Of a DNA stretch of 64,000 nucleotides, positions 1-64,000 are shown piece after piece. The notes under the pieces are model-generated. The model saw nothing but the letters and a program-made list of their open reading frames with translations, was not told the DNA's origin and made no database searches. Origin of the DNA: Blastococcus mobilis (GTDB lineage: Bacteria > Actinomycetota > Actinomycetes > Mycobacteriales > Geodermatophilaceae); contig NZ_FZNO01000022.1 in assembly GCF_900188025.1 (NCBI RefSeq), forward strand, positions 1 through 64,000, given 5' to 3'. The position numbers and the translations under genes are program-made. How positions within the stretch are numbered: position 1 is the first letter of the stretch; each line of letters begins with the position of its first letter.

Positions 1-75
1 ACCGATCCGCTCGAGCACCTTCTCCAGACCCACGGCCCAGTCCTCGACCTCGGCCACGGTCACATCTTCGACCAT
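1..75 (-). CDS. IS701-like transposase, N-terminal fragment (cut by window edge)
   Basis: The reverse strand reads ATG from position 75 and stays open to the window edge, giving 25 residues that begin MVEDVTVAEVEDWAVGLEKV. The pattern of an acidic start, a Trp and a helix leading to an Arg/Ile-Gly resembles the extreme N-terminus of IS701-family DDE transposases as I remember them. Only the first 75 bases are inside the window, so no catalytic residue or terminal repeat can be seen. It lies next to a frameshifted pseudogene, which fits a decaying junction. Any other protein with a short acidic amphipathic start could look the same. Confidence 0.35.
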   Translation of the reverse strand, partial: MVEDVTVAEVEDWAVGLEKVLERIG

Positions 76-158
76 CCCGAGACAGTCGTGACCTCGAAGC
101 CCTCAACCCAGTAGACACACCGCAGCCGACAAGACAGGTGCGGCTGTAGTACTAGTGC

Positions 159-971
159 TCAGCCGAGGAGCCGCGACACCGCCGACAGGCGTGAGTCGCC
201 GGCCATCGCCGCGAGCCACCCGGCCCACCCCGGGCGGGCGCGCATCGCCTCCAGCGCGCGACGGACCGCCTCGGCGTCCCCACGCGGCGAGCGCGGCGTA
301 CAGGTCGCGGGCACCCTCGGGCGCGAACACTGCCAGCGTCTCGTAGTCACGCTCGTCGTAAGCCCGCTGGAGGTCGCAGCATCCGCAGCTGGGCGACCGG
401 GTCAGCTGAGTCGTCGACCCGCAGATCCGTGCGGACGCCGTCCTCCTCCTCGGTCGGGGTATGCCCGCTCACCACCAGGAGGGCCGCGGACTGACGGCCC
501 CGCAGGTCACCGCCGGCGTGCTGTCCCGCCGACAGTGCCGCCAGCAGCCGGTCGGGAGGGGCTACACGTGCGGCGGCGAACGTCTCGGCCATCGCGGGCA
601 GGACCTCGTCCCCGGCCAGCATGTTGTCCTGGACGCTGACGCCGTCGCCGACCAGGTGGCCGCTCACCGGGAACGATCCCTGCCCGGTGTCCGCGGCGAC
701 CCGCCCGGCCGGATCCCGGACGGCGATCTGACGGTCGGCGTCCTCGGCGGCGTGCGCCGCCCGGCGGACCAGCTCGGCCGGGGGTACTCCCTCGGCCAGA
801 GCGGTCAGGAGCGACGTGCCCAGGCCGCCGCCGGCTGCGCGCCGGCACCGCGACCACGCCGACCCCGGGTCGGGCGGCGGGTACGGCGCGCCCGACGGCA
901 AGGATGCAGGAGGACACCGCGATCCCGAGATCACCGGTGGCCGGATCACGGGCGAGGACGGAGAACGTCAC
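159..971 (-). pseudogene. DUF1028 family protein, disrupted by three frameshifts
   Basis: Translation from the ATG at 971 gives a typical DUF1028 start ([20 protein letters not shown]). The frame breaks near 820-850. The next frame carries the family core, including GNML-like [30 protein letters not shown] and the DLRVDDSADPVAQL motif. A second break near 360-385 leads to RAYDERDYETLAVFAPEGAR, and a third near 285-300 leads to a C-terminus ending SRLLG at the stop at 159. Joined together, the pieces make one full-length DUF1028 protein, a family with an Ntn-hydrolase-like fold and poorly known function. Each break can be repaired by a one-base change, so this is either a recent pseudogene or a stretch of sequencing indels. 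Confidence 0.75.
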
Positions 972-1052
972 CGGTGGGCCGGCCCCGGGGGACCGCCGCG
1001 CGCCTGCGCGTCCATCCGTCGACCACCCCCGGGATGACTCGGTGCGTCCGGC

Positions 1053-1856
1053 TCAGGCCGGCTTGCCCAGCTCGCGGACGCCTTCGATCCCCCGGCCGAG
1101 CGTAGCGGTGACCCGTTCGGTGTCAGCACGATGTCCCAGGCGCTCCTCGTCCGCATTGCGGCACAGCACGAGGGACGCCCCAGCGCTCAACGGGGCCAGC
1201 AGCCACGCCACCGGCCCCGCTTCGGCCGCGCTCCGCTCGTCCACCAGGACGCGGTCGCCGGCGACCAGGCCGAGTCGGTCCGCGAGCTGCCGGGCGGTCG
1301 ACACGAGCCCGCCGAGGTCGAGCTCGAGACGCCCCACGAGCAATCCGGGGGACGACGGGTCCGGCTGCTCGTAGGGGACGAACACGTCACCCTGGGTGCG
1401 CACCTCCAGCGCGAAGTCACGGGCCGGCCCCGTGTACCCGGCCATCCCCAGCCCCAACGGGTGCAAGGAGAGGCCGAGCAGGTCCGGGACGTCCAGTTCC
1501 GCCAGGGCTTCCAGCCGGTCCTGGGCGGCGAGGACGACGTCGGCCTGTGCGACGCCGCCCTCGTCTTCGACGGCGGTGTCCAGGACGGCGGCCCCGCAGC
1601 TCCAGACCGCCAGCAGGACGGCCGCTGTCTGCCAGTGCACGGGAAGGACGACCGCCACGGTGCGTCCGCGCCCCACGTCGAACTCGTCCTGGAGCAGGTT
1701 GGCGGTCTTGGCGACCCAGTTGGCCAGGGTCGTCGCCGACAGCTCCACCCGCTCACCGGTGGCGTCGTCGTAGTGGGTGATCAGCGGGGCTGCGGAGTCG
1801 CGGCGCAGGGTGGCGGCGAGCAGATCGGCAGGCGTGCCCGGTCCGGTGCGGTTCAC
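1053..1856 (-). CDS. TIGR03089 family protein (AMP-dependent synthetase-like N-terminal fold)
   Basis: This 267-residue protein starts at GTG 1856. It resembles the actinobacterial TIGR03089 family, which keeps the N-terminal part of AMP-forming acyl-CoA synthetases but is far shorter than the 500-600 residue enzymes. Visible features are a LSATTLANWVAKTANLL segment like the adenylating-enzyme N-terminus, a hydrophobic TAAVLLAVWSCGAAVLDTA stretch, and no P-loop-like STGxTGxPK motif or C-terminal lysine domain. An adenylation reaction is therefore unlikely, and its function is unknown. A CAGTCT hexamer lies 6 nt before the start, so the message may be leaderless. It is downstream of, and codirectional with, the LCP gene. 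Confidence 0.8.
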   Translation of the reverse strand: MNRTGPGTPADLLAATLRRDSAAPLITHYDDATGERVELSATTLANWVAKTANLLQDEFDVGRGRTVAVVLPVHWQTAAVLLAVWSCGAAVLDTAVEDEGGVAQADVVLAAQDRLEALAELDVPDLLGLSLHPLGLGMAGYTGPARDFALEVRTQGDVFVPYEQPDPSSPGLLVGRLELDLGGLVSTARQLADRLGLVAGDRVLVDERSAAEAGPVAWLLAPLSAGASLVLCRNADEERLGHRADTERVTATLGRGIEGVRELGKPA

Positions 1857-1951
1857 CGGATCAGACTGACAGGCGTGCGGCCGGCGGCACGCACCGACCG
1901 GTGGTGGAAGGGGAAAGGGCCGGACACGGCGGCCCGGGCCCCTCGCCGCGG

Positions 1952-3658
1952 TCAGCGTCGGCGGGTGCGCGGTTCGCCCTCGTCCAGGGCCTTCTGAGCC
2001 GCCACCGGGTCATAGGCGCAGGCATCGGTGACGTTGTCGACCGGGGTCTCTTCGGCGCCGGACCCGCCGGCCGCCGGCGCCGGCGCCGAGGACGCGGGCG
2101 CGGCGGTACCGGTCGACTGTGACGTGTCGTCGGCGGGCGGTGTGGGCGTGACCGCCGTACCCAGCGCCGTCTGGACGGTGGACCGGATGAGGTCGTAGTC
2201 GGGGTAGGCCGGGCGGATGACGGTGTCGTCGAACACCACGCTGTTGATGCCGGACTCCTTCACCCGGAATGCCAGCTCGACGAAGTCGTCGAGGACCGCC
2301 TGGGGGACATCGGTCCGCACGATGTCCTGAGTCGTGGCCGCCAGCTCCTGATACTGCGTCAGCAGGGTCATGGGGTCCGCCGCGGCGACGATGGCGTTGA
2401 TGACGCAGCGCTGGCGGTCCATGCGCATGTAGTCGCTCAGGCCGAAGCGGCCCCGGGCGAAGTCCAGCGCACGGGTCCCGTTCATGTGCTGGTTCGGGCC
2501 CGGGGCGATGTAGTCGTCGGGAAGAATGCCGATGGTCGGCTCTCCGCCGATCGGCACCCAGTAGTTGACGTTGAGAGTGACGCCGCCGAGGGCGTCGACC
2601 AAGCGGCTGAACCCGTCCAGGTTGACCAGGACGTAGTAGTCGATGTTCAGACCGAGGGCCTCGCCGACGCCGAGCTTGAGGAAGTCCGCCCCTGGGTTGT
2701 CGGTCCGCCCCAGGATGTCCGGGTGGTCCGCGGGGCCGTTGCGGTACACGGCGTTGAGCAGGCTCTCGCTCTCGCTGCCGGCGTCGAACCCGTCGGGGTA
2801 GACCTCGGACAGCGGGCTGTCCTCGGGGAACGGTAGCTCCTCGAGGTTGCGGGGCAGGCTGAACAACGTGGTCGCACCCGTCGCGGTGGCGATGCTCGCG
2901 ACCATGACGGTGTCGGTCCGCACGCCGTCGCGGCCGGCGCCGCCGTCGCCGCCGAGCAGGAGCACGTTGACGCGGTCCTTGCCGGCGAAGGGGTTGGCGG
3001 CGGGGGAGTCGGGGACGGTGGCCGACTCGGCGTCGGCGAAGACGTTCTGGATCAGGTTCCGCTGGACGGAGGCGAGCCGGGCGACCTCGAAAGCGGGGTA
3101 GGCGACCCCGAGGGCGAGCAGGGTCACCACCACCGTCCCGACGACGTGCTGCCCCCGGGTGGTCTCCAGCGGCGCGAGCATGCGGTATCCGGCGATGATC
3201 ACAAGAGACCACCCGATCGCGACCGCGACCGCGACGGCGATGACCAGGAGCAGGGCTCTGGGGTCGACGGCGAACTGGACGACCTTCCGCTGCCCGACGG
3301 TGGCCAGGAGCACCAGGCCGAGGGCGCCCGCGGCGGCCAGGCCCAGGACGGCCCAGCCGACCCGTCGCGCGCCGACGGATATCAGTGCCGTGCCCGGCAA
3401 GATCGCGCCGAGGGCGGTCTGGCGAAGCACGCTCGAGAACGGTCGGGGTGGCGTCGTGCGGGTCGACGCGCCGGCCGGTCGCCGGACCGGTCCGGAGTCC
3501 ACCCGACGACGGGCGCGGGGGTCGTGCCGGTCGGCACCGCGCTGGGCGGTGGCCGCCGACCGGCCAGGCCGTGGCGGGCGTCCCGCTCGAGGGTCGAGAC
3601 GCGGCGGCAGGGTGCGGCCGGCAGTCGGCCCCACTCGCTCGTCGTGTCCTCGGCTCAC
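1952..3658 (-). CDS. LytR-CpsA-Psr (LCP) family cell-wall glycopolymer ligase
   Basis: LCP proteins transfer polyprenyl-linked glycopolymers (arabinogalactan or teichoic-type chains) onto peptidoglycan at the outer face of the membrane. This 568-residue protein has a basic, Pro/Arg-rich cytoplasmic N-terminus of about 80 residues. About four hydrophobic segments follow between residues 80 and 190, then the LCP domain at about 224-430. That domain shows VNVLLLGGDGG, RTDTVMVASI, an SLPRN motif and the conserved MRMDRQRCV arginine region. Classical LCP proteins have one membrane segment, so the extra segments are unusual. A Ser/Thr/Ala/Pro-rich tail follows. The GTG at 3658 is preceded by a GCGAGG-like site. 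It diverges from the amidase gene at 4162, so the two envelope genes share a 503-nt control region. Confidence 0.9.
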   Translation of the reverse strand: MSRGHDERVGPTAGRTLPPRLDPRAGRPPRPGRSAATAQRGADRHDPRARRRVDSGPVRRPAGASTRTTPPRPFSSVLRQTALGAILPGTALISVGARRVGWAVLGLAAAGALGLVLLATVGQRKVVQFAVDPRALLLVIAVAVAVAIGWSLVIIAGYRMLAPLETTRGQHVVGTVVVTLLALGVAYPAFEVARLASVQRNLIQNVFADAESATVPDSPAANPFAGKDRVNVLLLGGDGGAGRDGVRTDTVMVASIATATGATTLFSLPRNLEELPFPEDSPLSEVYPDGFDAGSESESLLNAVYRNGPADHPDILGRTDNPGADFLKLGVGEALGLNIDYYVLVNLDGFSRLVDALGGVTLNVNYWVPIGGEPTIGILPDDYIAPGPNQHMNGTRALDFARGRFGLSDYMRMDRQRCVINAIVAAADPMTLLTQYQELAATTQDIVRTDVPQAVLDDFVELAFRVKESGINSVVFDDTVIRPAYPDYDLIRSTVQTALGTAVTPTPPADDTSQSTGTAAPASSAPAPAAGGSGAEETPVDNVTDACAYDPVAAQKALDEGEPRTRRR

Positions 3659-4161
3659 GGGATACCTCGCTCAGAAAGGGATGGATACGGCGGTCTCGTG
3701 GACCGTGCCCGACCGGCACATGCCCGTCGCGTCGCCGTTCGTGGGATGACCTGGCCGATGGTAAGCACGCAGACTGTGCGCCGGAGGCAACCGACACGTG
3801 CTCTCCGGCCCCTCCACTCGCGGGTGTTCCCAGTGGCCGCAGCGGTCACAGGGGAGCCGTCGTGACGGAATGCCCCGGCATCCGATGCCCGGGCGGGAGA
3901 CCGAACCACGACGCCGGTGTGGGCCCCCGTCGTTCCGTCGACCGGCGGAACGACGGCGTCGTTGCCATGGGTGGCCGATGATGGCACCGCATCAGCGGAA
4001 GCACCCGTCTCACTTGGCGCGCCGGTCACAGAGTGCATCGCCGCTGTCACGTACTTTATGAACTGCCTTCCGCACGGTCCCGGTACTCCGGGGGCTCGCC
4101 GATGACAGCAACCGGGTCAGCCCGAAGCGGACGCGCTCAACTGCACATCGGAGGACATCTC
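3659..4161. other. 503-nt divergent intergenic region between the LCP and amidase genes
   Basis: No gene is supported here; all ORFs are short and lack family signatures. The region must hold both promoters. Visible structure includes an 11-bp perfect inverted repeat at 3927-3956, the motif AGCGGTCACAGG at 3841-3852 (also present at 6858-6869), and GGAGGA at 4151-4156, the ribosome binding site of the amidase. The stretch from about 3840 to 3960 is rich in short complementary runs and could fold as an RNA leader on the plus strand. I could not match it firmly to a known riboswitch. Confidence 0.6.
3927..3956. repeat. 11-bp perfect inverted repeat upstream of the amidase gene
   Basis: The left arm CCGTCGTTCCG (3927-3937) and right arm CGGAACGACGG (3946-3956) are exact reverse complements with an 8-nt spacer. 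No T-run follows, so it is not a clear terminator. It lies about 205 nt before the amidase start and about 270 nt before the LCP start, a position that suits an operator or an RNA hairpin. Confidence 0.6.
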
Positions 4162-6171
4162 GTGCGCCGCGTTCTTGCCGGTTTCCTCGCATTCACCGCG
4201 ATCACCGCGACGCTGCTGATCCTGCCGGTCTATGCCGCTCCGTCGCCCACGCCGAAGCCCGTGGAGGCGTCCATCGACTCGGTGGCACTGGGATCGGCGA
4301 CCGCACCGGAGGGCGAGGCGGTCGTGACCACCGACGGCGAGGTGGTGGCCGCCGGCGAGCTGGCGCCCGTCACGCCCGAGCCATCCGCTGCTCCGCCACC
4401 GGTCGAGCCCGCGCCGCCCGCCGCGATGCCCAGCACTCCGACGGCGCCCACCTCCGCCGAACAGCCCGCGCCGGCGAGCTCCGGCGATGAGGTGCCGGGC
4501 GTGCCGGCGCTGACCGTCTCCCGTCCGGAGACCGACGTCTTCTCGACCGTCGGTGTCACCTGGTCGCTCGACGGCCCCGTCAGCGGGGTCACCGCCCAGG
4601 TGCGCGTGAAGGACAAGTCCGGAAAGTGGGGCCGCTGGTCCGACCTGGAGATGGAGGACGCCGCCGCGGTGCCGGCCGCGGACGGGAGCCTCCCTGCTGG
4701 GGGGCGCGGCGGTACCGCGCCGTACTGGACGGGCGACGCCTACGGCATCGAGCTGGTCCTCCAGACAGCTGACGGCTCCACGCCGCAGGACGTCCAGCTC
4801 GAGCTGATCGACCCGGGCACCAGCCCCGCCGACTCGGCACCGGGGAAGCCGACCGCCCGCGACCAGGCGCAGGCCGGGATGTACATGCCGGGTATCTACA
4901 GCCGTGCGCAGTGGGGCGCCGACGAGCGCCTCCGCACCTGGGCCCCGGAGTACGCGCCGACCCTCAAGGCGGCGACCATCCACCACACGGCCGACCGGAA
5001 CACCTACACGAGGGAACAGGTCCCCGAGATCCTCCGGGCGACGTTCGCGTACCACGCGGTGAGCCTGAAGTGGGGGGACATCGGTTACAACGTCCTCGTC
5101 GACAAGTTCGGCCGCGCCTGGGAGGGCCGGTACGGCGGCCTTGCCAGCACCGTGATCGGTGCGCACGCCGGTGGCTTCAACACCGGCACCTTCGGGGTGT
5201 CGATGATGGGCAACTACGACGTCGTGGAACCGCCCAGGGTCATGCTCGACGCGGTGGCCCACGTGATCGCCTGGAAGCTCTCCCTGTACCGGGTCAGCCC
5301 TCACGGCACGACCACACTGACGTCCAGCGGTGGGGGGACGGCGAAGTACGCCACGGGCGTGTCGGTGAACCTGCCCACGATCTTCGGACACCGGGACGTC
5401 GGCAGCACCGCCTGTCCGGGCAGGTATGCCTTCGCGCGCATGAGCTACATCCGGTCGACCGTGGCGGCGATGCAGAGCAACATCGGGCTGTACGAGCCGG
5501 CCGAGGTATGGACGCGCAGCGCCGACCAGAGCGTGACACGAGTGCACCGGGGGAACCCCGGTGACGTTCCGCTGACCTGCGACTGGGACGGGGACGGACG
5601 GGACACGGTAGGTCTCTTCCGGCGGGGGCAGTTCATCCTGTTCGACTCGAACTCACCGACGGCACCGATCACGGCGGCCTTCTACTACGGGAACCCGACC
5701 GACATTCCGCTGTGCGGCGACTGGGACGGCGACGGGGACGACACCGTGGCGGTGTGGCGCGGGGGGCAGTTCTTCCTCCGCAACGCCAACTCGTCCGGTG
5801 TCTCCAGCACCTACTTCGCCTTCGGCAACCCCACCGACGCCCCGCTGGCGGGTGACTGGGACGGAGACGGCGCCGACTCGCCGGCGGTCCACCGCGATTC
5901 CTACTTCTTCTGGACCAACAGTGACCAACAGGGCGTGACCGACGGGTACCGGTCGTTCGGCCTGTCCGGGGACCGGCCCGTGACCGGTGACTGGGACGGC
6001 GACGGGGCGGACAACCTCGGTGTCGCCCGGGCGGGCGTCTTCTATCTGGCGGACCGCACAGCGGGCCAGCCGTACGACTACCTGTACTACGGCAACATCA
6101 CCGACAACCCCGTCGCGGGCGACTGGGACGACGCCGGGACCGACGAGATCGGGGTCAGTCGTGGCTACTGA
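4162..6171 (+). CDS. Secreted N-acetylmuramoyl-L-alanine amidase (PGRP/Amidase_2) with DWDGDG repeats
   Basis: The enzyme should cleave the bond between MurNAc and the stem peptide outside the cell. GTG 4162 is chosen because GGAGGA sits 5 nt upstream and translation begins directly with a signal peptide (VRRVLAGFLAFTAITATLLI); in-frame codons at 4033 and 4102 only add a non-signal extension. A Pro/Ala-rich linker precedes a PGRP domain at about residues 243-430, with the zinc-site pattern TIHHTAD, the conserved IGYNVLVD, IGAHAGGFN and GHRDVGSTACPG. Residues 463-669 hold five repeats of about 40 residues, each with a D-W-D-G-D-G or D-W-D-D-A-G loop, like FG-GAP/VCBS calcium-binding modules. 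These probably bind wall polymer or calcium. Confidence 0.9.
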   Translation: MRRVLAGFLAFTAITATLLILPVYAAPSPTPKPVEASIDSVALGSATAPEGEAVVTTDGEVVAAGELAPVTPEPSAAPPPVEPAPPAAMPSTPTAPTSAEQPAPASSGDEVPGVPALTVSRPETDVFSTVGVTWSLDGPVSGVTAQVRVKDKSGKWGRWSDLEMEDAAAVPAADGSLPAGGRGGTAPYWTGDAYGIELVLQTADGSTPQDVQLELIDPGTSPADSAPGKPTARDQAQAGMYMPGIYSRAQWGADERLRTWAPEYAPTLKAATIHHTADRNTYTREQVPEILRATFAYHAVSLKWGDIGYNVLVDKFGRAWEGRYGGLASTVIGAHAGGFNTGTFGVSMMGNYDVVEPPRVMLDAVAHVIAWKLSLYRVSPHGTTTLTSSGGGTAKYATGVSVNLPTIFGHRDVGSTACPGRYAFARMSYIRSTVAAMQSNIGLYEPAEVWTRSADQSVTRVHRGNPGDVPLTCDWDGDGRDTVGLFRRGQFILFDSNSPTAPITAAFYYGNPTDIPLCGDWDGDGDDTVAVWRGGQFFLRNANSSGVSSTYFAFGNPTDAPLAGDWDGDGADSPAVHRDSYFFWTNSDQQGVTDGYRSFGLSGDRPVTGDWDGDGADNLGVARAGVFYLADRTAGQPYDYLYYGNITDNPVAGDWDDAGTDEIGVSRGY

Positions 6172-6736
6172 CCGCCGACGTGTCCGCACGGCGAGGCGCG
6201 TCGGCGTCCTCGCCGTCTGCCGGGCGCTGCTGTCCATGGCGGTGTCTGCGACGACGCCGTCGGCCCGGGCAGCGGTCGGGGGCCCACCCTGGAGCTCACC
6301 GGGCACGGCTACGGCCACGGTCGGGGACTGGGCCGGTGGGACTCCTACGGTCGGGCGACGCAGCGCGGCGTCACCCACGACCGCTTCCTGAACAGCTGCT
6401 ACGGCGGCACCGTGGCCGGCTTCCACGGGAACGCGCCGGTCGGCGTGCAGCTCACGGCGCACGACGGTCGAGCGGTCGAGCGGTCGAGGTGACCTCGTCG
6501 TTCTACGTCGGGGCGTCCAGTGCGCCCGGACACGGCAGCCTGGGTGGAGGCTCGTGCCGATGGCAGCCTGCTGCTGCGGACGAGCTACGGCTGCGGCAGC
6601 CAGGACGTCTGGGAGGACGCTCATCCCGGACGGGCGGATCGTCTCCACCGTCGGCAACCCCGGCGGCGACCGCTCCGCCATGCTGAACGGCTACACCCCC
6701 GCGCAACGACGCCCGACCGGGGCGATCTCGGGGTGA
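6161..6736 (+). pseudogene. Degraded secreted protein with SpoIID/LytB-like motifs
   Basis: Starting at GTG 6161, which overlaps the end of the amidase, is a short ORF with a signal-peptide-like start (MATDRRRVRTARRVGVLAV...AMSARA-type cleavage region). Beyond about 6290 the coding signal jumps between frames. Pieced together it reads ELTGHGYGHGRGLGRWDSYG, then CYGGT, VQLTAHDGRAVE and AAWVEARADGSLLLRTSYG. GHGYGHGxGL/MxQWGxYG is the hallmark of SpoIID/LytB-domain proteins, so I read this as a broken secreted wall-associated gene. A short direct duplication (gtcgagcg, about 6468-6487) marks one lesion. No intact reading frame of useful length remains. Some breaks could be sequencing errors. Confidence 0.6.
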
Positions 6737-6966
6737 TCTGGGGATCGGGCGCCCAGCGCGGTGCGCCACCTGCTGGTGGAGAACGATCTCCGGGGCGTCG
6801 TCCGGCGGGAGTCGCCGCCCACCTGTGGGGACGCCGCCGGGTGGTCCCATCGGACCCAGCGGTCACAGGAGCGCCGGAGATGTCACGGGTGTATCGCCAG
6901 GGGCGCGAGGCACTGGTGGGGTGAGCGGCTCGGCGTGGGCCTCGGCAGCCCCATCCCGGCCCCGGG

Positions 6967-6972
6967 TAGCGT
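6967..6972 (+). promoter_or_regulatory. Candidate -10 hexamer for a leaderless wzm transcript
   Basis: TAGCGT lies 7 nt before the GTG at 6980, and no convincing Shine-Dalgarno is seen. The same arrangement recurs at many starts in this window. Confidence 0.5.
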
Positions 6973-6979
6973 TCGGCAG

Positions 6980-7810
6980 GTGCTCGCCAGTGCAACACCG
7001 TCCCGGAACTCGTTCGCCCGGGCCGTGGCAGACCTTCGCGGCGGCTGGGCCCAGCGCCAGCTGTGGGCACACCTGGGCTGGCAGGACATCAGGCAGCGCT
7101 ATCGGCGTTCCGTCCTGGGGCCGATCTGGATCACCATCAGCATGGCGGTCACGGCCGTGGCACTGGGCGTCCTGTACGCGGGGTTGTTCGGCAACGACCT
7201 CTCCGTGCAGCTGCCGTACATCCTCGTGGGGTTCATCATCTGGGCCTTCATCAGCGGCTGCATCAGCGAGGGCTCAGAGGTCTTCATCGCCAACGAGGGC
7301 CTGATCCGGCAGCTGCCCGCGCCGCTGTCGGTGCACGTCTACCGGCTGGTGTGGCGCCAGATGCTGTTCTTCGCGCACAACCTCATCGTCTACGTCGTGA
7401 TGCTCGTGATCTTTCCGCAGCAACTCGGCTGGGACAGCCTCACGGTGTTCCCCGCGCTCCTGCTCCTCGGGATCAACGGCGCGTGGGTCGCCCTTCTCCT
7501 GGGCATCGTCACGACGCGGTTCCGCGACCTGGCCCCGATCACCCAGAGCGTGGTGCAGCTGCTGTTCTTCCTCACGCCGATCGTCTGGATCTACGACGAC
7601 CTGCTGAAGAACGCCGCGGTGGCCGAACGGGCCCGTCTGGTCGAGTTCAATCCGCTGCTGCACTTCATCGAGATCGTCCGGCAGCCGATGCTGGGCCAGG
7701 AGCAGCACCTGCGGCACTGGGTCGTGGTTCTCCTCATCACCGTCGTCGGGTGGGCCCTTACCCTGGTGGCGCTGCGCCGGTACCGATCGAGAGTGGCGTA
7801 CTGGGTGTGA
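6980..7810 (+). CDS. wzm: ABC-type polysaccharide (galactan) exporter, permease Wzm
   Basis: This is the membrane half of an ABC-2 type exporter for lipid-linked polysaccharide. The 276-residue product from GTG 6980 has an amphipathic N-terminus (HLGWQDIRQRYRRSVLGPIW, the typical start of O-antigen/teichoic acid permeases) and about six membrane segments between residues 35 and 260. GTG 6980 is preferred over the upstream in-frame ATG-like starts because those add about 70 residues of non-membrane sequence overlapping the pseudogene, and TAGCGT sits 7 nt upstream. The stop overlaps the GTG of the ATPase gene. With wzt and glfT1 adjacent, it corresponds to the mycobacterial galactan exporter (Rv3783 family). 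Confidence 0.88.
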   Translation: MLASATPSRNSFARAVADLRGGWAQRQLWAHLGWQDIRQRYRRSVLGPIWITISMAVTAVALGVLYAGLFGNDLSVQLPYILVGFIIWAFISGCISEGSEVFIANEGLIRQLPAPLSVHVYRLVWRQMLFFAHNLIVYVVMLVIFPQQLGWDSLTVFPALLLLGINGAWVALLLGIVTTRFRDLAPITQSVVQLLFFLTPIVWIYDDLLKNAAVAERARLVEFNPLLHFIEIVRQPMLGQEQHLRHWVVVLLITVVGWALTLVALRRYRSRVAYWV

Positions 7811-8571
7811 GCACGTCGGAGGACAGACCCCTGGTCAGCATCATCGCGAAGGACGCCTGCGTCGACTTCCCCATCTTCGACGCCAAGAGCCGGTCCCTGA
7901 AGAAGACGGTCATGGGCCTGGTCGGCGGGAACATCACCACCGAGACCAAGGTGCCGGTCATCCAGGCGCTGCGGGACATCACCCTGACCCTGGAGCACGG
8001 GGACCGAGTCGGTCTCGTGGGGCACAACGGCGCGGGCAAGTCCACGCTCCTGCGGTTGCTCGCCGGCATCTACGAGCCCACGCGGGGCTTCGCCGAGGTC
8101 CGTGGGCGCGTGGCACCGGTCTTCGACCTGGGCGTCGGGATGGACCCGGAGATCTCCGGACTGGAGAACATCATCGTCCGCGGGCTCTTCCTCGGGATGA
8201 CGCGCAAGCAGATGGAGGAGCGGATCGACGACATCGCGGACTTCACCGAACTCGGCGACTTCCTCCGGATGCCGCTGCGTACCTACTCCACCGGTATGCG
8301 CATCCGGCTCGCACTGGGTGTGGTGACGAGCATCGATCCGGAGATCCTGATCCTCGACGAGGGGATCGGCGCGGTCGACGCCGCGTTCCTCGAGAAGTCC
8401 AAGAAGCGCCTGGCGGAGCTGGTGGAGCGTGCCGGGCTCCTGGTGTTCGCGTCGCACTCCGACGAGTTCCTGCGGGAGCTGTGCGACACCGCGATCTGGA
8501 TGGAGCACGGCCGCATCCGTCAGCAGGGCGGCATCGACGAGGTCCTCGCGGGCTACAAGGGACGCACGTGA
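7807..8571 (+). CDS. wzt: ABC-type polysaccharide (galactan) exporter, ATPase Wzt
   Basis: This 254-residue nucleotide-binding subunit partners with Wzm to move undecaprenyl/decaprenyl-linked galactan across the membrane. Walker A GHNGAGKST is at residues 72-80, the signature-like YSTGMRIRLALG at about 160, and Walker B ILILDEGIG follows at about 182. The long loop between residues 20 and 50 (DAKSRSLKK...) is typical of teichoic acid and galactan exporters. There is no C-terminal carbohydrate-binding Wzt_C domain, which fits the short Rv3781-type ATPase. GTG 7807 overlaps the wzm stop by 4 nt, and its own stop overlaps glfT1 by 4 nt, so the three genes form one translationally coupled operon. 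Confidence 0.9.
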   Translation: MSTSEDRPLVSIIAKDACVDFPIFDAKSRSLKKTVMGLVGGNITTETKVPVIQALRDITLTLEHGDRVGLVGHNGAGKSTLLRLLAGIYEPTRGFAEVRGRVAPVFDLGVGMDPEISGLENIIVRGLFLGMTRKQMEERIDDIADFTELGDFLRMPLRTYSTGMRIRLALGVVTSIDPEILILDEGIGAVDAAFLEKSKKRLAELVERAGLLVFASHSDEFLRELCDTAIWMEHGRIRQQGGIDEVLAGYKGRT

Positions 8572-9470
8572 CCGCGGCGCAGGCCTCGGCGACCGTCATC
8601 GCCGTCATCGTGACCCGGGACCGACCCGAACTCCTCTCCCTCAGCCTGGCCGCCGTCGCCGCGCAGAGCCGGCGGCCCGATCACCTCGTCGTGGTGGACA
8701 ACGGCCCCGCCGACGAGGTGCGACACGCGGTGGAGACGTGCGGCCTGCCCGCCACGTACCTGCCCAGCACACGCAACCTCGGCGGTGCGGGTGGCTTCGC
8801 CCTGGGCATGCTGCACGCCCTGGCGCTCGGGGCCGACTGGGTGTGGTGCGCAGACGACGACGGACGCCCGGCGGACGACGGCGTCCTCGCCACCCTGCTG
8901 TCTGCCGCCGAACGGCACGGCCTGGCCGAGGCGTCCCCGATGGTCACCGACATGGCCGATCCCGATCAGCTGGCGTTCCCGCTGCGACGTGGCCTGCGCT
9001 GGCGCCGCCGGCGCAGCGACTTCGCCGGCATCGAGGTCCTTCCCGGATACGCCTCGCTGTTCAACGGGGCCCTGTTCCGGGCCGATGCCCTCGACGTCGT
9101 CGGCGTCCCGGACTACCGGCTCTTCTTCCGCGGGGACGAGACGGAGATCCACCGCCGCCTCGTGCGGTCCGGCCTGTCGTTCGGAACGGTCGTCGACGCC
9201 GCGTACCTGCACCCCGAGGGGACGACGGAGTTCCACCCCATCCTGGGCGGTCGGCTGTCGGCCCAGTACCCCGCCAACGAGGTCAAGCGGTTCTTCACCT
9301 ACCGCAACCGGGGCTACCTGATGGCTCAGCCCGGCATGCGCTGGCTGCTGCCGTTGGAGTGGATCCGGTTCGGCTACTTCTTCCTCGTGCACCGCCGCGA
9401 CCGCGCCGGCTGGCGGGAATGGGTCCGGTTGACCACCGCCGGCCGGCGCGAGCGGTTCACGCGCGGATAG
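8568..9470 (+). CDS. glfT1: GT2 galactofuranosyltransferase, GlfT1-like
   Basis: GlfT1 adds the first galactofuranose residues from UDP-Galf to the rhamnosyl-GlcNAc-PP-polyprenol linker. The 300-residue product has a GT-A fold start (VIAVIVTRDRPELLSLSLAAV), the VVVDNG motif at about residue 40, an acidic CADDDGRPADDG motif at about 90 as the metal/UDP site, and FRGDETEIHRR near 185 in the place of the catalytic-base region. Its length is close to the mycobacterial enzyme (about 300). GTG 8568 overlaps the wzt stop by 4 nt. The assignment rests on the operon with wzm/wzt and the facing glfT2-glf pair; a generic rhamnosyltransferase would look similar. Confidence 0.82.
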   Translation: MTAAQASATVIAVIVTRDRPELLSLSLAAVAAQSRRPDHLVVVDNGPADEVRHAVETCGLPATYLPSTRNLGGAGGFALGMLHALALGADWVWCADDDGRPADDGVLATLLSAAERHGLAEASPMVTDMADPDQLAFPLRRGLRWRRRRSDFAGIEVLPGYASLFNGALFRADALDVVGVPDYRLFFRGDETEIHRRLVRSGLSFGTVVDAAYLHPEGTTEFHPILGGRLSAQYPANEVKRFFTYRNRGYLMAQPGMRWLLPLEWIRFGYFFLVHRRDRAGWREWVRLTTAGRRERFTRG

Positions 9471-9473
9471 CCG

Positions 9474-12747
<3,274 letters not shown>

Positions 12748-12773
12748 TCACCCGGGCGAGGGCTCGTGGCGGA

Positions 12774-12779
12774 TACGTT
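12774..12779 (+). promoter_or_regulatory. Candidate -10 hexamer for leaderless wbbL transcript
   Basis: TACGTT lies 6 nt before GTG 12786, with no Shine-Dalgarno in between. Confidence 0.5.
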
Positions 12780-12785
12780 CGTCGC

Positions 12786-13715
12786 GTGCAACGAGCTTCA
12801 GCCGGCCCACCTCTGCGCGTGGTCACCGTGACCTTCTCACCGGGTGAGGCGCTCGACGGCTTCGTGGAGTCCCTGCGGCAGGCCACGGTGCGACCGCTCG
12901 ACGTGGTCCTGGCCGACAACGGCTCCACCGATGGCGTGCCGGAGCAGGTCGCGGCCCGGTACCCGGACGTACGCCTCCTCCCCACCGGTGGGAACGTCGG
13001 GTACGGGGCGGCCGCCAACGCCGGCCTGGCCGACCTCGACTCCGGGTACGCGCTGGTGGCCAATCCCGACGTGCGGTTCGAGCCCGGCTCGGTGGACGAG
13101 CTGCTCGCGGCCGCCGAGCGGTGGCCACGTGCGGCCACGATCGGCCCGGGCATCATGACGCCGGAGGGGCAGCTCTACCCGTCGGCGCGGGACCTGCCGT
13201 CGCTGAGCACGGGCATCGGGCACGCGCTGCTGGGCTGGGCGTGGCCGGCGAATCCGTGGACCGCTCGCTACCGCCGTGAGCGAGAGGACCCCCGTGAGCG
13301 GACCGCCGGCTGGCTGTCCGGATCCTGCGTGCTGGTCGACGTCGCGGCGTTCCGGTCCGTCGGTGGCTTCGACCCCGGCTACTTCATGTACTTCGAGGAC
13401 GTCGATCTCGCCGAGCGGCTGAGCCGGAAGGGATGGCTGCACGTCTACGTCCCCTCTGCGGTCGTCGTGCACGAAGGGGGGCACGCGACCCGGCGGGAGC
13501 CGCACCGCATGCAGCGCGTGCACCACACCAGCGCGCTGCGGTACCTGTCGGGGCAGTACCCCCGGCGCAGGGACGCACCGCTTCGCGGGGCACTGCGCGC
13601 CGGCCTGGGCGCTCGGATGCTCGTCTCCTACGTCAGTGGCCGCGTCGCCGCCGGGGCGCCGTTCCAGCGCCGGGCCACCGATCTCGCGGCGACGGCGCGA
13701 CGGTCGAGGGACTGA
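12786..13715 (+). CDS. wbbL: GT2 rhamnosyltransferase, WbbL-like (linker rhamnose transfer)
   Basis: WbbL adds L-rhamnose from dTDP-rhamnose to polyprenyl-PP-GlcNAc, completing the arabinogalactan linker. The 309-residue product starts RVVTVTFSPGEALDGFVESL and shows LADNGSTDG at residues 43-50, the NPD form of the metal motif (VANPDVRFEPG, about 92-101), GWLSGSCVLVDVAAF and YFMYFEDVDLAERL, all typical of the rhamnosyltransferase branch of GT2. The length matches the mycobacterial enzyme. It is followed after 1 nt by manC, the same order as Rv3265c-Rv3264c, which supports the call. The enzyme is cytoplasmic and probably membrane-associated. Confidence 0.85.
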   Translation: MQRASAGPPLRVVTVTFSPGEALDGFVESLRQATVRPLDVVLADNGSTDGVPEQVAARYPDVRLLPTGGNVGYGAAANAGLADLDSGYALVANPDVRFEPGSVDELLAAAERWPRAATIGPGIMTPEGQLYPSARDLPSLSTGIGHALLGWAWPANPWTARYRREREDPRERTAGWLSGSCVLVDVAAFRSVGGFDPGYFMYFEDVDLAERLSRKGWLHVYVPSAVVVHEGGHATRREPHRMQRVHHTSALRYLSGQYPRRRDAPLRGALRAGLGARMLVSYVSGRVAAGAPFQRRATDLAATARRSRD

Positions 13716-13716
13716 C

Positions 13717-14817
13717 ATGCGCCACGCGGTGATCATGGCCGGAGGATCCGGGACGCGGCTGTGGCCGCTGTCCCGGGCGGCGAGACCCAAGCAGCTGCTC
13801 GACGTCGTCGACGACGGGAGCAGCGGCGCGCGCAGTCTGCTCGCCGAGGCCTTCGGCCGAATGGCCCAGGTGGTGCCGGCCGACTGCATCTGGGTCTGCA
13901 CCGCCGCGGCCTACGCCGACCAGGTGCGCGGGGTGCTGCCCGGACTGTCCGCCGACCGCCTGATCCTCGAGCCGGCGGCCCGGGACACGGCCAATGCCGT
14001 CGGACTGAGTGCGGCACTCGTGGCGGACGTCGACCCGGGCGCCGAGCTCGCGGTCGTCAGCGCCGACCATGTCATCCGCCCGGTCGACCGTTTCGCCCAC
14101 GTCCTGCGGACGGCGTTCGACGTCCTCGCCGACCGCCCCGACTCGCTGGTCACCCTGGGGATCACGCCGGTGACCCCGGCCACGGGCTTCGGGTACGTGC
14201 AGCGGGGGCGGCCCACGCAGACGGCCGGTGTCGCCGAGGCCGAAGGCTTCCGTGAGAAGCCCGATCGCACGACGGCAGAGGCGTACCTGGCCTCCGGGGA
14301 CTACCTCTGGAACTCGGGGATGTTCGTGTGGCGCGCGCGGACGGTCCTGGACGCCCTCGCCGACCTGCTCCCCGAGACGGCGGAGGGCCTGGCCCGGATC
14401 GTCGCTGCCGCGCCGGGACCCGCGCGCGAGGCCGTCCTGGCGGAGGTCTTCCCCAGGCTGCCGAAGATCAGCGTGGACTACGCCGTCCTGGAGCCGGCCT
14501 CCCGTCAGCCGGGGCGCGTGCTCGTGGCCGACCTGGACGTGGACTGGCTCGACGTCGGCTCGTGGCCTGCCCTCGCCCACACCCTGGAGGTCGAGGGTGG
14601 CGGCAATGCCGTCCGGGGGGCGGTGGTGCTGCTCGACGCGTCGGGCAACGTCGTCTTCAGTGACGACCCGGCGCACCTCGTCGCCCTCGTCGGGGTGCGC
14701 GACAGCGTCGTGGTGCACACGCGGGACGTCACCATGGTCTGCCCGATCGTCGACGCCGAGCGCGTCAAGGAGTTGTTGTCGGCGGTCGAGAGGGCGCACG
14801 GCCGACGCTTCAGCTGA
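13717..14817 (+). CDS. manC: Mannose-1-phosphate guanylyltransferase
   Basis: This enzyme makes GDP-mannose from mannose-1-phosphate and GTP, supplying mannosyltransferases for lipoglycans and polyprenyl-phosphomannose. The 366-residue protein starts with the nucleotidyltransferase signature MAGGSGTRLWPLSR (residues 7-20), and has VVSADHVI, a FGYVQRG segment, GFREKPDR and NSGMFVWRA, the standard GMP active-site motifs. It lacks the C-terminal PMI domain of bifunctional enzymes, and manA is separate at 36076. ATG 13717 begins 1 nt after the wbbL stop, so the two are co-transcribed. It corresponds to the Rv3264c family. Confidence 0.93.
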   Translation: MRHAVIMAGGSGTRLWPLSRAARPKQLLDVVDDGSSGARSLLAEAFGRMAQVVPADCIWVCTAAAYADQVRGVLPGLSADRLILEPAARDTANAVGLSAALVADVDPGAELAVVSADHVIRPVDRFAHVLRTAFDVLADRPDSLVTLGITPVTPATGFGYVQRGRPTQTAGVAEAEGFREKPDRTTAEAYLASGDYLWNSGMFVWRARTVLDALADLLPETAEGLARIVAAAPGPAREAVLAEVFPRLPKISVDYAVLEPASRQPGRVLVADLDVDWLDVGSWPALAHTLEVEGGGNAVRGAVVLLDASGNVVFSDDPAHLVALVGVRDSVVVHTRDVTMVCPIVDAERVKELLSAVERAHGRRFS

Positions 14818-14845
14818 TCCGACACGCACGGAGGTTCGGGTGGAT

Positions 14846-14872
14846 TTGTCACGGCGCGTGTGCGTCTAGCAT
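14846..14872 (+). promoter_or_regulatory. Candidate promoter for the GT2-DUF2304 pair
   Basis: A -35-like TTGTCA (14846-14851) and TAGCAT (14867-14872) are separated by 15 nt. The ATG at 14881 follows 8 nt later, consistent with a leaderless message. Confidence 0.5.
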
Positions 14873-14880
14873 CCCTACCG

Positions 14881-15633
14881 ATGGACGAAGTCGAGCCCAG
14901 GCGGCGGCAGGAACCGGTCGACGCCCCCAACCCGGCCGCCGAGTCGTGGTCGGACACCGTGGTCATCGTGCGGGTCTACAACGAGGCACCGGTCGTGGGT
15001 GCGGTGATCTCCGAGCTGGTGGGCGCCGGGCTCTCGGTCATCGCCGTGGACGACGCGAGCACCGACTCCTCGGCCGAGGAGATCGACAAGGCCGGCGCCT
15101 TCCGGGTGAGCCACCCGGTCAACCTCGGTGCCGGGGGGGCTCTCCAGACCGGGTTCCAGGCCGCTCTCCGCTTCACCGACGCGCAGTACATCGGATGCTT
15201 CGACGCCGACGGCCAGCATCAGCTCGCCGACCTGCTGGGGATGATCCGGCTCATCCGGCAGGGCTACGACGTGGTCATGGGATCTCGTTTCCTGGACTCC
15301 AAGACGCAGATGAGCCCGCTGCGGCGGACGATCCTCCGGCTGGCGACCAAGGTGATGAACCGCGGCGAGGGGACGAAGCTCACCGACGCCCACAACGGGC
15401 TCCGACTGGTGGCCCGGCACGTGGTCGCGCGGATCAGCCTCAGCCATGCAGGGATGGCCTACGCCTCCGAGCTGGAGCACCAGCTGACCCGGCCCGAGTA
15501 CAAGGTGGTCGAGCACCCGGTGCACATCCTGTACACGGAGTACTCCCGCTCCAAGGGTCAGCCGCTGCTCAACAGTGTCAACATCCTGGCGGACACCCTC
15601 ACGCACCGGCTCACCCATGGGAAGCGCCGATGA
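14881..15633 (+). CDS. GT2 polyprenyl-phosphate-type glycosyltransferase (DPM1-like)
   Basis: This family transfers a sugar from a nucleotide donor to polyprenyl phosphate or a related acceptor. The 250-residue protein shows VVIVRVYNEAPVVG, IAVDDASTDSS (residues 54-64), the GxGGALQTGF segment and the metal-binding CFDADGQHQ (D108, D110). MGSRFLD and DAHNGLRLVAR follow, the pattern of DPM1/GtrB-like enzymes. No C-terminal membrane segments are visible; the adjacent DUF2304 membrane protein, whose start codon overlaps this stop by 4 nt, probably provides the anchor. ATG 14881 lies 8 nt after TAGCAT and lacks a strong ribosome binding site. The sugar donor cannot be read from the sequence. Confidence 0.85.
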   Translation: MDEVEPRRRQEPVDAPNPAAESWSDTVVIVRVYNEAPVVGAVISELVGAGLSVIAVDDASTDSSAEEIDKAGAFRVSHPVNLGAGGALQTGFQAALRFTDAQYIGCFDADGQHQLADLLGMIRLIRQGYDVVMGSRFLDSKTQMSPLRRTILRLATKVMNRGEGTKLTDAHNGLRLVARHVVARISLSHAGMAYASELEHQLTRPEYKVVEHPVHILYTEYSRSKGQPLLNSVNILADTLTHRLTHGKRR

Positions 15634-15977
15634 TCATCAAGTGGCTGCTGGTGCCGGCCATCATCTTCGCCGTCTACCTGTCCCTGCGAGCCCGCTCGTC
15701 GCTGCGCGGCCAGGCCCGGCGCAAGATCCTCGCCGTGCTGACAGTGGTGGCCGGCGTGTTCGCCGTCATCTTCCCCGACTCCCTGCAGGTGATGGCCGAG
15801 TGGGTCGGCGTCACCCGCGGGACGGACCTGCTGCTCTACGCACTGGCACTGGTGATCATCTACCTCGTGGGCAGCACGAGCGTGCGATTCCGGGAGCAGG
15901 AGTCGCGCCTGGTCCAGTTGGCGCGCGAGGTGGCCCTCGCCGAGGCCGAGGTTCGCTTCCGGACCCAGCAGAACTAG
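15630..15977 (+). CDS. DUF2304 membrane protein
   Basis: This small membrane protein of 115 residues has three hydrophobic segments (about residues 3-17, 35-58 and 68-85) followed by a charged helix rich in Glu/Arg (FREQESRLVQLAREVALAEAEVRF) that is likely a coiled coil. DUF2304 proteins are regularly encoded beside DPM1-like glycosyltransferases, and that is the case here with an ATGA overlap. A role as membrane partner of the glycosyltransferase is an inference from this pairing. The gene ends 40 nt from the stop of the convergent GT2 gene. Confidence 0.85.
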   Translation: MIIKWLLVPAIIFAVYLSLRARSSLRGQARRKILAVLTVVAGVFAVIFPDSLQVMAEWVGVTRGTDLLLYALALVIIYLVGSTSVRFREQESRLVQLAREVALAEAEVRFRTQQN

Positions 15978-16017
15978 CCCGTCGCGTCCGGACGACGAGG
16001 TCGATCCGGCCCCCACG

Positions 16018-17055
16018 TCAGAGCCGGCGCCGGACCCACTGCCAGTACCGCTCCATGAGGCGATTGAGCCAGTCGGCGGAGTCGGGCAACTCCACGACGG
16101 AGGCATCGAAGCGGGCGGTCAGCAGGTGCGCCAGGTCGCGATCGGCCACCGTGCGCACGGCCTGGACCTCGCGGCGGCGGGCACGTAGCCACGCCCGGTT
16201 CCGCCAGAGCCAGCGGTAGCCCCGGAGCTTCGCAGGGAGCCACCGCCCCGCCGTCGCGACCACGAGCATGGCGAGTTCCAGCGCCAGCAGCGGCAGTGCG
16301 AGCAGACGCAGGGTGCGGGACTCGTAGACCGTCAGCAGCATCGCGAGACGGTTGCGCTCGAGCAGGTAGAACTTCGCCGTGTTCCGGTGGGCCTCGTAGT
16401 GATGCATGACCACGGCCTGTGGTGCGAACCGGACCCGCCAGCCGCGCTGCCATGCCCGCAGCGAGAGGTCGGTGTCCTCGCAGTAGGCGAAGAACTCCTC
16501 GGTGAAGCCGCCGAGCGCCTGCCACACGTCCCGCCGGATGGCCAGTGCCGCACCGCTGGCGCTCGCGATGTCGCGCTCCTCCAGGTGGGCCGAGGCCGGC
16601 TCGCCGAAGTTGCCGGCCCAGGACAGTCCCAGGACGTGCACGGGGTTCCCTGCGGAGTTGAGCAGCTCTGGTTCCTGCTCGAGCCGCAGGCTCGCGCAGG
16701 CCATGCCGACCTCGTCCCGGGAGGCGACACGCGCCAGTTCGGCCAGCGCGTCGGGCTCGACGAGGGCGTCGGAGTTGACGAACACCAGGACGTCGCCCCT
16801 CGCGTGGCGGGCGGCCAGGTTGCAGCCACCGGTGAACCCGGTGTTGGTGCCCGGCTGCAGCAGGGTGACGGAGGGGTGGTCGGCCAGTGGCGTCAGGTCG
16901 GGATAGGTGCAGCCGTTGTCGACGAGTACGACGTCGACGTCCACGTCCCGCGAGGCCAGGATGCGCTTCAGGCAGTCCTCGAGGAACGGCTGCTCGCGGT
17001 AGGCGAGCACCATGGCCGTCACGCGCGCCCCGGGCGTCGTGTTCGCGGGTGACAT
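16018..17055 (-). CDS. GT2 family glycosyltransferase (rhamnosyltransferase-like) with C-terminal membrane region
   Basis: The 345-residue product has VTAMVLAYREQPFLEDCLKRIL, VVLVDNG at about residue 40, GFTGGCNLAARHARGDVLVFVNSDALVEPD with an NSD metal motif, SGAALAIRRDVW and FFAYCEDTDLSLRAW. All are typical of rhamnosyl/galactosyl GT2 enzymes. After residue 240 comes a His-rich step (AVVMHHYEAHRNTAKFYLLERN) and a hydrophobic segment (LLALPLLALELAMLVVAT) that should anchor it in the membrane. ATG 17055 is chosen because GGAGGA lies 10 nt upstream. An in-frame TTG at 17154 would add 33 polar residues. Acceptor and donor are unknown. Confidence 0.82.
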   Translation of the reverse strand: MSPANTTPGARVTAMVLAYREQPFLEDCLKRILASRDVDVDVVLVDNGCTYPDLTPLADHPSVTLLQPGTNTGFTGGCNLAARHARGDVLVFVNSDALVEPDALAELARVASRDEVGMACASLRLEQEPELLNSAGNPVHVLGLSWAGNFGEPASAHLEERDIASASGAALAIRRDVWQALGGFTEEFFAYCEDTDLSLRAWQRGWRVRFAPQAVVMHHYEAHRNTAKFYLLERNRLAMLLTVYESRTLRLLALPLLALELAMLVVATAGRWLPAKLRGYRWLWRNRAWLRARRREVQAVRTVADRDLAHLLTARFDASVVELPDSADWLNRLMERYWQWVRRRL

Positions 17056-17265
17056 GGAGCGGTATTCCTCCGAAGTGTCGGACCGGGCTGTCAGGTCCGA
17101 GGGCAGGTCGTCGGGCCGTGGGGCGGTCACGAGCGCGCGTCGGGTGTCGGGCAAGGGTAGTGGTGCCCCCCGGTGCTGCTGGGCACACGAGGGGTGACGT
17201 CCCCCCGCGGGGCAGATTGCGGCGCGGTCCGGTGGGCAACAGCGGCGTCCCGGACGGCGGTGTTG

Positions 17266-18870
17266 CTAGCGGAGGACAACGGTCTCACCCCGCGCGAAGG
17301 CGTCCGGCTCGGGCGCGTCCCGCTCCGCGAGCACTCTGAGCAGCAGGAACAGCGCGACGCCGATCGTCACCAGGAAGGCCAGGATCAGCAGTCCCGCCGG
17401 CAACGGTGGCCGCCAGCCGGGTTCGTCGATGAACCAGAACCCGTGGATGCCGTGGACATAGCGGTTCAGATTGCCGATGAAGGCGACGACGTGTGCTACC
17501 CCGGCCGCCACGACGAGCCCCCGGGCGACGCGGGCAGCGATGACCGGCGGCATGGTTCCGACGAGCACGTACCCCGAGAGCACCACCAGGCCGGCGGAGA
17601 ACGCGAGGATGTAACGACCCTGCCAGGCGAAGGCACTCTCGCGATAGGACGACAGCTCCGAGAGGACCGGGACGACGAGCGAGATCAGCACGATGCTCGC
17701 CAGTGCGAGTCTCTCCCGGCGGGTGCCGACGGCGAGCGCCAGCGCGACGAGGGTGCCCACGGCCGCGAACCACAGGATGTAGACGGCGCCCGGGGCCCAG
17801 TTGTCCAGCCAGCCGAAGACGCCCACCATCTCGTGGAGCTCGAGGTCGAGTTTCGAGACGGAGAACAACGCCGCACGTTCGAACTCGAGGTCCGTGGGGC
17901 GGGCCCACTGGCGCAGTGCGTCGCGGTACACGATCCACACGGCACTCACCGCGACCAGCACGCCGATGCCGATGCCGCCCGCGATCAGGCTTCGGGAACG
18001 GAGGAGCTCGCGCACCGACGGCCCGGTCGCGCGCGCGAGGAGCACCACGAGCACGATCAGGCCGAGCCACACGATGGACAGCGGCCGGATCACCGAGAGC
18101 ACCGCCGCCGCCGCCACACAGCGGGCGACCAGTCGTGGCGGCACCCGGGACCGGCCGCTGTCGGAACGGTCGGCCGACGTGGTGAGCAGCGCCAGGCCGG
18201 CCGACCACAGGCCGATGCCCGCTGCGAGCTCGGGGCCCTGCGGGTTCACCGCCCCCGTGAAGAAGAGGACCATGGGCGTGCAGGCCAGAACGATGCCTGT
18301 CACCGGCCAGGGTGAACGGGTCTCGCGTGCGGAGCTGAAGGCCGATGCCAGGAGTGCGGCGCAGAGCAGCACGGTGAGGAACCGCATGAGGTAGATCGCT
18401 GTCGCGCCGTCGGCCAGCAAGGTGGCCGAGCCCGCGTAGAGGTAGTACGCGGGGGGATAGCGGCCCGCGGTGGTGACCACCTCCGCTGTCCCGTCCTGGG
18501 CGACGAACGGCTCGGCGCAGCCGGCGGGAACGGCCCCGTCGAAGATGAAGCAGGCGCCGGCGGTGTGCGCGTCGGCGTAGGTGCGCGGCACCGTGACCGT
18601 GGTGTCGATGCCCTCGGTGGGAGCGAAGAACTCGCCACGCACGATCGCTGCGGCATAGACCACGTGGGCGGGTTCGTCCGGCACGCTGAACACCGGGTCC
18701 GCGACCGCCCACAGGCCGCCCAACATGCTCAGCACGGCGAAGGCCGCCCACCACGCGGCCCTTCCGGCACGACCACGACGGCGCGTGCGTCGTTCCGAGG
18801 AAGTGGCCGGGACCGGTGCCTCGTCCCGCAGGGGCGCCGACCGATCGGCGCCCCCGAGCGCGCGGCTCAT
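17266..18870 (-). CDS. DUF2142 polytopic membrane protein
   Basis: This 534-residue membrane protein has about 11-12 hydrophobic segments, a basic N-terminal cytosolic tail and a large extracytoplasmic loop after the first segment. That loop contains FSVPDEPAHVVYAA, the acidic PDE(P/x)AH signature of DUF2142 and related GT-C-like proteins, and a Cys pair (ACFIFDGAVPAGCAEP). GT-C enzymes use an acidic residue in the first loop to act on polyprenyl-phosphosugars, so a lipid-linked sugar transferase role is plausible but not shown. The ATG overlaps the stop of the upstream flippase gene by 4 nt, which places it in the same glycopolymer operon. Confidence 0.85.
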   Translation of the reverse strand: MSRALGGADRSAPLRDEAPVPATSSERRTRRRGRAGRAAWWAAFAVLSMLGGLWAVADPVFSVPDEPAHVVYAAAIVRGEFFAPTEGIDTTVTVPRTYADAHTAGACFIFDGAVPAGCAEPFVAQDGTAEVVTTAGRYPPAYYLYAGSATLLADGATAIYLMRFLTVLLCAALLASAFSSARETRSPWPVTGIVLACTPMVLFFTGAVNPQGPELAAGIGLWSAGLALLTTSADRSDSGRSRVPPRLVARCVAAAAVLSVIRPLSIVWLGLIVLVVLLARATGPSVRELLRSRSLIAGGIGIGVLVAVSAVWIVYRDALRQWARPTDLEFERAALFSVSKLDLELHEMVGVFGWLDNWAPGAVYILWFAAVGTLVALALAVGTRRERLALASIVLISLVVPVLSELSSYRESAFAWQGRYILAFSAGLVVLSGYVLVGTMPPVIAARVARGLVVAAGVAHVVAFIGNLNRYVHGIHGFWFIDEPGWRPPLPAGLLILAFLVTIGVALFLLLRVLAERDAPEPDAFARGETVVLR

Positions 18871-20183
18871 GCGGGCACCTCGGTCTCCACGAGCGACTGT
18901 CGCCCCGTCCGGACGAAGAGCGTCAGGATCACGAGGGCCGACAGTGAGCCGGCCAGGAAGGCGGTGCCCACGCGGACCTGCAGTTCACTCGGCACGAGGA
19001 GGCAGAGCATGAACACCACCGAACCGACTCCCCAGCCGATGAGGGCCGCCCGGTAGGACCGCAAGGCGATCAACGTCTGCGCCATGACCTGAGCCACCAT
19101 GTACAGGGCGGCGGCCACGGCCAACGGGACGAGGACGGCCCGGGTGGCCACGAACTCACTGCCGTAGAGCAGACGCAGGACGAACGGCCCGATCGCCGCC
19201 ATGACCAGGATGAAGAGGGCGGCGACGGCGCAGACCAGCACGATCACCTGGCGCAACTGCCTGCCGAAGGCTGCGGCCTGTCCCGTGGCCGCCAGGCGTG
19301 CCAGGGCCGGCAGGAACGCCGCCTGCACCGCCCCGAAGAAGAAGAGCGGGATGCGGGTCAGTACCAGCGCCGCGATGAAGATGCCGGCGGTCTCCGCCTC
19401 GTCCGGCCGGGCGAGCACCTGGGCGGCGATGGGGGCCGCGTTGACGATGAGCTGCGAGAGCAGGGCGGCACCGGTCAGCACCATCAGCGGTGGCGCGAAG
19501 TCCCGCCACGCCAGCGGCGGGCCGGGCCTCGAGAGCGGCCCGATCCGCCCCGTGGTCAGTGCGGCGGCGAGGAGCGGGGCGAGCACGAGCGCGAGCCCGA
19601 AGGCCCCAACCCCGGTCGTCGCGGTGATCGCCAGCAGGACCGGGCCGAGGACCCGCAGCGCCCCGTCCACGCCGAGCTGCAGTCCGTAGCGGGTGAACTT
19701 CTCGTTGCCGCCGAAGACGCCACGCAGCGTGTGCTCCGCAGCGAGGCCGACGAACCCCAGGACGAGCAGCGGCACCAGGACCCCTGCGCCGTTGAAGACC
19801 CGCCGCGTGAGGACATCGGCGGTGACCAGCGCCAGGACTGCGAAGACGGCGGTCACCGTCATCCCGTAGACGACGGCCTTCAGGAGGACCGGTCCGGCCC
19901 CTTGACCCACCGCCCGCCGGGCGGCGGTCGCCCGGCTCACTTCCTGCTCGATCGGCTGGAAGAGCGCCAGGCCGGCGCCGTTGAAGAGGACCCACAGGGT
20001 GGCCACCGGCGCGAAGTCGGTCGGCCCCAGCGCTCGCCCCGTGACGGTCAGGTAGGCGAAGGAGCCGAGCCCGAGCACCATGAGGCCGACGGCGACCGGG
20101 CCCAACTGGCCGAGCAAGGGGACCGAGCGCCACAGGTGCACGAGGCGGGACGCTCCTCCCGGACGGGCCGGTTCCGTGGGCAT
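18867..20183 (-). CDS. Polysaccharide flippase-like membrane protein (MOP superfamily, Wzx type)
   Basis: The 438-residue product has 12-14 hydrophobic segments spread over its whole length, with the wzx-like features GLGSFAYLTVTGRALGPTDFA near the start, a repeated two-bundle pattern and the LYGSEFVATRAVLVPL segment typical of MOP exporters. Such proteins flip undecaprenyl-linked sugars from the cytoplasmic to the outer leaflet. ATG 20183 is preferred because GAGGGA lies 5 nt before it; the upstream in-frame ORF is non-coding antisense sequence. The stop overlaps the DUF2142 start. With the neighbouring glycosyltransferases it likely forms a second glycan pathway beside the ABC-exported galactan. 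Confidence 0.85.
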   Translation of the reverse strand: MPTEPARPGGASRLVHLWRSVPLLGQLGPVAVGLMVLGLGSFAYLTVTGRALGPTDFAPVATLWVLFNGAGLALFQPIEQEVSRATAARRAVGQGAGPVLLKAVVYGMTVTAVFAVLALVTADVLTRRVFNGAGVLVPLLVLGFVGLAAEHTLRGVFGGNEKFTRYGLQLGVDGALRVLGPVLLAITATTGVGAFGLALVLAPLLAAALTTGRIGPLSRPGPPLAWRDFAPPLMVLTGAALLSQLIVNAAPIAAQVLARPDEAETAGIFIAALVLTRIPLFFFGAVQAAFLPALARLAATGQAAAFGRQLRQVIVLVCAVAALFILVMAAIGPFVLRLLYGSEFVATRAVLVPLAVAAALYMVAQVMAQTLIALRSYRAALIGWGVGSVVFMLCLLVPSELQVRVGTAFLAGSLSALVILTLFVRTGRQSLVETEVPA

Positions 20184-20443
20184 GGATCCCTCTCTCGAGG
20201 AGGCGGTTGGTCGCGTCCTCTGGTTGTCGGCCGGGCGCCGCGCGGCCGAGGACTGCCCGGACGGCATGGACCGTGACCTCACGCGACGGTGCCAGATGTG
20301 GTCATGTGTCCGGCTCGTCCCGGTGGCGGGTGGAAAGCCGGGTGACGTGGGCTCTGTGCGGGGATGCAGCACCGCACGATCCGCACACCCGGAGGAGGCT
20401 AGCTCGCCATCGGACCACTGCCTCGCAGGCGGTCGGCTGCGGC

Positions 20444-20449
20444 TAGCCT
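20444..20449 (+). promoter_or_regulatory. Candidate -10 hexamer for a leaderless SDR transcript
   Basis: TAGCCT lies 7 nt before GTG 20457, and no ribosome binding site is seen. Confidence 0.5.
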
Positions 20450-20456
20450 GCGCGTC

Positions 20457-21227
20457 GTGAAGAGCTTCGACGTCGCAGCCGTTGTCACCGGAGGAGCCTC
20501 CGGGCTCGGGGAGGCCACCACCCGCGCCCTGGCCGCCAAGGGCGCGGCCGTGACCATCCTCGACCTGCAGGAGGAGCGGGGTCAGGCGCTGGCCGACGAA
20601 CTCGGCGGGCACACCACGTTCGTCCGCACCGACGTCACCGACGAGGCATCGGTCCAGGCCGCCATCGCCGAGGCGACGGGCAAGGATCGCCCGCTGCGGA
20701 TCGCGATCAACTGCGCCGGCATCGGCTGGGCGCAGCGGACGGTCGGCCGCAACGGGGAGCCGCACGATCTCGGCGCCTTCACCCGCACGGTCATGATCAA
20801 CCTGGTCGGCACGTTCAACGTCCTGCGGCTGGCCGCGGCCGCGATGTCCACCGCAGAGCCGGGCGAGGACGGCGAGCGCGGCGTCGTGGTCAACACTGCC
20901 TCGATCGCGGCCTACGACGGGCAGATCGGCCAGGTCGCCTACGCGGCCTCCAAGGGCGGGATCGTGGGCCTGACCCTGCCGGCCGCGCGGGACCTCTCCA
21001 GCACCGGCGTCCGGGTCTGCACCATCGCCCCCGGGCTCGTCGACACGCCGCTCCTCGCCGGCCTTCCCGAGGAGGCGCGGACGGCGCTGGCCGAGGGCAT
21101 ACCTTTCCCCAAGCGTCTCGGCCGTCCGTCGGACTTCGCCGAGCTGGCGCTCGCGATCGTCGAGCACGGCTACCTCAACGGTGAGGTCATCCGAATGGAT
21201 GGCGCGCTGCGCATGGCACCTCGTTGA
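20457..21227 (+). CDS. SDR family oxidoreductase (3-hydroxyacyl-CoA dehydrogenase type II-like)
   Basis: This classical short-chain dehydrogenase of 256 residues has the cofactor loop TGGASGLG (about 11-18), LDLQEER with an acidic residue after the second strand favouring NAD, NCAGIG, and the catalytic Ser ([10 protein letters not shown]), Tyr and Lys (YAASKGG). The [29 protein letters not shown] region and the [19 protein letters not shown] tail match type II 3-hydroxyacyl-CoA dehydrogenases (HSD17B10-like), which oxidise (S)-3-hydroxyacyl-CoA, but substrate cannot be proven. It diverges from the flippase gene, and its 3-prime end overlaps the possible start of the downstream glycosylase gene. 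Confidence 0.88.
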
Positions 21228-22197
21228 TCTTCCGCTGATCCGTCTTCCCCCGGAGCACCCCCTGAGCACCGCCCTCGCGTCCGCCCCCGCATACGAGGCG
21301 ACCTGGGAGCCGGGCTGGCCACTCGACGTCGAGGGCTGCCTCGCGCCGCACCGGCGTGGACGAGGCGATCCGGCGCTGCGCACCGCGGAGGACGGGATCT
21401 GGCGCACCACGACGACGGTGGATGGTCCGGCGTCCGTGCGCATCACGGTCGCGGGGGGACGGGTCCGGGTCGCCGCGTGGGGCGACGGGGCGACCGCGGC
21501 CGGCGCGGCGGTGCCCGGCTGGCTGGGTGCAGCCGACCGGCCGGAGGGGTTCGAGCCCGGGGACCACTCCGTGGTGGCCGACCTGCACCGTCGGGCGCAG
21601 TGGTTGCGGCTGAGCCGCACGGGCCGCACCTGGGACGCGCTGGTTCCCGCCGTCCTCGAGCAGAAGGTGACCGTCGCGGAGGCCCACCGCGTGTGGCGGG
21701 AGCTGCTGCGGCTGGCCGGTGAGCCGGCGCCCGGTCCCGCGCCCGAGGGCATGCGGGTCCCGCCCTCGTCGCAGCGGGTGCTGGAGGTGACCGACTGGCA
21801 ATGGCACGCCTGCGGCCTCGACGGCGCCCGCCGCCGCGCGCTGAGGGCCGTGGCGTCGGTCGCGTCGCGGCTTGAGCCGGGGGGCGCCGGCGACTCGGCG
21901 GCGCTGCAGCGGCGGCTGTGCTCGATCCCCGGCATCGGCGTGTGGACCGCGGCCGAGGTGGTGCAGCGGACCCTTGGCTGCCCCGACACGGTCAGCGTCG
22001 GCGACTACCACCTGAAGAACATCGTCGGTTGGTCACTGGCCGGCCGGAGGACCGACGATGCGGGGATGCTGGAGCTGCTGGAGCCCTGGCGTGGGCACCG
22101 GCAGCGCGTCGTCCGGCTCATCCTGGCCGGCGGGCGCGGCCAGCGGCCGCCGCGCCGGGGCCCGCGGTTCGCGCCGACGGACCACCGGCGGATCTGA
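21199..22197 (+). CDS. HhH-GPD DNA glycosylase family protein (AlkA-like)
   Basis: These enzymes excise alkylated bases. The product has an N-terminal beta-rich part like AlkA (residues 20-130), then a helical domain with [22 protein letters not shown] and the helix-hairpin-helix [21 protein letters not shown]. The GDYHLKN that follows carries the Asp expected to be catalytic. Length is about 332 residues. The start is uncertain: ATG 21199 and GTG 21181 are in frame and both overlap the SDR gene in another frame. Homologues as I know them start close to the PxxLxxTL-like segment, so a later non-ATG start is possible. The gene ends 7 nt from the stop of the convergent rmlA. Confidence 0.8.
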
Positions 22198-22204
22198 GCC
22201 CGGG

Positions 22205-23071
22205 TCAGCGGCCGTCGAGGAGGCCGAGCAGGTAGTCGCCGTAGCCGCTCTTCGCCAGTGGTTCGGCGGCACGCCGCAGGCCGTCGTCGTCCAGCCAGCC
22301 GTTGCGCCAGGCGACCTCCTCGATGCAGCCCACCTTCAGGCCCTGCCGCTCCTCGACCACCGAGACGAACTCGGTGGCCTGGCGGAGGGACTGGAAGGTC
22401 CCCGTGTCCAGCCACGCCGTCCCGCGGTCCAGGACGGTGACCGTCAGGCGCCCCTCGCGCAGGTAGTGCTCGTTGACCGCGGTGATCTCGAGCTCGCCCC
22501 GGGCGCTGGGCGTGATGCCGCGCGCGATGTCCACTACCTCGGCGTCATAGAAGTACAGCCCGGGAACGGCGTAGGAGCTCTTCGGCTGCGCCGGCTTCTC
22601 CTCGATGGAGAGCACCCGGCCGTCAGGGTCGAAGTCCACGACCCCGTAGTCCTGCGGGTTGGAAACGTGGTAGGCGAAGACGTGTCCGCCGTCGGGCTCC
22701 GGGAGGCGGCTCAGGGCCGTACCGAGGCCCGCCCCGTAGAAGATGTTGTCTCCCAGCACCAGCGCGGCGGACTCGCCGGCGAGGAAGTCGGCTCCGATGA
22801 GAAAGGCCTGCGCCAGCCCCTCGGGCCGGGGCTGCACGGCGTACTCGATGCGCATCCCCAGGCGGCTTCCGTCCCCGAGCAGAGCACGGAAGGCATCCTG
22901 GTCACCCGGTGTCGTGATCACCAGCACCTCTCGGACGCCGGCCATCATCAGCGTCGAGAGCGGGTAGTACACCATCGGCTTGTCGTACACCGGCATGAGC
23001 TGCTTGCTGACCGCCTGGGTGATGGGAAAGAGACGGCTACCGGTGCCCCCGGCCAGGATGATCCCGCGCAT
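22205..23071 (-). CDS. rmlA: Glucose-1-phosphate thymidylyltransferase
   Basis: RmlA makes dTDP-glucose from glucose-1-phosphate and dTTP, the first step of dTDP-L-rhamnose synthesis. The 288-residue protein has the signature [22 protein letters not shown] (GGTGSRL at 8-14), [35 protein letters not shown] and [10 protein letters not shown]; all substrate and allosteric-site blocks are present and the length is normal. ATG 23071 lies 8 nt after TACGGT, so the transcript is probably leaderless. rmlC is next upstream on the same strand. rmlB and rmlD are not in this window. Rhamnose is needed by WbbL. Confidence 0.95.
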
Positions 23072-23079
23072 GATCGGTC

Positions 23080-23085
23080 ACCGTA
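23080..23085 (-). promoter_or_regulatory. Candidate -10 hexamer for a leaderless rmlA transcript
   Basis: On the minus strand TACGGT is 8 nt before ATG 23071. Confidence 0.5.
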
Positions 23086-23152
23086 CCGATCGGCTGGTCC
23101 GGCCCCGGACCGTCGGCGCCGGTCACCCCCACAAGGCAGGAGACGGCCGCGG

Positions 23153-23773
23153 CTACCGACCCCGTCCGGCCGCGCCACCACGCAGCTCCGCGTAGCGGGC
23201 GGCGCACTGCTCCATCGTCGGCAGCAGCCCCTGCTGCTTGGCCTCGGCCAGGGTGGGCGCGGCCTGGTCCTTGGCGGAGAACTCGAATTCCAGGTCGGCC
23301 GGCCAGGGCAGGTCGAGGTCCGGGTCCATGGGGTGGACGCCGAACTCGCGGCCCGGGGAGTAGCCGCTGGACACCAGGTAGGTGACCGAACTGGCCTCCG
23401 CGAGGGACACGAAGGCGTGCCCGAGGCCCTCGGCGAGGTACACCGCCCGGGGGCTCTCGCTGTCGAGCAGGACGGCGTCGTGGACTCCGAAGGTGGGTGA
23501 GCCGACCCGGATGTCGACGATCACGTCGAGGACCTTGCCCGACGGGCAGTAGACGTACTTGGCCTGGCCGGGCGGAACCAGCGCGAAGTGCACGCCCCGA
23601 AGGACGCCGCGCGCCGAGACGCTGTGGTTGGCCTGGGCGAGTATCAGGCCGAAGCCGGTGGCCTCACTGAGGACGTCGGCGCGGTACCACTCGGTGAACC
23701 GCCCCCGTGAGTCCCCGTGGGGCACGAGGTCCAGGACGTAGCTGTCTGGAACGGCGAGCTCACGGATGTCCAC
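23153..23773 (-). CDS. rmlC: dTDP-4-dehydrorhamnose 3,5-epimerase
   Basis: RmlC epimerises C3 and C5 of dTDP-4-keto-6-deoxyglucose on the way to dTDP-L-rhamnose. The cupin of 206 residues has GRFTEWYR, NHSVSARGVLRGVHFA with the catalytic His62, the KYVYCPSGKVLDVIVDIR strand with Lys72, GLGHAFVSL with His119, and TYLVSSGYSPGREFGVHP with Tyr132. In the usual RGLHYQ motif the Tyr-Gln is Phe-Ala here, a mild departure. GTG 23773 lies 6 nt after TAGCGT. It has its own promoter and is separated from rmlA by about 80 nt. Confidence 0.93.
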   Translation of the reverse strand: MDIRELAVPDSYVLDLVPHGDSRGRFTEWYRADVLSEATGFGLILAQANHSVSARGVLRGVHFALVPPGQAKYVYCPSGKVLDVIVDIRVGSPTFGVHDAVLLDSESPRAVYLAEGLGHAFVSLAEASSVTYLVSSGYSPGREFGVHPMDPDLDLPWPADLEFEFSAKDQAAPTLAEAKQQGLLPTMEQCAARYAELRGGAAGRGR

Positions 23774-23779
23774 GCCTCG

Positions 23780-23785
23780 ACGCTA
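23780..23785 (-). promoter_or_regulatory. Candidate -10 hexamer for a leaderless rmlC transcript
   Basis: On the minus strand TAGCGT is 6 nt before GTG 23773. Confidence 0.55.
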
Positions 23786-23799
23786 TCCAACCGCGCCGT

Positions 23800-24861
23800 T
23801 CAGGACGCCGGAGTCCCCAGCCACAGTCTCCCGACGAGTGAGGAGCCGCCGGGCGTCCCGACCGGCTCCCAGCGCGTCGTCCACCCCTCGGCGTGCAGTT
23901 GCACGATCGCCGCCCCCAGCAGGGCGCCCAGGTTCAGGGCCGTCGTCAGGTTCGGGGTGTCACTGAGATGGACGTCGACGACGCCGTCACCCTCGCCGCC
24001 GTGGCGCAGGACCACCGGGAACTCCGGCAGTGCGGCGCTGGCCACCCGGAAGGCCTCGGCCACCGCCGCCAGCTCGCCGGCCCGCGGCACGAGCTCGGCG
24101 CCGGGCTCGCGGGAGCGGACGAGGTCGCGGGCGCCGTAGGGGAAGAGATCGTCCTGCGGCAGCCGGACGAGGGGCCGGGTGCCCTCGTCGTCCCCGGCGG
24201 TGGTGGTGTACGGCAGGCCGCGCACGACGGCGACCGGGACGCCGGACAGTTTGCCCTTGACCAGGTCGGCGGCGGACGCGAGTTCGTCCACGACCGCCAC
24301 CCGGGTCGTCTCCAGGCGGTTGCCCCAGGCGTCCACCGCTCCCCGGTGGTCGGTCAGCGCGGCGATGCCGGCCGCACCCACCGCGACATCGGTGAGCCCC
24401 TCCCGCCAGGTCCGGCCGAAGGTGTCACTCACCACCACGGCGACGTCGACCCCGAGCAGCTCGCACAGCCGTGCACGCAGTGCGCGGGCGGAGGCGTCGG
24501 CGTCCTCGGGGAGCAGCACGAGGGCGTCCTGGGTCACGTTGGAGGCGTCGATACCGGCGGCGGCCACCACCCAGCCCTGGCGGGTCTGGACGATCGCCAG
24601 AGGCCCCCGGCGAGCGACGACCCGCACGGCCTCGTCCTCGACGGCCTGGAGGCGCAGGGCCTCCCGGTCCGCCCCGGGCGGCACGTCGACGAGACGGCCC
24701 TCGACCTTGGAGACCGCCTTGGAGGTGACGACGACGACGTCGCCGTCGGCCAGCCAGGGCGCGGCGCCGGCGATCGCCGCCGCCAGGTCGTCACCGGGGG
24801 CGAACTCCGGCAGCCCGTGGACCGGCAGGACCGAGATCCCACCCGGAACCGGCTCAGCCAT
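23800..24861 (-). CDS. fbiB: Coenzyme F420:L-glutamate ligase (FbiB/CofE), shortened C-terminus
   Basis: The N-terminal 240 residues match CofE, which adds gamma-linked glutamates to F420-0 with [77 protein letters not shown]. Mycobacterial FbiB is about 448 residues with a C-terminal FMN-binding nitroreductase domain that reduces dehydro-F420. Here only about 110 residues follow CofE, ending [26 protein letters not shown]..., which is far too short for a complete nitroreductase. ATG 24861 is chosen because GAAGGA is 4 nt upstream; it overlaps the fbiA stop by 8 nt, so fbiA-fbiB is coupled. Confidence 0.85.
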
Positions 24862-25825
24862 GGGGTCCTTCAACGGCGGCGTCCAGAGCGGCGCGGGCCA
24901 GGGCGGTGGTGGCCCCGGGCGAGGACATCAGCAGCGGCACCTGCCGGACGTCGACACCGGGGACGTCCGCGGTGTCGTCGGGGGCCGCGAGCCAGGCGTC
25001 GAGGAGACCGCCGCTGCCGCGGGCGCCGTAGTGCCGGCCCACCCCCTCGGCGCTCACCTCGATGCCGAGGGCGGGCAGGCAGCGGTCGGCCATCCCGCGG
25101 ACCACCGCACCGCCGATGACGGGCGAGACGCCCACGACGCGGGCGGGAGAGGACAGCAGCGCCTCCCGCAGGCCGGGCACCCCCAGGACCGTCCCGATCG
25201 ACACCACCGGGTTGGACGGCGCCAGCAGGACGGCGTCCGCGGCGGCGAATGCCTCGGCGACGCCGGGCGCCGGCCGGGCCGTCTCCACGCCGATCTGGAC
25301 GAACGCCCGGGGGTCGAGGGCGGCGCGGTGCCTGATCCACCACTCCTGGAAGTGGATGGCCCGCTGGCGCCCGGTGCCGGGATCGGTCACGACGACGTGG
25401 GTCTCGACCCGCTGATCGGTCATCGGCAGGAGGGTGACCCCGGGCTTCCAACGGTCGGCCAGCGCCGCGGTGACTGCTGACAGCGAGTAGCCGGCGTCCA
25501 GCATCCGCGTGCGGATGAGGTGGGTGGCGAGGTCGCGGTCACCCAGCCCGAACCAGTCGGGGTCGGCGCCGTAGGCGGCCAGCTCCTCCTTGACCGTCCA
25601 GCTCTCATCGGCCCGGCCCCAGCCCCGCTCCTCGTCGATGCCGCCGCCGAGGGTGTACATCACCGTGTCCAGGTCCGGGCAGATCCGCAGGCCGTGCAGC
25701 GTCACGTCGTCCCCGGTGTTGACGACGGCGGTGATCTCCGCCTCGGGGGCGGCGGACCGCACCCCACGCAGGAACCGGGCCCCTCCGGTCCCGCCGGCCA
25801 GCACCACGATCTGCACGAAACACAT
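24854..25825 (-). CDS. fbiA: 2-phospho-L-lactate / phosphoenolpyruvyl transferase (FbiA/CofD)
   Basis: FbiA joins the phospho-C3 unit (as a guanosine diphosphate adduct) to the deazaflavin Fo, making (dehydro)F420-0. The 323-residue protein has the family start [81 protein letters not shown] and [15 protein letters not shown]. All signature blocks are present. ATG 25825 is used; GTG 25816, three codons inside, is an alternative. It forms a coupled operon with fbiB and diverges from whiB2, as in Mycobacterium (Rv3261/Rv3262 beside Rv3260c). Confidence 0.94.
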
Positions 25826-25941
25826 CGTGCCTGATAGGCAGTTGTCGACTGTTTGGCGGGCGTGTCGAGGGTGGGAACGACATCTGACGAACGCCTGTTA
25901 CGGGTGGGGCTGCTGTGGCGTGTCGCTTACACCGGGCGAAG

Positions 25942-25971
25942 TTGACGGGCAGGCAACGACACGCGTGTAAT
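25942..25971 (+). promoter_or_regulatory. Candidate whiB2 promoter
   Basis: TTGACG (25942-25947) and TGTAAT (25966-25971) are separated by 18 nt, giving a leader of about 80 nt before ATG 26057. This is one of the most AT-rich spots in the region. Confidence 0.5.
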
Positions 25972-26056
25972 TCCGTCGATGTCATCGAGTGCTGAGCGGG
26001 CCGGGAACGTCCTGGAAACCGCGCACCGAGGCCACAGCGAGAGGGGACGCAACGTC

Positions 26057-26413
26057 ATGGCGGAGGTGTCGTGGTTGAGCGATTACGTCGGTGCGAACGA
26101 CCGGTCTGTTGACCGGTTCGGAGCCGGCCACGGCATGGGCCAGGGCGCGGGGCGGGGCATTACCGGCCTCCTGGGCATCGGAGCGGAGGCCGACGCCCAG
26201 TCGTGGCAGGAGCAGGCGCTGTGCGCGGAGACCGACCCCGAGGCGTTCTTCCCGGAGAAGGGTGGCTCCACCCGCGAGGCGAAGAAGATCTGCACCGGTT
26301 GCGAGGTGAAGGCCCAGTGCCTGGAGTACGCCCTCGCCAACGACGAGCGCTTCGGCATCTGGGGTGGGCTGTCCGAGCGTGAGCGTCGCCGGCTTCGCCG
26401 CCGCGCCGTCTGA
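26057..26413 (+). CDS. whiB2: WhiB-family iron-sulfur transcription factor, WhiB2/WhmD type
   Basis: WhiB2/WhmD controls septation and cell division genes in actinobacteria, usually in complex with sigma A. The 118-residue protein has four Cys (C56, C79, C82, C88) for a 4Fe-4S cluster in ALCAETDPEAFFPEKGGSTREAKKICTGCEVKAQCLEYA, the GIWGG turn (100-104) and the basic tail ERRRLRRRAV for DNA contact. ATG 26057 lies in a GAGGGGA context. The N-terminal 45 residues are Gly-rich and longer than in the mycobacterial protein. Location next to fbiA is conserved. A hairpin element begins just after the stop. Confidence 0.93.
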   Translation: MAEVSWLSDYVGANDRSVDRFGAGHGMGQGAGRGITGLLGIGAEADAQSWQEQALCAETDPEAFFPEKGGSTREAKKICTGCEVKAQCLEYALANDERFGIWGGLSERERRRLRRRAV

Positions 26414-26414
26414 C

Positions 26415-26482
26415 GAAGGACCCCTCTGCCCCCACCATTCGCCAGCTCATGGCGGGACCCTGCAGAGGGGCCGCTCCAACAG
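26415..26482 (+). terminator. Hairpin element after whiB2 (dispersed family)
   Basis: The stem CCCCTCTG (26421-26428) pairs with CAGAGGGG (26463-26470). The interior has the family pattern CTGCCCCCAC ... GGCGGGACCCTG and the flank ends in GGCCGCTCCAAC. Similar elements follow the DUF3499 gene, manA, sahH and secA. It probably acts as a transcription terminator. Confidence 0.6.
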
Positions 26483-26490
26483 GTCACGCA

Positions 26491-26515
26491 GCCGCCGACG
26501 GATTCCGTCGGCGGC
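26491..26515. repeat. 12-bp perfect inverted repeat upstream of the 26533 gene
   Basis: GCCGCCGACGGA (26491-26502) and TCCGTCGGCGGC (26504-26515) are exact reverse complements around one base. It lies 18 nt before ATG 26533. It could be a second terminator for whiB2 or an operator for the downstream gene. Confidence 0.6.
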
Positions 26516-26532
26516 TGTGGTCGTATTCGGGG

Positions 26533-27342
26533 ATGTTCACGCGGATCGCCGTCGGCCGCGCCCAGGTGGTCCGGGAGCTCCGCGCGGCGGGCCCGCTGAT
26601 GGCCGACCTGCGCGCCCCGACCACCGCCCGGGCCCCGTGGCTCACCGCCGTTCTCAACGAGGGGGTCGCTCGCCGGGGCGCCGGCCGGCCTGTCGCGGTC
26701 GTCGTCGAGCCGCACACCCCGGGACGTCCGGACGCCGTGGCTTTCCTCACCGTGCGCCGCCGGGGGCCGGCGGTCCTTCTCACGATGCTGGGCGAGGACG
26801 TCGGACCTCTGCCGGCCGGCCGGCCACCCAGGCGGCTGCTGGCCCGCGACGAGCGGGCGGCCGAGCTGCTCGCCGGGGGGATCTGCCGGCTGCTGGGCAC
26901 CCTGCGCGGGTTCCGCCGGCTGCGCCTGGCCGGGCTGCCGCTGGGCGACCCGACGGCACGGGCACTGGCCGCGCGGCTGCCCGACGGGCTGATCGCCAAC
27001 ACGCGCAGCGAGGGAACGGTCGACGAGCTCGACGACGTCGGTGAGGTGGCGCGGACCCGCGACCCGCGGGAACTCGAGAGGTGGCTGCCGGCCCTGGTGG
27101 CCCGCGAGCCGGACGTGCGTGCCCGGTCCTTCCTCCGGTCCGCTACCCGCCTGCACGCCGCCATCGGCCAGGTGGAGCTGGCCGTACTGCCCGGTGGGGA
27201 CGGCCTGCGGGCGGGGCTGCTGACCCTCGTCGACGGCGCCGACCGCTGGCCGTGGTGGGGATGGAGCGATGTCGGCGGGCTCGGCTCCGCGATGGGCGCA
27301 CCCCTGGTCGGCCTCGTGTCCCCGGCCCGCGGCTGGCCCTGA
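26533..27342 (+). CDS. Conserved hypothetical protein (unrecognised family)
   Basis: I do not recognise a family for this 269-residue protein. It begins MFTRIAVGRAQVVRELRAAG and is soluble in character, rich in Ala, Arg, Leu and Gly. Motif-like stretches are RARSFLRSATRLHAAIGQVELAVL, a GGxCRLLGTLRGF-type helix and the aromatic RWPWWGWSDVGGLGSAMGAPLVGL near the end. The general layout (short strands and helices, a Gly-rich VVVEPHTPGRPDAVAFL strand) could fit a GNAT-like fold, but that is a guess. Third-codon GC bias supports coding. It sits between whiB2 and a convergent membrane protein gene whose stop is 3 nt away. Confidence 0.7.
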   Translation: MFTRIAVGRAQVVRELRAAGPLMADLRAPTTARAPWLTAVLNEGVARRGAGRPVAVVVEPHTPGRPDAVAFLTVRRRGPAVLLTMLGEDVGPLPAGRPPRRLLARDERAAELLAGGICRLLGTLRGFRRLRLAGLPLGDPTARALAARLPDGLIANTRSEGTVDELDDVGEVARTRDPRELERWLPALVAREPDVRARSFLRSATRLHAAIGQVELAVLPGGDGLRAGLLTLVDGADRWPWWGWSDVGGLGSAMGAPLVGLVSPARGWP

Positions 27343-27345
27343 GCG

Positions 27346-28272
27346 TCAACCGCCGTACGTGATGGTGTTCGGCTCGTCCGCGGTGGTGCCCACCCGGTCG
27401 TCCCCGACCTGGAACAGGCCGGTGGCCGGCTCCGGCCCCACCCCGGCCCGGCCGTCCCGGGGGGCGGCCCTGACCATGAGCTCGTAGACGCGGCCGGTGG
27501 CCACCGCAGGAGTGCCGTTCGGACGGCGGAAGGTGGTGAAGCGACCCGAGAACCGCAGCTCCGTGCCGTCGGTCACCACCTCGAGGTCCGGGGTGGTCAG
27601 CTCGCCGTGCTCGGTGACCGACCGGGTGCACCCGGCGGCCACCGGGTTCTCCGGCGCCTCCCCGCTGAGGCAGTTGAACGTCGCCAGCTCGACCTCTGCC
27701 GCCGCCCGGTTGCCGGCGACCGTCGCCCGGACCCGTGGATAGGCGACGGTGACGCCGACCGGGTGCCGCTGGAGGACGACCCCGCCGAAGGTCAGCCGCG
27801 CGGACACCGTCGCGGGGTCGGGCGCCTCGGTCGTCCGGACCGGCGCCCGCGTGCCGTCGCGATCTCCGGGGTCGTCGGCACCCGGGATGCGGGCGGTGGC
27901 CACGGCCGCGGCGGCGCCGACCAGCAGCAGTGCGGTGACCGCCATCGCCATCAGTACCCGCGTGCTCCCCGACGGCTCCCGCGGGCTGTCGTGCGCCGGC
28001 GGGGGAGCCGCCGGACTGCTGAGCGCGGCCCAGCCGTCGGCCGGGACGGCCGGCGCGCGGACCGATCCGGGCGGGAACTCGAGGAAGGCGGGCAGGTCGT
28101 CCTGGCCGAGGCCGGAAGAGCTGGGCGCGGCGGCGGGCGGCTCCTCCGGGCGAGCCCGGCCACGCCGAAGTGCCAGGACACCCAGCGCGGCCAGGAGCAG
28201 GAGGGTCCCCAGCACCACGCCCAGTACCAGCCAAGGCGCGGCCGTCACGGGGATGTCCATCCTGGTCAGCAT
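27346..28272 (-). CDS. Hypothetical two-segment membrane protein with extracytoplasmic domain
   Basis: The family is not recognised. The 308-residue product has an N-terminal hydrophobic segment (WLVLGVVLGTLLLLAALGVLAL, about 14-35) and a Pro/Ala/Ser-rich cytoplasmic stretch of about 70 residues. A second membrane segment (VLMAMAVTALLLVGAAAAVATA) follows, then an extracytoplasmic beta-rich domain of about 170 residues. That domain has two Cys that may pair (FNCLSG and AAGCTRS), which looks like an immunoglobulin-like or lipoprotein-type sensor domain. ATG 28260 (MDIPV) is a possible alternative start. It is on the same strand as the zincin-fold gene upstream. Confidence 0.7.
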   Translation of the reverse strand: MLTRMDIPVTAAPWLVLGVVLGTLLLLAALGVLALRRGRARPEEPPAAAPSSSGLGQDDLPAFLEFPPGSVRAPAVPADGWAALSSPAAPPPAHDSPREPSGSTRVLMAMAVTALLLVGAAAAVATARIPGADDPGDRDGTRAPVRTTEAPDPATVSARLTFGGVVLQRHPVGVTVAYPRVRATVAGNRAAAEVELATFNCLSGEAPENPVAAGCTRSVTEHGELTTPDLEVVTDGTELRFSGRFTTFRRPNGTPAVATGRVYELMVRAAPRDGRAGVGPEPATGLFQVGDDRVGTTADEPNTITYGG

Positions 28273-28317
28273 CGCAGGGCGCCACCGCGGGGCTGTTCGG
28301 TGCCCGCTCGCCCGGCG

Positions 28318-28776
28318 TCAGCCGGTGGGGTCGATCTCCTCCGGATCGCGACCCAGGAGCACCGCGACCTGGTCGACGACGACGTCGCGCACGAGATCGG
28401 CGAGATCCTCGCGATCGTGCGCGCGGATCTCCAGTGGTCGCCGGTAGACGACGATCCGCGGCGGCACCTCGCGGCCCTTGTCGCGGTGGGCGGGCAGCAC
28501 CCGCGCCAACGGCACCGACCCGTCGTCCAGGACGTCGGCGTCGAGGACGACCTCGTCGGGGCTGGTGTGCTCGACCCACGGCACGTCCTCGACGGCGAAC
28601 TCGACGCCGGCCAGCTCCCGTTCCCAGCGGCGTTCGATGTCCTCCACCGCGTCCAGGACCAGATCGTCGAACTGCTCGGCGCGGCTGCGGGCGAGGGGGA
28701 CCTCGGCCGGGACCAGGCGTCCCCGCAGGCCGCGGCCGTGGCGGTCGCGCCGGGAGCGGGTCGGGGGTCGAGTCAT
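28318..28776 (-). CDS. Metallopeptidase-like (zincin fold) family protein, active-site HExxH not seen
   Basis: This 152-residue protein matches the actinobacterial form of the PF06262/DUF1025 family found near whiB2 in Mycobacterium (Rv3259 position). Features are a basic N-terminus, FDDLVLDAVEDIERRWERELAGVEFAVEDVPWVE and PPRIVVYRRPLEIRAHDREDLADLVRDVVVDQVAVLLGRDPEEIDP. In bacterial relatives the penultimate helix carries HExxHxxG for zinc; here the same helix reads RDVVVDQVAVLLG, so the metal ligands are missing and a protease role is doubtful. TACGCT lies 11 nt before ATG 28776. Confidence 0.8.
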   Translation of the reverse strand: MTRPPTRSRRDRHGRGLRGRLVPAEVPLARSRAEQFDDLVLDAVEDIERRWERELAGVEFAVEDVPWVEHTSPDEVVLDADVLDDGSVPLARVLPAHRDKGREVPPRIVVYRRPLEIRAHDREDLADLVRDVVVDQVAVLLGRDPEEIDPTG

Positions 28777-28798
28777 GACGGGTCGAAGCGTACGGGCC

Positions 28799-29551
28799 TC
28801 ACCGCGGCATCCGGCGCCAGATCGAGCGGGGGAGCAGCCGCAGCAGGAAGAAGACCGGACGGAGGACGGCCGGTACCCACACCTCCTGCCGGCCGCGGGC
28901 GAGGGCGTCCACGACGGCGTCGGCGACCTGTCCGGGAGTGCTGGACCAGGGTGCGGGCGGCATGCCGGCGGTCATCCGGCCGATCACGAAGCCGGGGCGG
29001 ACCAGCAGCAGCCGCACGCCCGACCCCGCGAGGGCGTCCGCCAGCCCGGAGGCGAAGCCGTCGAGGCCGGCCTTCGCCGAGCCGTAGACGTAGTTCGCCC
29101 GCCGGACCCGCACACCCGCCACCGACGAGAAGACCACCAGCGTGCCCCGGCCGGCGGCCCGCAGCCGGTCGGCCAGCAGGGTGAGGACGTGCACGTGAGC
29201 GACGTAGTCGGTGTGCACGACGGCGACGGCGGTCGAGGGATCGCGTTCCGCGGCCGCCTGGTCGCCGAGGACGCCGAAGGCCACGACGACCGTCGCCGGC
29301 GGGCCGAACCGCTCGAACGCCTCGTCCAGGGCGGTCGCCTGACCGGCCAGGTCATCGGCGTCGAACTCGACCCGCCCGACCGTCGTGGCACCCGCGCGAC
29401 GCAGGGCGGCCTCCTCGTCGGCGAGGTCGGCGGACCGCCGCGCGGCCAGGACGACCGTCGAGCAGCCACGCGCCGCCAGGCGCTCCGCGACGGCGGTGCC
29501 GATCTCGCTGCGACCGCCCAGAACGAGGACGGGACCGGTGTCGATGCCCAC
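28799..29551 (-). CDS. dprE2: SDR reductase, DprE2-like (decaprenylphosphoryl-2-keto-ribose reductase)
   Basis: DprE2 reduces decaprenylphosphoryl-2-keto-erythro-pentose to the arabinofuranose donor used for arabinan. The 250-residue protein shows VLVLGGRSEIGTAVAERLAA, FDADDLAGQ, VVAFGVLGDQAAAE, FSSVAGVRVRRANYVYGSAKAGLDGFASGLADAL and the tail LRLLPRSIWRRMP. These blocks, notably the GGxSEIG loop, RVRRANxVYGSxKAGLDGF and PRSIxRxxP, correspond to the mycobacterial enzyme as I recall it. dprE1 is not adjacent, so a paralogous ketoreductase remains possible. It is located between the zincin-fold gene and the divergent DUF3499 gene. Confidence 0.75.
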   Translation of the reverse strand: MGIDTGPVLVLGGRSEIGTAVAERLAARGCSTVVLAARRSADLADEEAALRRAGATTVGRVEFDADDLAGQATALDEAFERFGPPATVVVAFGVLGDQAAAERDPSTAVAVVHTDYVAHVHVLTLLADRLRAAGRGTLVVFSSVAGVRVRRANYVYGSAKAGLDGFASGLADALAGSGVRLLLVRPGFVIGRMTAGMPPAPWSSTPGQVADAVVDALARGRQEVWVPAVLRPVFFLLRLLPRSIWRRMPR

Positions 29552-29660
29552 GGGGTCATCGTGCAGGATGGGGCTGAGGGGCAGGGGGACTCCCAGATTT
29601 CCGGTGCGCCTGCTCCCATCGACCGCCCAGCCCGATTACTGTGCCGAGCGTGAGGAACCG

Positions 29661-30014
29661 GTGGTGAGGCAGTCACGTCGCTGCTCGCGCAGCGGCTGCG
29701 CACAACCGGCAGCGGCGACATTGACCTACGTGTACGCGGAGTCGACGGCCGTTGTCGGCCCGTTGGCGACGTTCTCCGAGCCGCACAGCTACGACCTGTG
29801 CGAGTTCCACGCGGAGCGGCTGACCGTGCCGCGGGGCTGGGAGGTCGTCCGGCACGAGATCGACCTCGACGACGTGGGACCGACCGGCGACGACCTGCTC
29901 GCTCTGGCCGACGCCGTCCGCGAGGCGGCCCGGCCAGAGCCTCCGCGCAACCCCGCCGACGACGGCAGTGGCACGCGCCGCGGCCACCTCCGGGTGCTTC
30001 CCGACCTGACCTGA
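29661..30014 (+). CDS. DUF3499 family protein
   Basis: This 117-residue protein has the DUF3499 layout: RRCSRSGCAQPAAATLTYVYAESTAVVGPL, then YDLCEFHAERLTVPRGWEVVRHEIDL. The Cys pair near the start together with the CxxH motif suggests a small metal-binding module. Function is unknown; the gene sits before manB in Mycobacterium too (Rv3258c-Rv3257c). Two adjacent GTG codons (29661 and 29664) can start it; the larger upstream ORF is antisense to the dprE2-like gene and is not used. The stop is followed within 3 nt by a large inverted-repeat element. Confidence 0.85.
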   Translation: MVRQSRRCSRSGCAQPAAATLTYVYAESTAVVGPLATFSEPHSYDLCEFHAERLTVPRGWEVVRHEIDLDDVGPTGDDLLALADAVREAARPEPPRNPADDGSGTRRGHLRVLPDLT

Positions 30015-30015
30015 G

Positions 30016-30151
30016 AAAGGACCTCGCCGCCCCCCACCCGCTCGCACGCTCGCGGCGGGGCCCTGCGGCGAGGCCACTTCCCCTCGCGCTTCTCGGCCTC
30101 GCCCGGAGGCTCGGCCCGAGCGTGCGGGGGCTGAGCGGGGCGAGGTCCTTT
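30016..30151. repeat. 136-bp element bounded by 13-bp perfect inverted repeats
   Basis: AAAGGACCTCGCC (30016-30028) and GGCGAGGTCCTTT (30139-30151) are exact reverse complements. Inside, ACCCGCTCGCACGCTCGCGGCGGGGCCCTGCGGCGAGGCC repeats the hairpin-family core, and a second inverted copy-like half (GAGCGTGCGGG) precedes the right arm. It looks like two family hairpins joined head to head. It follows the DUF3499 stop and could terminate transcription from both sides or be a small non-autonomous mobile element. Confidence 0.65.
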
Positions 30152-30259
30152 CGCCGAAGGGCGGCCGTTCCAGCACCTCACCTGGCCCGCCGTTAGGGTC
30201 GGCGGCGTCCGGTGCCATCGGCGTCTGCATGTTGTCCGCGAGTGCGAGGGTGAGCTGCG

Positions 30260-31624
30260 TTGCCCGACCTGTCATCGATCATCAAGGCGTACGACGTCCG
30301 CGGCGTCGTCCCCGACGAGTGGGACGAGGACGTCAGCCGGGCGATCGGGGCGGCCTTCGCCGAGTTCGTGATCGGTGACAGCGGCGCCACGGCCGTGGTG
30401 ACCGCCCATGACATGCGCGAGTCCTCCGTGCCGCTCTCGCGAGCCTTCGCCGAGGGGGTCATCAGCCGCGGCGTCGACGTGATCGAGGCCGGCCTGGGCT
30501 CCACCGACCTCCTGTACTTCGCGGCCGGTTCCCTCGACATCCCGGGCGCGATGTTCACCGCCAGCCACAACCCCGCGCAGTACAACGGCATCAAGATGTG
30601 CCGCGCCGGAGCCGCGCCGATCGGCCAGGACTCGGGTCTGGTCACCATCCGCGAATGGGCCGAGCGCGACAGCTACGAGCGCGAGCCCGACCGGCTCGGC
30701 TCGGTCACCTCGCAGGACCTCCTCGCCGGGTACGCCGCCCACCTCCACTCCCTCGTCGACCTCTCGGGCGTCCGCCCGCTCACGGTCGTCGTCGATGCCG
30801 GGAACGGCATGGGCGGGCACACCGTGCCGGTGGTCCTGTCGGGCCTGCCGCTGGAGATCGTGCCGCTGTACTTCGAGCTCGACGGCAGCTTCCCCAACCA
30901 CGAGGCCAACCCGCTGGACCCGGCCAACCTGGTCGACCTCCAGGCCGCCGTCCGCCGGCACGGCGCCGACATCGGTCTGGCCTTCGACGGGGACGCCGAC
31001 CGTGTCTTCGTCGTCGACGAGAACGGCGATCCGGTGAGCCCGTCGGCGGTGACGGCCCTGGTCGCCGTGCGCGAGCTGGCCAAGGGTCGCGGGACGACGG
31101 TCATCCACAACCTGATCACCTCGAAGGCGGTCCCGGAGATCGTTCGCGAGCACGGCGGCGACCCTGTCCGCACCCGGGTGGGGCACTCGTTCATCAAGGC
31201 CGAGATGGCCCGCACCGACGCGATCTTCGGCGGCGAGCACTCCGCCCACTACTACTTCCGGGATTTCTGGCGCGCCGACACGGGCATGCTCGCGGCCATG
31301 CACGTCCTCGCCGCGCTGGGGGAGCAGTCCCGCCCGCTCTCGGAGCTCACGGCCGCGTACAGCCGGTACGCCGCGTCCGGCGAGATCAACTCCACCGTCG
31401 CCGACGCGGCGGCGAAGATGGCCGAGGTCCGCTCGGCCTTCCTCGAAGAGGACGGCGTCACCGTCGACGAGCTGGACGGCCTGACCGTGCAGCTGCCCGA
31501 CGGCGCGTGGTTCAACCTGCGGGCCAGCAACACCGAGCCGCTGCTGCGGCTGAACGTCGAAGCGCCGGACGAGGCGCGGATGACCGACGTCCGGAACCGA
31601 GTCCTGGAAATGGTGCGCGCATGA
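30260..31624 (+). CDS. manB: Phosphomannomutase/phosphoglucomutase
   Basis: This enzyme interconverts mannose-6-phosphate and mannose-1-phosphate, linking ManA to ManC. The 454-residue product has the phosphoserine loop TASHNP (residues 100-105), the metal loop DGDADR (about 243-248), the sugar loop GGEHSAHYYF and the phosphate-binding RASNTEP near the C-terminus, with normal length and all four domains. The start is TTG 30260, with GAGGGTGAG 6-8 nt upstream; no later ATG fits the conserved IIKAYDVRG N-terminus. It overlaps the Trm112-like gene by 4 nt. It corresponds to the Rv3257c family. Confidence 0.95.
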   Translation: MPDLSSIIKAYDVRGVVPDEWDEDVSRAIGAAFAEFVIGDSGATAVVTAHDMRESSVPLSRAFAEGVISRGVDVIEAGLGSTDLLYFAAGSLDIPGAMFTASHNPAQYNGIKMCRAGAAPIGQDSGLVTIREWAERDSYEREPDRLGSVTSQDLLAGYAAHLHSLVDLSGVRPLTVVVDAGNGMGGHTVPVVLSGLPLEIVPLYFELDGSFPNHEANPLDPANLVDLQAAVRRHGADIGLAFDGDADRVFVVDENGDPVSPSAVTALVAVRELAKGRGTTVIHNLITSKAVPEIVREHGGDPVRTRVGHSFIKAEMARTDAIFGGEHSAHYYFRDFWRADTGMLAAMHVLAALGEQSRPLSELTAAYSRYAASGEINSTVADAAAKMAEVRSAFLEEDGVTVDELDGLTVQLPDGAWFNLRASNTEPLLRLNVEAPDEARMTDVRNRVLEMVRA

Positions 31625-31830
31625 CCGACACGACGACGACGCCGAACGGGCCGCTGGGGCTGGACCCCGAGCTGCTGGCGATCCTGGCCTGCCCGGACAC
31701 CCACCACAGCCCGCTCACCGTCGACGAGCAGGCCGGTGAGCTGCTCTGCACCACCTGCGACCGCGCGTACCCGGTGCGGGACGGCATCCCCGTCCTGCTG
31801 CTGGACGAGGCCCGGCGCCGGAGCGCGTGA
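31621..31830 (+). CDS. Trm112-like zinc-ribbon protein
   Basis: This 69-residue protein has LLAILACPDTHHSPL ... LLCTTCDRAYPVRDGIPVLL, the Trm112 family zinc-ribbon pattern with the PVRDGIPVLL signature. Only three of the usual Cys are visible (ACPD, LLCTTC) with His possibly filling the gap. Trm112-like proteins bind and stabilise methyltransferases and other enzymes; in bacteria they are often fused or adjacent to sugar-nucleotide genes. ATG 31621 overlaps the manB stop, so it is co-translated with manB. Confidence 0.85.
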   Translation: MTDTTTTPNGPLGLDPELLAILACPDTHHSPLTVDEQAGELLCTTCDRAYPVRDGIPVLLLDEARRRSA

Positions 31831-31837
31831 CGCTCTG

Positions 31838-32980
31838 ATGACCACGCCGGAGTTCGCCGAGGAGGTCCTCGACGACCCCGAGCTGCTCCGCGCCCGGGAT
31901 CCCCGCGGCCTGCTGCCGGCGGTCGCGGGTGCCGGCGCGCAGGTCCGGGAGACCGCCCGGCTCACCGCCGAGGCGGGCCTCGCCCGGGTGACCGAGGGCG
32001 GTCGACCCCGGGGGCTCGTGATCGTCGCGCGTCGCGAGGGCGCGGTCGCGGCCTCCGTGCTGCGGGCGCTGCTGGGGCACTCCAGCCCGGTCACCGTCGA
32101 CGTGGTGCCGGGGCCGACCCTGCCGGTGTGGACCGGCCCGAGCGACATCGCGGTCGTGGCGACACGCACCGGTGCGGGTGCCTACGCGGTGGGTCCTGCC
32201 TACGAGGCCGCCCGCCGCGGGGTCTCGCTCGTCGGCATCGGAGCGGACGACGCGCCGCTGCGCGCCGCGTGCTCGTCCGCCCGCGCCCCCTACGTCGCGG
32301 TGCCGGCCTCCCGCGTGCGGCACACCACCCTCTGGTCGCTCCTGACGCCCCTGTTGCTGCTGGCCGGCGAGCTCGGCCTGCTGCCGCCGGGAACCGCCGA
32401 CCCCGAGTCGATCGCCGCCGCACTGGACGAGGTCGCGATGGAGTGCGGGCCGGCGCAGGAGTCGTTCGTCAACCCGGCCAAGACGCTCGCGCTGGAGCTG
32501 CTCGACGCGCTGCCGGTGATCGCCGCCGAGGGGCCGCTGGCCGGCGCCGCGGCCACCCGGATCGTCGACCAGCTGGCCACGCTCGCCGGTCTGCCCGCCA
32601 CCGGCTTCCGGCTGCCCGACCAGTGGGTGGCGGCGTGCTCGGTGCTCGGCGGGCCGCTGGCCCCTCGAGACGCCGACGACTTCTTCCGGGACCGGGCCGA
32701 CGACCCCGGCCGTCGGCTGCGCCTGCTGACCATCCGCGACACCGACGCGGGCGGACACGACGACGCGGGCGAGCGGGAGCCCCGCTCGGCCGCCGCCGCG
32801 ATGGACCAGGTGTTGCGCACCGCGGCCACGCACAACATCCCCGTCAGCGGGCTCGCCGAGCACGGGGAGCTCGGGCGCTTCGCCCGGCTCCCGCGGCTGG
32901 CACGGCAACTGGCCGTCGCCGACTTCAGCGCCGTCTACCTGGCGCTCGCGCTGGACAACGAGCGGGCTCTCGGCTCGTGA
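31838..32980 (+). CDS. SIS-domain phosphosugar isomerase-like protein (PGI/PMI C-terminal family)
   Basis: The 380-residue product has the layout of the actinobacterial SIS protein found between manB and manA (Rv3256c position). An N-terminal SIS-like half (RGLVIVARREGAVAASVLRALLGHSSPVTVDVV, then GPSDIAVVATRTGAGAYAV) is followed by a second half with PAQESFVNPAKTLALELL and the C-terminal HNIPVSGLAEHGELGRFARLPRLARQLAVADFSAVYLAL typical of bifunctional phosphoglucose/phosphomannose isomerases. An isomerase role on mannose/glucose-6-phosphate is plausible, but the family often lacks proven activity. The ATG is 8 nt after the Trm112-like stop, so it is in the same operon. Confidence 0.82.
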   Translation: MTTPEFAEEVLDDPELLRARDPRGLLPAVAGAGAQVRETARLTAEAGLARVTEGGRPRGLVIVARREGAVAASVLRALLGHSSPVTVDVVPGPTLPVWTGPSDIAVVATRTGAGAYAVGPAYEAARRGVSLVGIGADDAPLRAACSSARAPYVAVPASRVRHTTLWSLLTPLLLLAGELGLLPPGTADPESIAAALDEVAMECGPAQESFVNPAKTLALELLDALPVIAAEGPLAGAAATRIVDQLATLAGLPATGFRLPDQWVAACSVLGGPLAPRDADDFFRDRADDPGRRLRLLTIRDTDAGGHDDAGEREPRSAAAAMDQVLRTAATHNIPVSGLAEHGELGRFARLPRLARQLAVADFSAVYLALALDNERALGS

Positions 32981-33209
32981 CGCAGCGGAGAGGCTCGTGG
33001 CCGGGCGCGTCCCCGGGCTTCCGCGGAGGCGCGGCATCCGAGCGCTCCGCGGCGTCCGACGCCCCGACATCTCCGGCCGGCGCGTTCGACGCGCCCCGGC
33101 CGGGGTAGCACCGGCGGCGAGCCCTGGGCGCGCCCGCGCACCCGTACGGCCGGACAGACCGACATCACTGGGGCAGCATGCAGGTGCTGACCGACGGGAA
33201 GGACCTCTC

Positions 33210-34136
33210 GTGGCGGGTGGACTCGTAGCCCTGTTCGACGACGTGGCCGTGCTGGCGCGCGCGGCCGCTGCCTCGGTCGATGACATCGGGGCCGCTGCAG
33301 GGCGGGCCAGCGTGAAGGCCGCGGGTGTCGTCGTCGACGACACGGCTGTCACGCCGCAGTACGTGCACGGCCTGGCGGCAGAGCGCGAGCTGCCGATCAT
33401 CAGGCGCATCGCCATCGGCTCGCTGCGGAACAAGCTGCTGATCATCCTGCCCGCGATCCTGTTGCTCAGCCAGTTCCTGCCGTGGCTGCTCACCCCGATC
33501 CTCATGATCGGTGGCGCCTACCTCTGCTACGAGGGCGCGGAGAAGATCTGGCACCGGATCAGCGGCCACGGCGACGCCCACGCCGCGGCCGAGGAGGCGC
33601 TCCCGGACGAGAAGACCATCATCTCCGGGGCCGTCCGCACCGACTTCATCCTGTCGGCCGAGATCATGGTCATCTCGCTGAACGAGGTCGTCGATGAAGG
33701 GTTCTGGTCCCGGGCGATCATCCTCGCGGTCGTGGCGATCGGCATCACCGTCCTGGTGTACGGCGTCGTCGGCCTCATCGTGAAGATGGACGACGTCGGG
33801 CTGTCCCTCTCCCAGCGCTCCGGAAAGGGCGTCGCCCGGTTCGGCCGCGGACTGGTGAAGGCGATGCCCCGGTTGCTCAGCGCCCTCACGGCGATCGGAA
33901 CCGTCGCGATGCTCTGGGTCGGCGGGCACATCCTGCTGGTGGGCACCGACGAGCTGGGCCTGCACTTCCTGTACGAGACCGTGCACCACCTGGAGGAGGC
34001 GGCGCACGAGGCCACCGGGGCCCTCGGTGGGGTCGTGGGCTGGCTGGTCAACACGCTCGGAAGCGCGCTGCTCGGTCTCGTCGTCGGCGCCGCGATCGTG
34101 CTGGTCATGAACCTCACGGTGCATCGGCGCAAGTGA
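33210..34136 (+). CDS. DUF808 family integral membrane protein (YedI-like)
   Basis: This 308-residue membrane protein begins MAGGLVALFDDVAVLARAAAASVDDIGAAAG, the strongly conserved DUF808 start, and continues with VKAAGVVVDDTAVTPQYVHGL and RELPIIRRIAIGSLRNKLLIILPAILLLS. About six membrane segments follow, with NEVVDEGFWSRAI in the middle. Function is not established; relatives are thought to be transporter-like membrane proteins. GTG 33210 is selected because GGGAAGGA lies 5-7 nt upstream and it starts exactly at the family N-terminus. It sits between the SIS gene and glpD with no overlap. Confidence 0.9.
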   Translation: MAGGLVALFDDVAVLARAAAASVDDIGAAAGRASVKAAGVVVDDTAVTPQYVHGLAAERELPIIRRIAIGSLRNKLLIILPAILLLSQFLPWLLTPILMIGGAYLCYEGAEKIWHRISGHGDAHAAAEEALPDEKTIISGAVRTDFILSAEIMVISLNEVVDEGFWSRAIILAVVAIGITVLVYGVVGLIVKMDDVGLSLSQRSGKGVARFGRGLVKAMPRLLSALTAIGTVAMLWVGGHILLVGTDELGLHFLYETVHHLEEAAHEATGALGGVVGWLVNTLGSALLGLVVGAAIVLVMNLTVHRRK

Positions 34137-34191
34137 GAGGCCCCCGTCCTTCTCGCGACGGGGCGGTGGCTGTGGGGGGACAGTAGGCGTC

Positions 34192-35985
34192 ATGCCCCCG
34201 GGGGAGACCGACCGCGCGCGGCTGTCGCCGGAGCGCCGTCGGGTCGACCGGGCACGGCTGGCCGACGAGGTCGTGGACGTCCTCGTGATCGGTGGAGGGG
34301 TGACCGGGGCCGGGGCGGCGCTGGACGCGGCCAGCCGCGGACTGTCGGTCGGACTGCTCGAGGCGCGGGACTGGGCTGCCGGGACGTCGAGCCGGTCCAG
34401 CACGCTGATCCACGGTGGACTCCGCCCCCTCGAGCAGTTCGCTGTCCCACTCGTCCACGAGGCGCTGTCGGAGCGGTCCCGGCTGATTCGGACCATCGCT
34501 CCGCACCTGGTGCACCCGCTGCCGTTCCTGCTGCCGTTGACCGCCCGGATCTGGCAGCGCGCCTGGTTCGGTGCAGCCCTCGGCCTGTACGACGCGCTCG
34601 GCGCCGCCTCCATCGCCGGCCGGGGGGCGGGTGGGCGGGCGACGGGCGGGCGGGGGATGCCATGGCACCGGCACCTGTCGCGGAAGCAGGCGCTGGCGGC
34701 GTTCCCCGGTCTGCGCGGTGACGTGGTGCGCGGTGGGATCCAGTACTGGGACGCCCAGGTGGACGACGCGCGGCACACCCTGGCCGTCGTCCGGACGGCG
34801 GCCGGCTACGGCGCACGCGCGCTCTCCAGCGCCCGGGTGACCGGGCTCCTGCGCGACGGCGGCGGGCCCGACTCGGCGGTCGTCGGCGCACGGGTGGCCG
34901 ACCTGACCGACGGGTCGTCGTTCGCGGTGCGCGCCCGCAGCGTGGTGGCCGCGACCGGTGTGTGGAGCGACGACGTCGGCGCCATGCTCGGGGAGTCCGC
35001 GCCCACTCCGACGGTGCGGGCCGCCAAGGGCGTGCATCTCGTGGTTCCCCGGTCCGCGATCGGGGGGCCCGTGCTCGAGGGTGCCGCCGGGTCGCCGTCC
35101 GGGCTGGTCCTCCGGACACCGGCCGGCGTCCTGTTCGTCATCCCCTGGGATGAGCACTGGATCATCGGCACCACCGACACCCCGTGGCGGCGGGACCGGG
35201 ATCACCCGGCCGCCAGCAGCGCCGACATCGCCCACCTGCTCGACCACGTCAACCGGGTGCTCATCCGGCCGCTCGGTACCGACGACGTCCTCGGCGTCTA
35301 CGCCGGGCTGAGGCCGCTGCCGGCGGGAGAGTTCGACCACACGAGCCGGCTCTCCCGTCAGCGCGCCGTCGTCACCCCGGTCCCCGGGCTGGTGCTCGTG
35401 GCGGGTGGTGAGTACACGACCTACCGGGTGTTGGCCGAGGACGCCGTCGACGCGGCGGTCGCCGGCCTGCCCGGCGTGCCCCCGTCGCGGACGGCGCACC
35501 TGCCGCTGGTCGGTGCGCACCGCTGGGACGACGTCCGGGACCGGGCGGCGGAGCTGTCGGCCGGCAGCGGCGTGCCCGGGGAGGCGGTGGTCCGGCTGCT
35601 GCGCCGGCACGGCGACCGGATCGGCGACGTCCTCGCCCTCGCCCGGTCCGACCCGGCCCTGGCCCGGCCGCTTCCGGGGGCACCGGGCTACCTGGCCGCC
35701 GAAGTCGTGCACGCCGTCACCGCCGAGGGCGCCCTGCACCTCGACGACGTCCTGGCCCGGCGCACGCGGGTGTCGATCGAGACCGCGCACCGCGGCGTCG
35801 AATCGGCGCCGGAGGTGGCGCGGCTGATGGCCTCGGCACTGGGTTGGGACGGGGAACGGACCGCGCGCGAGGTGCAGCACTACACCGCGCGGGTGGCCGC
35901 CGAGCGGGAGGCGCAGCGGCTGCCCGACGACCACACCGCAGACGCCGCGCGGCTGGGCGCTCCGGAGGTCCGCGCGAGGGTGTGA
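34192..35985 (+). CDS. glpD: Glycerol-3-phosphate dehydrogenase (FAD-dependent)
   Basis: GlpD oxidises sn-glycerol-3-phosphate to dihydroxyacetone phosphate and passes electrons to the quinone pool at the membrane. The 597-residue protein has the FAD motif VIGGGVTGAGAALDAASRG (about 32-50), the GTSSRSSTLIHGGLRPLEQF segment, YDALG, the HLSRKQALAAFPGL and IQYWDAQVDDARHTL blocks, RAAKGVHLVVPRS, the WIIGTTDTPW strand and YAGLRPL. The C-terminal helical domain ends around residue 560. The N-terminal 25 residues are charged. No ribosome binding site is obvious before ATG 34192. glpF and glpK are not in the window. Confidence 0.93.
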   Translation: MPPGETDRARLSPERRRVDRARLADEVVDVLVIGGGVTGAGAALDAASRGLSVGLLEARDWAAGTSSRSSTLIHGGLRPLEQFAVPLVHEALSERSRLIRTIAPHLVHPLPFLLPLTARIWQRAWFGAALGLYDALGAASIAGRGAGGRATGGRGMPWHRHLSRKQALAAFPGLRGDVVRGGIQYWDAQVDDARHTLAVVRTAAGYGARALSSARVTGLLRDGGGPDSAVVGARVADLTDGSSFAVRARSVVAATGVWSDDVGAMLGESAPTPTVRAAKGVHLVVPRSAIGGPVLEGAAGSPSGLVLRTPAGVLFVIPWDEHWIIGTTDTPWRRDRDHPAASSADIAHLLDHVNRVLIRPLGTDDVLGVYAGLRPLPAGEFDHTSRLSRQRAVVTPVPGLVLVAGGEYTTYRVLAEDAVDAAVAGLPGVPPSRTAHLPLVGAHRWDDVRDRAAELSAGSGVPGEAVVRLLRRHGDRIGDVLALARSDPALARPLPGAPGYLAAEVVHAVTAEGALHLDDVLARRTRVSIETAHRGVESAPEVARLMASALGWDGERTAREVQHYTARVAAEREAQRLPDDHTADAARLGAPEVRARV

Positions 35986-36061
35986 CCCGGGCGGGCGTGA
36001 CGTCCGTCGCGGCATCCCTCGGAGGAGGCAGAACGCACTCTGGGGGGAGCACGTCCACCGG

Positions 36062-36067
36062 TAGCCT
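36062..36067 (+). promoter_or_regulatory. Candidate -10 hexamer for a leaderless manA transcript
   Basis: TAGCCT lies 8 nt before ATG 36076. Confidence 0.5.
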
Positions 36068-36075
36068 CCCAGCCG

Positions 36076-37251
36076 ATGTGGCAGCTGACGAGCACCGTGC
36101 GGCACTACCCGTGGGGTTCCCGCACGGTGATCCCCGACCTCCTCGGGGAGCTCGGTCCGGCCGACCAGCCGTACGCGGAGCTGTGGATGGGGGCCCATCC
36201 CGACGCGCCGAGCGTGCTGTCCACCGGGATCTCGCTGGACAAGGCGGTCGCGGAAGATCCCGAGCTGATGCTGGGCGCCGCCGTGCGCGAACGGTTCGGC
36301 GACCGGCTGCCGTTCCTCATGAAGGTGCTCGCCGCCGAGCAGCCGCTCTCGCTGCAGGCGCACCCGACCAACGAGCAGGCAGAGGCCGGCTTCGCTGCCG
36401 AGGAGGCGGCCGGAATTCCGCACGGCGACCCGACGCGCACGTTCAAGGACCCGTTCCACAAGCCCGAGCTGCTCCTGGCCCTGACCCCGTTCGAGGCCCT
36501 GTGCGGCTTCCGCCCGGTCGAGGAATGTTTGCACTGCCTGGCCAAGCTGCAGGTGCCCGAACTCAAGCCGACCATCGCCGCCCTGGCGCGCGGCGGGTTG
36601 CGCGCCGTCATCCCGCAGCTGCTGGCGCTCAGCTCGGAGCACCGCGAGGTCCTGGTCAGCGCCGTCGCCCAGGCCGCAGCCCGGTTCGTCGCCGCCCACG
36701 ACCCGGAGTTCATCAACACCTACCGCTGGGCCGCATCCCTCGCCGAGACGTACCCCGGCGATCCGGGGGTGGTCATCTCGCTGATGTGCAACCACCTGAA
36801 GCTGGCGCCGGGGGAGGCGGTGTTCCTGCCGGCCGGTAACCTGCACGCCTACCTCTGCGGGGCCGGAGTCGAGGTGATGGCCAGCTCGGACAACGTGCTC
36901 CGCGGGGGCCTCACCCACAAGCACGTCGATCTGGCCGCCCTCATCGAGGTGCTGGACTTCACCGACGGCCGGGTGCCGGTCATCCACCCGGTGCTGGGAC
37001 CCGGCGGCCTGCGCTACCCCGTGCCCGTCGAGGACTTCGACCTCACCCGCATCCAGCTCGACGGCCGGGCCGGGGCGCTGACCACCCGGGGGCCACAGGT
37101 CCTGCTGTGCACCGAGGGGAACGCCGAACTGACCTCGTCCGAGGGGACGCTGACCCTGTCCAAGGGCGCGGCTGCGTTCGTCCCGGCGGGTGCGCAGGTC
37201 ACCGCGTCGGGTCCCGCCGTCCTCTACCGGACCACCACGAACCTGGCCTGA
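36076..37251 (+). CDS. manA: Mannose-6-phosphate isomerase, class I
   Basis: This enzyme interconverts fructose-6-phosphate and mannose-6-phosphate, feeding ManB and ManC. The 391-residue cupin protein starts MWQLTSTVRHYPWGSRTVIPDLLG and has the zinc-binding LMKVLAAEQPLSLQAHPTNEQA (Gln and His ligands), a central helical insert and the second zinc segment PAGNLHAYLCGAGVEVMASSDNVLRGGLTHKHVD, including the final His and the conserved Arg of the class I active site. Length is usual. ATG 36076 is directly at the conserved start, 8 nt after TAGCCT. It is followed by a hairpin element and then sahH. Confidence 0.95.
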   Translation: MWQLTSTVRHYPWGSRTVIPDLLGELGPADQPYAELWMGAHPDAPSVLSTGISLDKAVAEDPELMLGAAVRERFGDRLPFLMKVLAAEQPLSLQAHPTNEQAEAGFAAEEAAGIPHGDPTRTFKDPFHKPELLLALTPFEALCGFRPVEECLHCLAKLQVPELKPTIAALARGGLRAVIPQLLALSSEHREVLVSAVAQAAARFVAAHDPEFINTYRWAASLAETYPGDPGVVISLMCNHLKLAPGEAVFLPAGNLHAYLCGAGVEVMASSDNVLRGGLTHKHVDLAALIEVLDFTDGRVPVIHPVLGPGGLRYPVPVEDFDLTRIQLDGRAGALTTRGPQVLLCTEGNAELTSSEGTLTLSKGAAAFVPAGAQVTASGPAVLYRTTTNLA

Positions 37252-37252
37252 A

Positions 37253-37317
37253 CAAGGACGCCCTGCCCCCCACCGCTCGCACGCTCGCGGCGGGACCCTG
37301 CAGGGGGCCACGCGGTA
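37253..37317 (+). terminator. Hairpin element after manA (dispersed family)
   Basis: CCCTG (37261-37265) pairs with CAGGG (37301-37305), and an inner stem CCGC ... GCGG encloses the family loop GCTCGCACGCTC. It begins 2 nt after the manA stop and has the family start AAGGAC. Probably a terminator. Confidence 0.6.
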
Positions 37318-37446
37318 CCCTGGTCGGCGGTACGAGCCCCGCCGAAGCCTCGGCACGCTCGCTCATCCCAGCGACCGCCGAGAGCCCGCCGTCCTGCGCC
37401 GAACACATCAGCCTCGCCGCAGACGCCGGCCGCACCCTGGAGCGAC

Positions 37447-38928
<1,482 letters not shown>

Positions 38929-38929
38929 G

Positions 38930-39002
38930 GAAGGCCCCGCCTGCCCCCCGCCCTTCGCAGGCTCAGGGGGACCCTGCAGGCGGGCCGTTCCAGCAGCTCG
39001 CC
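38930..39002 (+). terminator. Hairpin element after sahH (dispersed family)
   Basis: CCCGCCTG (38936-38943) pairs exactly with CAGGCGGG (38977-38984). The family core CTGCCCCCC ... GGGACCCTGCAGG and the 3-prime flank GGGCCGTTCCAGCAGCTC are present. It starts 2 nt after the sahH stop. Confidence 0.65.
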
Positions 39003-39099
39003 TCCGGCGGGACTTTCGACGCCGAGAGTCCCGCCGGACCTGCTCGCCACGGGATCTCACCCGGGCGGGTGGGCCACCTTTTCCGCTGATCAGCGCAGA

Positions 39100-39816
39100 A
39101 TGGTCGCCGTGCCACCCACCGCTCCCCAGAACGGGCCCAGCCGCGGCCGTGTCCTGGTCGTCGATGACGACGCCGCCCTCGCCGAGATGCTCGGCATCGT
39201 GCTCCGGCGCGAGGGCTACGAACCCGCCTTCGTCTCCGACGGCAACCGGGCGGTGGGGGTCTTCCAACAGACCCGGCCGGACCTGGTGCTGTTGGACCTG
39301 ATGCTGCCCGGCCGCAACGGTCTGCAGATCTGTCAGGACATCCGCACGCAGTCGACGGTGCCGATCGTCATGCTCACGGCCAAGGGCGACACGATCGACG
39401 TCGTCCAAGGACTGGAGGCCGGCGCCGACGACTACGTGACCAAGCCGTTCAAGCCGGTCGAGCTGGTGGCTCGTGTGCGGGCCCAGCTGCGCCGCGGTGA
39501 GACCGGCCAGGCCGAGAACCTGAGCATCGGAGACGTGCAGATCGACGTCCCTGCCCACCAGGTCACCCGGGACGGCGTCCCCATCGCGCTCACGCCGCTG
39601 GAGTTCGACCTGCTGGTGGCACTGGCCCGCAAACCCCGGCAGGTGTTCACCCGTGAGCTGCTGCTCGAGCAGGTGTGGGGTTACCGGCACGCGGCCGACA
39701 CCCGTCTGGTGAACGTCCACGTGCAGCGACTGCGCGCCAAGATCGAGCGGGACCCGGAGAGGCCCGAGGTGGTGCTCACCGTGCGCGGCGTCGGCTACAA
39801 GGCCGGGCCACAGTGA
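39100..39816 (+). CDS. mtrA: Two-component response regulator MtrA
   Basis: MtrA is an OmpR-type regulator of cell division, cell-wall hydrolase and DNA replication genes. The 238-residue protein has the acidic pocket VDDDAAL (about 21-27), the phosphorylation site Asp66 (LLDLMLPGRNG), the conserved Lys in TKPFKP, and a C-terminal winged helix with LTPLEFDLLVALARKPRQVFTRELLLEQVWGYRHAADTRLVNVHVQRLRAKIE. The match to mycobacterial MtrA is very close in the DNA-binding domain. ATG 39100 is used; GTG 39109, three codons later and 7 nt after CAGAAT, could be a leaderless start. The operon is mtrA-mtrB-lpqB, with an unusual tandem repeat before mtrB. Confidence 0.96.
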   Translation: MVAVPPTAPQNGPSRGRVLVVDDDAALAEMLGIVLRREGYEPAFVSDGNRAVGVFQQTRPDLVLLDLMLPGRNGLQICQDIRTQSTVPIVMLTAKGDTIDVVQGLEAGADDYVTKPFKPVELVARVRAQLRRGETGQAENLSIGDVQIDVPAHQVTRDGVPIALTPLEFDLLVALARKPRQVFTRELLLEQVWGYRHAADTRLVNVHVQRLRAKIERDPERPEVVLTVRGVGYKAGPQ

Positions 39817-39982
39817 GCGGACAGGCCCGTGAGCATCGCAGGGAGGAACGAGCGAGGAGCGGAGCGGGCCGCGGGAGCGAACCGACCCGCACAGTGAGCG
39901 GACAGGCCCGTGAGCATCGCAGGGAGGAACGAGCGCGGAGCGGAGCGGGCCGCGGGAGCGAACCGACCCGCACAGTGAGCGG
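39811..39982 (+). repeat. 81-bp tandem repeat, 2.1 copies, at the mtrA-mtrB junction
   Basis: Copy 1 is 39811-39891, copy 2 is 39892-39972, and a partial third copy (CAGTGAGCGG) is 39973-39982. The two full copies differ at one base (GAGCGAGG versus GAGCGCGG). The mtrA stop codon lies at the start of copy 1, and mtrB begins 13 nt after the third partial copy. Inside each copy GAGCG and GGAGC motifs alternate. No spacers are present, so it is not CRISPR. Confidence 0.9.
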
Positions 39983-39994
39983 CACACTGGGGCA

Positions 39995-41713
39995 GTGACC
40001 CGTACGTCCCTGCCGGAGGGCGTTCTCGACGCGCCGCCCCCGGCGCGGGAGCAGCAGCCCCGCGGCAGCGCGACCATCCGGCGCCTCCGCCGGGGGGTGC
40101 GTCGCCGTGCTGGTCGGGCGCGCCGCTGGGCCGAGCGCACCACACGGCGGGAACTGGCTCACGCGGTGCATGCGTGGCGCTCGTCGCTGCAGGTGCGCAT
40201 CGCCGCGATCACCATGGTCGTCGCCGGCACCGTCGTGATCATCGTCAGCCTCGTGCTGTTCAGCCAGATCCGCGACCAACTGCTGTCGGTCAAGGAGGAG
40301 GCGGCGATCGACCAGGCGCAGAACGGTGTCCTGTACGCGCAGAGCCAGGTGGCCGCGATCGCCACCGGTGACGGGGCGAGCGTGCGCTCCACCCTGGACC
40401 GCACGGTGAACGCACTCCGTCAGCGCGGTGGCGCGGCCGGTGACTTCGACGTCGTCATGGTGCACCGGACCGGCGAGGTCGAACGGACCGGGCCCAGCCC
40501 CAGTCCTCTGTTCGAGGCACTTCCTCGCGCTCTCCGCGCCGAGGTCGCTTCCGGGGGGCAGGCCCGCAAGTACCACCCCGTCCCCGACGCGTCGGGCGAA
40601 CCGCAACCGACCCTGCTCGTGGGTGCGGCGGTGCCCAGCGACACCGCCGGTACCCAGCAGGTCGAGCTCTACTACGCCTTCCCGCTCTGGCAGGAGGACG
40701 AGAGCCTCTCGCTGATCCGCAGCACGGTCATCATCAGCGGGATCGCGCTGACCTTGTTCGTGGTGGGGATCGGGGTGCTGGTCACCCGCCTGGTCGTCGA
40801 CCCGGTACGCCACGCCGCCGGGACCGCCCAGCGACTGGCCGAGGGGCAGCTCGAGGAGCGGATGACGGTCCGCGGCGAGGACGATCTCGCCCGACTGGCG
40901 ACCAGCTTCAACGCGATGGCCGACAGCTTGCAGCGGCAGATCACCCAGCTGGAGGGGCTCTCCCAGTTGCAGCAGCGATTCACCTCCGACGTCTCGCACG
41001 AGCTGCGCACGCCGCTGACGACGGTGCAGATGGCGGCCGAGATCCTCCACGAGGCACGCGGGGACTTCCCACCGCACGTGGCCCGGTCCGCCGAGCTGCT
41101 GCGGGCGGAGCTGGACCGGTTCGAGAGCCTGCTGACCGACCTGCTCGAGATCAGCCGGTACGACGCCGGGGCCGCCGTCCTGGACTCCGAGCCGGCCGAC
41201 CTCGGCGCGCTGGTGGCCCGCGTCGTCGCCGGCATGACGGCACTGGCCGAGCGGCACGACTCCCAGCTCCTGGTCAACCGGCCCGACGAGGCGGTCATCG
41301 CCGAGGTCGACGCGCGCCGGGTGGAGCGGATCCTGCGCAACCTGGTGGGCAACGCCATCGAGCACGGCGCCGGGCGACCCATCGAGATCACGCTGGCGGC
41401 CAACCGCACCGCCGCCGCCGTGACCGTCCGCGACCAGGGCGTCGGCCTGAGCTCGGCCGATGCCCAGCACGTGTTCGACCGCTTCTGGCGGGCCGACCCG
41501 TCGCGGGTGCGCACCGTGGGCGGCAGCGGGCTGGGCCTCTCGATCAGCCTCGAGGACGCCCGCCTGCACGGTGGCTGGCTCCAGGTCTGGGGTCAGCCGG
41601 GGAACGGCGCGCAGTTCCGGCTCACCCTGCCGCTGACCGCGGGCGGGGAGCTCACCAGCTCGCCCCTGCCGCTGCGGCCGACCCTGATCAGGCGGCCGGG
41701 GGTGCCGCTGTGA
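39995..41713 (+). CDS. mtrB: Sensor histidine kinase MtrB
   Basis: MtrB phosphorylates MtrA and localises to division sites in relatives. The 572-residue product has a basic cytoplasmic N-terminus, a first membrane segment (VRIAAITMVVAGTVVIIVSLVLF, about 67-90), an extracytoplasmic domain of about 150 residues and a second membrane segment (IISGIALTLFVVGIGVLVTRLVV). HAMP is followed by the dimerisation helix with the phosphoacceptor His335 (DVSHELRTPL). The HATPase domain has NLVGNAIEHG, VRDQGVGL, FDRFWRADPSR and GGSGLGLSI. GTG 39995 begins just after the 81-bp repeats. Its stop overlaps the lpqB start by 4 nt. Confidence 0.96.
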   Translation: MTRTSLPEGVLDAPPPAREQQPRGSATIRRLRRGVRRRAGRARRWAERTTRRELAHAVHAWRSSLQVRIAAITMVVAGTVVIIVSLVLFSQIRDQLLSVKEEAAIDQAQNGVLYAQSQVAAIATGDGASVRSTLDRTVNALRQRGGAAGDFDVVMVHRTGEVERTGPSPSPLFEALPRALRAEVASGGQARKYHPVPDASGEPQPTLLVGAAVPSDTAGTQQVELYYAFPLWQEDESLSLIRSTVIISGIALTLFVVGIGVLVTRLVVDPVRHAAGTAQRLAEGQLEERMTVRGEDDLARLATSFNAMADSLQRQITQLEGLSQLQQRFTSDVSHELRTPLTTVQMAAEILHEARGDFPPHVARSAELLRAELDRFESLLTDLLEISRYDAGAAVLDSEPADLGALVARVVAGMTALAERHDSQLLVNRPDEAVIAEVDARRVERILRNLVGNAIEHGAGRPIEITLAANRTAAAVTVRDQGVGLSSADAQHVFDRFWRADPSRVRTVGGSGLGLSISLEDARLHGGWLQVWGQPGNGAQFRLTLPLTAGGELTSSPLPLRPTLIRRPGVPL

Positions 41714-43434
41714 TCGGCTGCCGCGCCGTCGTCGCGCTGGCCCTTCTCCTGGCGCTCGCGGGTTGTTCGACGGTGCCGATGAGCTCACCGACGGTGCAGA
41801 TCACGCAGGCGCCGGCCCGGCCGGCCGAGGTCGTGGGCATCGAGCCGCTGCCACCCGAGCCGGGGGCCACGCCCGAGGAGATCGTCCGGTCCTTCATCGA
41901 CGCGGCGGCCAGCGTGCGCCCCGGGCATCCGGTCGCCCGCGAGCACCTGGCCCCCGAGCCGGCGGGATCCTGGTCCGACGAGGCCGGGATCACCGTGCTG
42001 CGCCCGGACTACGCCACCGTCACCACGGAGACCGGCGCGGTCGAAGTGACGGCGAACCTGGTCGGGACGATCGACGAGCGCGGCGTCTTCGCGGTGGGCG
42101 GGAACGACACGTTCACCCGCCGGTTCACCCTCGAGCAGATCGACGACGAGTGGCGGATCACCGACCCCCCGGACGGCCTGATCATCCTCGATCCTGATTT
42201 CCAGCGGCTCTACGAGGAGGTCGCCGCCTACTTCGTCGACCCCACCCATCAGCGCCTGGTGCCTGATCCGCGGTACGTGATCTCCGGTGAGGCCCTGCCC
42301 ACCGTCCTGGTCGAGCGCCTGCTCGCCGGACCGTCGGCGAACCTGGCGGCGGGGGTGGAGAACCCGCTCTCCGGGGCCCAGCTGCGCAGCAAGATCACCG
42401 TGGACGGGCAGTCGGCGCTCGTGGACCTCACCGGTCTGCCGACCGAGCCGGCGCCGGTGCTGTCGGAGATCTGCGCCCAGCTGGTCTGGACGCTGACGCA
42501 GCTGCCGGGTAACGCCATCCGCTCCGTGGAGATCCGCGTGGACGGCGAGCCGGTGGATCTCGACGGCGTCCCGGTCGAGCAGACGGTGGACGAGTGGACG
42601 GCCTTCGATCCCGACGCCGTGGACCCGGAGAGCGTCGGCCACTACGTGAGCGGCGGGGCCCTGCACACGGTCGCCACGGGCGCGCCCGCGCCGGGGCCGG
42701 CCGGCACGGGGGTCTACGGCCTCACCGACGCGGCGGCCTCGGCCGACGCCCGCAGCGGCGAACTCTCCTTCCTCGTGGGTGTGCGAGCCGACGCCGGTGG
42801 GGCGGCCCTCCTCGCCGGCCCCTATGCCGGGGAGCTGGCCCCGGTGCTCACCGCGTCGCGGTGGAGCTCACCGACCGTCGCCGCGACCCGCTCCGAGGTG
42901 TGGGTCGTGCGCGACGGCACCGCGGTGGTGCGGGTGCAGGCCGGTGGCGACCCCCAAGCCGTGACCGCACCCACCCTGCCCGGGCTCGGTGTGACCGAGG
43001 TGCTCGAGCTCTCGCCGGACGGGGTGCGGGCCGCGCTGGTCGTCGAAGGGCCCGGGGGCCCCGGGCTCTACCTGGGGACCGTGGTCCGCGCCGAGGACGG
43101 CAGCGTCGCGCTGCGGGACCTCCGCGGGATCGCCCCGGAGCTGGCGCAGGTGGTCGACGTCGCCTGGCGGGACAGCGGGAACCTGCTGGTCCTCGCCGGT
43201 GACGCGGGGGAGGACCGGATCGTGCCGTACGCCGTCGGGGTCGACGGCTGGGGGCTGTCACAGGTCCCGACGGCGGGGCTGCCCAGCCAGCCGCAGTCGA
43301 TCGCCGCAGCGCCGTCCCGGCAGCCCCTGGTCGACGCCGGTGGGACCATCTGGCAGCTCACCGGCGGTACCTGGGGCACGTTGGTCCGGGGGCAGGAGCC
43401 GCTTCCGGGCACCTCGCCCTTCTACCCCCTCTGA
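41710..43434 (+). CDS. lpqB: Lipoprotein LpqB (MtrB-associated)
   Basis: LpqB binds the extracytoplasmic part of MtrB and modulates MtrA signalling. The 574-residue protein has a lipoprotein signal peptide MIGCRAVVALALLLALAGC with the lipobox LAGC (acylated Cys19). A GerMN-like domain with PPEPGATPEEIVRSFIDAAA and LVERLLAGPSANLAAGVENP follows, then a C-terminal beta-propeller-like region from about residue 300 (GVRAALVVEGPGGPGLYLG and VAWRDSGNLLVLAGD). GTG 41710 overlaps the mtrB stop by 4 nt, so the three-gene order mtrA-mtrB-lpqB of actinobacteria is kept. A hairpin element begins right after the stop. Confidence 0.95.
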   Translation: MIGCRAVVALALLLALAGCSTVPMSSPTVQITQAPARPAEVVGIEPLPPEPGATPEEIVRSFIDAAASVRPGHPVAREHLAPEPAGSWSDEAGITVLRPDYATVTTETGAVEVTANLVGTIDERGVFAVGGNDTFTRRFTLEQIDDEWRITDPPDGLIILDPDFQRLYEEVAAYFVDPTHQRLVPDPRYVISGEALPTVLVERLLAGPSANLAAGVENPLSGAQLRSKITVDGQSALVDLTGLPTEPAPVLSEICAQLVWTLTQLPGNAIRSVEIRVDGEPVDLDGVPVEQTVDEWTAFDPDAVDPESVGHYVSGGALHTVATGAPAPGPAGTGVYGLTDAAASADARSGELSFLVGVRADAGGAALLAGPYAGELAPVLTASRWSSPTVAATRSEVWVVRDGTAVVRVQAGGDPQAVTAPTLPGLGVTEVLELSPDGVRAALVVEGPGGPGLYLGTVVRAEDGSVALRDLRGIAPELAQVVDVAWRDSGNLLVLAGDAGEDRIVPYAVGVDGWGLSQVPTAGLPSQPQSIAAAPSRQPLVDAGGTIWQLTGGTWGTLVRGQEPLPGTSPFYPL

Positions 43435-43489
43435 AGAAGGGCCCCGAGGAGGGACCCCACGCGAGCCCCGGGACGGGGCCGCCTTCCAC
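43435..43489 (+). terminator. Hairpin element after lpqB (family variant)
   Basis: GGCCCCG (43440-43446) pairs with CGGGGCC (43474-43480), 5 nt after the lpqB stop. The family start AAGG is present but the CGCTCGCACGCTCG loop is missing, so it is a divergent member or an independent terminator. Confidence 0.5.
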
Positions 43490-43540
43490 AGATCGGCGGC
43501 GGACGGCCCGTGGACGGCCGTCGCGCGTCAGGCTGGCCCC

Positions 43541-44332
43541 GTGGTCGGACCGGGCATGGCCGCGCTGGCCGATTTGGTGCTGCCCCGCACCTGTGCCGGC
43601 TGCGGGGTCCCGGGTCGGGCGCTGTGCCGGCTGTGCGCGCTGCTCCTCGCCCGTCCCCGGCCCGCCGCACCACGGCGCATCCCCTGGGGCTTCCCGCCCA
43701 CGGTCGCCGCCGGCGCCTACGCCGGGCCCGTCCGCCCGGCGGTTGTCGCGTTCAAGGAGCGCGGGCGCTCGGAGCTCGCCGTCCCCTTGGGTGCGGCCCT
43801 GGCCCTCGCCGTGGCCGCGCTGGTCACCGCCGTCCCGGGATCGCTGCCGGCGGTGGCGCTGGTCCCGGTACCGAGCTCGCGGGAGGCGGTGCGGTCCCGG
43901 GGGCGCGACCACGTGCGGGAGCTGACCGCCCGGGCGGTCACGGAGCTCTTGGCCGCGGGGGTCCCTGCCGCGGAGGCCCGGCTGCTGCGTCGTCGAGGTC
44001 GGGCCCGGGACTCCGCAGGACTGTCCACGGTGCAACGGCGGGCGAACCTGGCCGGGACGTTCGAGCGCTCCGCCGACCCACCGACCGGCGCGCTGCTGGT
44101 CCTGGTGGACGACGTGGTCACCACCGGCGCGACCCTCACCGAGGCTGCGGCCGTCCTGGCCGCGGGCGGCTCGGAGGACGGCGCACCCGTACTGGCGGCG
44201 GTCGTCGCGGCCACCCCGCGACCGGACGTGGCGCACCGTTCGGGGGGTCGTTCGACGGTCGTCCGGAAGCGGTCCGAGAACGTCCGCGGGCGGCCCCCCG
44301 ATCGACTGTCGAGACCCGGAAGGAGGGACTAG
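43541..44332 (+). CDS. comF: ComF family phosphoribosyltransferase-like protein
   Basis: ComF proteins carry an N-terminal zinc ribbon and a type I phosphoribosyltransferase domain; in competent bacteria they act in DNA uptake, while the actinobacterial role is unclear. The 263-residue product has CAGCGVPGRALCRLC (Cys18, 21, 29 and 32 for zinc), YAGPVRPAVVAFKERGRSELA, ALVPVPSSREAVRSRGRDHVRELT, DSAGLSTVQRRANLAGTF and the PRPP-binding LVLVDDVVTTGATLTEA. GTG 43541 is used; ATG 43556 is the alternative. It follows lpqB and precedes hpf, as in Mycobacterium (Rv3242c). Confidence 0.9.
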   Translation: MVGPGMAALADLVLPRTCAGCGVPGRALCRLCALLLARPRPAAPRRIPWGFPPTVAAGAYAGPVRPAVVAFKERGRSELAVPLGAALALAVAALVTAVPGSLPAVALVPVPSSREAVRSRGRDHVRELTARAVTELLAAGVPAAEARLLRRRGRARDSAGLSTVQRRANLAGTFERSADPPTGALLVLVDDVVTTGATLTEAAAVLAAGGSEDGAPVLAAVVAATPRPDVAHRSGGRSTVVRKRSENVRGRPPDRLSRPGRRD

Positions 44333-44335
44333 CGT
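44330..44335 (+). promoter_or_regulatory. Candidate -10 hexamer for hpf
   Basis: TAGCGT lies about 34 nt before ATG 44370, overlapping the comF stop. It would give a short leader that still includes the GGGAGGT ribosome binding site. Confidence 0.45.
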
Positions 44336-44369
44336 CGAAGTGACTACAACCGGTCTACCGGGAGGTCAC

Positions 44370-45083
44370 ATGGAGATCGTGGTCCGTGGTCGTAACGTCG
44401 AGGTTCCGGAGCACTACCGACAGCACGTGGAAGACAAGGTCGGCCAGCTCGAACGGTTCGATGGCAAGCTGAAGATGTTGCGCATGGACGTGGAGCTCTT
44501 CCACGAGAAGAACCCCCGCCAGTCGGCCCACTGCCAGCGCGTGGAGATCACGCTGCGGGGCAAGGGTCCGGTCATCCGGGCCGAAGCGGACGGCGCCGAC
44601 TTCTACGCCGCGCTCGACCTCGCGTGCGCCAAGCTCGACAACCGGTTACGCCGTGCGGCCGACCGCCGCCGCGTGCACCACGGCCGGCGAACCCCGGCCA
44701 GCGTCCGGCTCCCCGGCAACACGGTCGCCGACACCGGCGCCATCAGCGCCCTGGAGCTGGACCGCCAGCTCGCCGAGGGGCCGCACGTGACCGATCTCGA
44801 CGAGCACCTGCCGGGTCGCATCGTCCGGGAGAAGCACCATCCTGCCACCCCGATGACCGTGGACCAGGCGCTGCACGAGATGGAGCTGGTCGGCCACGAC
44901 TTCTTCCTCTTCCAGTGCGCCGACACCGGCCAGCCGACGGTCGTCTACCGCCGGCACGCCTACGACTACGGCCTCATCCGGCTGACCGAGGTGCCGCAGA
45001 ACGGGATGGGAGCCACTCCCGCCCGGCAGCCCGAGCCCAGGGCCGTGTCGCACGCCGGGGACCCCGCCGTCCCCACCGTCTGA
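44370..45083 (+). CDS. hpf: Long-form ribosome hibernation promoting factor (HPF)
   Basis: HPF binds the ribosome decoding centre and dimerises ribosomes in stationary phase or stress. The 237-residue protein has the S30AE/RaiA N-terminal domain (MEIVVRGRNVEVPEHYRQHVEDKVGQLERF ... ADFYAALDLACAKLDNRLRR). A linker and the C-terminal dimerisation domain VREKHHPATPMTVDQALHEMELVGHDFFLFQCADTGQPTVVYRRHAYDYGLIRL follow. ATG 44370 is preferred because GGGAGGT lies just upstream and homologues start MEIVV; GTG 44340 would add ten residues. Position before secA is conserved (Rv3241c). Confidence 0.94.
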   Translation: MEIVVRGRNVEVPEHYRQHVEDKVGQLERFDGKLKMLRMDVELFHEKNPRQSAHCQRVEITLRGKGPVIRAEADGADFYAALDLACAKLDNRLRRAADRRRVHHGRRTPASVRLPGNTVADTGAISALELDRQLAEGPHVTDLDEHLPGRIVREKHHPATPMTVDQALHEMELVGHDFFLFQCADTGQPTVVYRRHAYDYGLIRLTEVPQNGMGATPARQPEPRAVSHAGDPAVPTV

Positions 45084-45147
45084 GTTCTGGGGGAGGGCGC
45101 GATCCGCCCTCCCGCCACTCACCCGCCGTCCCGCCGCAGGCCTCGGG

Positions 45148-45540
45148 TCACACGTTGCCCAGTATCCGGTCGACCGCGATCTCGAGGACGACACGGGCGG
45201 GGTTCTCGCGGGGCCGGCGGTACCGCTGCGCGTACCGCGCGACCGCGTCGGCCACCGCCGACGGGTCGTCACGGAGTACCGCCGTCCCCTCGAGGGTCAC
45301 CCAGCGACGGCCGTCGACCTGGCAGACGGCGACCCGCTGCTGCCCGGCGCGGACGTGCCCGGCCTTCGCGGACGTCCCGGACGTGATCACCCGGGCCGTG
45401 GCCGTGGCGGCGTCGTAGGTGACCCCGACCGGGACGACGTGCGGGCTGCCGTCGGCCCGCAGCGTGGTGAGGGTGGCCAGATGCCGCTCGGTGAGGAACT
45501 CGAGGACGCCGGGTACGAGGTCGTGGGAAACGTGGGGCAC
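45148..45540 (-). CDS. PPOX-class flavin/F420-dependent enzyme (pyridoxamine oxidase-like fold)
   Basis: This small split-barrel protein of 130 residues begins [43 protein letters not shown], the conserved start of the F420/FMN-binding PPOX family (TIGR03618-type, Rv1155-like). [39 protein letters not shown] carries the cofactor-phosphate-binding Lys/Arg region. It likely reduces or oxidises a small substrate using F420, for which biosynthesis genes fbiA/fbiB are present in the window, but FMN cannot be excluded. GTG 45540 lies 6 nt after TAGCCT. It diverges from secA. Confidence 0.85.
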
Positions 45541-45546
45541 CCGGGA

Positions 45547-45552
45547 AGGCTA
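45547..45552 (-). promoter_or_regulatory. Candidate -10 hexamer for the PPOX gene (leaderless)
   Basis: On the minus strand TAGCCT lies 6 nt before GTG 45540, back to back with the secA promoter. Confidence 0.5.
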
Positions 45553-45599
45553 CGAGGGTCGGCTTCGTCGTACCGGCTGATCCGGAGGCGCTGGCCGCC

Positions 45600-45605
45600 T
45601 ACGCT
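45600..45605 (+). promoter_or_regulatory. Candidate -10 hexamer for secA (leaderless)
   Basis: TACGCT lies 6 nt before GTG 45612. Confidence 0.5.
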
Positions 45606-45611
45606 GGGGTC

Positions 45612-48620
<3,009 letters not shown>

Positions 48621-48687
48621 GGGAAGGACCCCCTCCTCCTCAGCCCTCGCACGCTCGGGCCGAGCCTCGGGAGGGGGCCGGGGCCAT
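48621..48687 (+). terminator. Hairpin element after secA (dispersed family)
   Basis: CCCCCTC (48629-48635) pairs with GAGGGGG (48671-48677). The loop has CCCTCGCACGCTCGGG as in other family members. It starts right after the secA stop and reaches the stop of the convergent DUF6459 gene, so it can serve both. Confidence 0.6.
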
Positions 48688-49244
48688 CAGCCGATCTGCA
48701 GGGCCGTGCAGCGCCAGCGGCCGTCGATGCCCTCCAGGCGCGCCGCGATGGCGTGGGCTCGGCCGCCCCGGCGGGCCACCGCGCTGATCTCCGCGACGCC
48801 GTCGACCGGCTCGCAGACGTGCAACCGCCCGACGAGCAGCGGTGCTGTGCCCTCAGTGCACCAGCGCGGACGCCGTCCCTCGACCAGGGCGGTGAACACC
48901 CGGAGCGAGGTCATCGACTGCACCTGGGTGATCGGCCGGCGGCCCGCCAGCGCCTCGAGCGTGCAGGTGATCAGCCGGCGCCCGGTGTCCCGGGCGTCGG
49001 GCAGCTCCGCCCGAACCGACCAGGAGGGGCCGAAGTCGTCATCCGGCCGCGCGGTGGTCCGGTTCGCGTCGGGCCGCGGGCCGGGACGGTGGGCAGGTCG
49101 GGGTGAGGCGAATCCGGGGTGGACGAGGCGCAGGGGGAGTCCCTCGTCCTGCAGCGGGGGCTGGGGCGTGGGGACGACGACGAGCCGGAGCGGCGGCCGT
49201 GCGGCCGGCGCGATCTGCTCGGGCGCGCTGGTGGAGGCGGTCAT
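48687..49244 (-). CDS. DUF6459 (Rv3235-like) family protein
   Basis: The 185-residue product has an Ala/Pro/Arg-rich N-terminal half of low complexity (LRLVVVPTPQPPLQDEGLPLRLVHPG). The C-terminal globular half reads AELPDARDTGRRLITCTLEALAGRRPITQVQSMTSLRVFTAL and VGRLHVCEPVDGVAEISAVARRGGRAHAIAARLEGIDGRWRCTALQIG, a pattern shared by actinobacterial alanine-arginine-proline rich Rv3235-like proteins, whose function is not known. ATG 49244 is chosen because GGGAG lies 7 nt upstream. It is downstream of the LysM gene on the same strand. Confidence 0.8.
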   Translation of the reverse strand: MTASTSAPEQIAPAARPPLRLVVVPTPQPPLQDEGLPLRLVHPGFASPRPAHRPGPRPDANRTTARPDDDFGPSWSVRAELPDARDTGRRLITCTLEALAGRRPITQVQSMTSLRVFTALVEGRRPRWCTEGTAPLLVGRLHVCEPVDGVAEISAVARRGGRAHAIAARLEGIDGRWRCTALQIG

Positions 49245-49309
49245 CGGCGGGCTCCCAGGGTCGAGGGTCGGTCGTTCGGTCCGTTGCTGCAGGTGGGGTC
49301 GGGGCGGGC

Positions 49310-50011
49310 TCACGGCGCACCGGGTGCGTGCAGCACCTGTCCGGGCAGCAGGCGGTCGGGGTCGGAGCCGATGACGTCGGCGTTGGCCGTCCACCAGGCG
49401 TGCACCGCGCGGGCGACATCGCCGTCGGTGGGGGTCTTGCCCGACTGCTCAGCGAGCCGGGCGGCGGCGATGTGCCACAGGCAGTCACCTCGCACGACCA
49501 CGTGCGATCCCTCGTCGGGCACGGCCGAGAGATCTGCGGGCCAGTCGGGCACCGCGCCGGCCGGTGCGGCACCAGGCGCCGAGGCGGGGCCGGCGGGCCA
49601 GTCGGGCGCCTGGGCAGGGCCGGCGGCTGCTGCCGGAGGGGCCGCGACGGTGACCGCGATGCCGGCCAGCGGCGCGGCCACACCGAGCCCCAGACCCAGG
49701 ACCAGCGCGGCGCTGCGTCGTGCGCCTGCGGGCAGGACGACCCGGGTCGCCCACCGAGCCGTGCTGCCGAGGGCCCCTGGGAGGGCGGAGGCGGCGGTGA
49801 GAGCCAGACCCAGGGCGCCCCAGGCCCAGACGGCCCAGGCGAGCAGCCCAGCGGCGGCGAGGACCAGGGCATCGGCGCCGACCGTGTCGACGGTGCGCTG
49901 GGGCGAAGTGAGGGCGCCCGTCATGGCCGCGGCCGGGGGCGTGAGCGCGGCGAGCAGCACCCCGATCACCCCCATGGAGGCCGCGGTGAGCAGCAGCCGT
50001 CGCACCGACAT
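49310..50011 (-). CDS. LysM domain membrane protein
   Basis: The 233-residue product has a basic start MSVRRLLLTAASMGVIGVLLAAL with a first hydrophobic segment (6-24), two more hydrophobic stretches (about 45-70 and 95-122) and a Pro/Ala-rich linker. A C-terminal LysM domain follows: SHVVVRGDCLWHIAAARLAEQSG ... VHAWWTANADVIGSDPDRLLPGQVL. LysM binds GlcNAc-containing glycans such as peptidoglycan, so the domain should lie outside the membrane. ATG 50011 is selected because GGGAAGG lies 5 nt upstream. Role unknown; it may anchor a wall-associated complex. Its 5-prime flank is one of the few AT-rich patches. Confidence 0.85.
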   Translation of the reverse strand: MSVRRLLLTAASMGVIGVLLAALTPPAAAMTGALTSPQRTVDTVGADALVLAAAGLLAWAVWAWGALGLALTAASALPGALGSTARWATRVVLPAGARRSAALVLGLGLGVAAPLAGIAVTVAAPPAAAAGPAQAPDWPAGPASAPGAAPAGAVPDWPADLSAVPDEGSHVVVRGDCLWHIAAARLAEQSGKTPTDGDVARAVHAWWTANADVIGSDPDRLLPGQVLHAPGAP

Positions 50012-50107
50012 GACCGCCTTCCCTCGTTGGTGGATGCAGACTAAAACAAGCAAACGTCATCAAACGCAAGATTCCACAGGCATCTAGGGTCGAGGAAGGA
50101 GGTAGGG

Positions 50108-50677
50108 ATGCGCTGGCAGCAGTTGTTCGAGGACCTGCAGTCGCAGTTCGAGGCGGAGCAGGCAGCGGGGGAGCGGGCCGAGTCGGCGTCCCGGACGCGG
50201 ACTGAGATGGGTGCCGTGCACCTGGGCCAGCGGCTGGGAGGCGCGCTCGGCTTCTCGTTGACGTTGGGTGTCCGCGGCGCCGGACCGGTCGCGGGGGTCC
50301 TGGTCGACCAGGGGCCGGACTGGCTCCTGCTGGAGGACGGTCAGGGGCGGGAGCAGCTGGTGGCTCTCGCGGCGGTCGGGACGGTGGCGGGACTGGGTCG
50401 GCGCACGACGGTCCCGGAGCCGGTCGACGGGGTGCGTGCCCGACTCGACCTGCGGCGGGCTCTCCGTGGGCTGGCGCGCGACCGCCGCGTCGTGCAGGTG
50501 GTCCTCGACGACGGCGGGACGCTGACCGGGACGCTGGACCGCGTGGGGGCGGACTTCGTGGAGCTGGCCGTGCACCCTGCGGACGAGTTCCGACGGAACG
50601 AGGCGGTGCAGGGGGTGCAGGCGGTGGTCATCCGTGCCGTCGCCGTCGTCCGGACAGGGCTGCCCGGTCTGGGCTGA
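50108..50677 (+). CDS. Conserved hypothetical protein (189 aa)
   Basis: The family is not clearly recognised; similar actinobacterial proteins are usually left as hypothetical or loosely called Fis-like. The N-terminus MRWQQLFEDLQSQFEAEQAAGERAESASRTRTEMGAVHLGQRLGG is an amphipathic, acidic helical region. It is followed by repeated short beta-rich units (VAGVLVDQGPDWLLLEDGQGREQLVALAAVGTVAGL and VQVVLDDGGTLTGTLDRVGADFVELAVHP) that resemble two SH3/LSm-like barrels. A TAGGGT hexamer (50086-50091) and AAGGAGG just upstream give it its own promoter and ribosome site. It is divergent from the LysM gene. Confidence 0.75.
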   Translation: MRWQQLFEDLQSQFEAEQAAGERAESASRTRTEMGAVHLGQRLGGALGFSLTLGVRGAGPVAGVLVDQGPDWLLLEDGQGREQLVALAAVGTVAGLGRRTTVPEPVDGVRARLDLRRALRGLARDRRVVQVVLDDGGTLTGTLDRVGADFVELAVHPADEFRRNEAVQGVQAVVIRAVAVVRTGLPGLG

Positions 50678-50716
50678 GACTCCTCCCGCGTGGAGTGAGT
50701 GGCCCGTACGTGCCGC

Positions 50717-50974
50717 TCAGGAGCGGGACGTGCCCCCGCTCGACACCTCGGTGTCGCGGGCCGGCTTCTCGGCCGGGACCGTGCCGGCCCGGGCCTCGGC
50801 GTACTTCTGCTGGATGAAGCGTTCGAGCTCGTCGACCTCGACCCGCCACTGGCCACGGCCACCGATCTGGATGGCGATCAGTTCCTTGCGGCGCACGAGC
50901 GCGTAGGCCTGTGACCACGAGACGTTGAGGATCTCCGCGACGTCGTCGAGGGTCAGGAAGCGGGGGGTGGGCAT
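50717..50974 (-). CDS. BldC-like MerR/excisionase-type DNA-binding protein
   Basis: This small protein of 85 residues has a winged-helix start MPTPRFLTLDDVAEILNVSWSQAYALVRRKELIAIQIGGRGQWRVEVDELERFIQQKYAEAR, the helix-turn-helix of the BldC/excisionase (HTH_17) family with the RxELxAxxIGxxxxWRV wing. It lacks a MerR effector domain and ends in a disordered Ser/Gly tail. In Streptomyces BldC controls entry into development and binds DNA as head-to-tail arrays; here the targets are unknown. No integrase is next to it, so an excisionase role is unlikely. Confidence 0.88.
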   Translation of the reverse strand: MPTPRFLTLDDVAEILNVSWSQAYALVRRKELIAIQIGGRGQWRVEVDELERFIQQKYAEARAGTVPAEKPARDTEVSSGGTSRS

Positions 50975-51185
50975 CGGGTCGTCTCCGTCCGTTCCCGGTC
51001 AGTCTGTCAGCCCGATCGGGCGTTGGTGACCGTCGTCCACACACGAACGTGTGGATGGCTAGTGCGCGCGAACGCACGGATGACGCATCATCTGCACTCC
51101 AACGTCGTCGTGCCGGTACATCGGCGCGACACGCCCTTTACCGGGCATCTGAGCGCCAGGAGGCGCGGGAAGAGGTGAGTGTGCT

Positions 51186-51965
51186 GTGACCGCCGTCCGG
51201 CCGCCGTCCTCTGCGCCGGCGGAGGTGCCCGGCCCCACGCCGCGGCGGGTGCGCCCACCCCGTTGGCTGGACCTGCGCCTCGTGCTCGGGGTCCTCCTCG
51301 TGCTTGCCTCGGTCCTGCTGGGTGCCCGGATCGTCAGCGCGGCCGACGCCACCGTGCCCGTCTGGGCGGTCACGGGGGACCTCGCGGCCGGGACCGAGCT
51401 GAGTTCCGAGGACCTGGTCGCCGTCGACGTCCGGCTGGACGACACCGCCGCTGCCTATCTCTCCTCCGGCACCCGTCCGGAGGGGCGGACGCTGGCTCGT
51501 GCCGTGCGTTCGGGGGAACTGCTGCCCCGCACGGCACTCGAGGAGGCCGACGCGCTGGTGCAGCTCGCGCTACCGGTGCAGTCCGGCTACGTGCCACCGG
51601 GCCTGGAGCGAGGTCAGTTGGTCGACGTGTACGCCGTAGCCGATCCGGCCGCCGGCGCCACGGTCGTGGCTGACGGGAGCGTCACGCTGGTCGTCCGGAA
51701 GGCGCCGGTCCAGGCGATCGCGGGACGTTCGGAGGGAGTCCTGTCCACCCCCACGACCGCGGTGCAGGTCGTGGTGGCGGTCTCCGACGGGGACGCCGAC
51801 GAGGTGCTGGCGGCCATCGCCGGGCGGCCGCTGGTCGTGGTGGTCCACGAGTCGGTGGACGGGGACGGCGTGGCCGGTACGGCGGGATCGCGCAGCGGGG
51901 ACGCGAGCGCCCCGAGCGGTCCGGCGGCCGGCGGGACGACGTCGGCGCGCGGTCCGGCCGGCTGA
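51186..51965 (+). CDS. SAF-domain membrane protein (CpaB-like)
   Basis: The 259-residue product has a Pro/Arg-rich start, one membrane segment (LRLVLGVLLVLASVLLGARIV, about 30-50) and an extracytoplasmic SAF domain. That domain has VPVWAVTGDLAAGTELSSEDLVAVDVRL and ARAVRSGELLPRTALEEAD, followed by LPVQSGYVPPGLERGQLVDVYAV and a second beta part. SAF domains occur in CpaB pilus-assembly, flagellar P-ring chaperone and sialic-acid-type proteins. Together with the next gene (a CpaE-like ATPase, overlapping by 1 nt) it resembles part of a Tad pilus locus, but no tadA/tadB/tadC genes are in the window. GTG 51186 is used. Confidence 0.82.
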   Translation: MTAVRPPSSAPAEVPGPTPRRVRPPRWLDLRLVLGVLLVLASVLLGARIVSAADATVPVWAVTGDLAAGTELSSEDLVAVDVRLDDTAAAYLSSGTRPEGRTLARAVRSGELLPRTALEEADALVQLALPVQSGYVPPGLERGQLVDVYAVADPAAGATVVADGSVTLVVRKAPVQAIAGRSEGVLSTPTTAVQVVVAVSDGDADEVLAAIAGRPLVVVVHESVDGDGVAGTAGSRSGDASAPSGPAAGGTTSARGPAG

Positions 51966-53260
51966 TGGCCCTGCAGGTCTTCACCGCGGTCACGGGCGCG
52001 GCCTGGGAGTCGGAACTGGTCGGCGCGCTGGACCGGGCCGACCACGGGGTCACCGTCGTGCGCCGGTGCGTGGACGTCTCCGAACTGCTCGCGGCGGCCG
52101 CGACCGGTACGGGACAGGCGGCGCTCCTCTCTGCGGAGCTGCGCCGCCTCGACGGGGACGCCGTCGCCGGGCTGGAAGCGGCCGGGGTGGCCGTCGTCGG
52201 CCTGGTGGAGCCGGGTGACCAGCGTGCGGCCGACCGGCTGCGGCAGTGGGGGGTGCGGCAGGTCCTGCCGGCCGACGCCGATCCGGATGCCATCGCCCAG
52301 GCGCTGCGGGAAGCGGTCGCCGGTGCGCCGTCTCCAGGCCGGGACGTCGCCGACCCGCGGGCTGCGCTGCCCGTGCTGGGAGCGCCCGAGGAGCCGGAAC
52401 ACCGACCGGCCGGGCCCGGTCGCGTGGTCGCGGTCTGGGGGCCGGCCGGTGCTCCGGGACGGACCACCGTCGCCGTGGGCGTGGCCGACGAGCTGTGCCG
52501 GCTGGGGACGTCGGCGCTGCTGGTGGACGCCGACGTCTACGGCGGGGTCATCGCCCAGATGCTCGGCCTGCTCGACGAGTCGCCGGGTCTGGCCGGAGCG
52601 GCCCGGCTGGCCACCGCGGGGAACCTGGACTCGGCGGGGCTGGTGCGGCTGGCGTGGGCCGTCCGGCCGCAGCTGCGGGTGCTGACGGGGCTGGCGCGGG
52701 CCGACCGGTGGCCGGAACTGCGTCCGCGGGCGGTGGCCTCGGTACTGGCCGAGGCGCGTCGGCTCGCGGCGGTCACCGTGGTCGACTGCGGGTTCAGCCT
52801 CGAGGACGACGAGGAGCTGTCGTTCGACACCGCGGCGCCTCGGCGCAACGGGGCGACGCTGGCGATCCTCGAGGACGCCGACACGGTGCTGTGCGTGAGC
52901 GGGGCCGACCCCGTCTCGCTGCAGCGCAGCATCCGGGCGCTGGGCGAGCTCCGGGACGTGCTGCCCGACGTCGATCCGGTGCTGGTGGTCAACCAGGTCC
53001 GTCGGGGGCCGGTTCCCGGAGATCCGCGCCGCGAGATCGCCGAGGCGCTGGAACGCCTCGCGGGCCGTGAGGTCCGGTTCTTCCTCCCGGCTGACCGGCG
53101 GGCGACCGACGCGGCCCTCGCGACCGGCCGGACGCTCGCGGAGGTGGCGGGGGCGTCCCCGCTCCGAGCGGAGCTGCGCGCGCTCGCCGCGACGGTTGCC
53201 GACGTCACCCTGCCGGCGGGCCGGCGGCGGGGCCTCCGCCGGACCGCCGGCCCCCGGTGA
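51965..53260 (+). CDS. CpaE/MinD-like ATPase with degenerate Walker A
   Basis: The 431-residue product has an N-terminal receiver-like region (1-115) and a linker. The MinD/ParA-type domain begins VVAVWGPAGAPGRTTVAVGVADEL (about 154-176) and continues with ALLVDADVYGGVIAQMLGLLDESPGLAGAARLA, TVVDCGFSL and a coiled LVVNQVRRGPV segment. In canonical deviant Walker A motifs (KGGxGKT) the signature lysines are conserved; here both are replaced (GPAGAPGRTT), which is seen in an actinobacterial CpaE-like subgroup. It may bind but not hydrolyse nucleotide. It overlaps the SAF gene by one base. Confidence 0.82.
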   Translation: MALQVFTAVTGAAWESELVGALDRADHGVTVVRRCVDVSELLAAAATGTGQAALLSAELRRLDGDAVAGLEAAGVAVVGLVEPGDQRAADRLRQWGVRQVLPADADPDAIAQALREAVAGAPSPGRDVADPRAALPVLGAPEEPEHRPAGPGRVVAVWGPAGAPGRTTVAVGVADELCRLGTSALLVDADVYGGVIAQMLGLLDESPGLAGAARLATAGNLDSAGLVRLAWAVRPQLRVLTGLARADRWPELRPRAVASVLAEARRLAAVTVVDCGFSLEDDEELSFDTAAPRRNGATLAILEDADTVLCVSGADPVSLQRSIRALGELRDVLPDVDPVLVVNQVRRGPVPGDPRREIAEALERLAGREVRFFLPADRRATDAALATGRTLAEVAGASPLRAELRALAATVADVTLPAGRRRGLRRTAGPR

Positions 53261-53291
53261 GCGTGGGGGTGTCGGAATCCGGGCCGCGACG

Positions 53292-53297
53292 TAGCGT
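53292..53297 (+). promoter_or_regulatory. Candidate -10 hexamer for the WS/DGAT gene
   Basis: TAGCGT lies 24 nt before ATG 53322; a GAGGAG ribosome site follows, so this message would have a short leader. Confidence 0.45.
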
Positions 53298-53321
53298 GAG
53301 CCACTGACCCTGAGGAGATCG

Positions 53322-54701
53322 ATGGTCGAGCGGCTGACCCGGCTGGACGCGTCCTTCCTGTACCTGGAGGAGCCGGACACCCCGATGCACGTCGGCGGGG
53401 TGCTGATCCTCGAGCGGCCTCCCGGCGGCGTCGAGGCCCTCGCGGACCTCGTGGCGGCACGGTTGGCCTTGGTGCCGAGGTACCGGCAACGGGTTGCCGA
53501 GGTACCCGGGCATCTGGCGAATCCGGTGTGGGTCGACGATCCGGACTTCGACATCGACTACCACGTCCGCCGGTCGGGTCTTCCGCGGCCAGGGACCGAG
53601 ACGCAGCTGCTCGACCTGGTCTCCCGGCTGACCTCGCGCCCCCTGGACCGCCGACGGCCGTTGTGGGAGGCATATCTGATCGAGGGTCTCTCCGGCGACC
53701 GGGTGGCGGTCGTGACCAAGACACATCCGGCTCTGGTGGATGGTCTCAGCGCGCTGGACATCGGTCAGGTGCTGCTGGACGTGGATCCGGATGCGCCGAC
53801 GCCGCCCGCAGGGAAGTGGCGCCCGAAGCGACCCCCGAGTGGTGCGCAGCTGGTGTGGGAGGCGCTCGACGAGTACGCCCGCCGGCCCTCGACGGTCGTG
53901 GACGCCGCGCGGGGTGCGGTCACCGACGTCCGCTCCACCGCCGCCCGCCTCACCGGCGTCGCCGGGGGCCTCCTGCGGACCGCGCAGAAGACCATCATGC
54001 CCGCTCCGCAGAGCCCGCTGAACGCGTCGGCGGGCCGGCAGCGCCGGGTGGCGGTGGCGCGGGCCGAGCTCGACGACCTCAAGAGGATCCGCAAGGCGCA
54101 CGGCGGCACGGTCAACGACGTCCTCCTGACCGTGGTCACCGGAGCCCTCCGGGAGTGGCTGCTCTCCCGGGGGGAGCCGGTCGTGGCCGGAACCGCCGTT
54201 CGCGCCCTCGTCCCGGTGTCGATGCACGACGAGGACGCCGCCGCCGGGAATCGGGTGTCCTCGTACCTGGTGGACCTTCCGGTCGGTGAGCCCAATCCGC
54301 GGGTGCGGCTGACCCGGCTCAGTTACGCGATGCGGGGGATCGCGCTGCACGGCCAGTCGGTCGGCGCCGACAGCCTCATCGCGCTCACCGGGTTCGCCCC
54401 GCCCACGCTGCACGCGCTGGGCGCCCGGGCGGCCCGCGGCCTGTCCCGCCGGCTGTTCAACCTGGTGGTCACCAACGTGCCCGGCCCGCAGATGCCGCTG
54501 TACGCGGCCGGGAGCCGGATGCTCGAGGTGTTCCCCGTCGTGCCGCTGGCCCGGGGTCAGGGGCTCTCGATCGGGATGACCAGCTACGACGGGCGGGTCT
54601 ACTTCGGGCTCAACGCCGACCGCGACGGCGTCGGTGACGTCGATGTGCTGGCCGACCTCATCGAGCAGGAGGTCGGCGAGCTGGTGGAGAGCGCGGGCTG
54701 A
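53322..54701 (+). CDS. WS/DGAT-family acyltransferase
   Basis: Wax ester synthase/diacylglycerol acyltransferases move acyl groups from acyl-CoA to alcohols or diacylglycerol. The 459-residue product starts VERLTRLDASFLYLEEPDTPMHVGG, has PLDRRRPLWEAYLIEGL (PLWE 113-116), the active-site region at 135-141 reading HPALVDG, and the C-terminal half with NVPGPQMPLYAAGSRM and the conserved GLSIGMTSYDG. Family members use HHxxxDG with the second His as base; here that position is Pro136. GAGGAG lies just before ATG 53322. In Mycobacterium tgs-type genes occur near the Rv3235-like gene, as here. Confidence 0.88.
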   Translation: MVERLTRLDASFLYLEEPDTPMHVGGVLILERPPGGVEALADLVAARLALVPRYRQRVAEVPGHLANPVWVDDPDFDIDYHVRRSGLPRPGTETQLLDLVSRLTSRPLDRRRPLWEAYLIEGLSGDRVAVVTKTHPALVDGLSALDIGQVLLDVDPDAPTPPAGKWRPKRPPSGAQLVWEALDEYARRPSTVVDAARGAVTDVRSTAARLTGVAGGLLRTAQKTIMPAPQSPLNASAGRQRRVAVARAELDDLKRIRKAHGGTVNDVLLTVVTGALREWLLSRGEPVVAGTAVRALVPVSMHDEDAAAGNRVSSYLVDLPVGEPNPRVRLTRLSYAMRGIALHGQSVGADSLIALTGFAPPTLHALGARAARGLSRRLFNLVVTNVPGPQMPLYAAGSRMLEVFPVVPLARGQGLSIGMTSYDGRVYFGLNADRDGVGDVDVLADLIEQEVGELVESAG

Positions 54702-54749
54702 CCGCGTCCCCGCGATACGGTCGCTCTTTCGACGGAAGGAGCGATCCGG

Positions 54750-55262
54750 GTGCGCGTGTACCTGCCTGCCACCACGACGGTCCTGCGGACGCTGGTGGAC
54801 GAGGGCACCCTCCCCGGACCGCACACCGCGTTCGCGGTCACTCCTCAGCTGCGGCAGTTCTACGAGGTGAGCGACGCCGAGGCCGACGAGGAGGAACTGG
54901 AGTACGCCGCTCTGCTGGCCGCGGCGCGGGCGAGCCTGCGACTGATCGACATCGACCCGACCGCAGCGCGACGGCGTGTGGTCGTCGCCGCTGACGTGCC
55001 CGACTCCGCCGTCCGGCCCATCGACGACCCGGACACCGACCGCGGCGCGGCGCGGGTCGAGGCCGACCTCCGGATCCGTGACGTCGCCAGCGCGCACATC
55101 GACGGCGCCGACGCGGAGGACGACGTCCGGGCCGCGGTCGGAGTCGTGCTCGAGGCCGACCTGGGCAGCGAGGACGCGCAGTTCGTCGTCGACCAGGCCG
55201 AGGGTCACGAGTTGGCCTGGTACGCCAGCCAGGAGATCGGACCAGTGCTCGACCTGCTCTGA
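54750..55262 (+). CDS. DUF6912 family protein
   Basis: The 170-residue product begins MRVYLPATTTVLRTLVDEGTLPGPHTAFAVTPQLRQFYEVSDAEADEEELEYAALLAAARASLRLI, a pattern I associate with the actinobacterial DUF6912 family. It is strongly acidic, soluble and predicted mixed alpha/beta, ending DQAEGHELAWYASQEIGPVLDLL. Function is unknown. GTG 54750 has GGAAGGAG 8-10 nt upstream, and TACGGT (54716-54721) may be its promoter. Its last 58 bases overlap, tail to tail on the other strand, the end of the EccC-like gene. Confidence 0.82.
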   Translation: MRVYLPATTTVLRTLVDEGTLPGPHTAFAVTPQLRQFYEVSDAEADEEELEYAALLAAARASLRLIDIDPTAARRRVVVAADVPDSAVRPIDDPDTDRGAARVEADLRIRDVASAHIDGADAEDDVRAAVGVVLEADLGSEDAQFVVDQAEGHELAWYASQEIGPVLDLL

Positions 55263-58200
55263 CCCTCGGTCGTGCGTGGGCGCGGCGCGATCGCTGGACC
55301 ACGACGGGCCACCTGTACCCGGTGTGCGGCAGCACCGGTGACCAGCCAGCCGCTGCCGGGGCGATGAGGCAGCGGAGTGCGCGGGGGCCGTACGCCGAGC
55401 AGGTCGGCGTCGCCGGCAGCCGGGCACAGCAGCAGGCCGGCCCGTCCGCGACGCAGCACTGCCACCGGCCCCTGGTAGTGGGTCGCCAGCTGTCCTCCGT
55501 GCGCAGCGGCGATCAGCGCCACGCGTCCGTGTGGGTCGGTCAGGTCGACCCGGGTCAGGACGGGTGCGTCCGCGGGCGCCCCGAGGTCGTCCGCGATCAC
55601 CAGGCCCGGGCGGCTGCCCAGCCCCCCGAGCCATTCCGTCGCGCCCGCCTCGTCGGCGGGGTCCAGCCGGACGACTCCGGGGATCTCCTCCCTCGGGTCC
55701 CCGCTTCGCGGAGCACGCCCGAGCCAGAGCACTGCCGCGCCGAGTGCGCCCACGTGCTGTCCGAAAGCGGTCAGCGCGGTCGTGCGGCCACTGCCGGGCG
55801 GTCCGGTCACGAGCAGGCCCCCGGTGCGGAGCAGGTCCACCGTCAGCGGCCGCCCTTCGTCACCTCCCGGTCCGATCGGGAGGAACAGCCCACCGTCGAT
55901 GTCCGGCGCCGTCGCCGAGCGGGTCGCCGGAAGAGGCAGCCGCGGATCGGCGGTCAATTCCACGATGCGCAGGGGCTGGTGGCTCAGAGGGCCGTCCGGG
56001 GGTGCTGGCGTGGTCGTGCGCGGCAGGACGATCTGGCACTCGCGAGCGTCCTCTCCCACCAGCGCACGACCGGGCGGCCGGTGCACCGGGAGACTTCGGG
56101 AGGGGATGCCGGCGACGGCGTAGTCGGCTCGATCCGGAAGGGGGAGCACCAGGCGTTGGCGAGCCACGGCTGCGAGCCGGCCGCCGGGCACGGCGCGGTC
56201 GGCGGTCACCACGCAGGTGACGCCTACGGCCGCACCGTCCCGCATCACGCGGAGGAGATGTGCCGAGCCCCGTCCCGAATCGTTCTCGTCGAGCAGCGTG
56301 GTGATGGCCTCGAGGCCGTCGACGAGCAGCAGGATCGCCGGGCCGGCATGGATCCCGGTGCCCGCCCGTCGGGCCGCGATCTCCTGGGCGAGCCGGTCGA
56401 CCAGCCGGACCGTCCGTAGCGCGTCCTCGCCGGCCACCACCGTTCCGGCATGCGGCAACGGCCCGGCCTCCGCCGCCAGTGCCGCGCCGCCGGACTCCAG
56501 GACGTGCACGTGCAGTCGGTCCGGACCCAAGCGGGCCACCGCCTCGCCCAGGACCGTCCGGAGCACGGTGGTCCGCCCGCTGCGGGGACCGCCGACGACG
56601 AGCCAGGTGCCACCCTCCGCAAGGTCGAGTTGCAGTGGCTCCTGGGCCTGGACGTCGGGACGGTCGACGAGCCCGACGGTGAGCAGGGTCCGCTCCCGGT
56701 CGGGGACCGGGGCGTCCACGTCGAGCGTGGCCGCGGGAATCCGGTCCGGCAGCGGTGGCCGCCAGGGGCGGTGCGGCGTCGGCGTTCCGACAGCGTCAGC
56801 GTGCCGTCCGACGGCACGGCACAGGCGGGCGAGGTCGCTGTCCCCGGCGGCGGGCCGTCGCTCGCCTTCGGGACGTCGCACTGGCGGCCACGCCCACGGG
56901 CGGACCTCGGGCGCCGCGCGGGACCGCAGCGGGGCGGGACCCGCCACGCGGGCGACCTGCAGAGCCGTCGGTGCGCCGCTGCCGGACCGGAGCCACGCGC
57001 GGCCGGGTACGTCGATGGGGAGATGGGCCGCCTGTGCCGTGCCCAGGACGTCACGGGACTCGGCCTCGTCGGTGGTGCGCAGGCAGATGCGCAGGCTGCA
57101 GTTCGCGCGGATCTCCGGCGACACGACACCGCTCGGCCGCTGGGTGGCCAGCACCAGGTGCACTCCCAGCGACCGGCCGCGCTGGGCGATGGCGACCAGG
57201 CCTGGGACGAACTCGGGGAGTTCCTCGGACAGACCGGCGAACTCGTCCACGACGATGACGAGTCGAGCCAGCTCGACCCGCTCGGGGAGGAACGCGATGT
57301 CGGCCACCTGATGGGCGGCCAGGATCGCTTCGCGGCGGGTGAGCTCGGCAGCCAGCGAGCGCAGGGCTCGCGCCGTGGTCTGGCCGTCCAGGTCGGTCAC
57401 CAGCCCGACCGTGTGCGGCAGGGAGGCGGCCTCCGCGAACGCCGCGCCCCCCTTGTAGTCGACCAGCAGGAAGGAGCAGCGGTCGGGCGGATGGTTCAGG
57501 GCCAGCCCCGCGATCAGGGTCTGCAGCAGCTCCGATTTGCCCGACCCCGTGGTGCCGGCGATGAGCGCGTGCGGTCCCTGACGGCAGAGGTCGACCTGCA
57601 CCGCACCGTGTGTCGTCCGTCCCAGAGTCGCGAGCAAGCAGTCCCGGGCGCGCGACCAGGAGCCGTTGGCCTCGCCGGCCTCGTCGACCCACAGCCCGTC
57701 CGTCGCCAGATCCATCAGCCGCGCCTCGCGGGGAAGACTGCTCTCGGCGGTCAGCGGAGCGAGCGCGGCGAGGTCGCGGGCCAGATCGGCGGCGAACGTG
57801 GCCGGGAGGCGATCCACGGTCACCGCGTCCCGGTCGGGCGCCCCTTGCCTGCGAAGCACGCCGACGCTGCCTGTCTCACCGGAGAGGCGCAGGACCGCGT
57901 CGACGTCCACGGACGCGTCCTCGGCGCTGTTGGCAACGGTGACGGTCACCAGGCCGACGTCCCGGCCCGCGTGCAGGCCGGCCGAGGTGCGTGGGTCCAG
58001 CGGGCAATCGACGACCACCACCAGCCAACCCGGCACCGGCGCGGGACCCGACGGACCCGGGCGAGCGGCCGCGAGCGCCCTCCGCCGCGCGATCAGGGCG
58101 GCCAACCGTGCCTGGAGGTCGTCGTTCGCGGCGCTGGTGTCCGCGTGGTCGGGAAACCGGACGTGCACTGCACCCGGGTCCAGGTGCGGCAACCAGCGGG

Positions 58201-59515
58201 CCCACGCCCAGTCGGTCAGTCGATCGGGGGCGACGAGCAGCACCAGGTCGACCTCCCCGGGGGCGTGCAACGAGCAGAGCTGGGCGACCACGGACGCGAG
58301 ACAGCCGAGCGTCCGCTCCCGGGGTCCGACGACGGCCAAGCCGCCCGTGCTCCGCAGGTCGACGACGACCGGGACATGCGGAGCGGTCCCCCGGACACGG
58401 GCTCCCTCACCGTCGATACGGATCACCCGGGTGGGCCCCGGCCCGCTGCCCAGGCGCACGGTCATCGCCTCGCCGTCGCCCCGCGTCCGGCTCCACAGCA
58501 GGGAGGTGCGCCGGCGCGCGGCCCTGGCGAGTGCTGCGAGGTCGGGATGGGCCTGTTCGGCGCCCCGGACGTCCGACCGCACGGCCTCGGCCAGCCGGAG
58601 CTCCGCGGCCTGCGCCTCGAGCGCGTGGGCCGCGGCTTCCCGCCGGCCGCTGCGCCGCCCGGACCACCGCTCGGACAGCCAGGTTCCCAGCGCCACCACG
58701 GGACTCAGCAGCGCGAAGAACAGGAAGGTCGGAGTGTGCAGCAGCCACGCCAGTGCGACGCCGCCGACCGCCGGCAGGGCGACGGCGACCCACGCCAGCC
58801 GTCGGCGCGGGGGTGGGCTCGGGGGCCGAGGGAACCGGACCTCGACCTCCGGAGCGGGCGTGGTCATGCGCGGTACAGAGCGCAGATATCGGCGACCACC
58901 AGGTCCGGGTTCGAGAGTCGCGGCCGGCGCCGACGGCCCCGCCAGGGCCACGGCGCTGGCTCCCATCCGCAGGACCGCGCCCACCGGCCACTCCCGTGGT
59001 TGCTCGCCGAGGTCGGCGCCGTCCAGCCGGCTCCCGTTGCTGGACCCGAGGTCGGCCACCGTGACTGTCCCGCCGCCGACATGGACCGCCACGTGCTGGC
59101 GGGACACGTCCGGGTCGTGGAGGCGGATCGGGACGTCGCTGCTGCGGCCGATGACGTGACTCCCTCGGCCCAACGGGACCGACCGCCCCGCGTCGGGGCC
59201 ACCCACGACGTGGAGCTCCAGCGCGCTGGAGGCCCGGTCCGGACGCCGGCGGTGGGCGGGTCGACCCAGGCCGAGGACCGCTCCGTGGTCGAACACCGAC
59301 GTGGTCAGCGGCAGGTCGTCGGCCAGCCGGGTCGAGCCTGCCCACATGCCCTCGACCGGCCGCCCGACCACCTGGCTGAGCACGGGCAGCACGTCGAGGA
59401 GCCGGTGGCGGGGCTCGACTCTGACCTCGACATCGAGCGTGCCCATGTCGCCGGAGAGGGTCCAGCAGCGCGCCGAGGACACGCCTCCGGCATCGCCGGT
59501 CGGGGGAGCGGTCAC
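55205..59515 (-). CDS. FHA-containing FtsK/SpoIIIE-type ATPase (EccC/EssC-like, type VII secretion)
   Basis: The EccC/EssC family powers export of WXG100 proteins. In this 1436-residue protein residues 26-85 form a small beta-grasp or FHA-like N-terminal unit, 98-190 an FHA domain (HVIGRSSDVPIRLHDPDVSRQHVAVHV ... ADLGSSNGSRLDG) and 241-281 two membrane segments (WVAVALPAVGGVALAWLLHTP, FLFFALLSPVVALGTWLSE). Three ATPase modules follow. The first has GTTGSGKS (about 653-660) and VIVVDEFAG (about 749); the second and third have GGPRSGRTT (about 972) and GPPGSGRTT (about 1234), with Arg instead of the P-loop Lys. GTG 59515 diverges from the WXG100-like gene; CAGGAT lies 7 nt upstream. Confidence 0.85.
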   Translation of the reverse strand: MTAPPTGDAGGVSSARCWTLSGDMGTLDVEVRVEPRHRLLDVLPVLSQVVGRPVEGMWAGSTRLADDLPLTTSVFDHGAVLGLGRPAHRRRPDRASSALELHVVGGPDAGRSVPLGRGSHVIGRSSDVPIRLHDPDVSRQHVAVHVGGGTVTVADLGSSNGSRLDGADLGEQPREWPVGAVLRMGASAVALAGPSAPAATLEPGPGGRRYLRSVPRMTTPAPEVEVRFPRPPSPPPRRRLAWVAVALPAVGGVALAWLLHTPTFLFFALLSPVVALGTWLSERWSGRRSGRREAAAHALEAQAAELRLAEAVRSDVRGAEQAHPDLAALARAARRRTSLLWSRTRGDGEAMTVRLGSGPGPTRVIRIDGEGARVRGTAPHVPVVVDLRSTGGLAVVGPRERTLGCLASVVAQLCSLHAPGEVDLVLLVAPDRLTDWAWARWLPHLDPGAVHVRFPDHADTSAANDDLQARLAALIARRRALAAARPGPSGPAPVPGWLVVVVDCPLDPRTSAGLHAGRDVGLVTVTVANSAEDASVDVDAVLRLSGETGSVGVLRRQGAPDRDAVTVDRLPATFAADLARDLAALAPLTAESSLPREARLMDLATDGLWVDEAGEANGSWSRARDCLLATLGRTTHGAVQVDLCRQGPHALIAGTTGSGKSELLQTLIAGLALNHPPDRCSFLLVDYKGGAAFAEAASLPHTVGLVTDLDGQTTARALRSLAAELTRREAILAAHQVADIAFLPERVELARLVIVVDEFAGLSEELPEFVPGLVAIAQRGRSLGVHLVLATQRPSGVVSPEIRANCSLRICLRTTDEAESRDVLGTAQAAHLPIDVPGRAWLRSGSGAPTALQVARVAGPAPLRSRAAPEVRPWAWPPVRRPEGERRPAAGDSDLARLCRAVGRHADAVGTPTPHRPWRPPLPDRIPAATLDVDAPVPDRERTLLTVGLVDRPDVQAQEPLQLDLAEGGTWLVVGGPRSGRTTVLRTVLGEAVARLGPDRLHVHVLESGGAALAAEAGPLPHAGTVVAGEDALRTVRLVDRLAQEIAARRAGTGIHAGPAILLLVDGLEAITTLLDENDSGRGSAHLLRVMRDGAAVGVTCVVTADRAVPGGRLAAVARQRLVLPLPDRADYAVAGIPSRSLPVHRPPGRALVGEDARECQIVLPRTTTPAPPDGPLSHQPLRIVELTADPRLPLPATRSATAPDIDGGLFLPIGPGGDEGRPLTVDLLRTGGLLVTGPPGSGRTTALTAFGQHVGALGAAVLWLGRAPRSGDPREEIPGVVRLDPADEAGATEWLGGLGSRPGLVIADDLGAPADAPVLTRVDLTDPHGRVALIAAAHGGQLATHYQGPVAVLRRGRAGLLLCPAAGDADLLGVRPPRTPLPHRPGSGWLVTGAAAHRVQVARRGPAIAPRPRTTEGQSRSSTGPISWLAYQANS

Positions 59516-59522
59516 GACCGGG

Positions 59523-59528
59523 ATCCTG
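59523..59528 (-). promoter_or_regulatory. Candidate -10 hexamer for the EccC-like gene
   Basis: On the minus strand CAGGAT lies 7 nt before GTG 59515, fitting the window's leaderless pattern with C in the first position. Confidence 0.4.
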
Positions 59529-59621
59529 TCGGCTGCGCCCCCGCGCCGGGGCGGAGCGGCGACGGGCTGTGGACAACGAGGAGGGTGTGGACAACGCGGG
59601 CTGCGCCGCCGTGGAAGGTCC

Positions 59622-59627
59622 TAGCGT
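59622..59627 (+). promoter_or_regulatory. Candidate -10 hexamer for the WXG100-like gene
   Basis: TAGCGT lies 39 nt before GTG 59667, leaving a leader that contains the GAGGAGG ribosome site. Confidence 0.45.
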
Positions 59628-59666
59628 TCGCCGGGACCGGGACGGACCCGGACCCGAGGAGGAATC

Positions 59667-59960
59667 GTGAAGGTCGACATCGCCACCCTGCAGTCCATGG
59701 CCGGTCAGTGCCGCGCCGAGGCCGCCGACACGGCGGGCCGGCACGCGACCCTGTCGAGCAGCATCAACGCGTCCGTGCTCGACGGGTGGACCGACAGCCA
59801 GGCGGCCCTGCAGTTCGGCGAGCTCTACGAGCAGTGGCGGATGTCCGCTCAGGGGGTCAGTGACGCCTTGACAGGAATGGGAGCACTCCTGACCAGTGTG
59901 GCCGCCTCCTACCAGCAGCACGAGGCCGACATGGCGGCCCGTATCGGCGCGATGATCTGA
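59667..59960 (+). CDS. WXG100-like secreted protein (type VII substrate candidate)
   Basis: This 97-residue helical protein has the WXG100 size and helix-turn-helix hairpin layout. The turn reads LDGWTDSQAALQF, so W41-T42-D43 replaces the usual Trp-x-Gly. The second helix (EQWRMSAQGVSDALTGMGALLTSVAASYQQHEADMAARI) ends with Y82-x-x-x-E86, the YxxxD/E signal used by type VII substrates. It has no signal peptide. GTG 59667 is preceded by GAGGAGG. It lies 151 nt from, and divergent to, the EccC-like gene. The function (effector, adhesin or housekeeping) is unknown. Confidence 0.82.
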   Translation: MKVDIATLQSMAGQCRAEAADTAGRHATLSSSINASVLDGWTDSQAALQFGELYEQWRMSAQGVSDALTGMGALLTSVAASYQQHEADMAARIGAMI

Positions 59961-60177
59961 CCGATGACCGGAGGGTGGCGGTCCGCGGTGCTCTGCCGGG
60001 CCGGTGGGTCGCTGCCCCTCTCGCCCCGGGCGGCGGCCCGGGGAGCCGCCCGTAAGATCAACACCTGTCCAGGCGGGTCACCGGTGCTTCGCGATGGGCA
60101 GCCGGCCCACCCGTGCGGTGGGTCCGTCTGCCGGCTCCGGGGTGCCCGGCTCAGTCGTCGAGGTCGGGAGCGAGCAC

Positions 60178-60684
60178 ATGCAGTTCGGTCGGTACTACGA
60201 GGAGTTCGAGGTCGGGGCCGTCTACAAGCACTGGCCCGGGAAGACCGTCACCGAGTACGACGACCACCTGTTCTGCCTGCTCACGATGAACCACCACCCG
60301 CTGCACATGGACGTGAACTACGCGGAGAAGACCACCGACTTCGGCAAGAACGTCGTCGTCGGCAACTACATCTACTCGCTGCTGTTGGGGATGAGCGTCC
60401 CGGACGTGTCCGGCAAGGCCATCGCCAACCTGGAGATCGAATCCCTGCGGCACGTCGCCCCGACGTTCCACGGAGACACCATCTACGGCGAGACGACGGT
60501 CCTCGACAAGACCCCGTCCAAGTCGAAGGACGACCGCGGCGTCGTCCACGTCGAGACCATCGGCTACAAGCAGGACGGCACGATCGTCTGCATCTTCCGG
60601 CGCAAGGTCATGGTGCCCAAGCGCTCCTACGGCGAGGCCCGTGGCGGCGAGCAGCCCGGTCGCCCCGAGCCCACTCCCCGCTGA
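60178..60684 (+). CDS. MaoC-like (R)-hydratase/dehydratase
   Basis: This single hot-dog domain protein of 168 residues begins MQFGRYYEEFEVGAVYKHWPGKTVTEYDDHLFCLLTMNHHPLHMD. The conserved Asp and Asn/His (LLTMNHHPLHMDVNYAEKT) align with the MaoC hydratase motif, followed by VVVGNYIYSLLLGMSVPDVSG and HVAPTFHGDTIYGETTVLDK. Such enzymes hydrate trans-enoyl-CoA or act on mesaconyl-type acyl-CoA. GGGAGCGAG precedes ATG 60178. The preceding 217 nt has no supported gene. It converges with the NUDIX gene. Confidence 0.9.
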   Translation: MQFGRYYEEFEVGAVYKHWPGKTVTEYDDHLFCLLTMNHHPLHMDVNYAEKTTDFGKNVVVGNYIYSLLLGMSVPDVSGKAIANLEIESLRHVAPTFHGDTIYGETTVLDKTPSKSKDDRGVVHVETIGYKQDGTIVCIFRRKVMVPKRSYGEARGGEQPGRPEPTPR

Positions 60685-60712
60685 GGGCGGCCCTCATGAG
60701 GTCCGGGCGGCG

Positions 60713-61144
60713 TCACCCGGCGAGGACGCCCCACCCGCGGAGGGTCTCGACCAGCCCGGGCGTGCAGGGCAGTCGTCCGAGGCTGACGTCGTCGGCGAAC
60801 AGGACGTCGGTCGCGTCGTCGCCGGCGACCGGCTGCTGGCCGGGCGGGTCTGGCGTGCACGCCAGGTCGGCGACGTCGTACACGACCCCGTCACCCGGGA
60901 TGCGCACCCGCCCGACGACGGCGCCGGGGCGCACCCGCAGGCCGGTCTCCTCGAGCACCTCGCGGCGGACCGCCTGCTCCAGCGTCTCGCCCTCCTCCAC
61001 CCGGCCGCCCGGCAGGGACCAGAGCCCGGCGTGCGGGGCGTGGCCGCGCCGGATCAGCAGCAGCCGTCCGGACGGGTCCTGCACGACCGCGCCGACGCAG
61101 GCCACGACCGGCGGCTCCGCCTCGGCGAGGACGAGCGAAGTCAT
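60713..61144 (-). CDS. NUDIX hydrolase
   Basis: The 143-residue product has the Nudix box GGRVEEGETLEQAVRREVLEETGL (about 48-71, matching GxxxxxExxxxxxxREVxEExG) within a fold starting VVACVGAVVQDPSGRLLLIRRGHAPHAGLWSLPGG. These enzymes hydrolyse nucleoside diphosphate derivatives; the substrate cannot be read. ATG 61144 is used because TAGCGT lies 7 nt upstream and the larger upstream ORF is the antisense of the DUF6758 gene. Confidence 0.92.
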   Translation of the reverse strand: MTSLVLAEAEPPVVACVGAVVQDPSGRLLLIRRGHAPHAGLWSLPGGRVEEGETLEQAVRREVLEETGLRVRPGAVVGRVRIPGDGVVYDVADLACTPDPPGQQPVAGDDATDVLFADDVSLGRLPCTPGLVETLRGWGVLAG

Positions 61145-61151
61145 GGACACC

Positions 61152-61157
61152 ACGCTA
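61152..61157 (-). promoter_or_regulatory. Candidate -10 hexamer for a leaderless NUDIX transcript
   Basis: On the minus strand TAGCGT lies 7 nt before ATG 61144. Confidence 0.55.
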
Positions 61158-61209
61158 CGCAGTAGCGGGCGGCGGGCCCGCCCGGCGGCGCTCGGCCCGA
61201 CGCCCCCGC

Positions 61210-61238
61210 TTGACGATTGCACGCGGTCCCAGGACGGT
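61210..61238 (+). promoter_or_regulatory. Candidate promoter for the DUF6758 gene
   Basis: TTGACG (61210-61215), a 17-nt spacer and GACGGT (61233-61238) lie 8 nt before ATG 61247, so the message may be leaderless. Confidence 0.5.
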
Positions 61239-61246
61239 GTTGCCCG

Positions 61247-61870
61247 ATGAAAGTCTCGCCGGTCTGCCCTCGCTGCGGCGAGACGCTGGTCGTCCGCCCC
61301 GGCTCGACCGCGCAGGCGTGGTGCCACGTGCACGGCGCCGTCACGCCGCTGCACCACACCGTTCTGGTGGCCCACGACGCCCTCGCGGCGGTCACCGCGG
61401 ATGCCCGCGTCCCGGCGTGGGTGCCCGACCCGATGCCGGTCGGCTGGTCGGTCACCGGCCTGGCCTGGGGCGGCGAGCCCGGCGCCCGGGCGATCGTCGT
61501 CGACTGCGCCGGTCCGGCGCCGCTCGGGGGATCGGCCGAGCTGGTCCTGGTGGCCGAGGAGCCGGGCACGGGCGTGGGCTGCGGCTACGCGGGGCTGCCC
61601 GGTCCCGACCCCGGCGACGTCATCGAGGGCCCCTCGTCGGTCGACGTCAAGGCTGCCGGGCAGCACGCCCCGCTGTGGGCGGTGCCGACGACGGACGACC
61701 GGGCCGCTTTCGTGGGCGAGGCCTACGGCGTCTGGCTGTGGCTGGTCATGTGGCCGATGAACGCCGCCTGGCTGCTCGCCGAGCAGCTGGAGCTGATCGA
61801 TCTGCGCGACCGCATCTACCCCGACCTCCCGTTGGGTCCGCCGAGCGAGCACCTGCTTCCGGGGAGATGA
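61247..61870 (+). CDS. DUF6758 family protein with N-terminal zinc-ribbon-like motif
   Basis: The 207-residue product begins MKVSPVCPRCGETLVVRPGSTAQAWCHVHGAVTPLHH; CPRC and CHVH look like a zinc ribbon. VPAWVPDPMPVGWSVTGLAWGGEPGARAIVVDCAGP and a C-terminal AFVGEAYGVWLWLVMWPMNAAWLLAEQLELIDLRD follow, the last with a hydrophobic stretch. The family is actinobacterial and of unknown function. It is followed by a 52-aa membrane protein and a PH-domain protein, an order found in other actinobacteria, so the three may act together. Confidence 0.82.
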   Translation: MKVSPVCPRCGETLVVRPGSTAQAWCHVHGAVTPLHHTVLVAHDALAAVTADARVPAWVPDPMPVGWSVTGLAWGGEPGARAIVVDCAGPAPLGGSAELVLVAEEPGTGVGCGYAGLPGPDPGDVIEGPSSVDVKAAGQHAPLWAVPTTDDRAAFVGEAYGVWLWLVMWPMNAAWLLAEQLELIDLRDRIYPDLPLGPPSEHLLPGR

Positions 61871-62034
61871 CCGGAACCCGACCGACCCCGTTCATGATCG
61901 GCGCGTCGCCGGTGTGATCCCTGGGGCCTGTGTTACCCATGGGACGAAGCCGTCCGCCGCATCCGGGTGGACCCTGTACCCGCAGGTTCGGAGCACCCGA
62001 GCCTGCCCGCCCGAGCGCACCTGTGGAGGTGGCG

Positions 62035-62193
62035 GTGAACCTCAAGAAGGTCGTCACCTGGTTGGTCGTCGCATTCGTCGTCTTCTACATCATCCAGGCG
62101 CCCGAGCAGTCCGCCGAGCTGGTGCGCACCGCCGGCACCGCACTGGGGGACGCAGCGTCGTCCCTGGCCCAGTTCGTCGGCTCCCTGGTCTGA
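62035..62193 (+). CDS. Small single-pass membrane protein (52 aa)
   Basis: Starting at GTG 62035, with GGAGG 5 nt upstream, this short protein has one hydrophobic helix (TWLVVAFVVFYIIQAP, about 8-23) and an amphipathic tail ending AQFVGSLV. The longer in-frame ORF starting at 61930 has no ribosome site and low-complexity sequence, so the short form is preferred. It lies between DUF6758 and the PH-domain gene; small proteins in this position are conserved in actinobacteria in my recollection. Function unknown. Confidence 0.75.
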   Translation: MNLKKVVTWLVVAFVVFYIIQAPEQSAELVRTAGTALGDAASSLAQFVGSLV

Positions 62194-62205
62194 GCCGTCG
62201 GCGGC

Positions 62206-62850
62206 GTGACCGGATCCGGGCCTCTGGAGCTTCCTCCCCGGGCCAGCAAGGACGTCGAGAAGTACCTCCTGCCCGACGAGACGGCGGTGGTCGCCACCCG
62301 CCGGCACTGGGCGGTGCTCATCGAGCCGACCGCCAAGTTCCTCCCGGTCTTCCTCGCCGGGGGCTGGCTGCTGCTCTTCGATCCGGAGAACAGGGTCACC
62401 AGCTCCGCCGGGCTGCTGGTGCTGGTCGGCTCGCTCGGCTACTACGGACTGCGCGTCGGCGAGTGGTGGATGCGGCACTTCATCGTCAGCACCCGCCGCG
62501 TCCTGCTGACCTCCGGCGTCATCGTGCGGACGGTGACCCTGCTGCCCCTGCGACGGATCACCGACCTCACCTGGAAGGAGACCCTGCTGGGCCAGCTGCT
62601 CGGGTACGGAACCTTCCGGTTCGAGTCCGCCGGCCAGCAACAGGCGCTCTCGGAGATCACCTTCCTGCCCGCCGCCGACGTCCTCTACCGCCGGGTCAGC
62701 GCCCTGCTGTTCAGCAGCGACTGGGGTGGTGCCGCATCCGGCGGCGACGACGAGGGGAACCCCGAGCCGCCGTCCGAGCCGACTCCGCAGACGGATGCCG
62801 ATCGACGGGACACCGAGCCGATCCCGCGCCTCCCTCCGCATCAGCAGTGA
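62206..62850 (+). CDS. PH-domain (bPH_2) membrane protein
   Basis: The 214-residue product shows KYLLPDETAVVATRRHWAVLIEPTAKFLPVFLAGGWLLLF, a second hydrophobic segment LLVLVGSLGYYGLRVGEWW, then the bacterial PH-like strand set HFIVSTRRVLLTSGVIVRTVTLLPLRRITDLTWKETLLGQLLGYGTFRFESAGQQQALSEITFLPAADVLYRRV. Such proteins (YdbS/YdbT-like) sit in the membrane, with unknown ligands. The tail is Glu/Pro/Asp-rich. GTG 62206 begins 12 nt after the small membrane protein. Confidence 0.88.
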   Translation: MTGSGPLELPPRASKDVEKYLLPDETAVVATRRHWAVLIEPTAKFLPVFLAGGWLLLFDPENRVTSSAGLLVLVGSLGYYGLRVGEWWMRHFIVSTRRVLLTSGVIVRTVTLLPLRRITDLTWKETLLGQLLGYGTFRFESAGQQQALSEITFLPAADVLYRRVSALLFSSDWGGAASGGDDEGNPEPPSEPTPQTDADRRDTEPIPRLPPHQQ

Positions 62851-62872
62851 GCGTGCGGCAGGCTGGACACTG

Positions 62873-63730
62873 ATGCGGATCGACCTGCACACCCACTCCT
62901 CGGTGTCCGACGGCACCGAGAGCCCGGCCGAACTGCTGGCCACCGCGCGCGCGGCCGGCCTCGACGTCATCGCGCTGACCGACCACGACACGACGGCCGG
63001 CTGGTCGGTGGCCGAGGCCGCCCGACCGCCCGGGCTCACCGTCGTGCCCGGCATGGAGATGTCCTGCCGGTGGATCCCCGACGATCAGGCGCCGATCAGC
63101 GTCCACCTGCTCGCCTACCTGTTCGACCCCGGCCATCCCGGGTTCGCCGCCGAGCGGGTCCGGCTGCGGGACGAGCGGTTGGGGCGAGGGGAGCGGATCG
63201 TCGCCGCGCTCGCCGCCGCCGGGCACCCCGTGGTGTGGGAGCGGATCGTCGAGCGGTCGGAGGGGGGTGTCGTCGGCCGCCCCCACATCGCCCGGGCGCT
63301 GGTGGAGGTGGGAGCCGCCGACTCGGTCGACCACGCGTTCGCGACCCTCCTGCACCACCGCAGCCCGTTCTACGTGACCAAGGCCGACACCGACGTCCGG
63401 AAGGGCATCGCGCTGATCCGCGCCGCCGGAGGGGTTCCGGTGTTCGCCCACGGACTCGCCACGAAGCGAGGCCGGATCGTCGGGGACGACGCGATCGTGG
63501 CGATGGTCGAGGCCGGACTGCTGGGGCTGGAGGTCGACCACCCCGACCACTCCGCCGACGAGCGGGCGCACCTGCGCGGTCTCGCGGCCGAGCTGGGCCT
63601 CATCACCACCGGGTCCAGCGACTACCACGGCACGAACAAGGTGACCCCGATCGCGGCCCGCACGACCGACCCCGACCAGTTCGAGGCGATCCTGGCTGCG
63701 GGGACCGGCAGCGAGCCGTTCCGTGACTGA
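62873..63730 (+). CDS. PHP-domain phosphoesterase
   Basis: The 285-residue protein has the PHP metal-binding motifs: MRIDLHTHSSVSDGTESPAELL, IALTDHDTTAGWS, VPGMEMSC and, at the end, TTGSSDYHGTNK. The domain hydrolyses phosphate esters such as nucleoside or histidinol phosphates, and relatives act on 3-prime,5-prime bisphosphates (TrpH/YciV type), the likely match here. ATG 62873 sits at the motif start. It is codirectional with the PH-domain gene and followed by the nuclease gene. Confidence 0.92.
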   Translation: MRIDLHTHSSVSDGTESPAELLATARAAGLDVIALTDHDTTAGWSVAEAARPPGLTVVPGMEMSCRWIPDDQAPISVHLLAYLFDPGHPGFAAERVRLRDERLGRGERIVAALAAAGHPVVWERIVERSEGGVVGRPHIARALVEVGAADSVDHAFATLLHHRSPFYVTKADTDVRKGIALIRAAGGVPVFAHGLATKRGRIVGDDAIVAMVEAGLLGLEVDHPDHSADERAHLRGLAAELGLITTGSSDYHGTNKVTPIAARTTDPDQFEAILAAGTGSEPFRD

Positions 63731-63784
63731 GCTGGGACCGTCGGACCCGCTGGCTACCGTGAGTGGCATGGGGAGGGCCACCGC

Positions 63785-64000
63785 ATGAGCGCGCAGCTGG
63801 AGATGCCGGGGATGCCGCGGCGGTTGTTCTCCGCGACGCCGAGCAAGCTCGCCTCGTTCGCCGACTGTCCCCGCCGCTACCGCTACGCCTACGTCGACCG
63901 GCCGACGCCGCCGAAGGGGCCGGCCTGGGCGCACAACACCGTCGGCGCGGCCGTGCACGCCGCCCTGCGTTCGTGGTGGGACCTGCCGGTGGAGAAGCGG
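63785..64000 (+). CDS. RecB-family PD-(D/E)XK nuclease-like protein (N-terminal part; runs off the window)
   Basis: The first 72 residues read MSAQLEMPGMPRRLFSATPSKLASFADCPRRYRYAYVDRP ... AWAHNTVGAAVHAALRSWWDLP. SxTxLxxFxxCPRRYRY followed by GxxVHAAL is the typical start of RecB-type (Cas4-like/AddB-like) nucleases, where the Cys and later residues help form an iron-sulfur cluster. The rest lies beyond 64000. GGGAGG lies 8 nt before ATG 63785; TACCGT near 63754 may be the promoter. It is not a Cas4 in context, since no cas genes or repeats are present. Confidence 0.8.
   Translation, partial: MSAQLEMPGMPRRLFSATPSKLASFADCPRRYRYAYVDRPTPPKGPAWAHNTVGAAVHAALRSWWDLPVEKR

Follow-up and report, generated by a model that had tools for sequence, protein, structure and literature searches.

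A two-gene type VII-like module of Blastococcus mobilis with a promoter signature found at DNA-uptake and Tad-pilus genes

Results

Domain architecture of the divergent gene pair

The window, as the analysed stretch is called here, comprises 64,000 nucleotides of the soil actinobacterium Blastococcus mobilis and encodes an EssC/EccC-family ATPase of 1436 aa (55205..59515, reverse strand) and a WXG100 protein of 97 aa (59667..59960, forward strand; Pfam WXG100, 6e-13). The two genes are divergent and separated by 151 nt, which confirms both ORFs, with their coordinates and spacing, as given in the original prediction made from the sequence alone. The ATPase comprises a ubiquitin-like domain, an FHA domain, two membrane stretches and three ATPase modules (Pfam FtsK_SpoIIIE, 8.2e-42). 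The N-terminal FHA domain, likewise anticipated, was recovered by Pfam (FHA, 4.3e-12, as Yop-YscD_cpl) at residues 103-191 (58943..59209, reverse strand) and contains R124, S138, H141 and N160; it is followed by a hydrophobic stretch at residues about 240-285 (58661..58798, reverse strand), presumed from hydropathy to span the membrane twice. Among the modules, all on the reverse strand, module 1 (56936..57658) is the sole one with both motifs complete, GTTGSGKS and VIVVDEF, and the Walker A motifs of module 2 (56186..56608; GGPRSGRTT) and module 3 (55316..55828; GPPGSGRTT) carry SGR. The predicted restriction of the lysine P-loop to module 1 is nearly family-wide, because K660 of this P-loop is kept in 80/80 aligned ATPases, R981 in 77/80 and R1244 in 74/80. 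The WXG100 protein has a WTD turn and YQQHE near the C-terminus, and the proposed combination of WTD with a retained YxxxE motif extends to the 82 family sequences, in which the turn reads WTD in 75, WSD in 3 and W-E in 4, and YxxxE is YQQHE in 78.

The N-terminal unit that precedes FHA (residues about 14-92; 59240..59476, reverse strand) was delineated by alignment, Pfam and a PDB profile search. The window's own domain, searched alone, gave no Pfam match, nor did a single YukD match the profile of the N-terminal domain; among family members, Pfam YukD was found in 10/47 and ubiquitin in 4/47, and in the PDB profile search ubiquitin folds lead, with EccD1 at E 0.09. These family sequence profiles identify the unit as ubiquitin/YukD-like. 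On a Lachnospiraceae plasmid, EsaB/YukD, FHA and EssC are three separate genes in a row, arranged like the corresponding domains of the fused protein. The gene pair of the window therefore holds all three near-universal parts of a type VII secretion system (T7SS): the EccC/EssC-family membrane ATPase, the WXG100 protein encoded alongside, and the EsaB/YukD/TsxB part, present in fused form according to family profiles rather than the window sequence alone.

Placement of the ATPase

In a tree rooted by choice on FtsK, the ATPase belongs to a Geodermatophilaceae clade with full support; its score with the NCBIfam FtsK model is 66 bits (cut-off, 1566), and a separate FtsK is encoded on contig C86 of the same genome, all in agreement with the earlier view that it is not a chromosome-translocating FtsK. 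The suggestion that its layout is nearer to Firmicutes EssC than to EccC was not upheld: the EssC and EccCa models both score below their cut-offs (411 bits vs 778 and 321 vs 509, respectively), and the long-branch trees do not settle closeness to either. The family is spread over Actinomycetota and is thus not peculiar to this locus; its annotated plasmid-borne members are named merely "FtsK/SpoIIIE domain-containing protein". Two loci (L185 and L192), taken for T7SSd on visual inspection of their sequence, size and gene order rather than from Pfam, nest inside the family in the tree.

Genomic neighbourhood and joint occurrence of the pair

The neighbouring genes tested from 45.6 to 63.7 kb (SecA, HTH_17, SAF, CpaE-like, WS/DGAT, DUF6912, MaoC, DUF6758, PH and PHP proteins, and two ORFs at 49310 and 50108 that lack a Pfam match) include no T7SS gene besides the pair; in line with the prediction, EccB, EccD, EccE, MycP and PE/PPE are missing from this set, in which Pfam likewise detected neither TsdD kinase nor TsdH nor TsdI. 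EccB had no match in the entire genome (10/10 control genomes positive), and the genome-wide search for EccD or stand-alone YukD returned one sub-cut-off match (E 0.007), the same search exceeding the cut-off in 5/8 genomes, namely the 5 with EccB.

The divergent pair occurs in 82 of 103 Geodermatophilaceae genomes, that of the window included. In 18/18 pair-less genomes of one genus (g2), the matches to DUF6912 and MaoC lie 81-201 bp apart, and the gap between them contains no match to either module gene. Presence and absence of the pair amount to two changes on the tree of flanking proteins. The ATPase and WXG100 genes co-occur and are absent together, and thus form a real unit; co-occurrence was a check put forward with the original prediction. 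The adjacent genes for a SAF-domain, CpaB/RcpC-like protein (51186..51965, forward strand) and a CpaE/TadZ-like MinD-family ATPase (51965..53260, forward strand) were ruled out as module parts, being kept where both module genes are lost: CpaE was matched in 18/18 pair-less loci and SAF in 16, and in the two without a SAF match (L201 and L213) the contig begins at or inside CpaE.

The absence of EccB from the genome could also reflect decay of a full T7SSa, of which the pair would be a remnant. This explanation was rejected as extremely unlikely in view of the conservation of the pair in 82/103 genomes, the intact module 1 Walker motifs and promoter, and its coexistence, in other genera, with a T7SSa-type cluster (EccB, a YukD domain and a WXG100 pair), from whose ATPases those of the family are separate in the tree.

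A tandem repeat in the divergent promoter

The intergenic region contains a tandem repeat, GTCCACA-N11-GTCCACA (59568..59592), oriented towards the ATPase gene, with 52 nt between its end and the ATPase start codon; the WXG100 gene lies on its reverse side. The corresponding distance is 49-52 nt in 67/75 relatives carrying the ATPase, a count that is not independent because all come from one family. Towards WXG100 there is a -10-like hexamer, TAGCGT (59622..59627, forward strand), for which 64 sequences of the family have TANCGT 36/37 nt past the second repeat, and an inverted repeat, CCGGG-N5-CCCGG (59637..59651, forward strand), that precedes the WXG100 ribosome-binding site and is present as CCGGG-N3-6-CCCGG in 73/77 sequences. 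A promoter scan returned 0 promoter-like sites. Exact TGTGGACAA/TTGTCCACA is enriched, with 22 occurrences in 16,471 bp of intergenic sequence vs 45 in 1,461,520 bp of the same loci, the latter total taking in the intergenic stretches. We take the tandem repeat to resemble a DnaA box; its identification as one was rejected, as only TGTGGAC is conserved. The repeat appeared unique to this promoter with a spacing of 11, and a spacing of 11 or 12 gave many sites.

Repeat sites at competence and Tad-pilus genes

Across 16 genomes there are 133 occurrences of the repeat (1-18 pairs per genome), vs 0 for the reversed control. Adjoining genes were read for 49 of the 133 sites, on the stretches retrieved, with a gene caller of a simple codon-usage type; they were assigned by Pfam in the genome of the window and by sequence likeness or eye in the others, the second site in L239 being taken for comEC by eye. 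Seven completely covered genomes have 36 sites outside the main locus, of which 25 adjoin comEA (5), ssb (8), yraN (5), tadZ (2), flp (2), SAF/CpaB-like genes (2) or recA (1), the others adjoining DUF4192 (5), a WXG-like and Abhydrolase_8 pair (4) or other genes (2). ATG or GTG lies 49-52 nt downstream in 28/36 sites vs 75/936 control windows, and the comEA, ssb, yraN-comM, tadZ and DUF4192 genes are preceded by the repeat at the distance seen for the ATPase gene. From this sequence evidence, we read the repeat-bearing genes as a competence/Tad-pilus regulon.

The ssb and recA genes would also suit a DNA-damage regulon and, like yraN-comM, belong among repair or recombination genes, so that the module might be an exporter induced by stress, with no tie to DNA uptake. 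We regard this reading as improbable, since the repeat is also found at comEA, which is followed by comEC, and at a Tad operon and flp (L236-L238), and since transformation of Micrococcus luteus requires tad genes, as reported in the accessible part of PMC4322843, and is abolished by deletion of comEA/EC (PMC8467076). Comparably doubtful is the notion of an ordinary orphan T7SS-like module, the repeat belonging to a widely used activator and co-regulation saying nothing of function. The number of repeat pairs, which reaches 18 per genome, the presence of some beside unrelated genes (L245, L257) and the fraction of sites read would fit that notion; set against it are the concentration of 34/36 sites on nine gene families, mostly of DNA uptake, pilus or recombination, and the recurrence of Tad adjacency in other orders, where this repeat is lacking.

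Within the proposed regulon, and among the completely covered genomes, the repeat at the WXG-like/Abhydrolase_8 pair is found in 4/4 that have the main pair and in 0/3 that lack it. Repeats at comEA, ssb, DUF4192 or yraN persist in three genomes that have lost the main pair, so this pair is not essential to the regulon. None of the 7 exact sites in the genome of the window lies on the contigs with paired T2SSF (TadB/TadC-type) genes (C45, C53 and C83), and the 2.2-3.4 kb around those genes contain no repeat. As the exact repeat was not found in 67 further loci (L128-L194), the regulatory link is seen in Geodermatophilaceae only. The original prediction of a stand-alone secretion system is thus borne out in the T7SS-type ATPase, the single WXG100 protein and the lack of EccB, but misses the promoter signature shared with DNA-uptake and pilus genes. 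Given this shared signature, protein export and foreign-DNA uptake may be induced jointly.

Tad adjacency and a probable relative in Micrococcus luteus

The ATPase gene lies near Tad genes in 21/80 named relatives (19/64 outside the family), and three loci (L148, L172 and L191) have the head-to-head tadA/ATPase layout of M. luteus. In that species, a point mutation in Mlut_07490 lowers transformation at least 1000-fold (PMC8467076). Mlut_07490 (C5C9X9) resembles the ATPase in its FtsK/SpoIIIE annotation, two membrane helices, P-loop GTTGSGKS and position beside tad-1 (PMC8467076), and is, by the paper's description and the layout, a probable relative; type VII and WXG100 have 0 occurrences in the main text of that paper.

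These observations bear on an alternative in which the ATPase would be a motor of the Tad pilus or of DNA uptake, not an exporter, and WXG100 a cytoplasmic ligand or regulator. The Tad-linked loci, 6/21 of which lack a WXG100-like ORF on the same stretch, and the M. luteus mutant, non-transformable though com promoter activity persists, are in its favour. Yet a WXG100-like ORF lies on the same stretch in 70/80 relatives (55/64 outside the family; by a WXG100 HMM built from those same loci), other loci have T7SS-type substrates, such as a 2028-aa protein annotated "putative T7SS-secreted" that adjoins WXG100 and the ATPase, and the two genes are jointly absent, which makes the motor reading unlikely, if somewhat less so than the stress and orphan explanations.

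Discussion

The pair is, on sequence grounds, a new, DNA-uptake-linked T7SS variant, with predicted export and putative kinship to the M. luteus protein; we consider it probable that it constitutes a two-gene type VII-like export module within a regulon for competence that covers DNA uptake and the Tad pilus. In the mechanism that we propose, a regulator would recognise the tandem repeat between the two divergent genes and activate both of them along with comEA/comEC, ssb and yraN-comM; in relatives the tad operon would join this set. The candidate is the HTH_17 DNA-binding protein (Pfam; 50717..50974, reverse strand), encoded outside the module about 8.6 kb off, whose neighbourhood matches Mlut_14660/14650/14640 of M. 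luteus as judged from gene kinds and layout. The ATPase would form a membrane assembly, with the fused ubiquitin-like domain replacing a separate EsaB/YukD or the domain of EccD; the FHA domain would recognise a phosphothreonine partner, and module 1 would power the machine. The exported substrates would be the WXG100 protein, probably in homodimeric form, and perhaps also the WXG-like/alpha-beta-hydrolase pair, the promoter of which has the same repeat. Export may aid the competent cell's gain of DNA through support of the Tad pilus or envelope, or through attack on neighbours.

The last option leads to a more tentative proposal, less probable than the module itself, of a competence-coupled type VII weapon, in which a minimal exporter with a WXG-linked alpha/beta-hydrolase effector would open neighbouring cells and killing would feed transformation, one promoter signature driving ComEA/ComEC, the Tad pilus, SSB, ComM and the exporter at competence. 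In Vibrio cholerae, a secretion system is likewise tied to competence, according to the accessible part of PMC6783263; that T6SS is a different machine, and predation, hypothetical here, is reported there.

Among known systems, T7SSd (TsdA/TsdC of Bifidobacterium and Olsenella; Garrett et al. 2024, PMC11217815) shares with the module its occurrence in Actinomycetota, a core WXG100 protein and an ATPase with FHA, of the TsdC type by tree. The N-terminal ubiquitin-like domain is shared by the two loci read as T7SSd (held-out E 4.4e-7 and 5.4e-7; best of 1193 decoys, 0.012), and we suggest that T7SSd seemed to lack a ubiquitin-like part because this part is fused to the ATPase. The window differs from T7SSd in lacking TsdD kinase, TsdH and TsdI among the neighbours and in its competence/Tad promoter signature. 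With T7SSb (EssC/EsxA/EsaB of Bacillota) it has in common a single EssC-length ATPase with FHA, one WXG100 protein and a YukD-type part, but the fused YukD-like domain stands where EssC has its first FHA, modules 2 and 3 carry SGR and the score falls under the EssC cut-off. T7SSa/ESX also combines an FtsK/SpoIIIE ATPase (EccC), WXG100 and a ubiquitin-like domain, the latter within EccD; unlike it, the genome of the window has no EccB, and the ATPase forms a separate clade on a long branch. T7SSg and T7SSh adjoin Tad pilus genes and T7SSf has a TadZ-like part, a similar T7SS-Tad tie whose meaning was left open by the authors (PMC11217815); these systems are in Bacillota, whereas here a promoter signature common to DNA-uptake genes is additionally present.

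These results suggest a purpose for a widespread family of actinobacterial ATPases and link T7SS with Tad pili, whose repeated co-location had been noted previously but not explained. The coupling of competence and type VII secretion may be old and phylum-wide, which, if true, would account for the joint occurrence of T7SS and Tad in both Actinomycetota and Bacillota. For actinobacterial transformation, of which the upstream signals and regulatory cascade in M. luteus are described as still unidentified in the accessible part of PMC12849477, a testable regulon is gained, for which a promoter signature is defined and a regulator and new genes (DUF4192 and the WXG-like/hydrolase pair) are put forward as candidates.

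ATPase architecture and relatives

The original prediction described a minimal type VII-like module of an FHA-fused EccC/EssC ATPase and a single WXG100-like protein, and both open reading frames are present as described, the 1436-aa ATPase at 55205-59515 (minus strand) and the divergent 97-aa WXG100 protein at 59667-59960 (plus strand). The ATPase starts with an N-terminal domain of ~80 residues, which is followed by an FHA domain, then by a hydrophobic region around residues 240-282 and finally by three FtsK/SpoIIIE-type modules. It scores below the cut-offs of the curated models for both EssC (411 bits; cut-off 778) and EccCa (321 bits; cut-off 509). The 5.09-Mb genome, in 88 contigs and with a completeness of 99.99%, encodes one WXG100 match, and its FtsK_SpoIIIE matches are the ATPase and one other protein. 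The P-loop lysine and Walker B Asp-Glu of module 1 are invariant in an alignment of 80 proteins (80/80), and the arginine P-loops noted outside this module recur in module 2 of 77 and module 3 of 74 of them. The FHA residues R, S, H and N, which we take to be the phosphothreonine residues, are invariant in a 12-sequence family alignment and occur in about one third of the 80 proteins (R 26, S 27, H 30, N 26).

The relatives analyzed, the best 80 of 586 confirmed, come from Streptomyces, Actinomadura, Nocardioides, Cellulomonas, Kineosporia, Microbacteriaceae, Bifidobacteriaceae and others. Among these best 80, a WXG100-like ORF is found in at least 70 of the surrounding stretches (at least 55 of the 64 outside Geodermatophilaceae), within 1 kb of the ATPase in at least 52, and two or more Tad components are found in at least 21 (at least 19 of the 64). 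In the phylogenetic tree, a long branch sets four T7SSa-type EccC proteins apart as a clade of their own, all 85 FHA-type proteins lie on one side of a single branch (support 93, not starred), and T7SSd-type loci are nested inside the FHA-type family. A family of ~210-aa proteins, a candidate new T7SS component, is encoded beside the ATPases in 20 of the 80 loci (e.g., L185:15332-15958, L152:7792-8616 and L190:6234-6839), with no NCBIfam match (L152, L185) or Pfam match (L152). On a Streptomyces atratus plasmid (L224, 3649-14631), genes for a 2028-aa “putative T7SS-secreted protein”, a WXG100 protein and an FHA-EssC-type protein are consecutive.

Distribution in Geodermatophilaceae

WXG100 matches were detected in 101 of the 103 family genomes scanned, and the divergent pair was looked for in 109 stretches containing a match, drawn from 100 of these genomes. 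Both genes, divergently arranged, occur in 81 of the 100 genomes (82/103 with the window's own), the two matches being separated by 151-230 bp in 76 of the 81 and by 1.0-2.5 kb in five. The other 21 genomes are 18 of genus g2 plus G059, G066 and G065. All 18 pair-less g2 genomes have neither module gene at the main locus, where the DUF6912 and MaoC matches lie 81-201 bp apart, and carry elsewhere in the genome a second ATPase that is more distant (35-38% identity). The G059 contig starts within the ATPase gene, so that WXG100 lies beyond view; G066 (82% complete) has neither gene, with 3175 bp separating DUF6912 and MaoC; and G065 (81% complete) was left out of the main-locus comparison. On a flanking-protein tree of 23 g2 genomes and six outgroups, presence or absence of the pair needs two changes, with loss and gain not separable.

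Several further arrangements were observed. Blastococcus-type genomes encode a second FHA-EssC/WXG100 system (35-39% identity; L022, L128, L133, L151 and other g2 loci), which lies near tadA/tadB in L128 and L151 and occurs in every one of the 18 pair-less g2 genomes. The gap between WXG100 and MaoC is only 110-244 bp in g1 and g2 loci; elsewhere (L046, L047, L048, L049 and others; clusters in 50 and 41 loci) it holds two conserved opposite-strand genes, encoding a protein of ~180-200 aa and a multi-helix membrane protein of ~300 aa. In L075 and L077 (genus g7), a gene that we take to resemble tryptophan 2,3-dioxygenase lies between WXG100 and the ATPase.

A repeat shared with competence and Tad genes

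TGTGGA occurs twice, at a spacing of 18 or 19 bp, in 75 of 77 ATPase-WXG100 intergenic stretches, with TANCGT 36/37 bp beyond towards WXG100 in 64. An inverted repeat, CCGGG/CCCGG, is present in 73 of the 77. The full repeat, TGTGGAC-N11/12-TGTGGAC, has 133 sites in 16 genomes (reversed control, 0), of which 49, on 40 stretches, were read. Seven genomes with all sites covered (G000, G007, G009, G022, G024, G046 and G088) contain 40 sites, four at the main locus and 36 elsewhere: at ssb (8), comEA (5), DUF4192 (5), yraN (5), a pair encoding a WXG-like and an Abhydrolase_8 protein (4), SAF/CpaB-like genes (2), tadZ (2), flp (2), recA (1) and others (2). In the window's genome, Pfam confirmed Competence (ComEC, 6.6e-55), SLBB+HHH (ComEA), SSB, UPF0102 followed by ChlI (ComM-type), DUF4192, SAF/RcpC and Abhydrolase_8 at the repeats. 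An ATG or GTG lies 49-52 nt downstream at 28 of the 36 sites versus 75 of 936 control windows, and 35 of the 36 are not wholly within a called gene, although called genes cover 82% of the stretches. The ATPase start codon follows the repeat by 49-52 nt in 67 of 75 cases, and the ATPase gene therefore follows the usual layout of these promoters; the WXG100 gene reads from the opposite side. Neither the 67 loci L128-L194 nor the 2.2-3.4 kb surrounding the T2SSF genes of the window's genome contain an exact site.

DUF4192-type genes, candidate new competence genes, carry the repeat 50-51 nt upstream in five genomes (L232, L250, L259, L264, L268; Pfam on L232). In the window's genome (L233, 973-2659, contig C63), a ComM-like ORF terminates at 91 aa, and the ORF behind it is by eye serine-recombinase-like, a pattern that would fit insertion of an element into comM.

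The pair under the repeat (L231, 4162-6020, on contig C42 of the window's genome; also L236, L237, L238 and L251) encodes a weakly WXG-like protein of ~105-116 aa and a protein of ~490-510 aa, with C-terminal Abhydrolase_8 in all three scanned. Three of the five small proteins match our own WXG100 HMM (E 2.1e-5, 1.8e-4 and 1.3e-3) and two fall outside its 40 best scorers; 16 other proteins, some WXG-like themselves, outscore the best small protein in the same run, and a Pfam scan of two small proteins gave no match. The pair is a candidate effector or T7 substrate pair, although the WXG likeness is slight.

An N-terminal ubiquitin/YukD-like domain

The N-terminal domain was studied in an alignment of 47 sequences, comprising that of the window's ATPase plus 46 from a larger alignment of 69, most of those with long inserts having been dropped. 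Scanned singly, 10 of the 47 match YukD (best 1.7e-4) and four match ubiquitin (best 2.8e-5) in Pfam; the window's own, scanned alone, has no match. A PDB search with the profile returned ubiquitin folds as best matches (best E 1.7e-6), with the ubiquitin-like domain of EccD1 at E 0.09. In a separate comparison with the profile, a single Agathobacter YukD did not match convincingly (1.5% probability). A profile built without them recovered three T7SSd-clade N-termini at E 8.2e-9, 4.4e-7 and 5.4e-7, the best of 1193 decoys being at 0.012. On an Agathobacter plasmid, three separate genes for EsaB/YukD, FHA and EssC follow one another directly, in the order of the domains fused in the window's ATPase.

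The ATPase genes of L185 and L192, two loci read as T7SSd, come after kinase-like, small, very large and WXG100-type genes. Garrett et al. 2024 (PMC11217815) report T7SSd as having no ubiquitin-like protein. L185 and L192 suggest a fusion of this part with the ATPase, and the N-terminal ubiquitin-like domain of their ATPases would explain the “missing” TsxB.

A possible link to DNA uptake

According to two Micrococcus luteus studies, tad clusters are required for transformation (PMC4322843) and a strain deleted for comEA/EC cannot be transformed (PMC8467076). In the latter, a screen for altered comEA/EC expression identified a divergent HTH_17 gene and a SAF/CpaB-CpaE operon, which match positions 50717-53260 of the window in kinds of genes and in layout. 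The same source describes a point mutation in Mlut_07490 that lowers transformability at least 1000-fold and does not silence the com promoter; its product, an ATPase annotated as FtsK/SpoIIIE, has two membrane helices and the P-loop GTTGSGKS and is encoded beside tad-1. L148, L172 and L191 share a head-to-head ATPase/tadA layout with the Mlut_07490 locus, and from layout and the published description we infer that Mlut_07490 belongs to the window's ATPase family. Among the papers listed in literature searches, none linked type VII secretion to competence in its title or in the opening of its abstract.

The simplest account is that the pair is a minimal type VII-like putative exporter wired into DNA uptake, and such export could serve the pilus, the envelope or predation.
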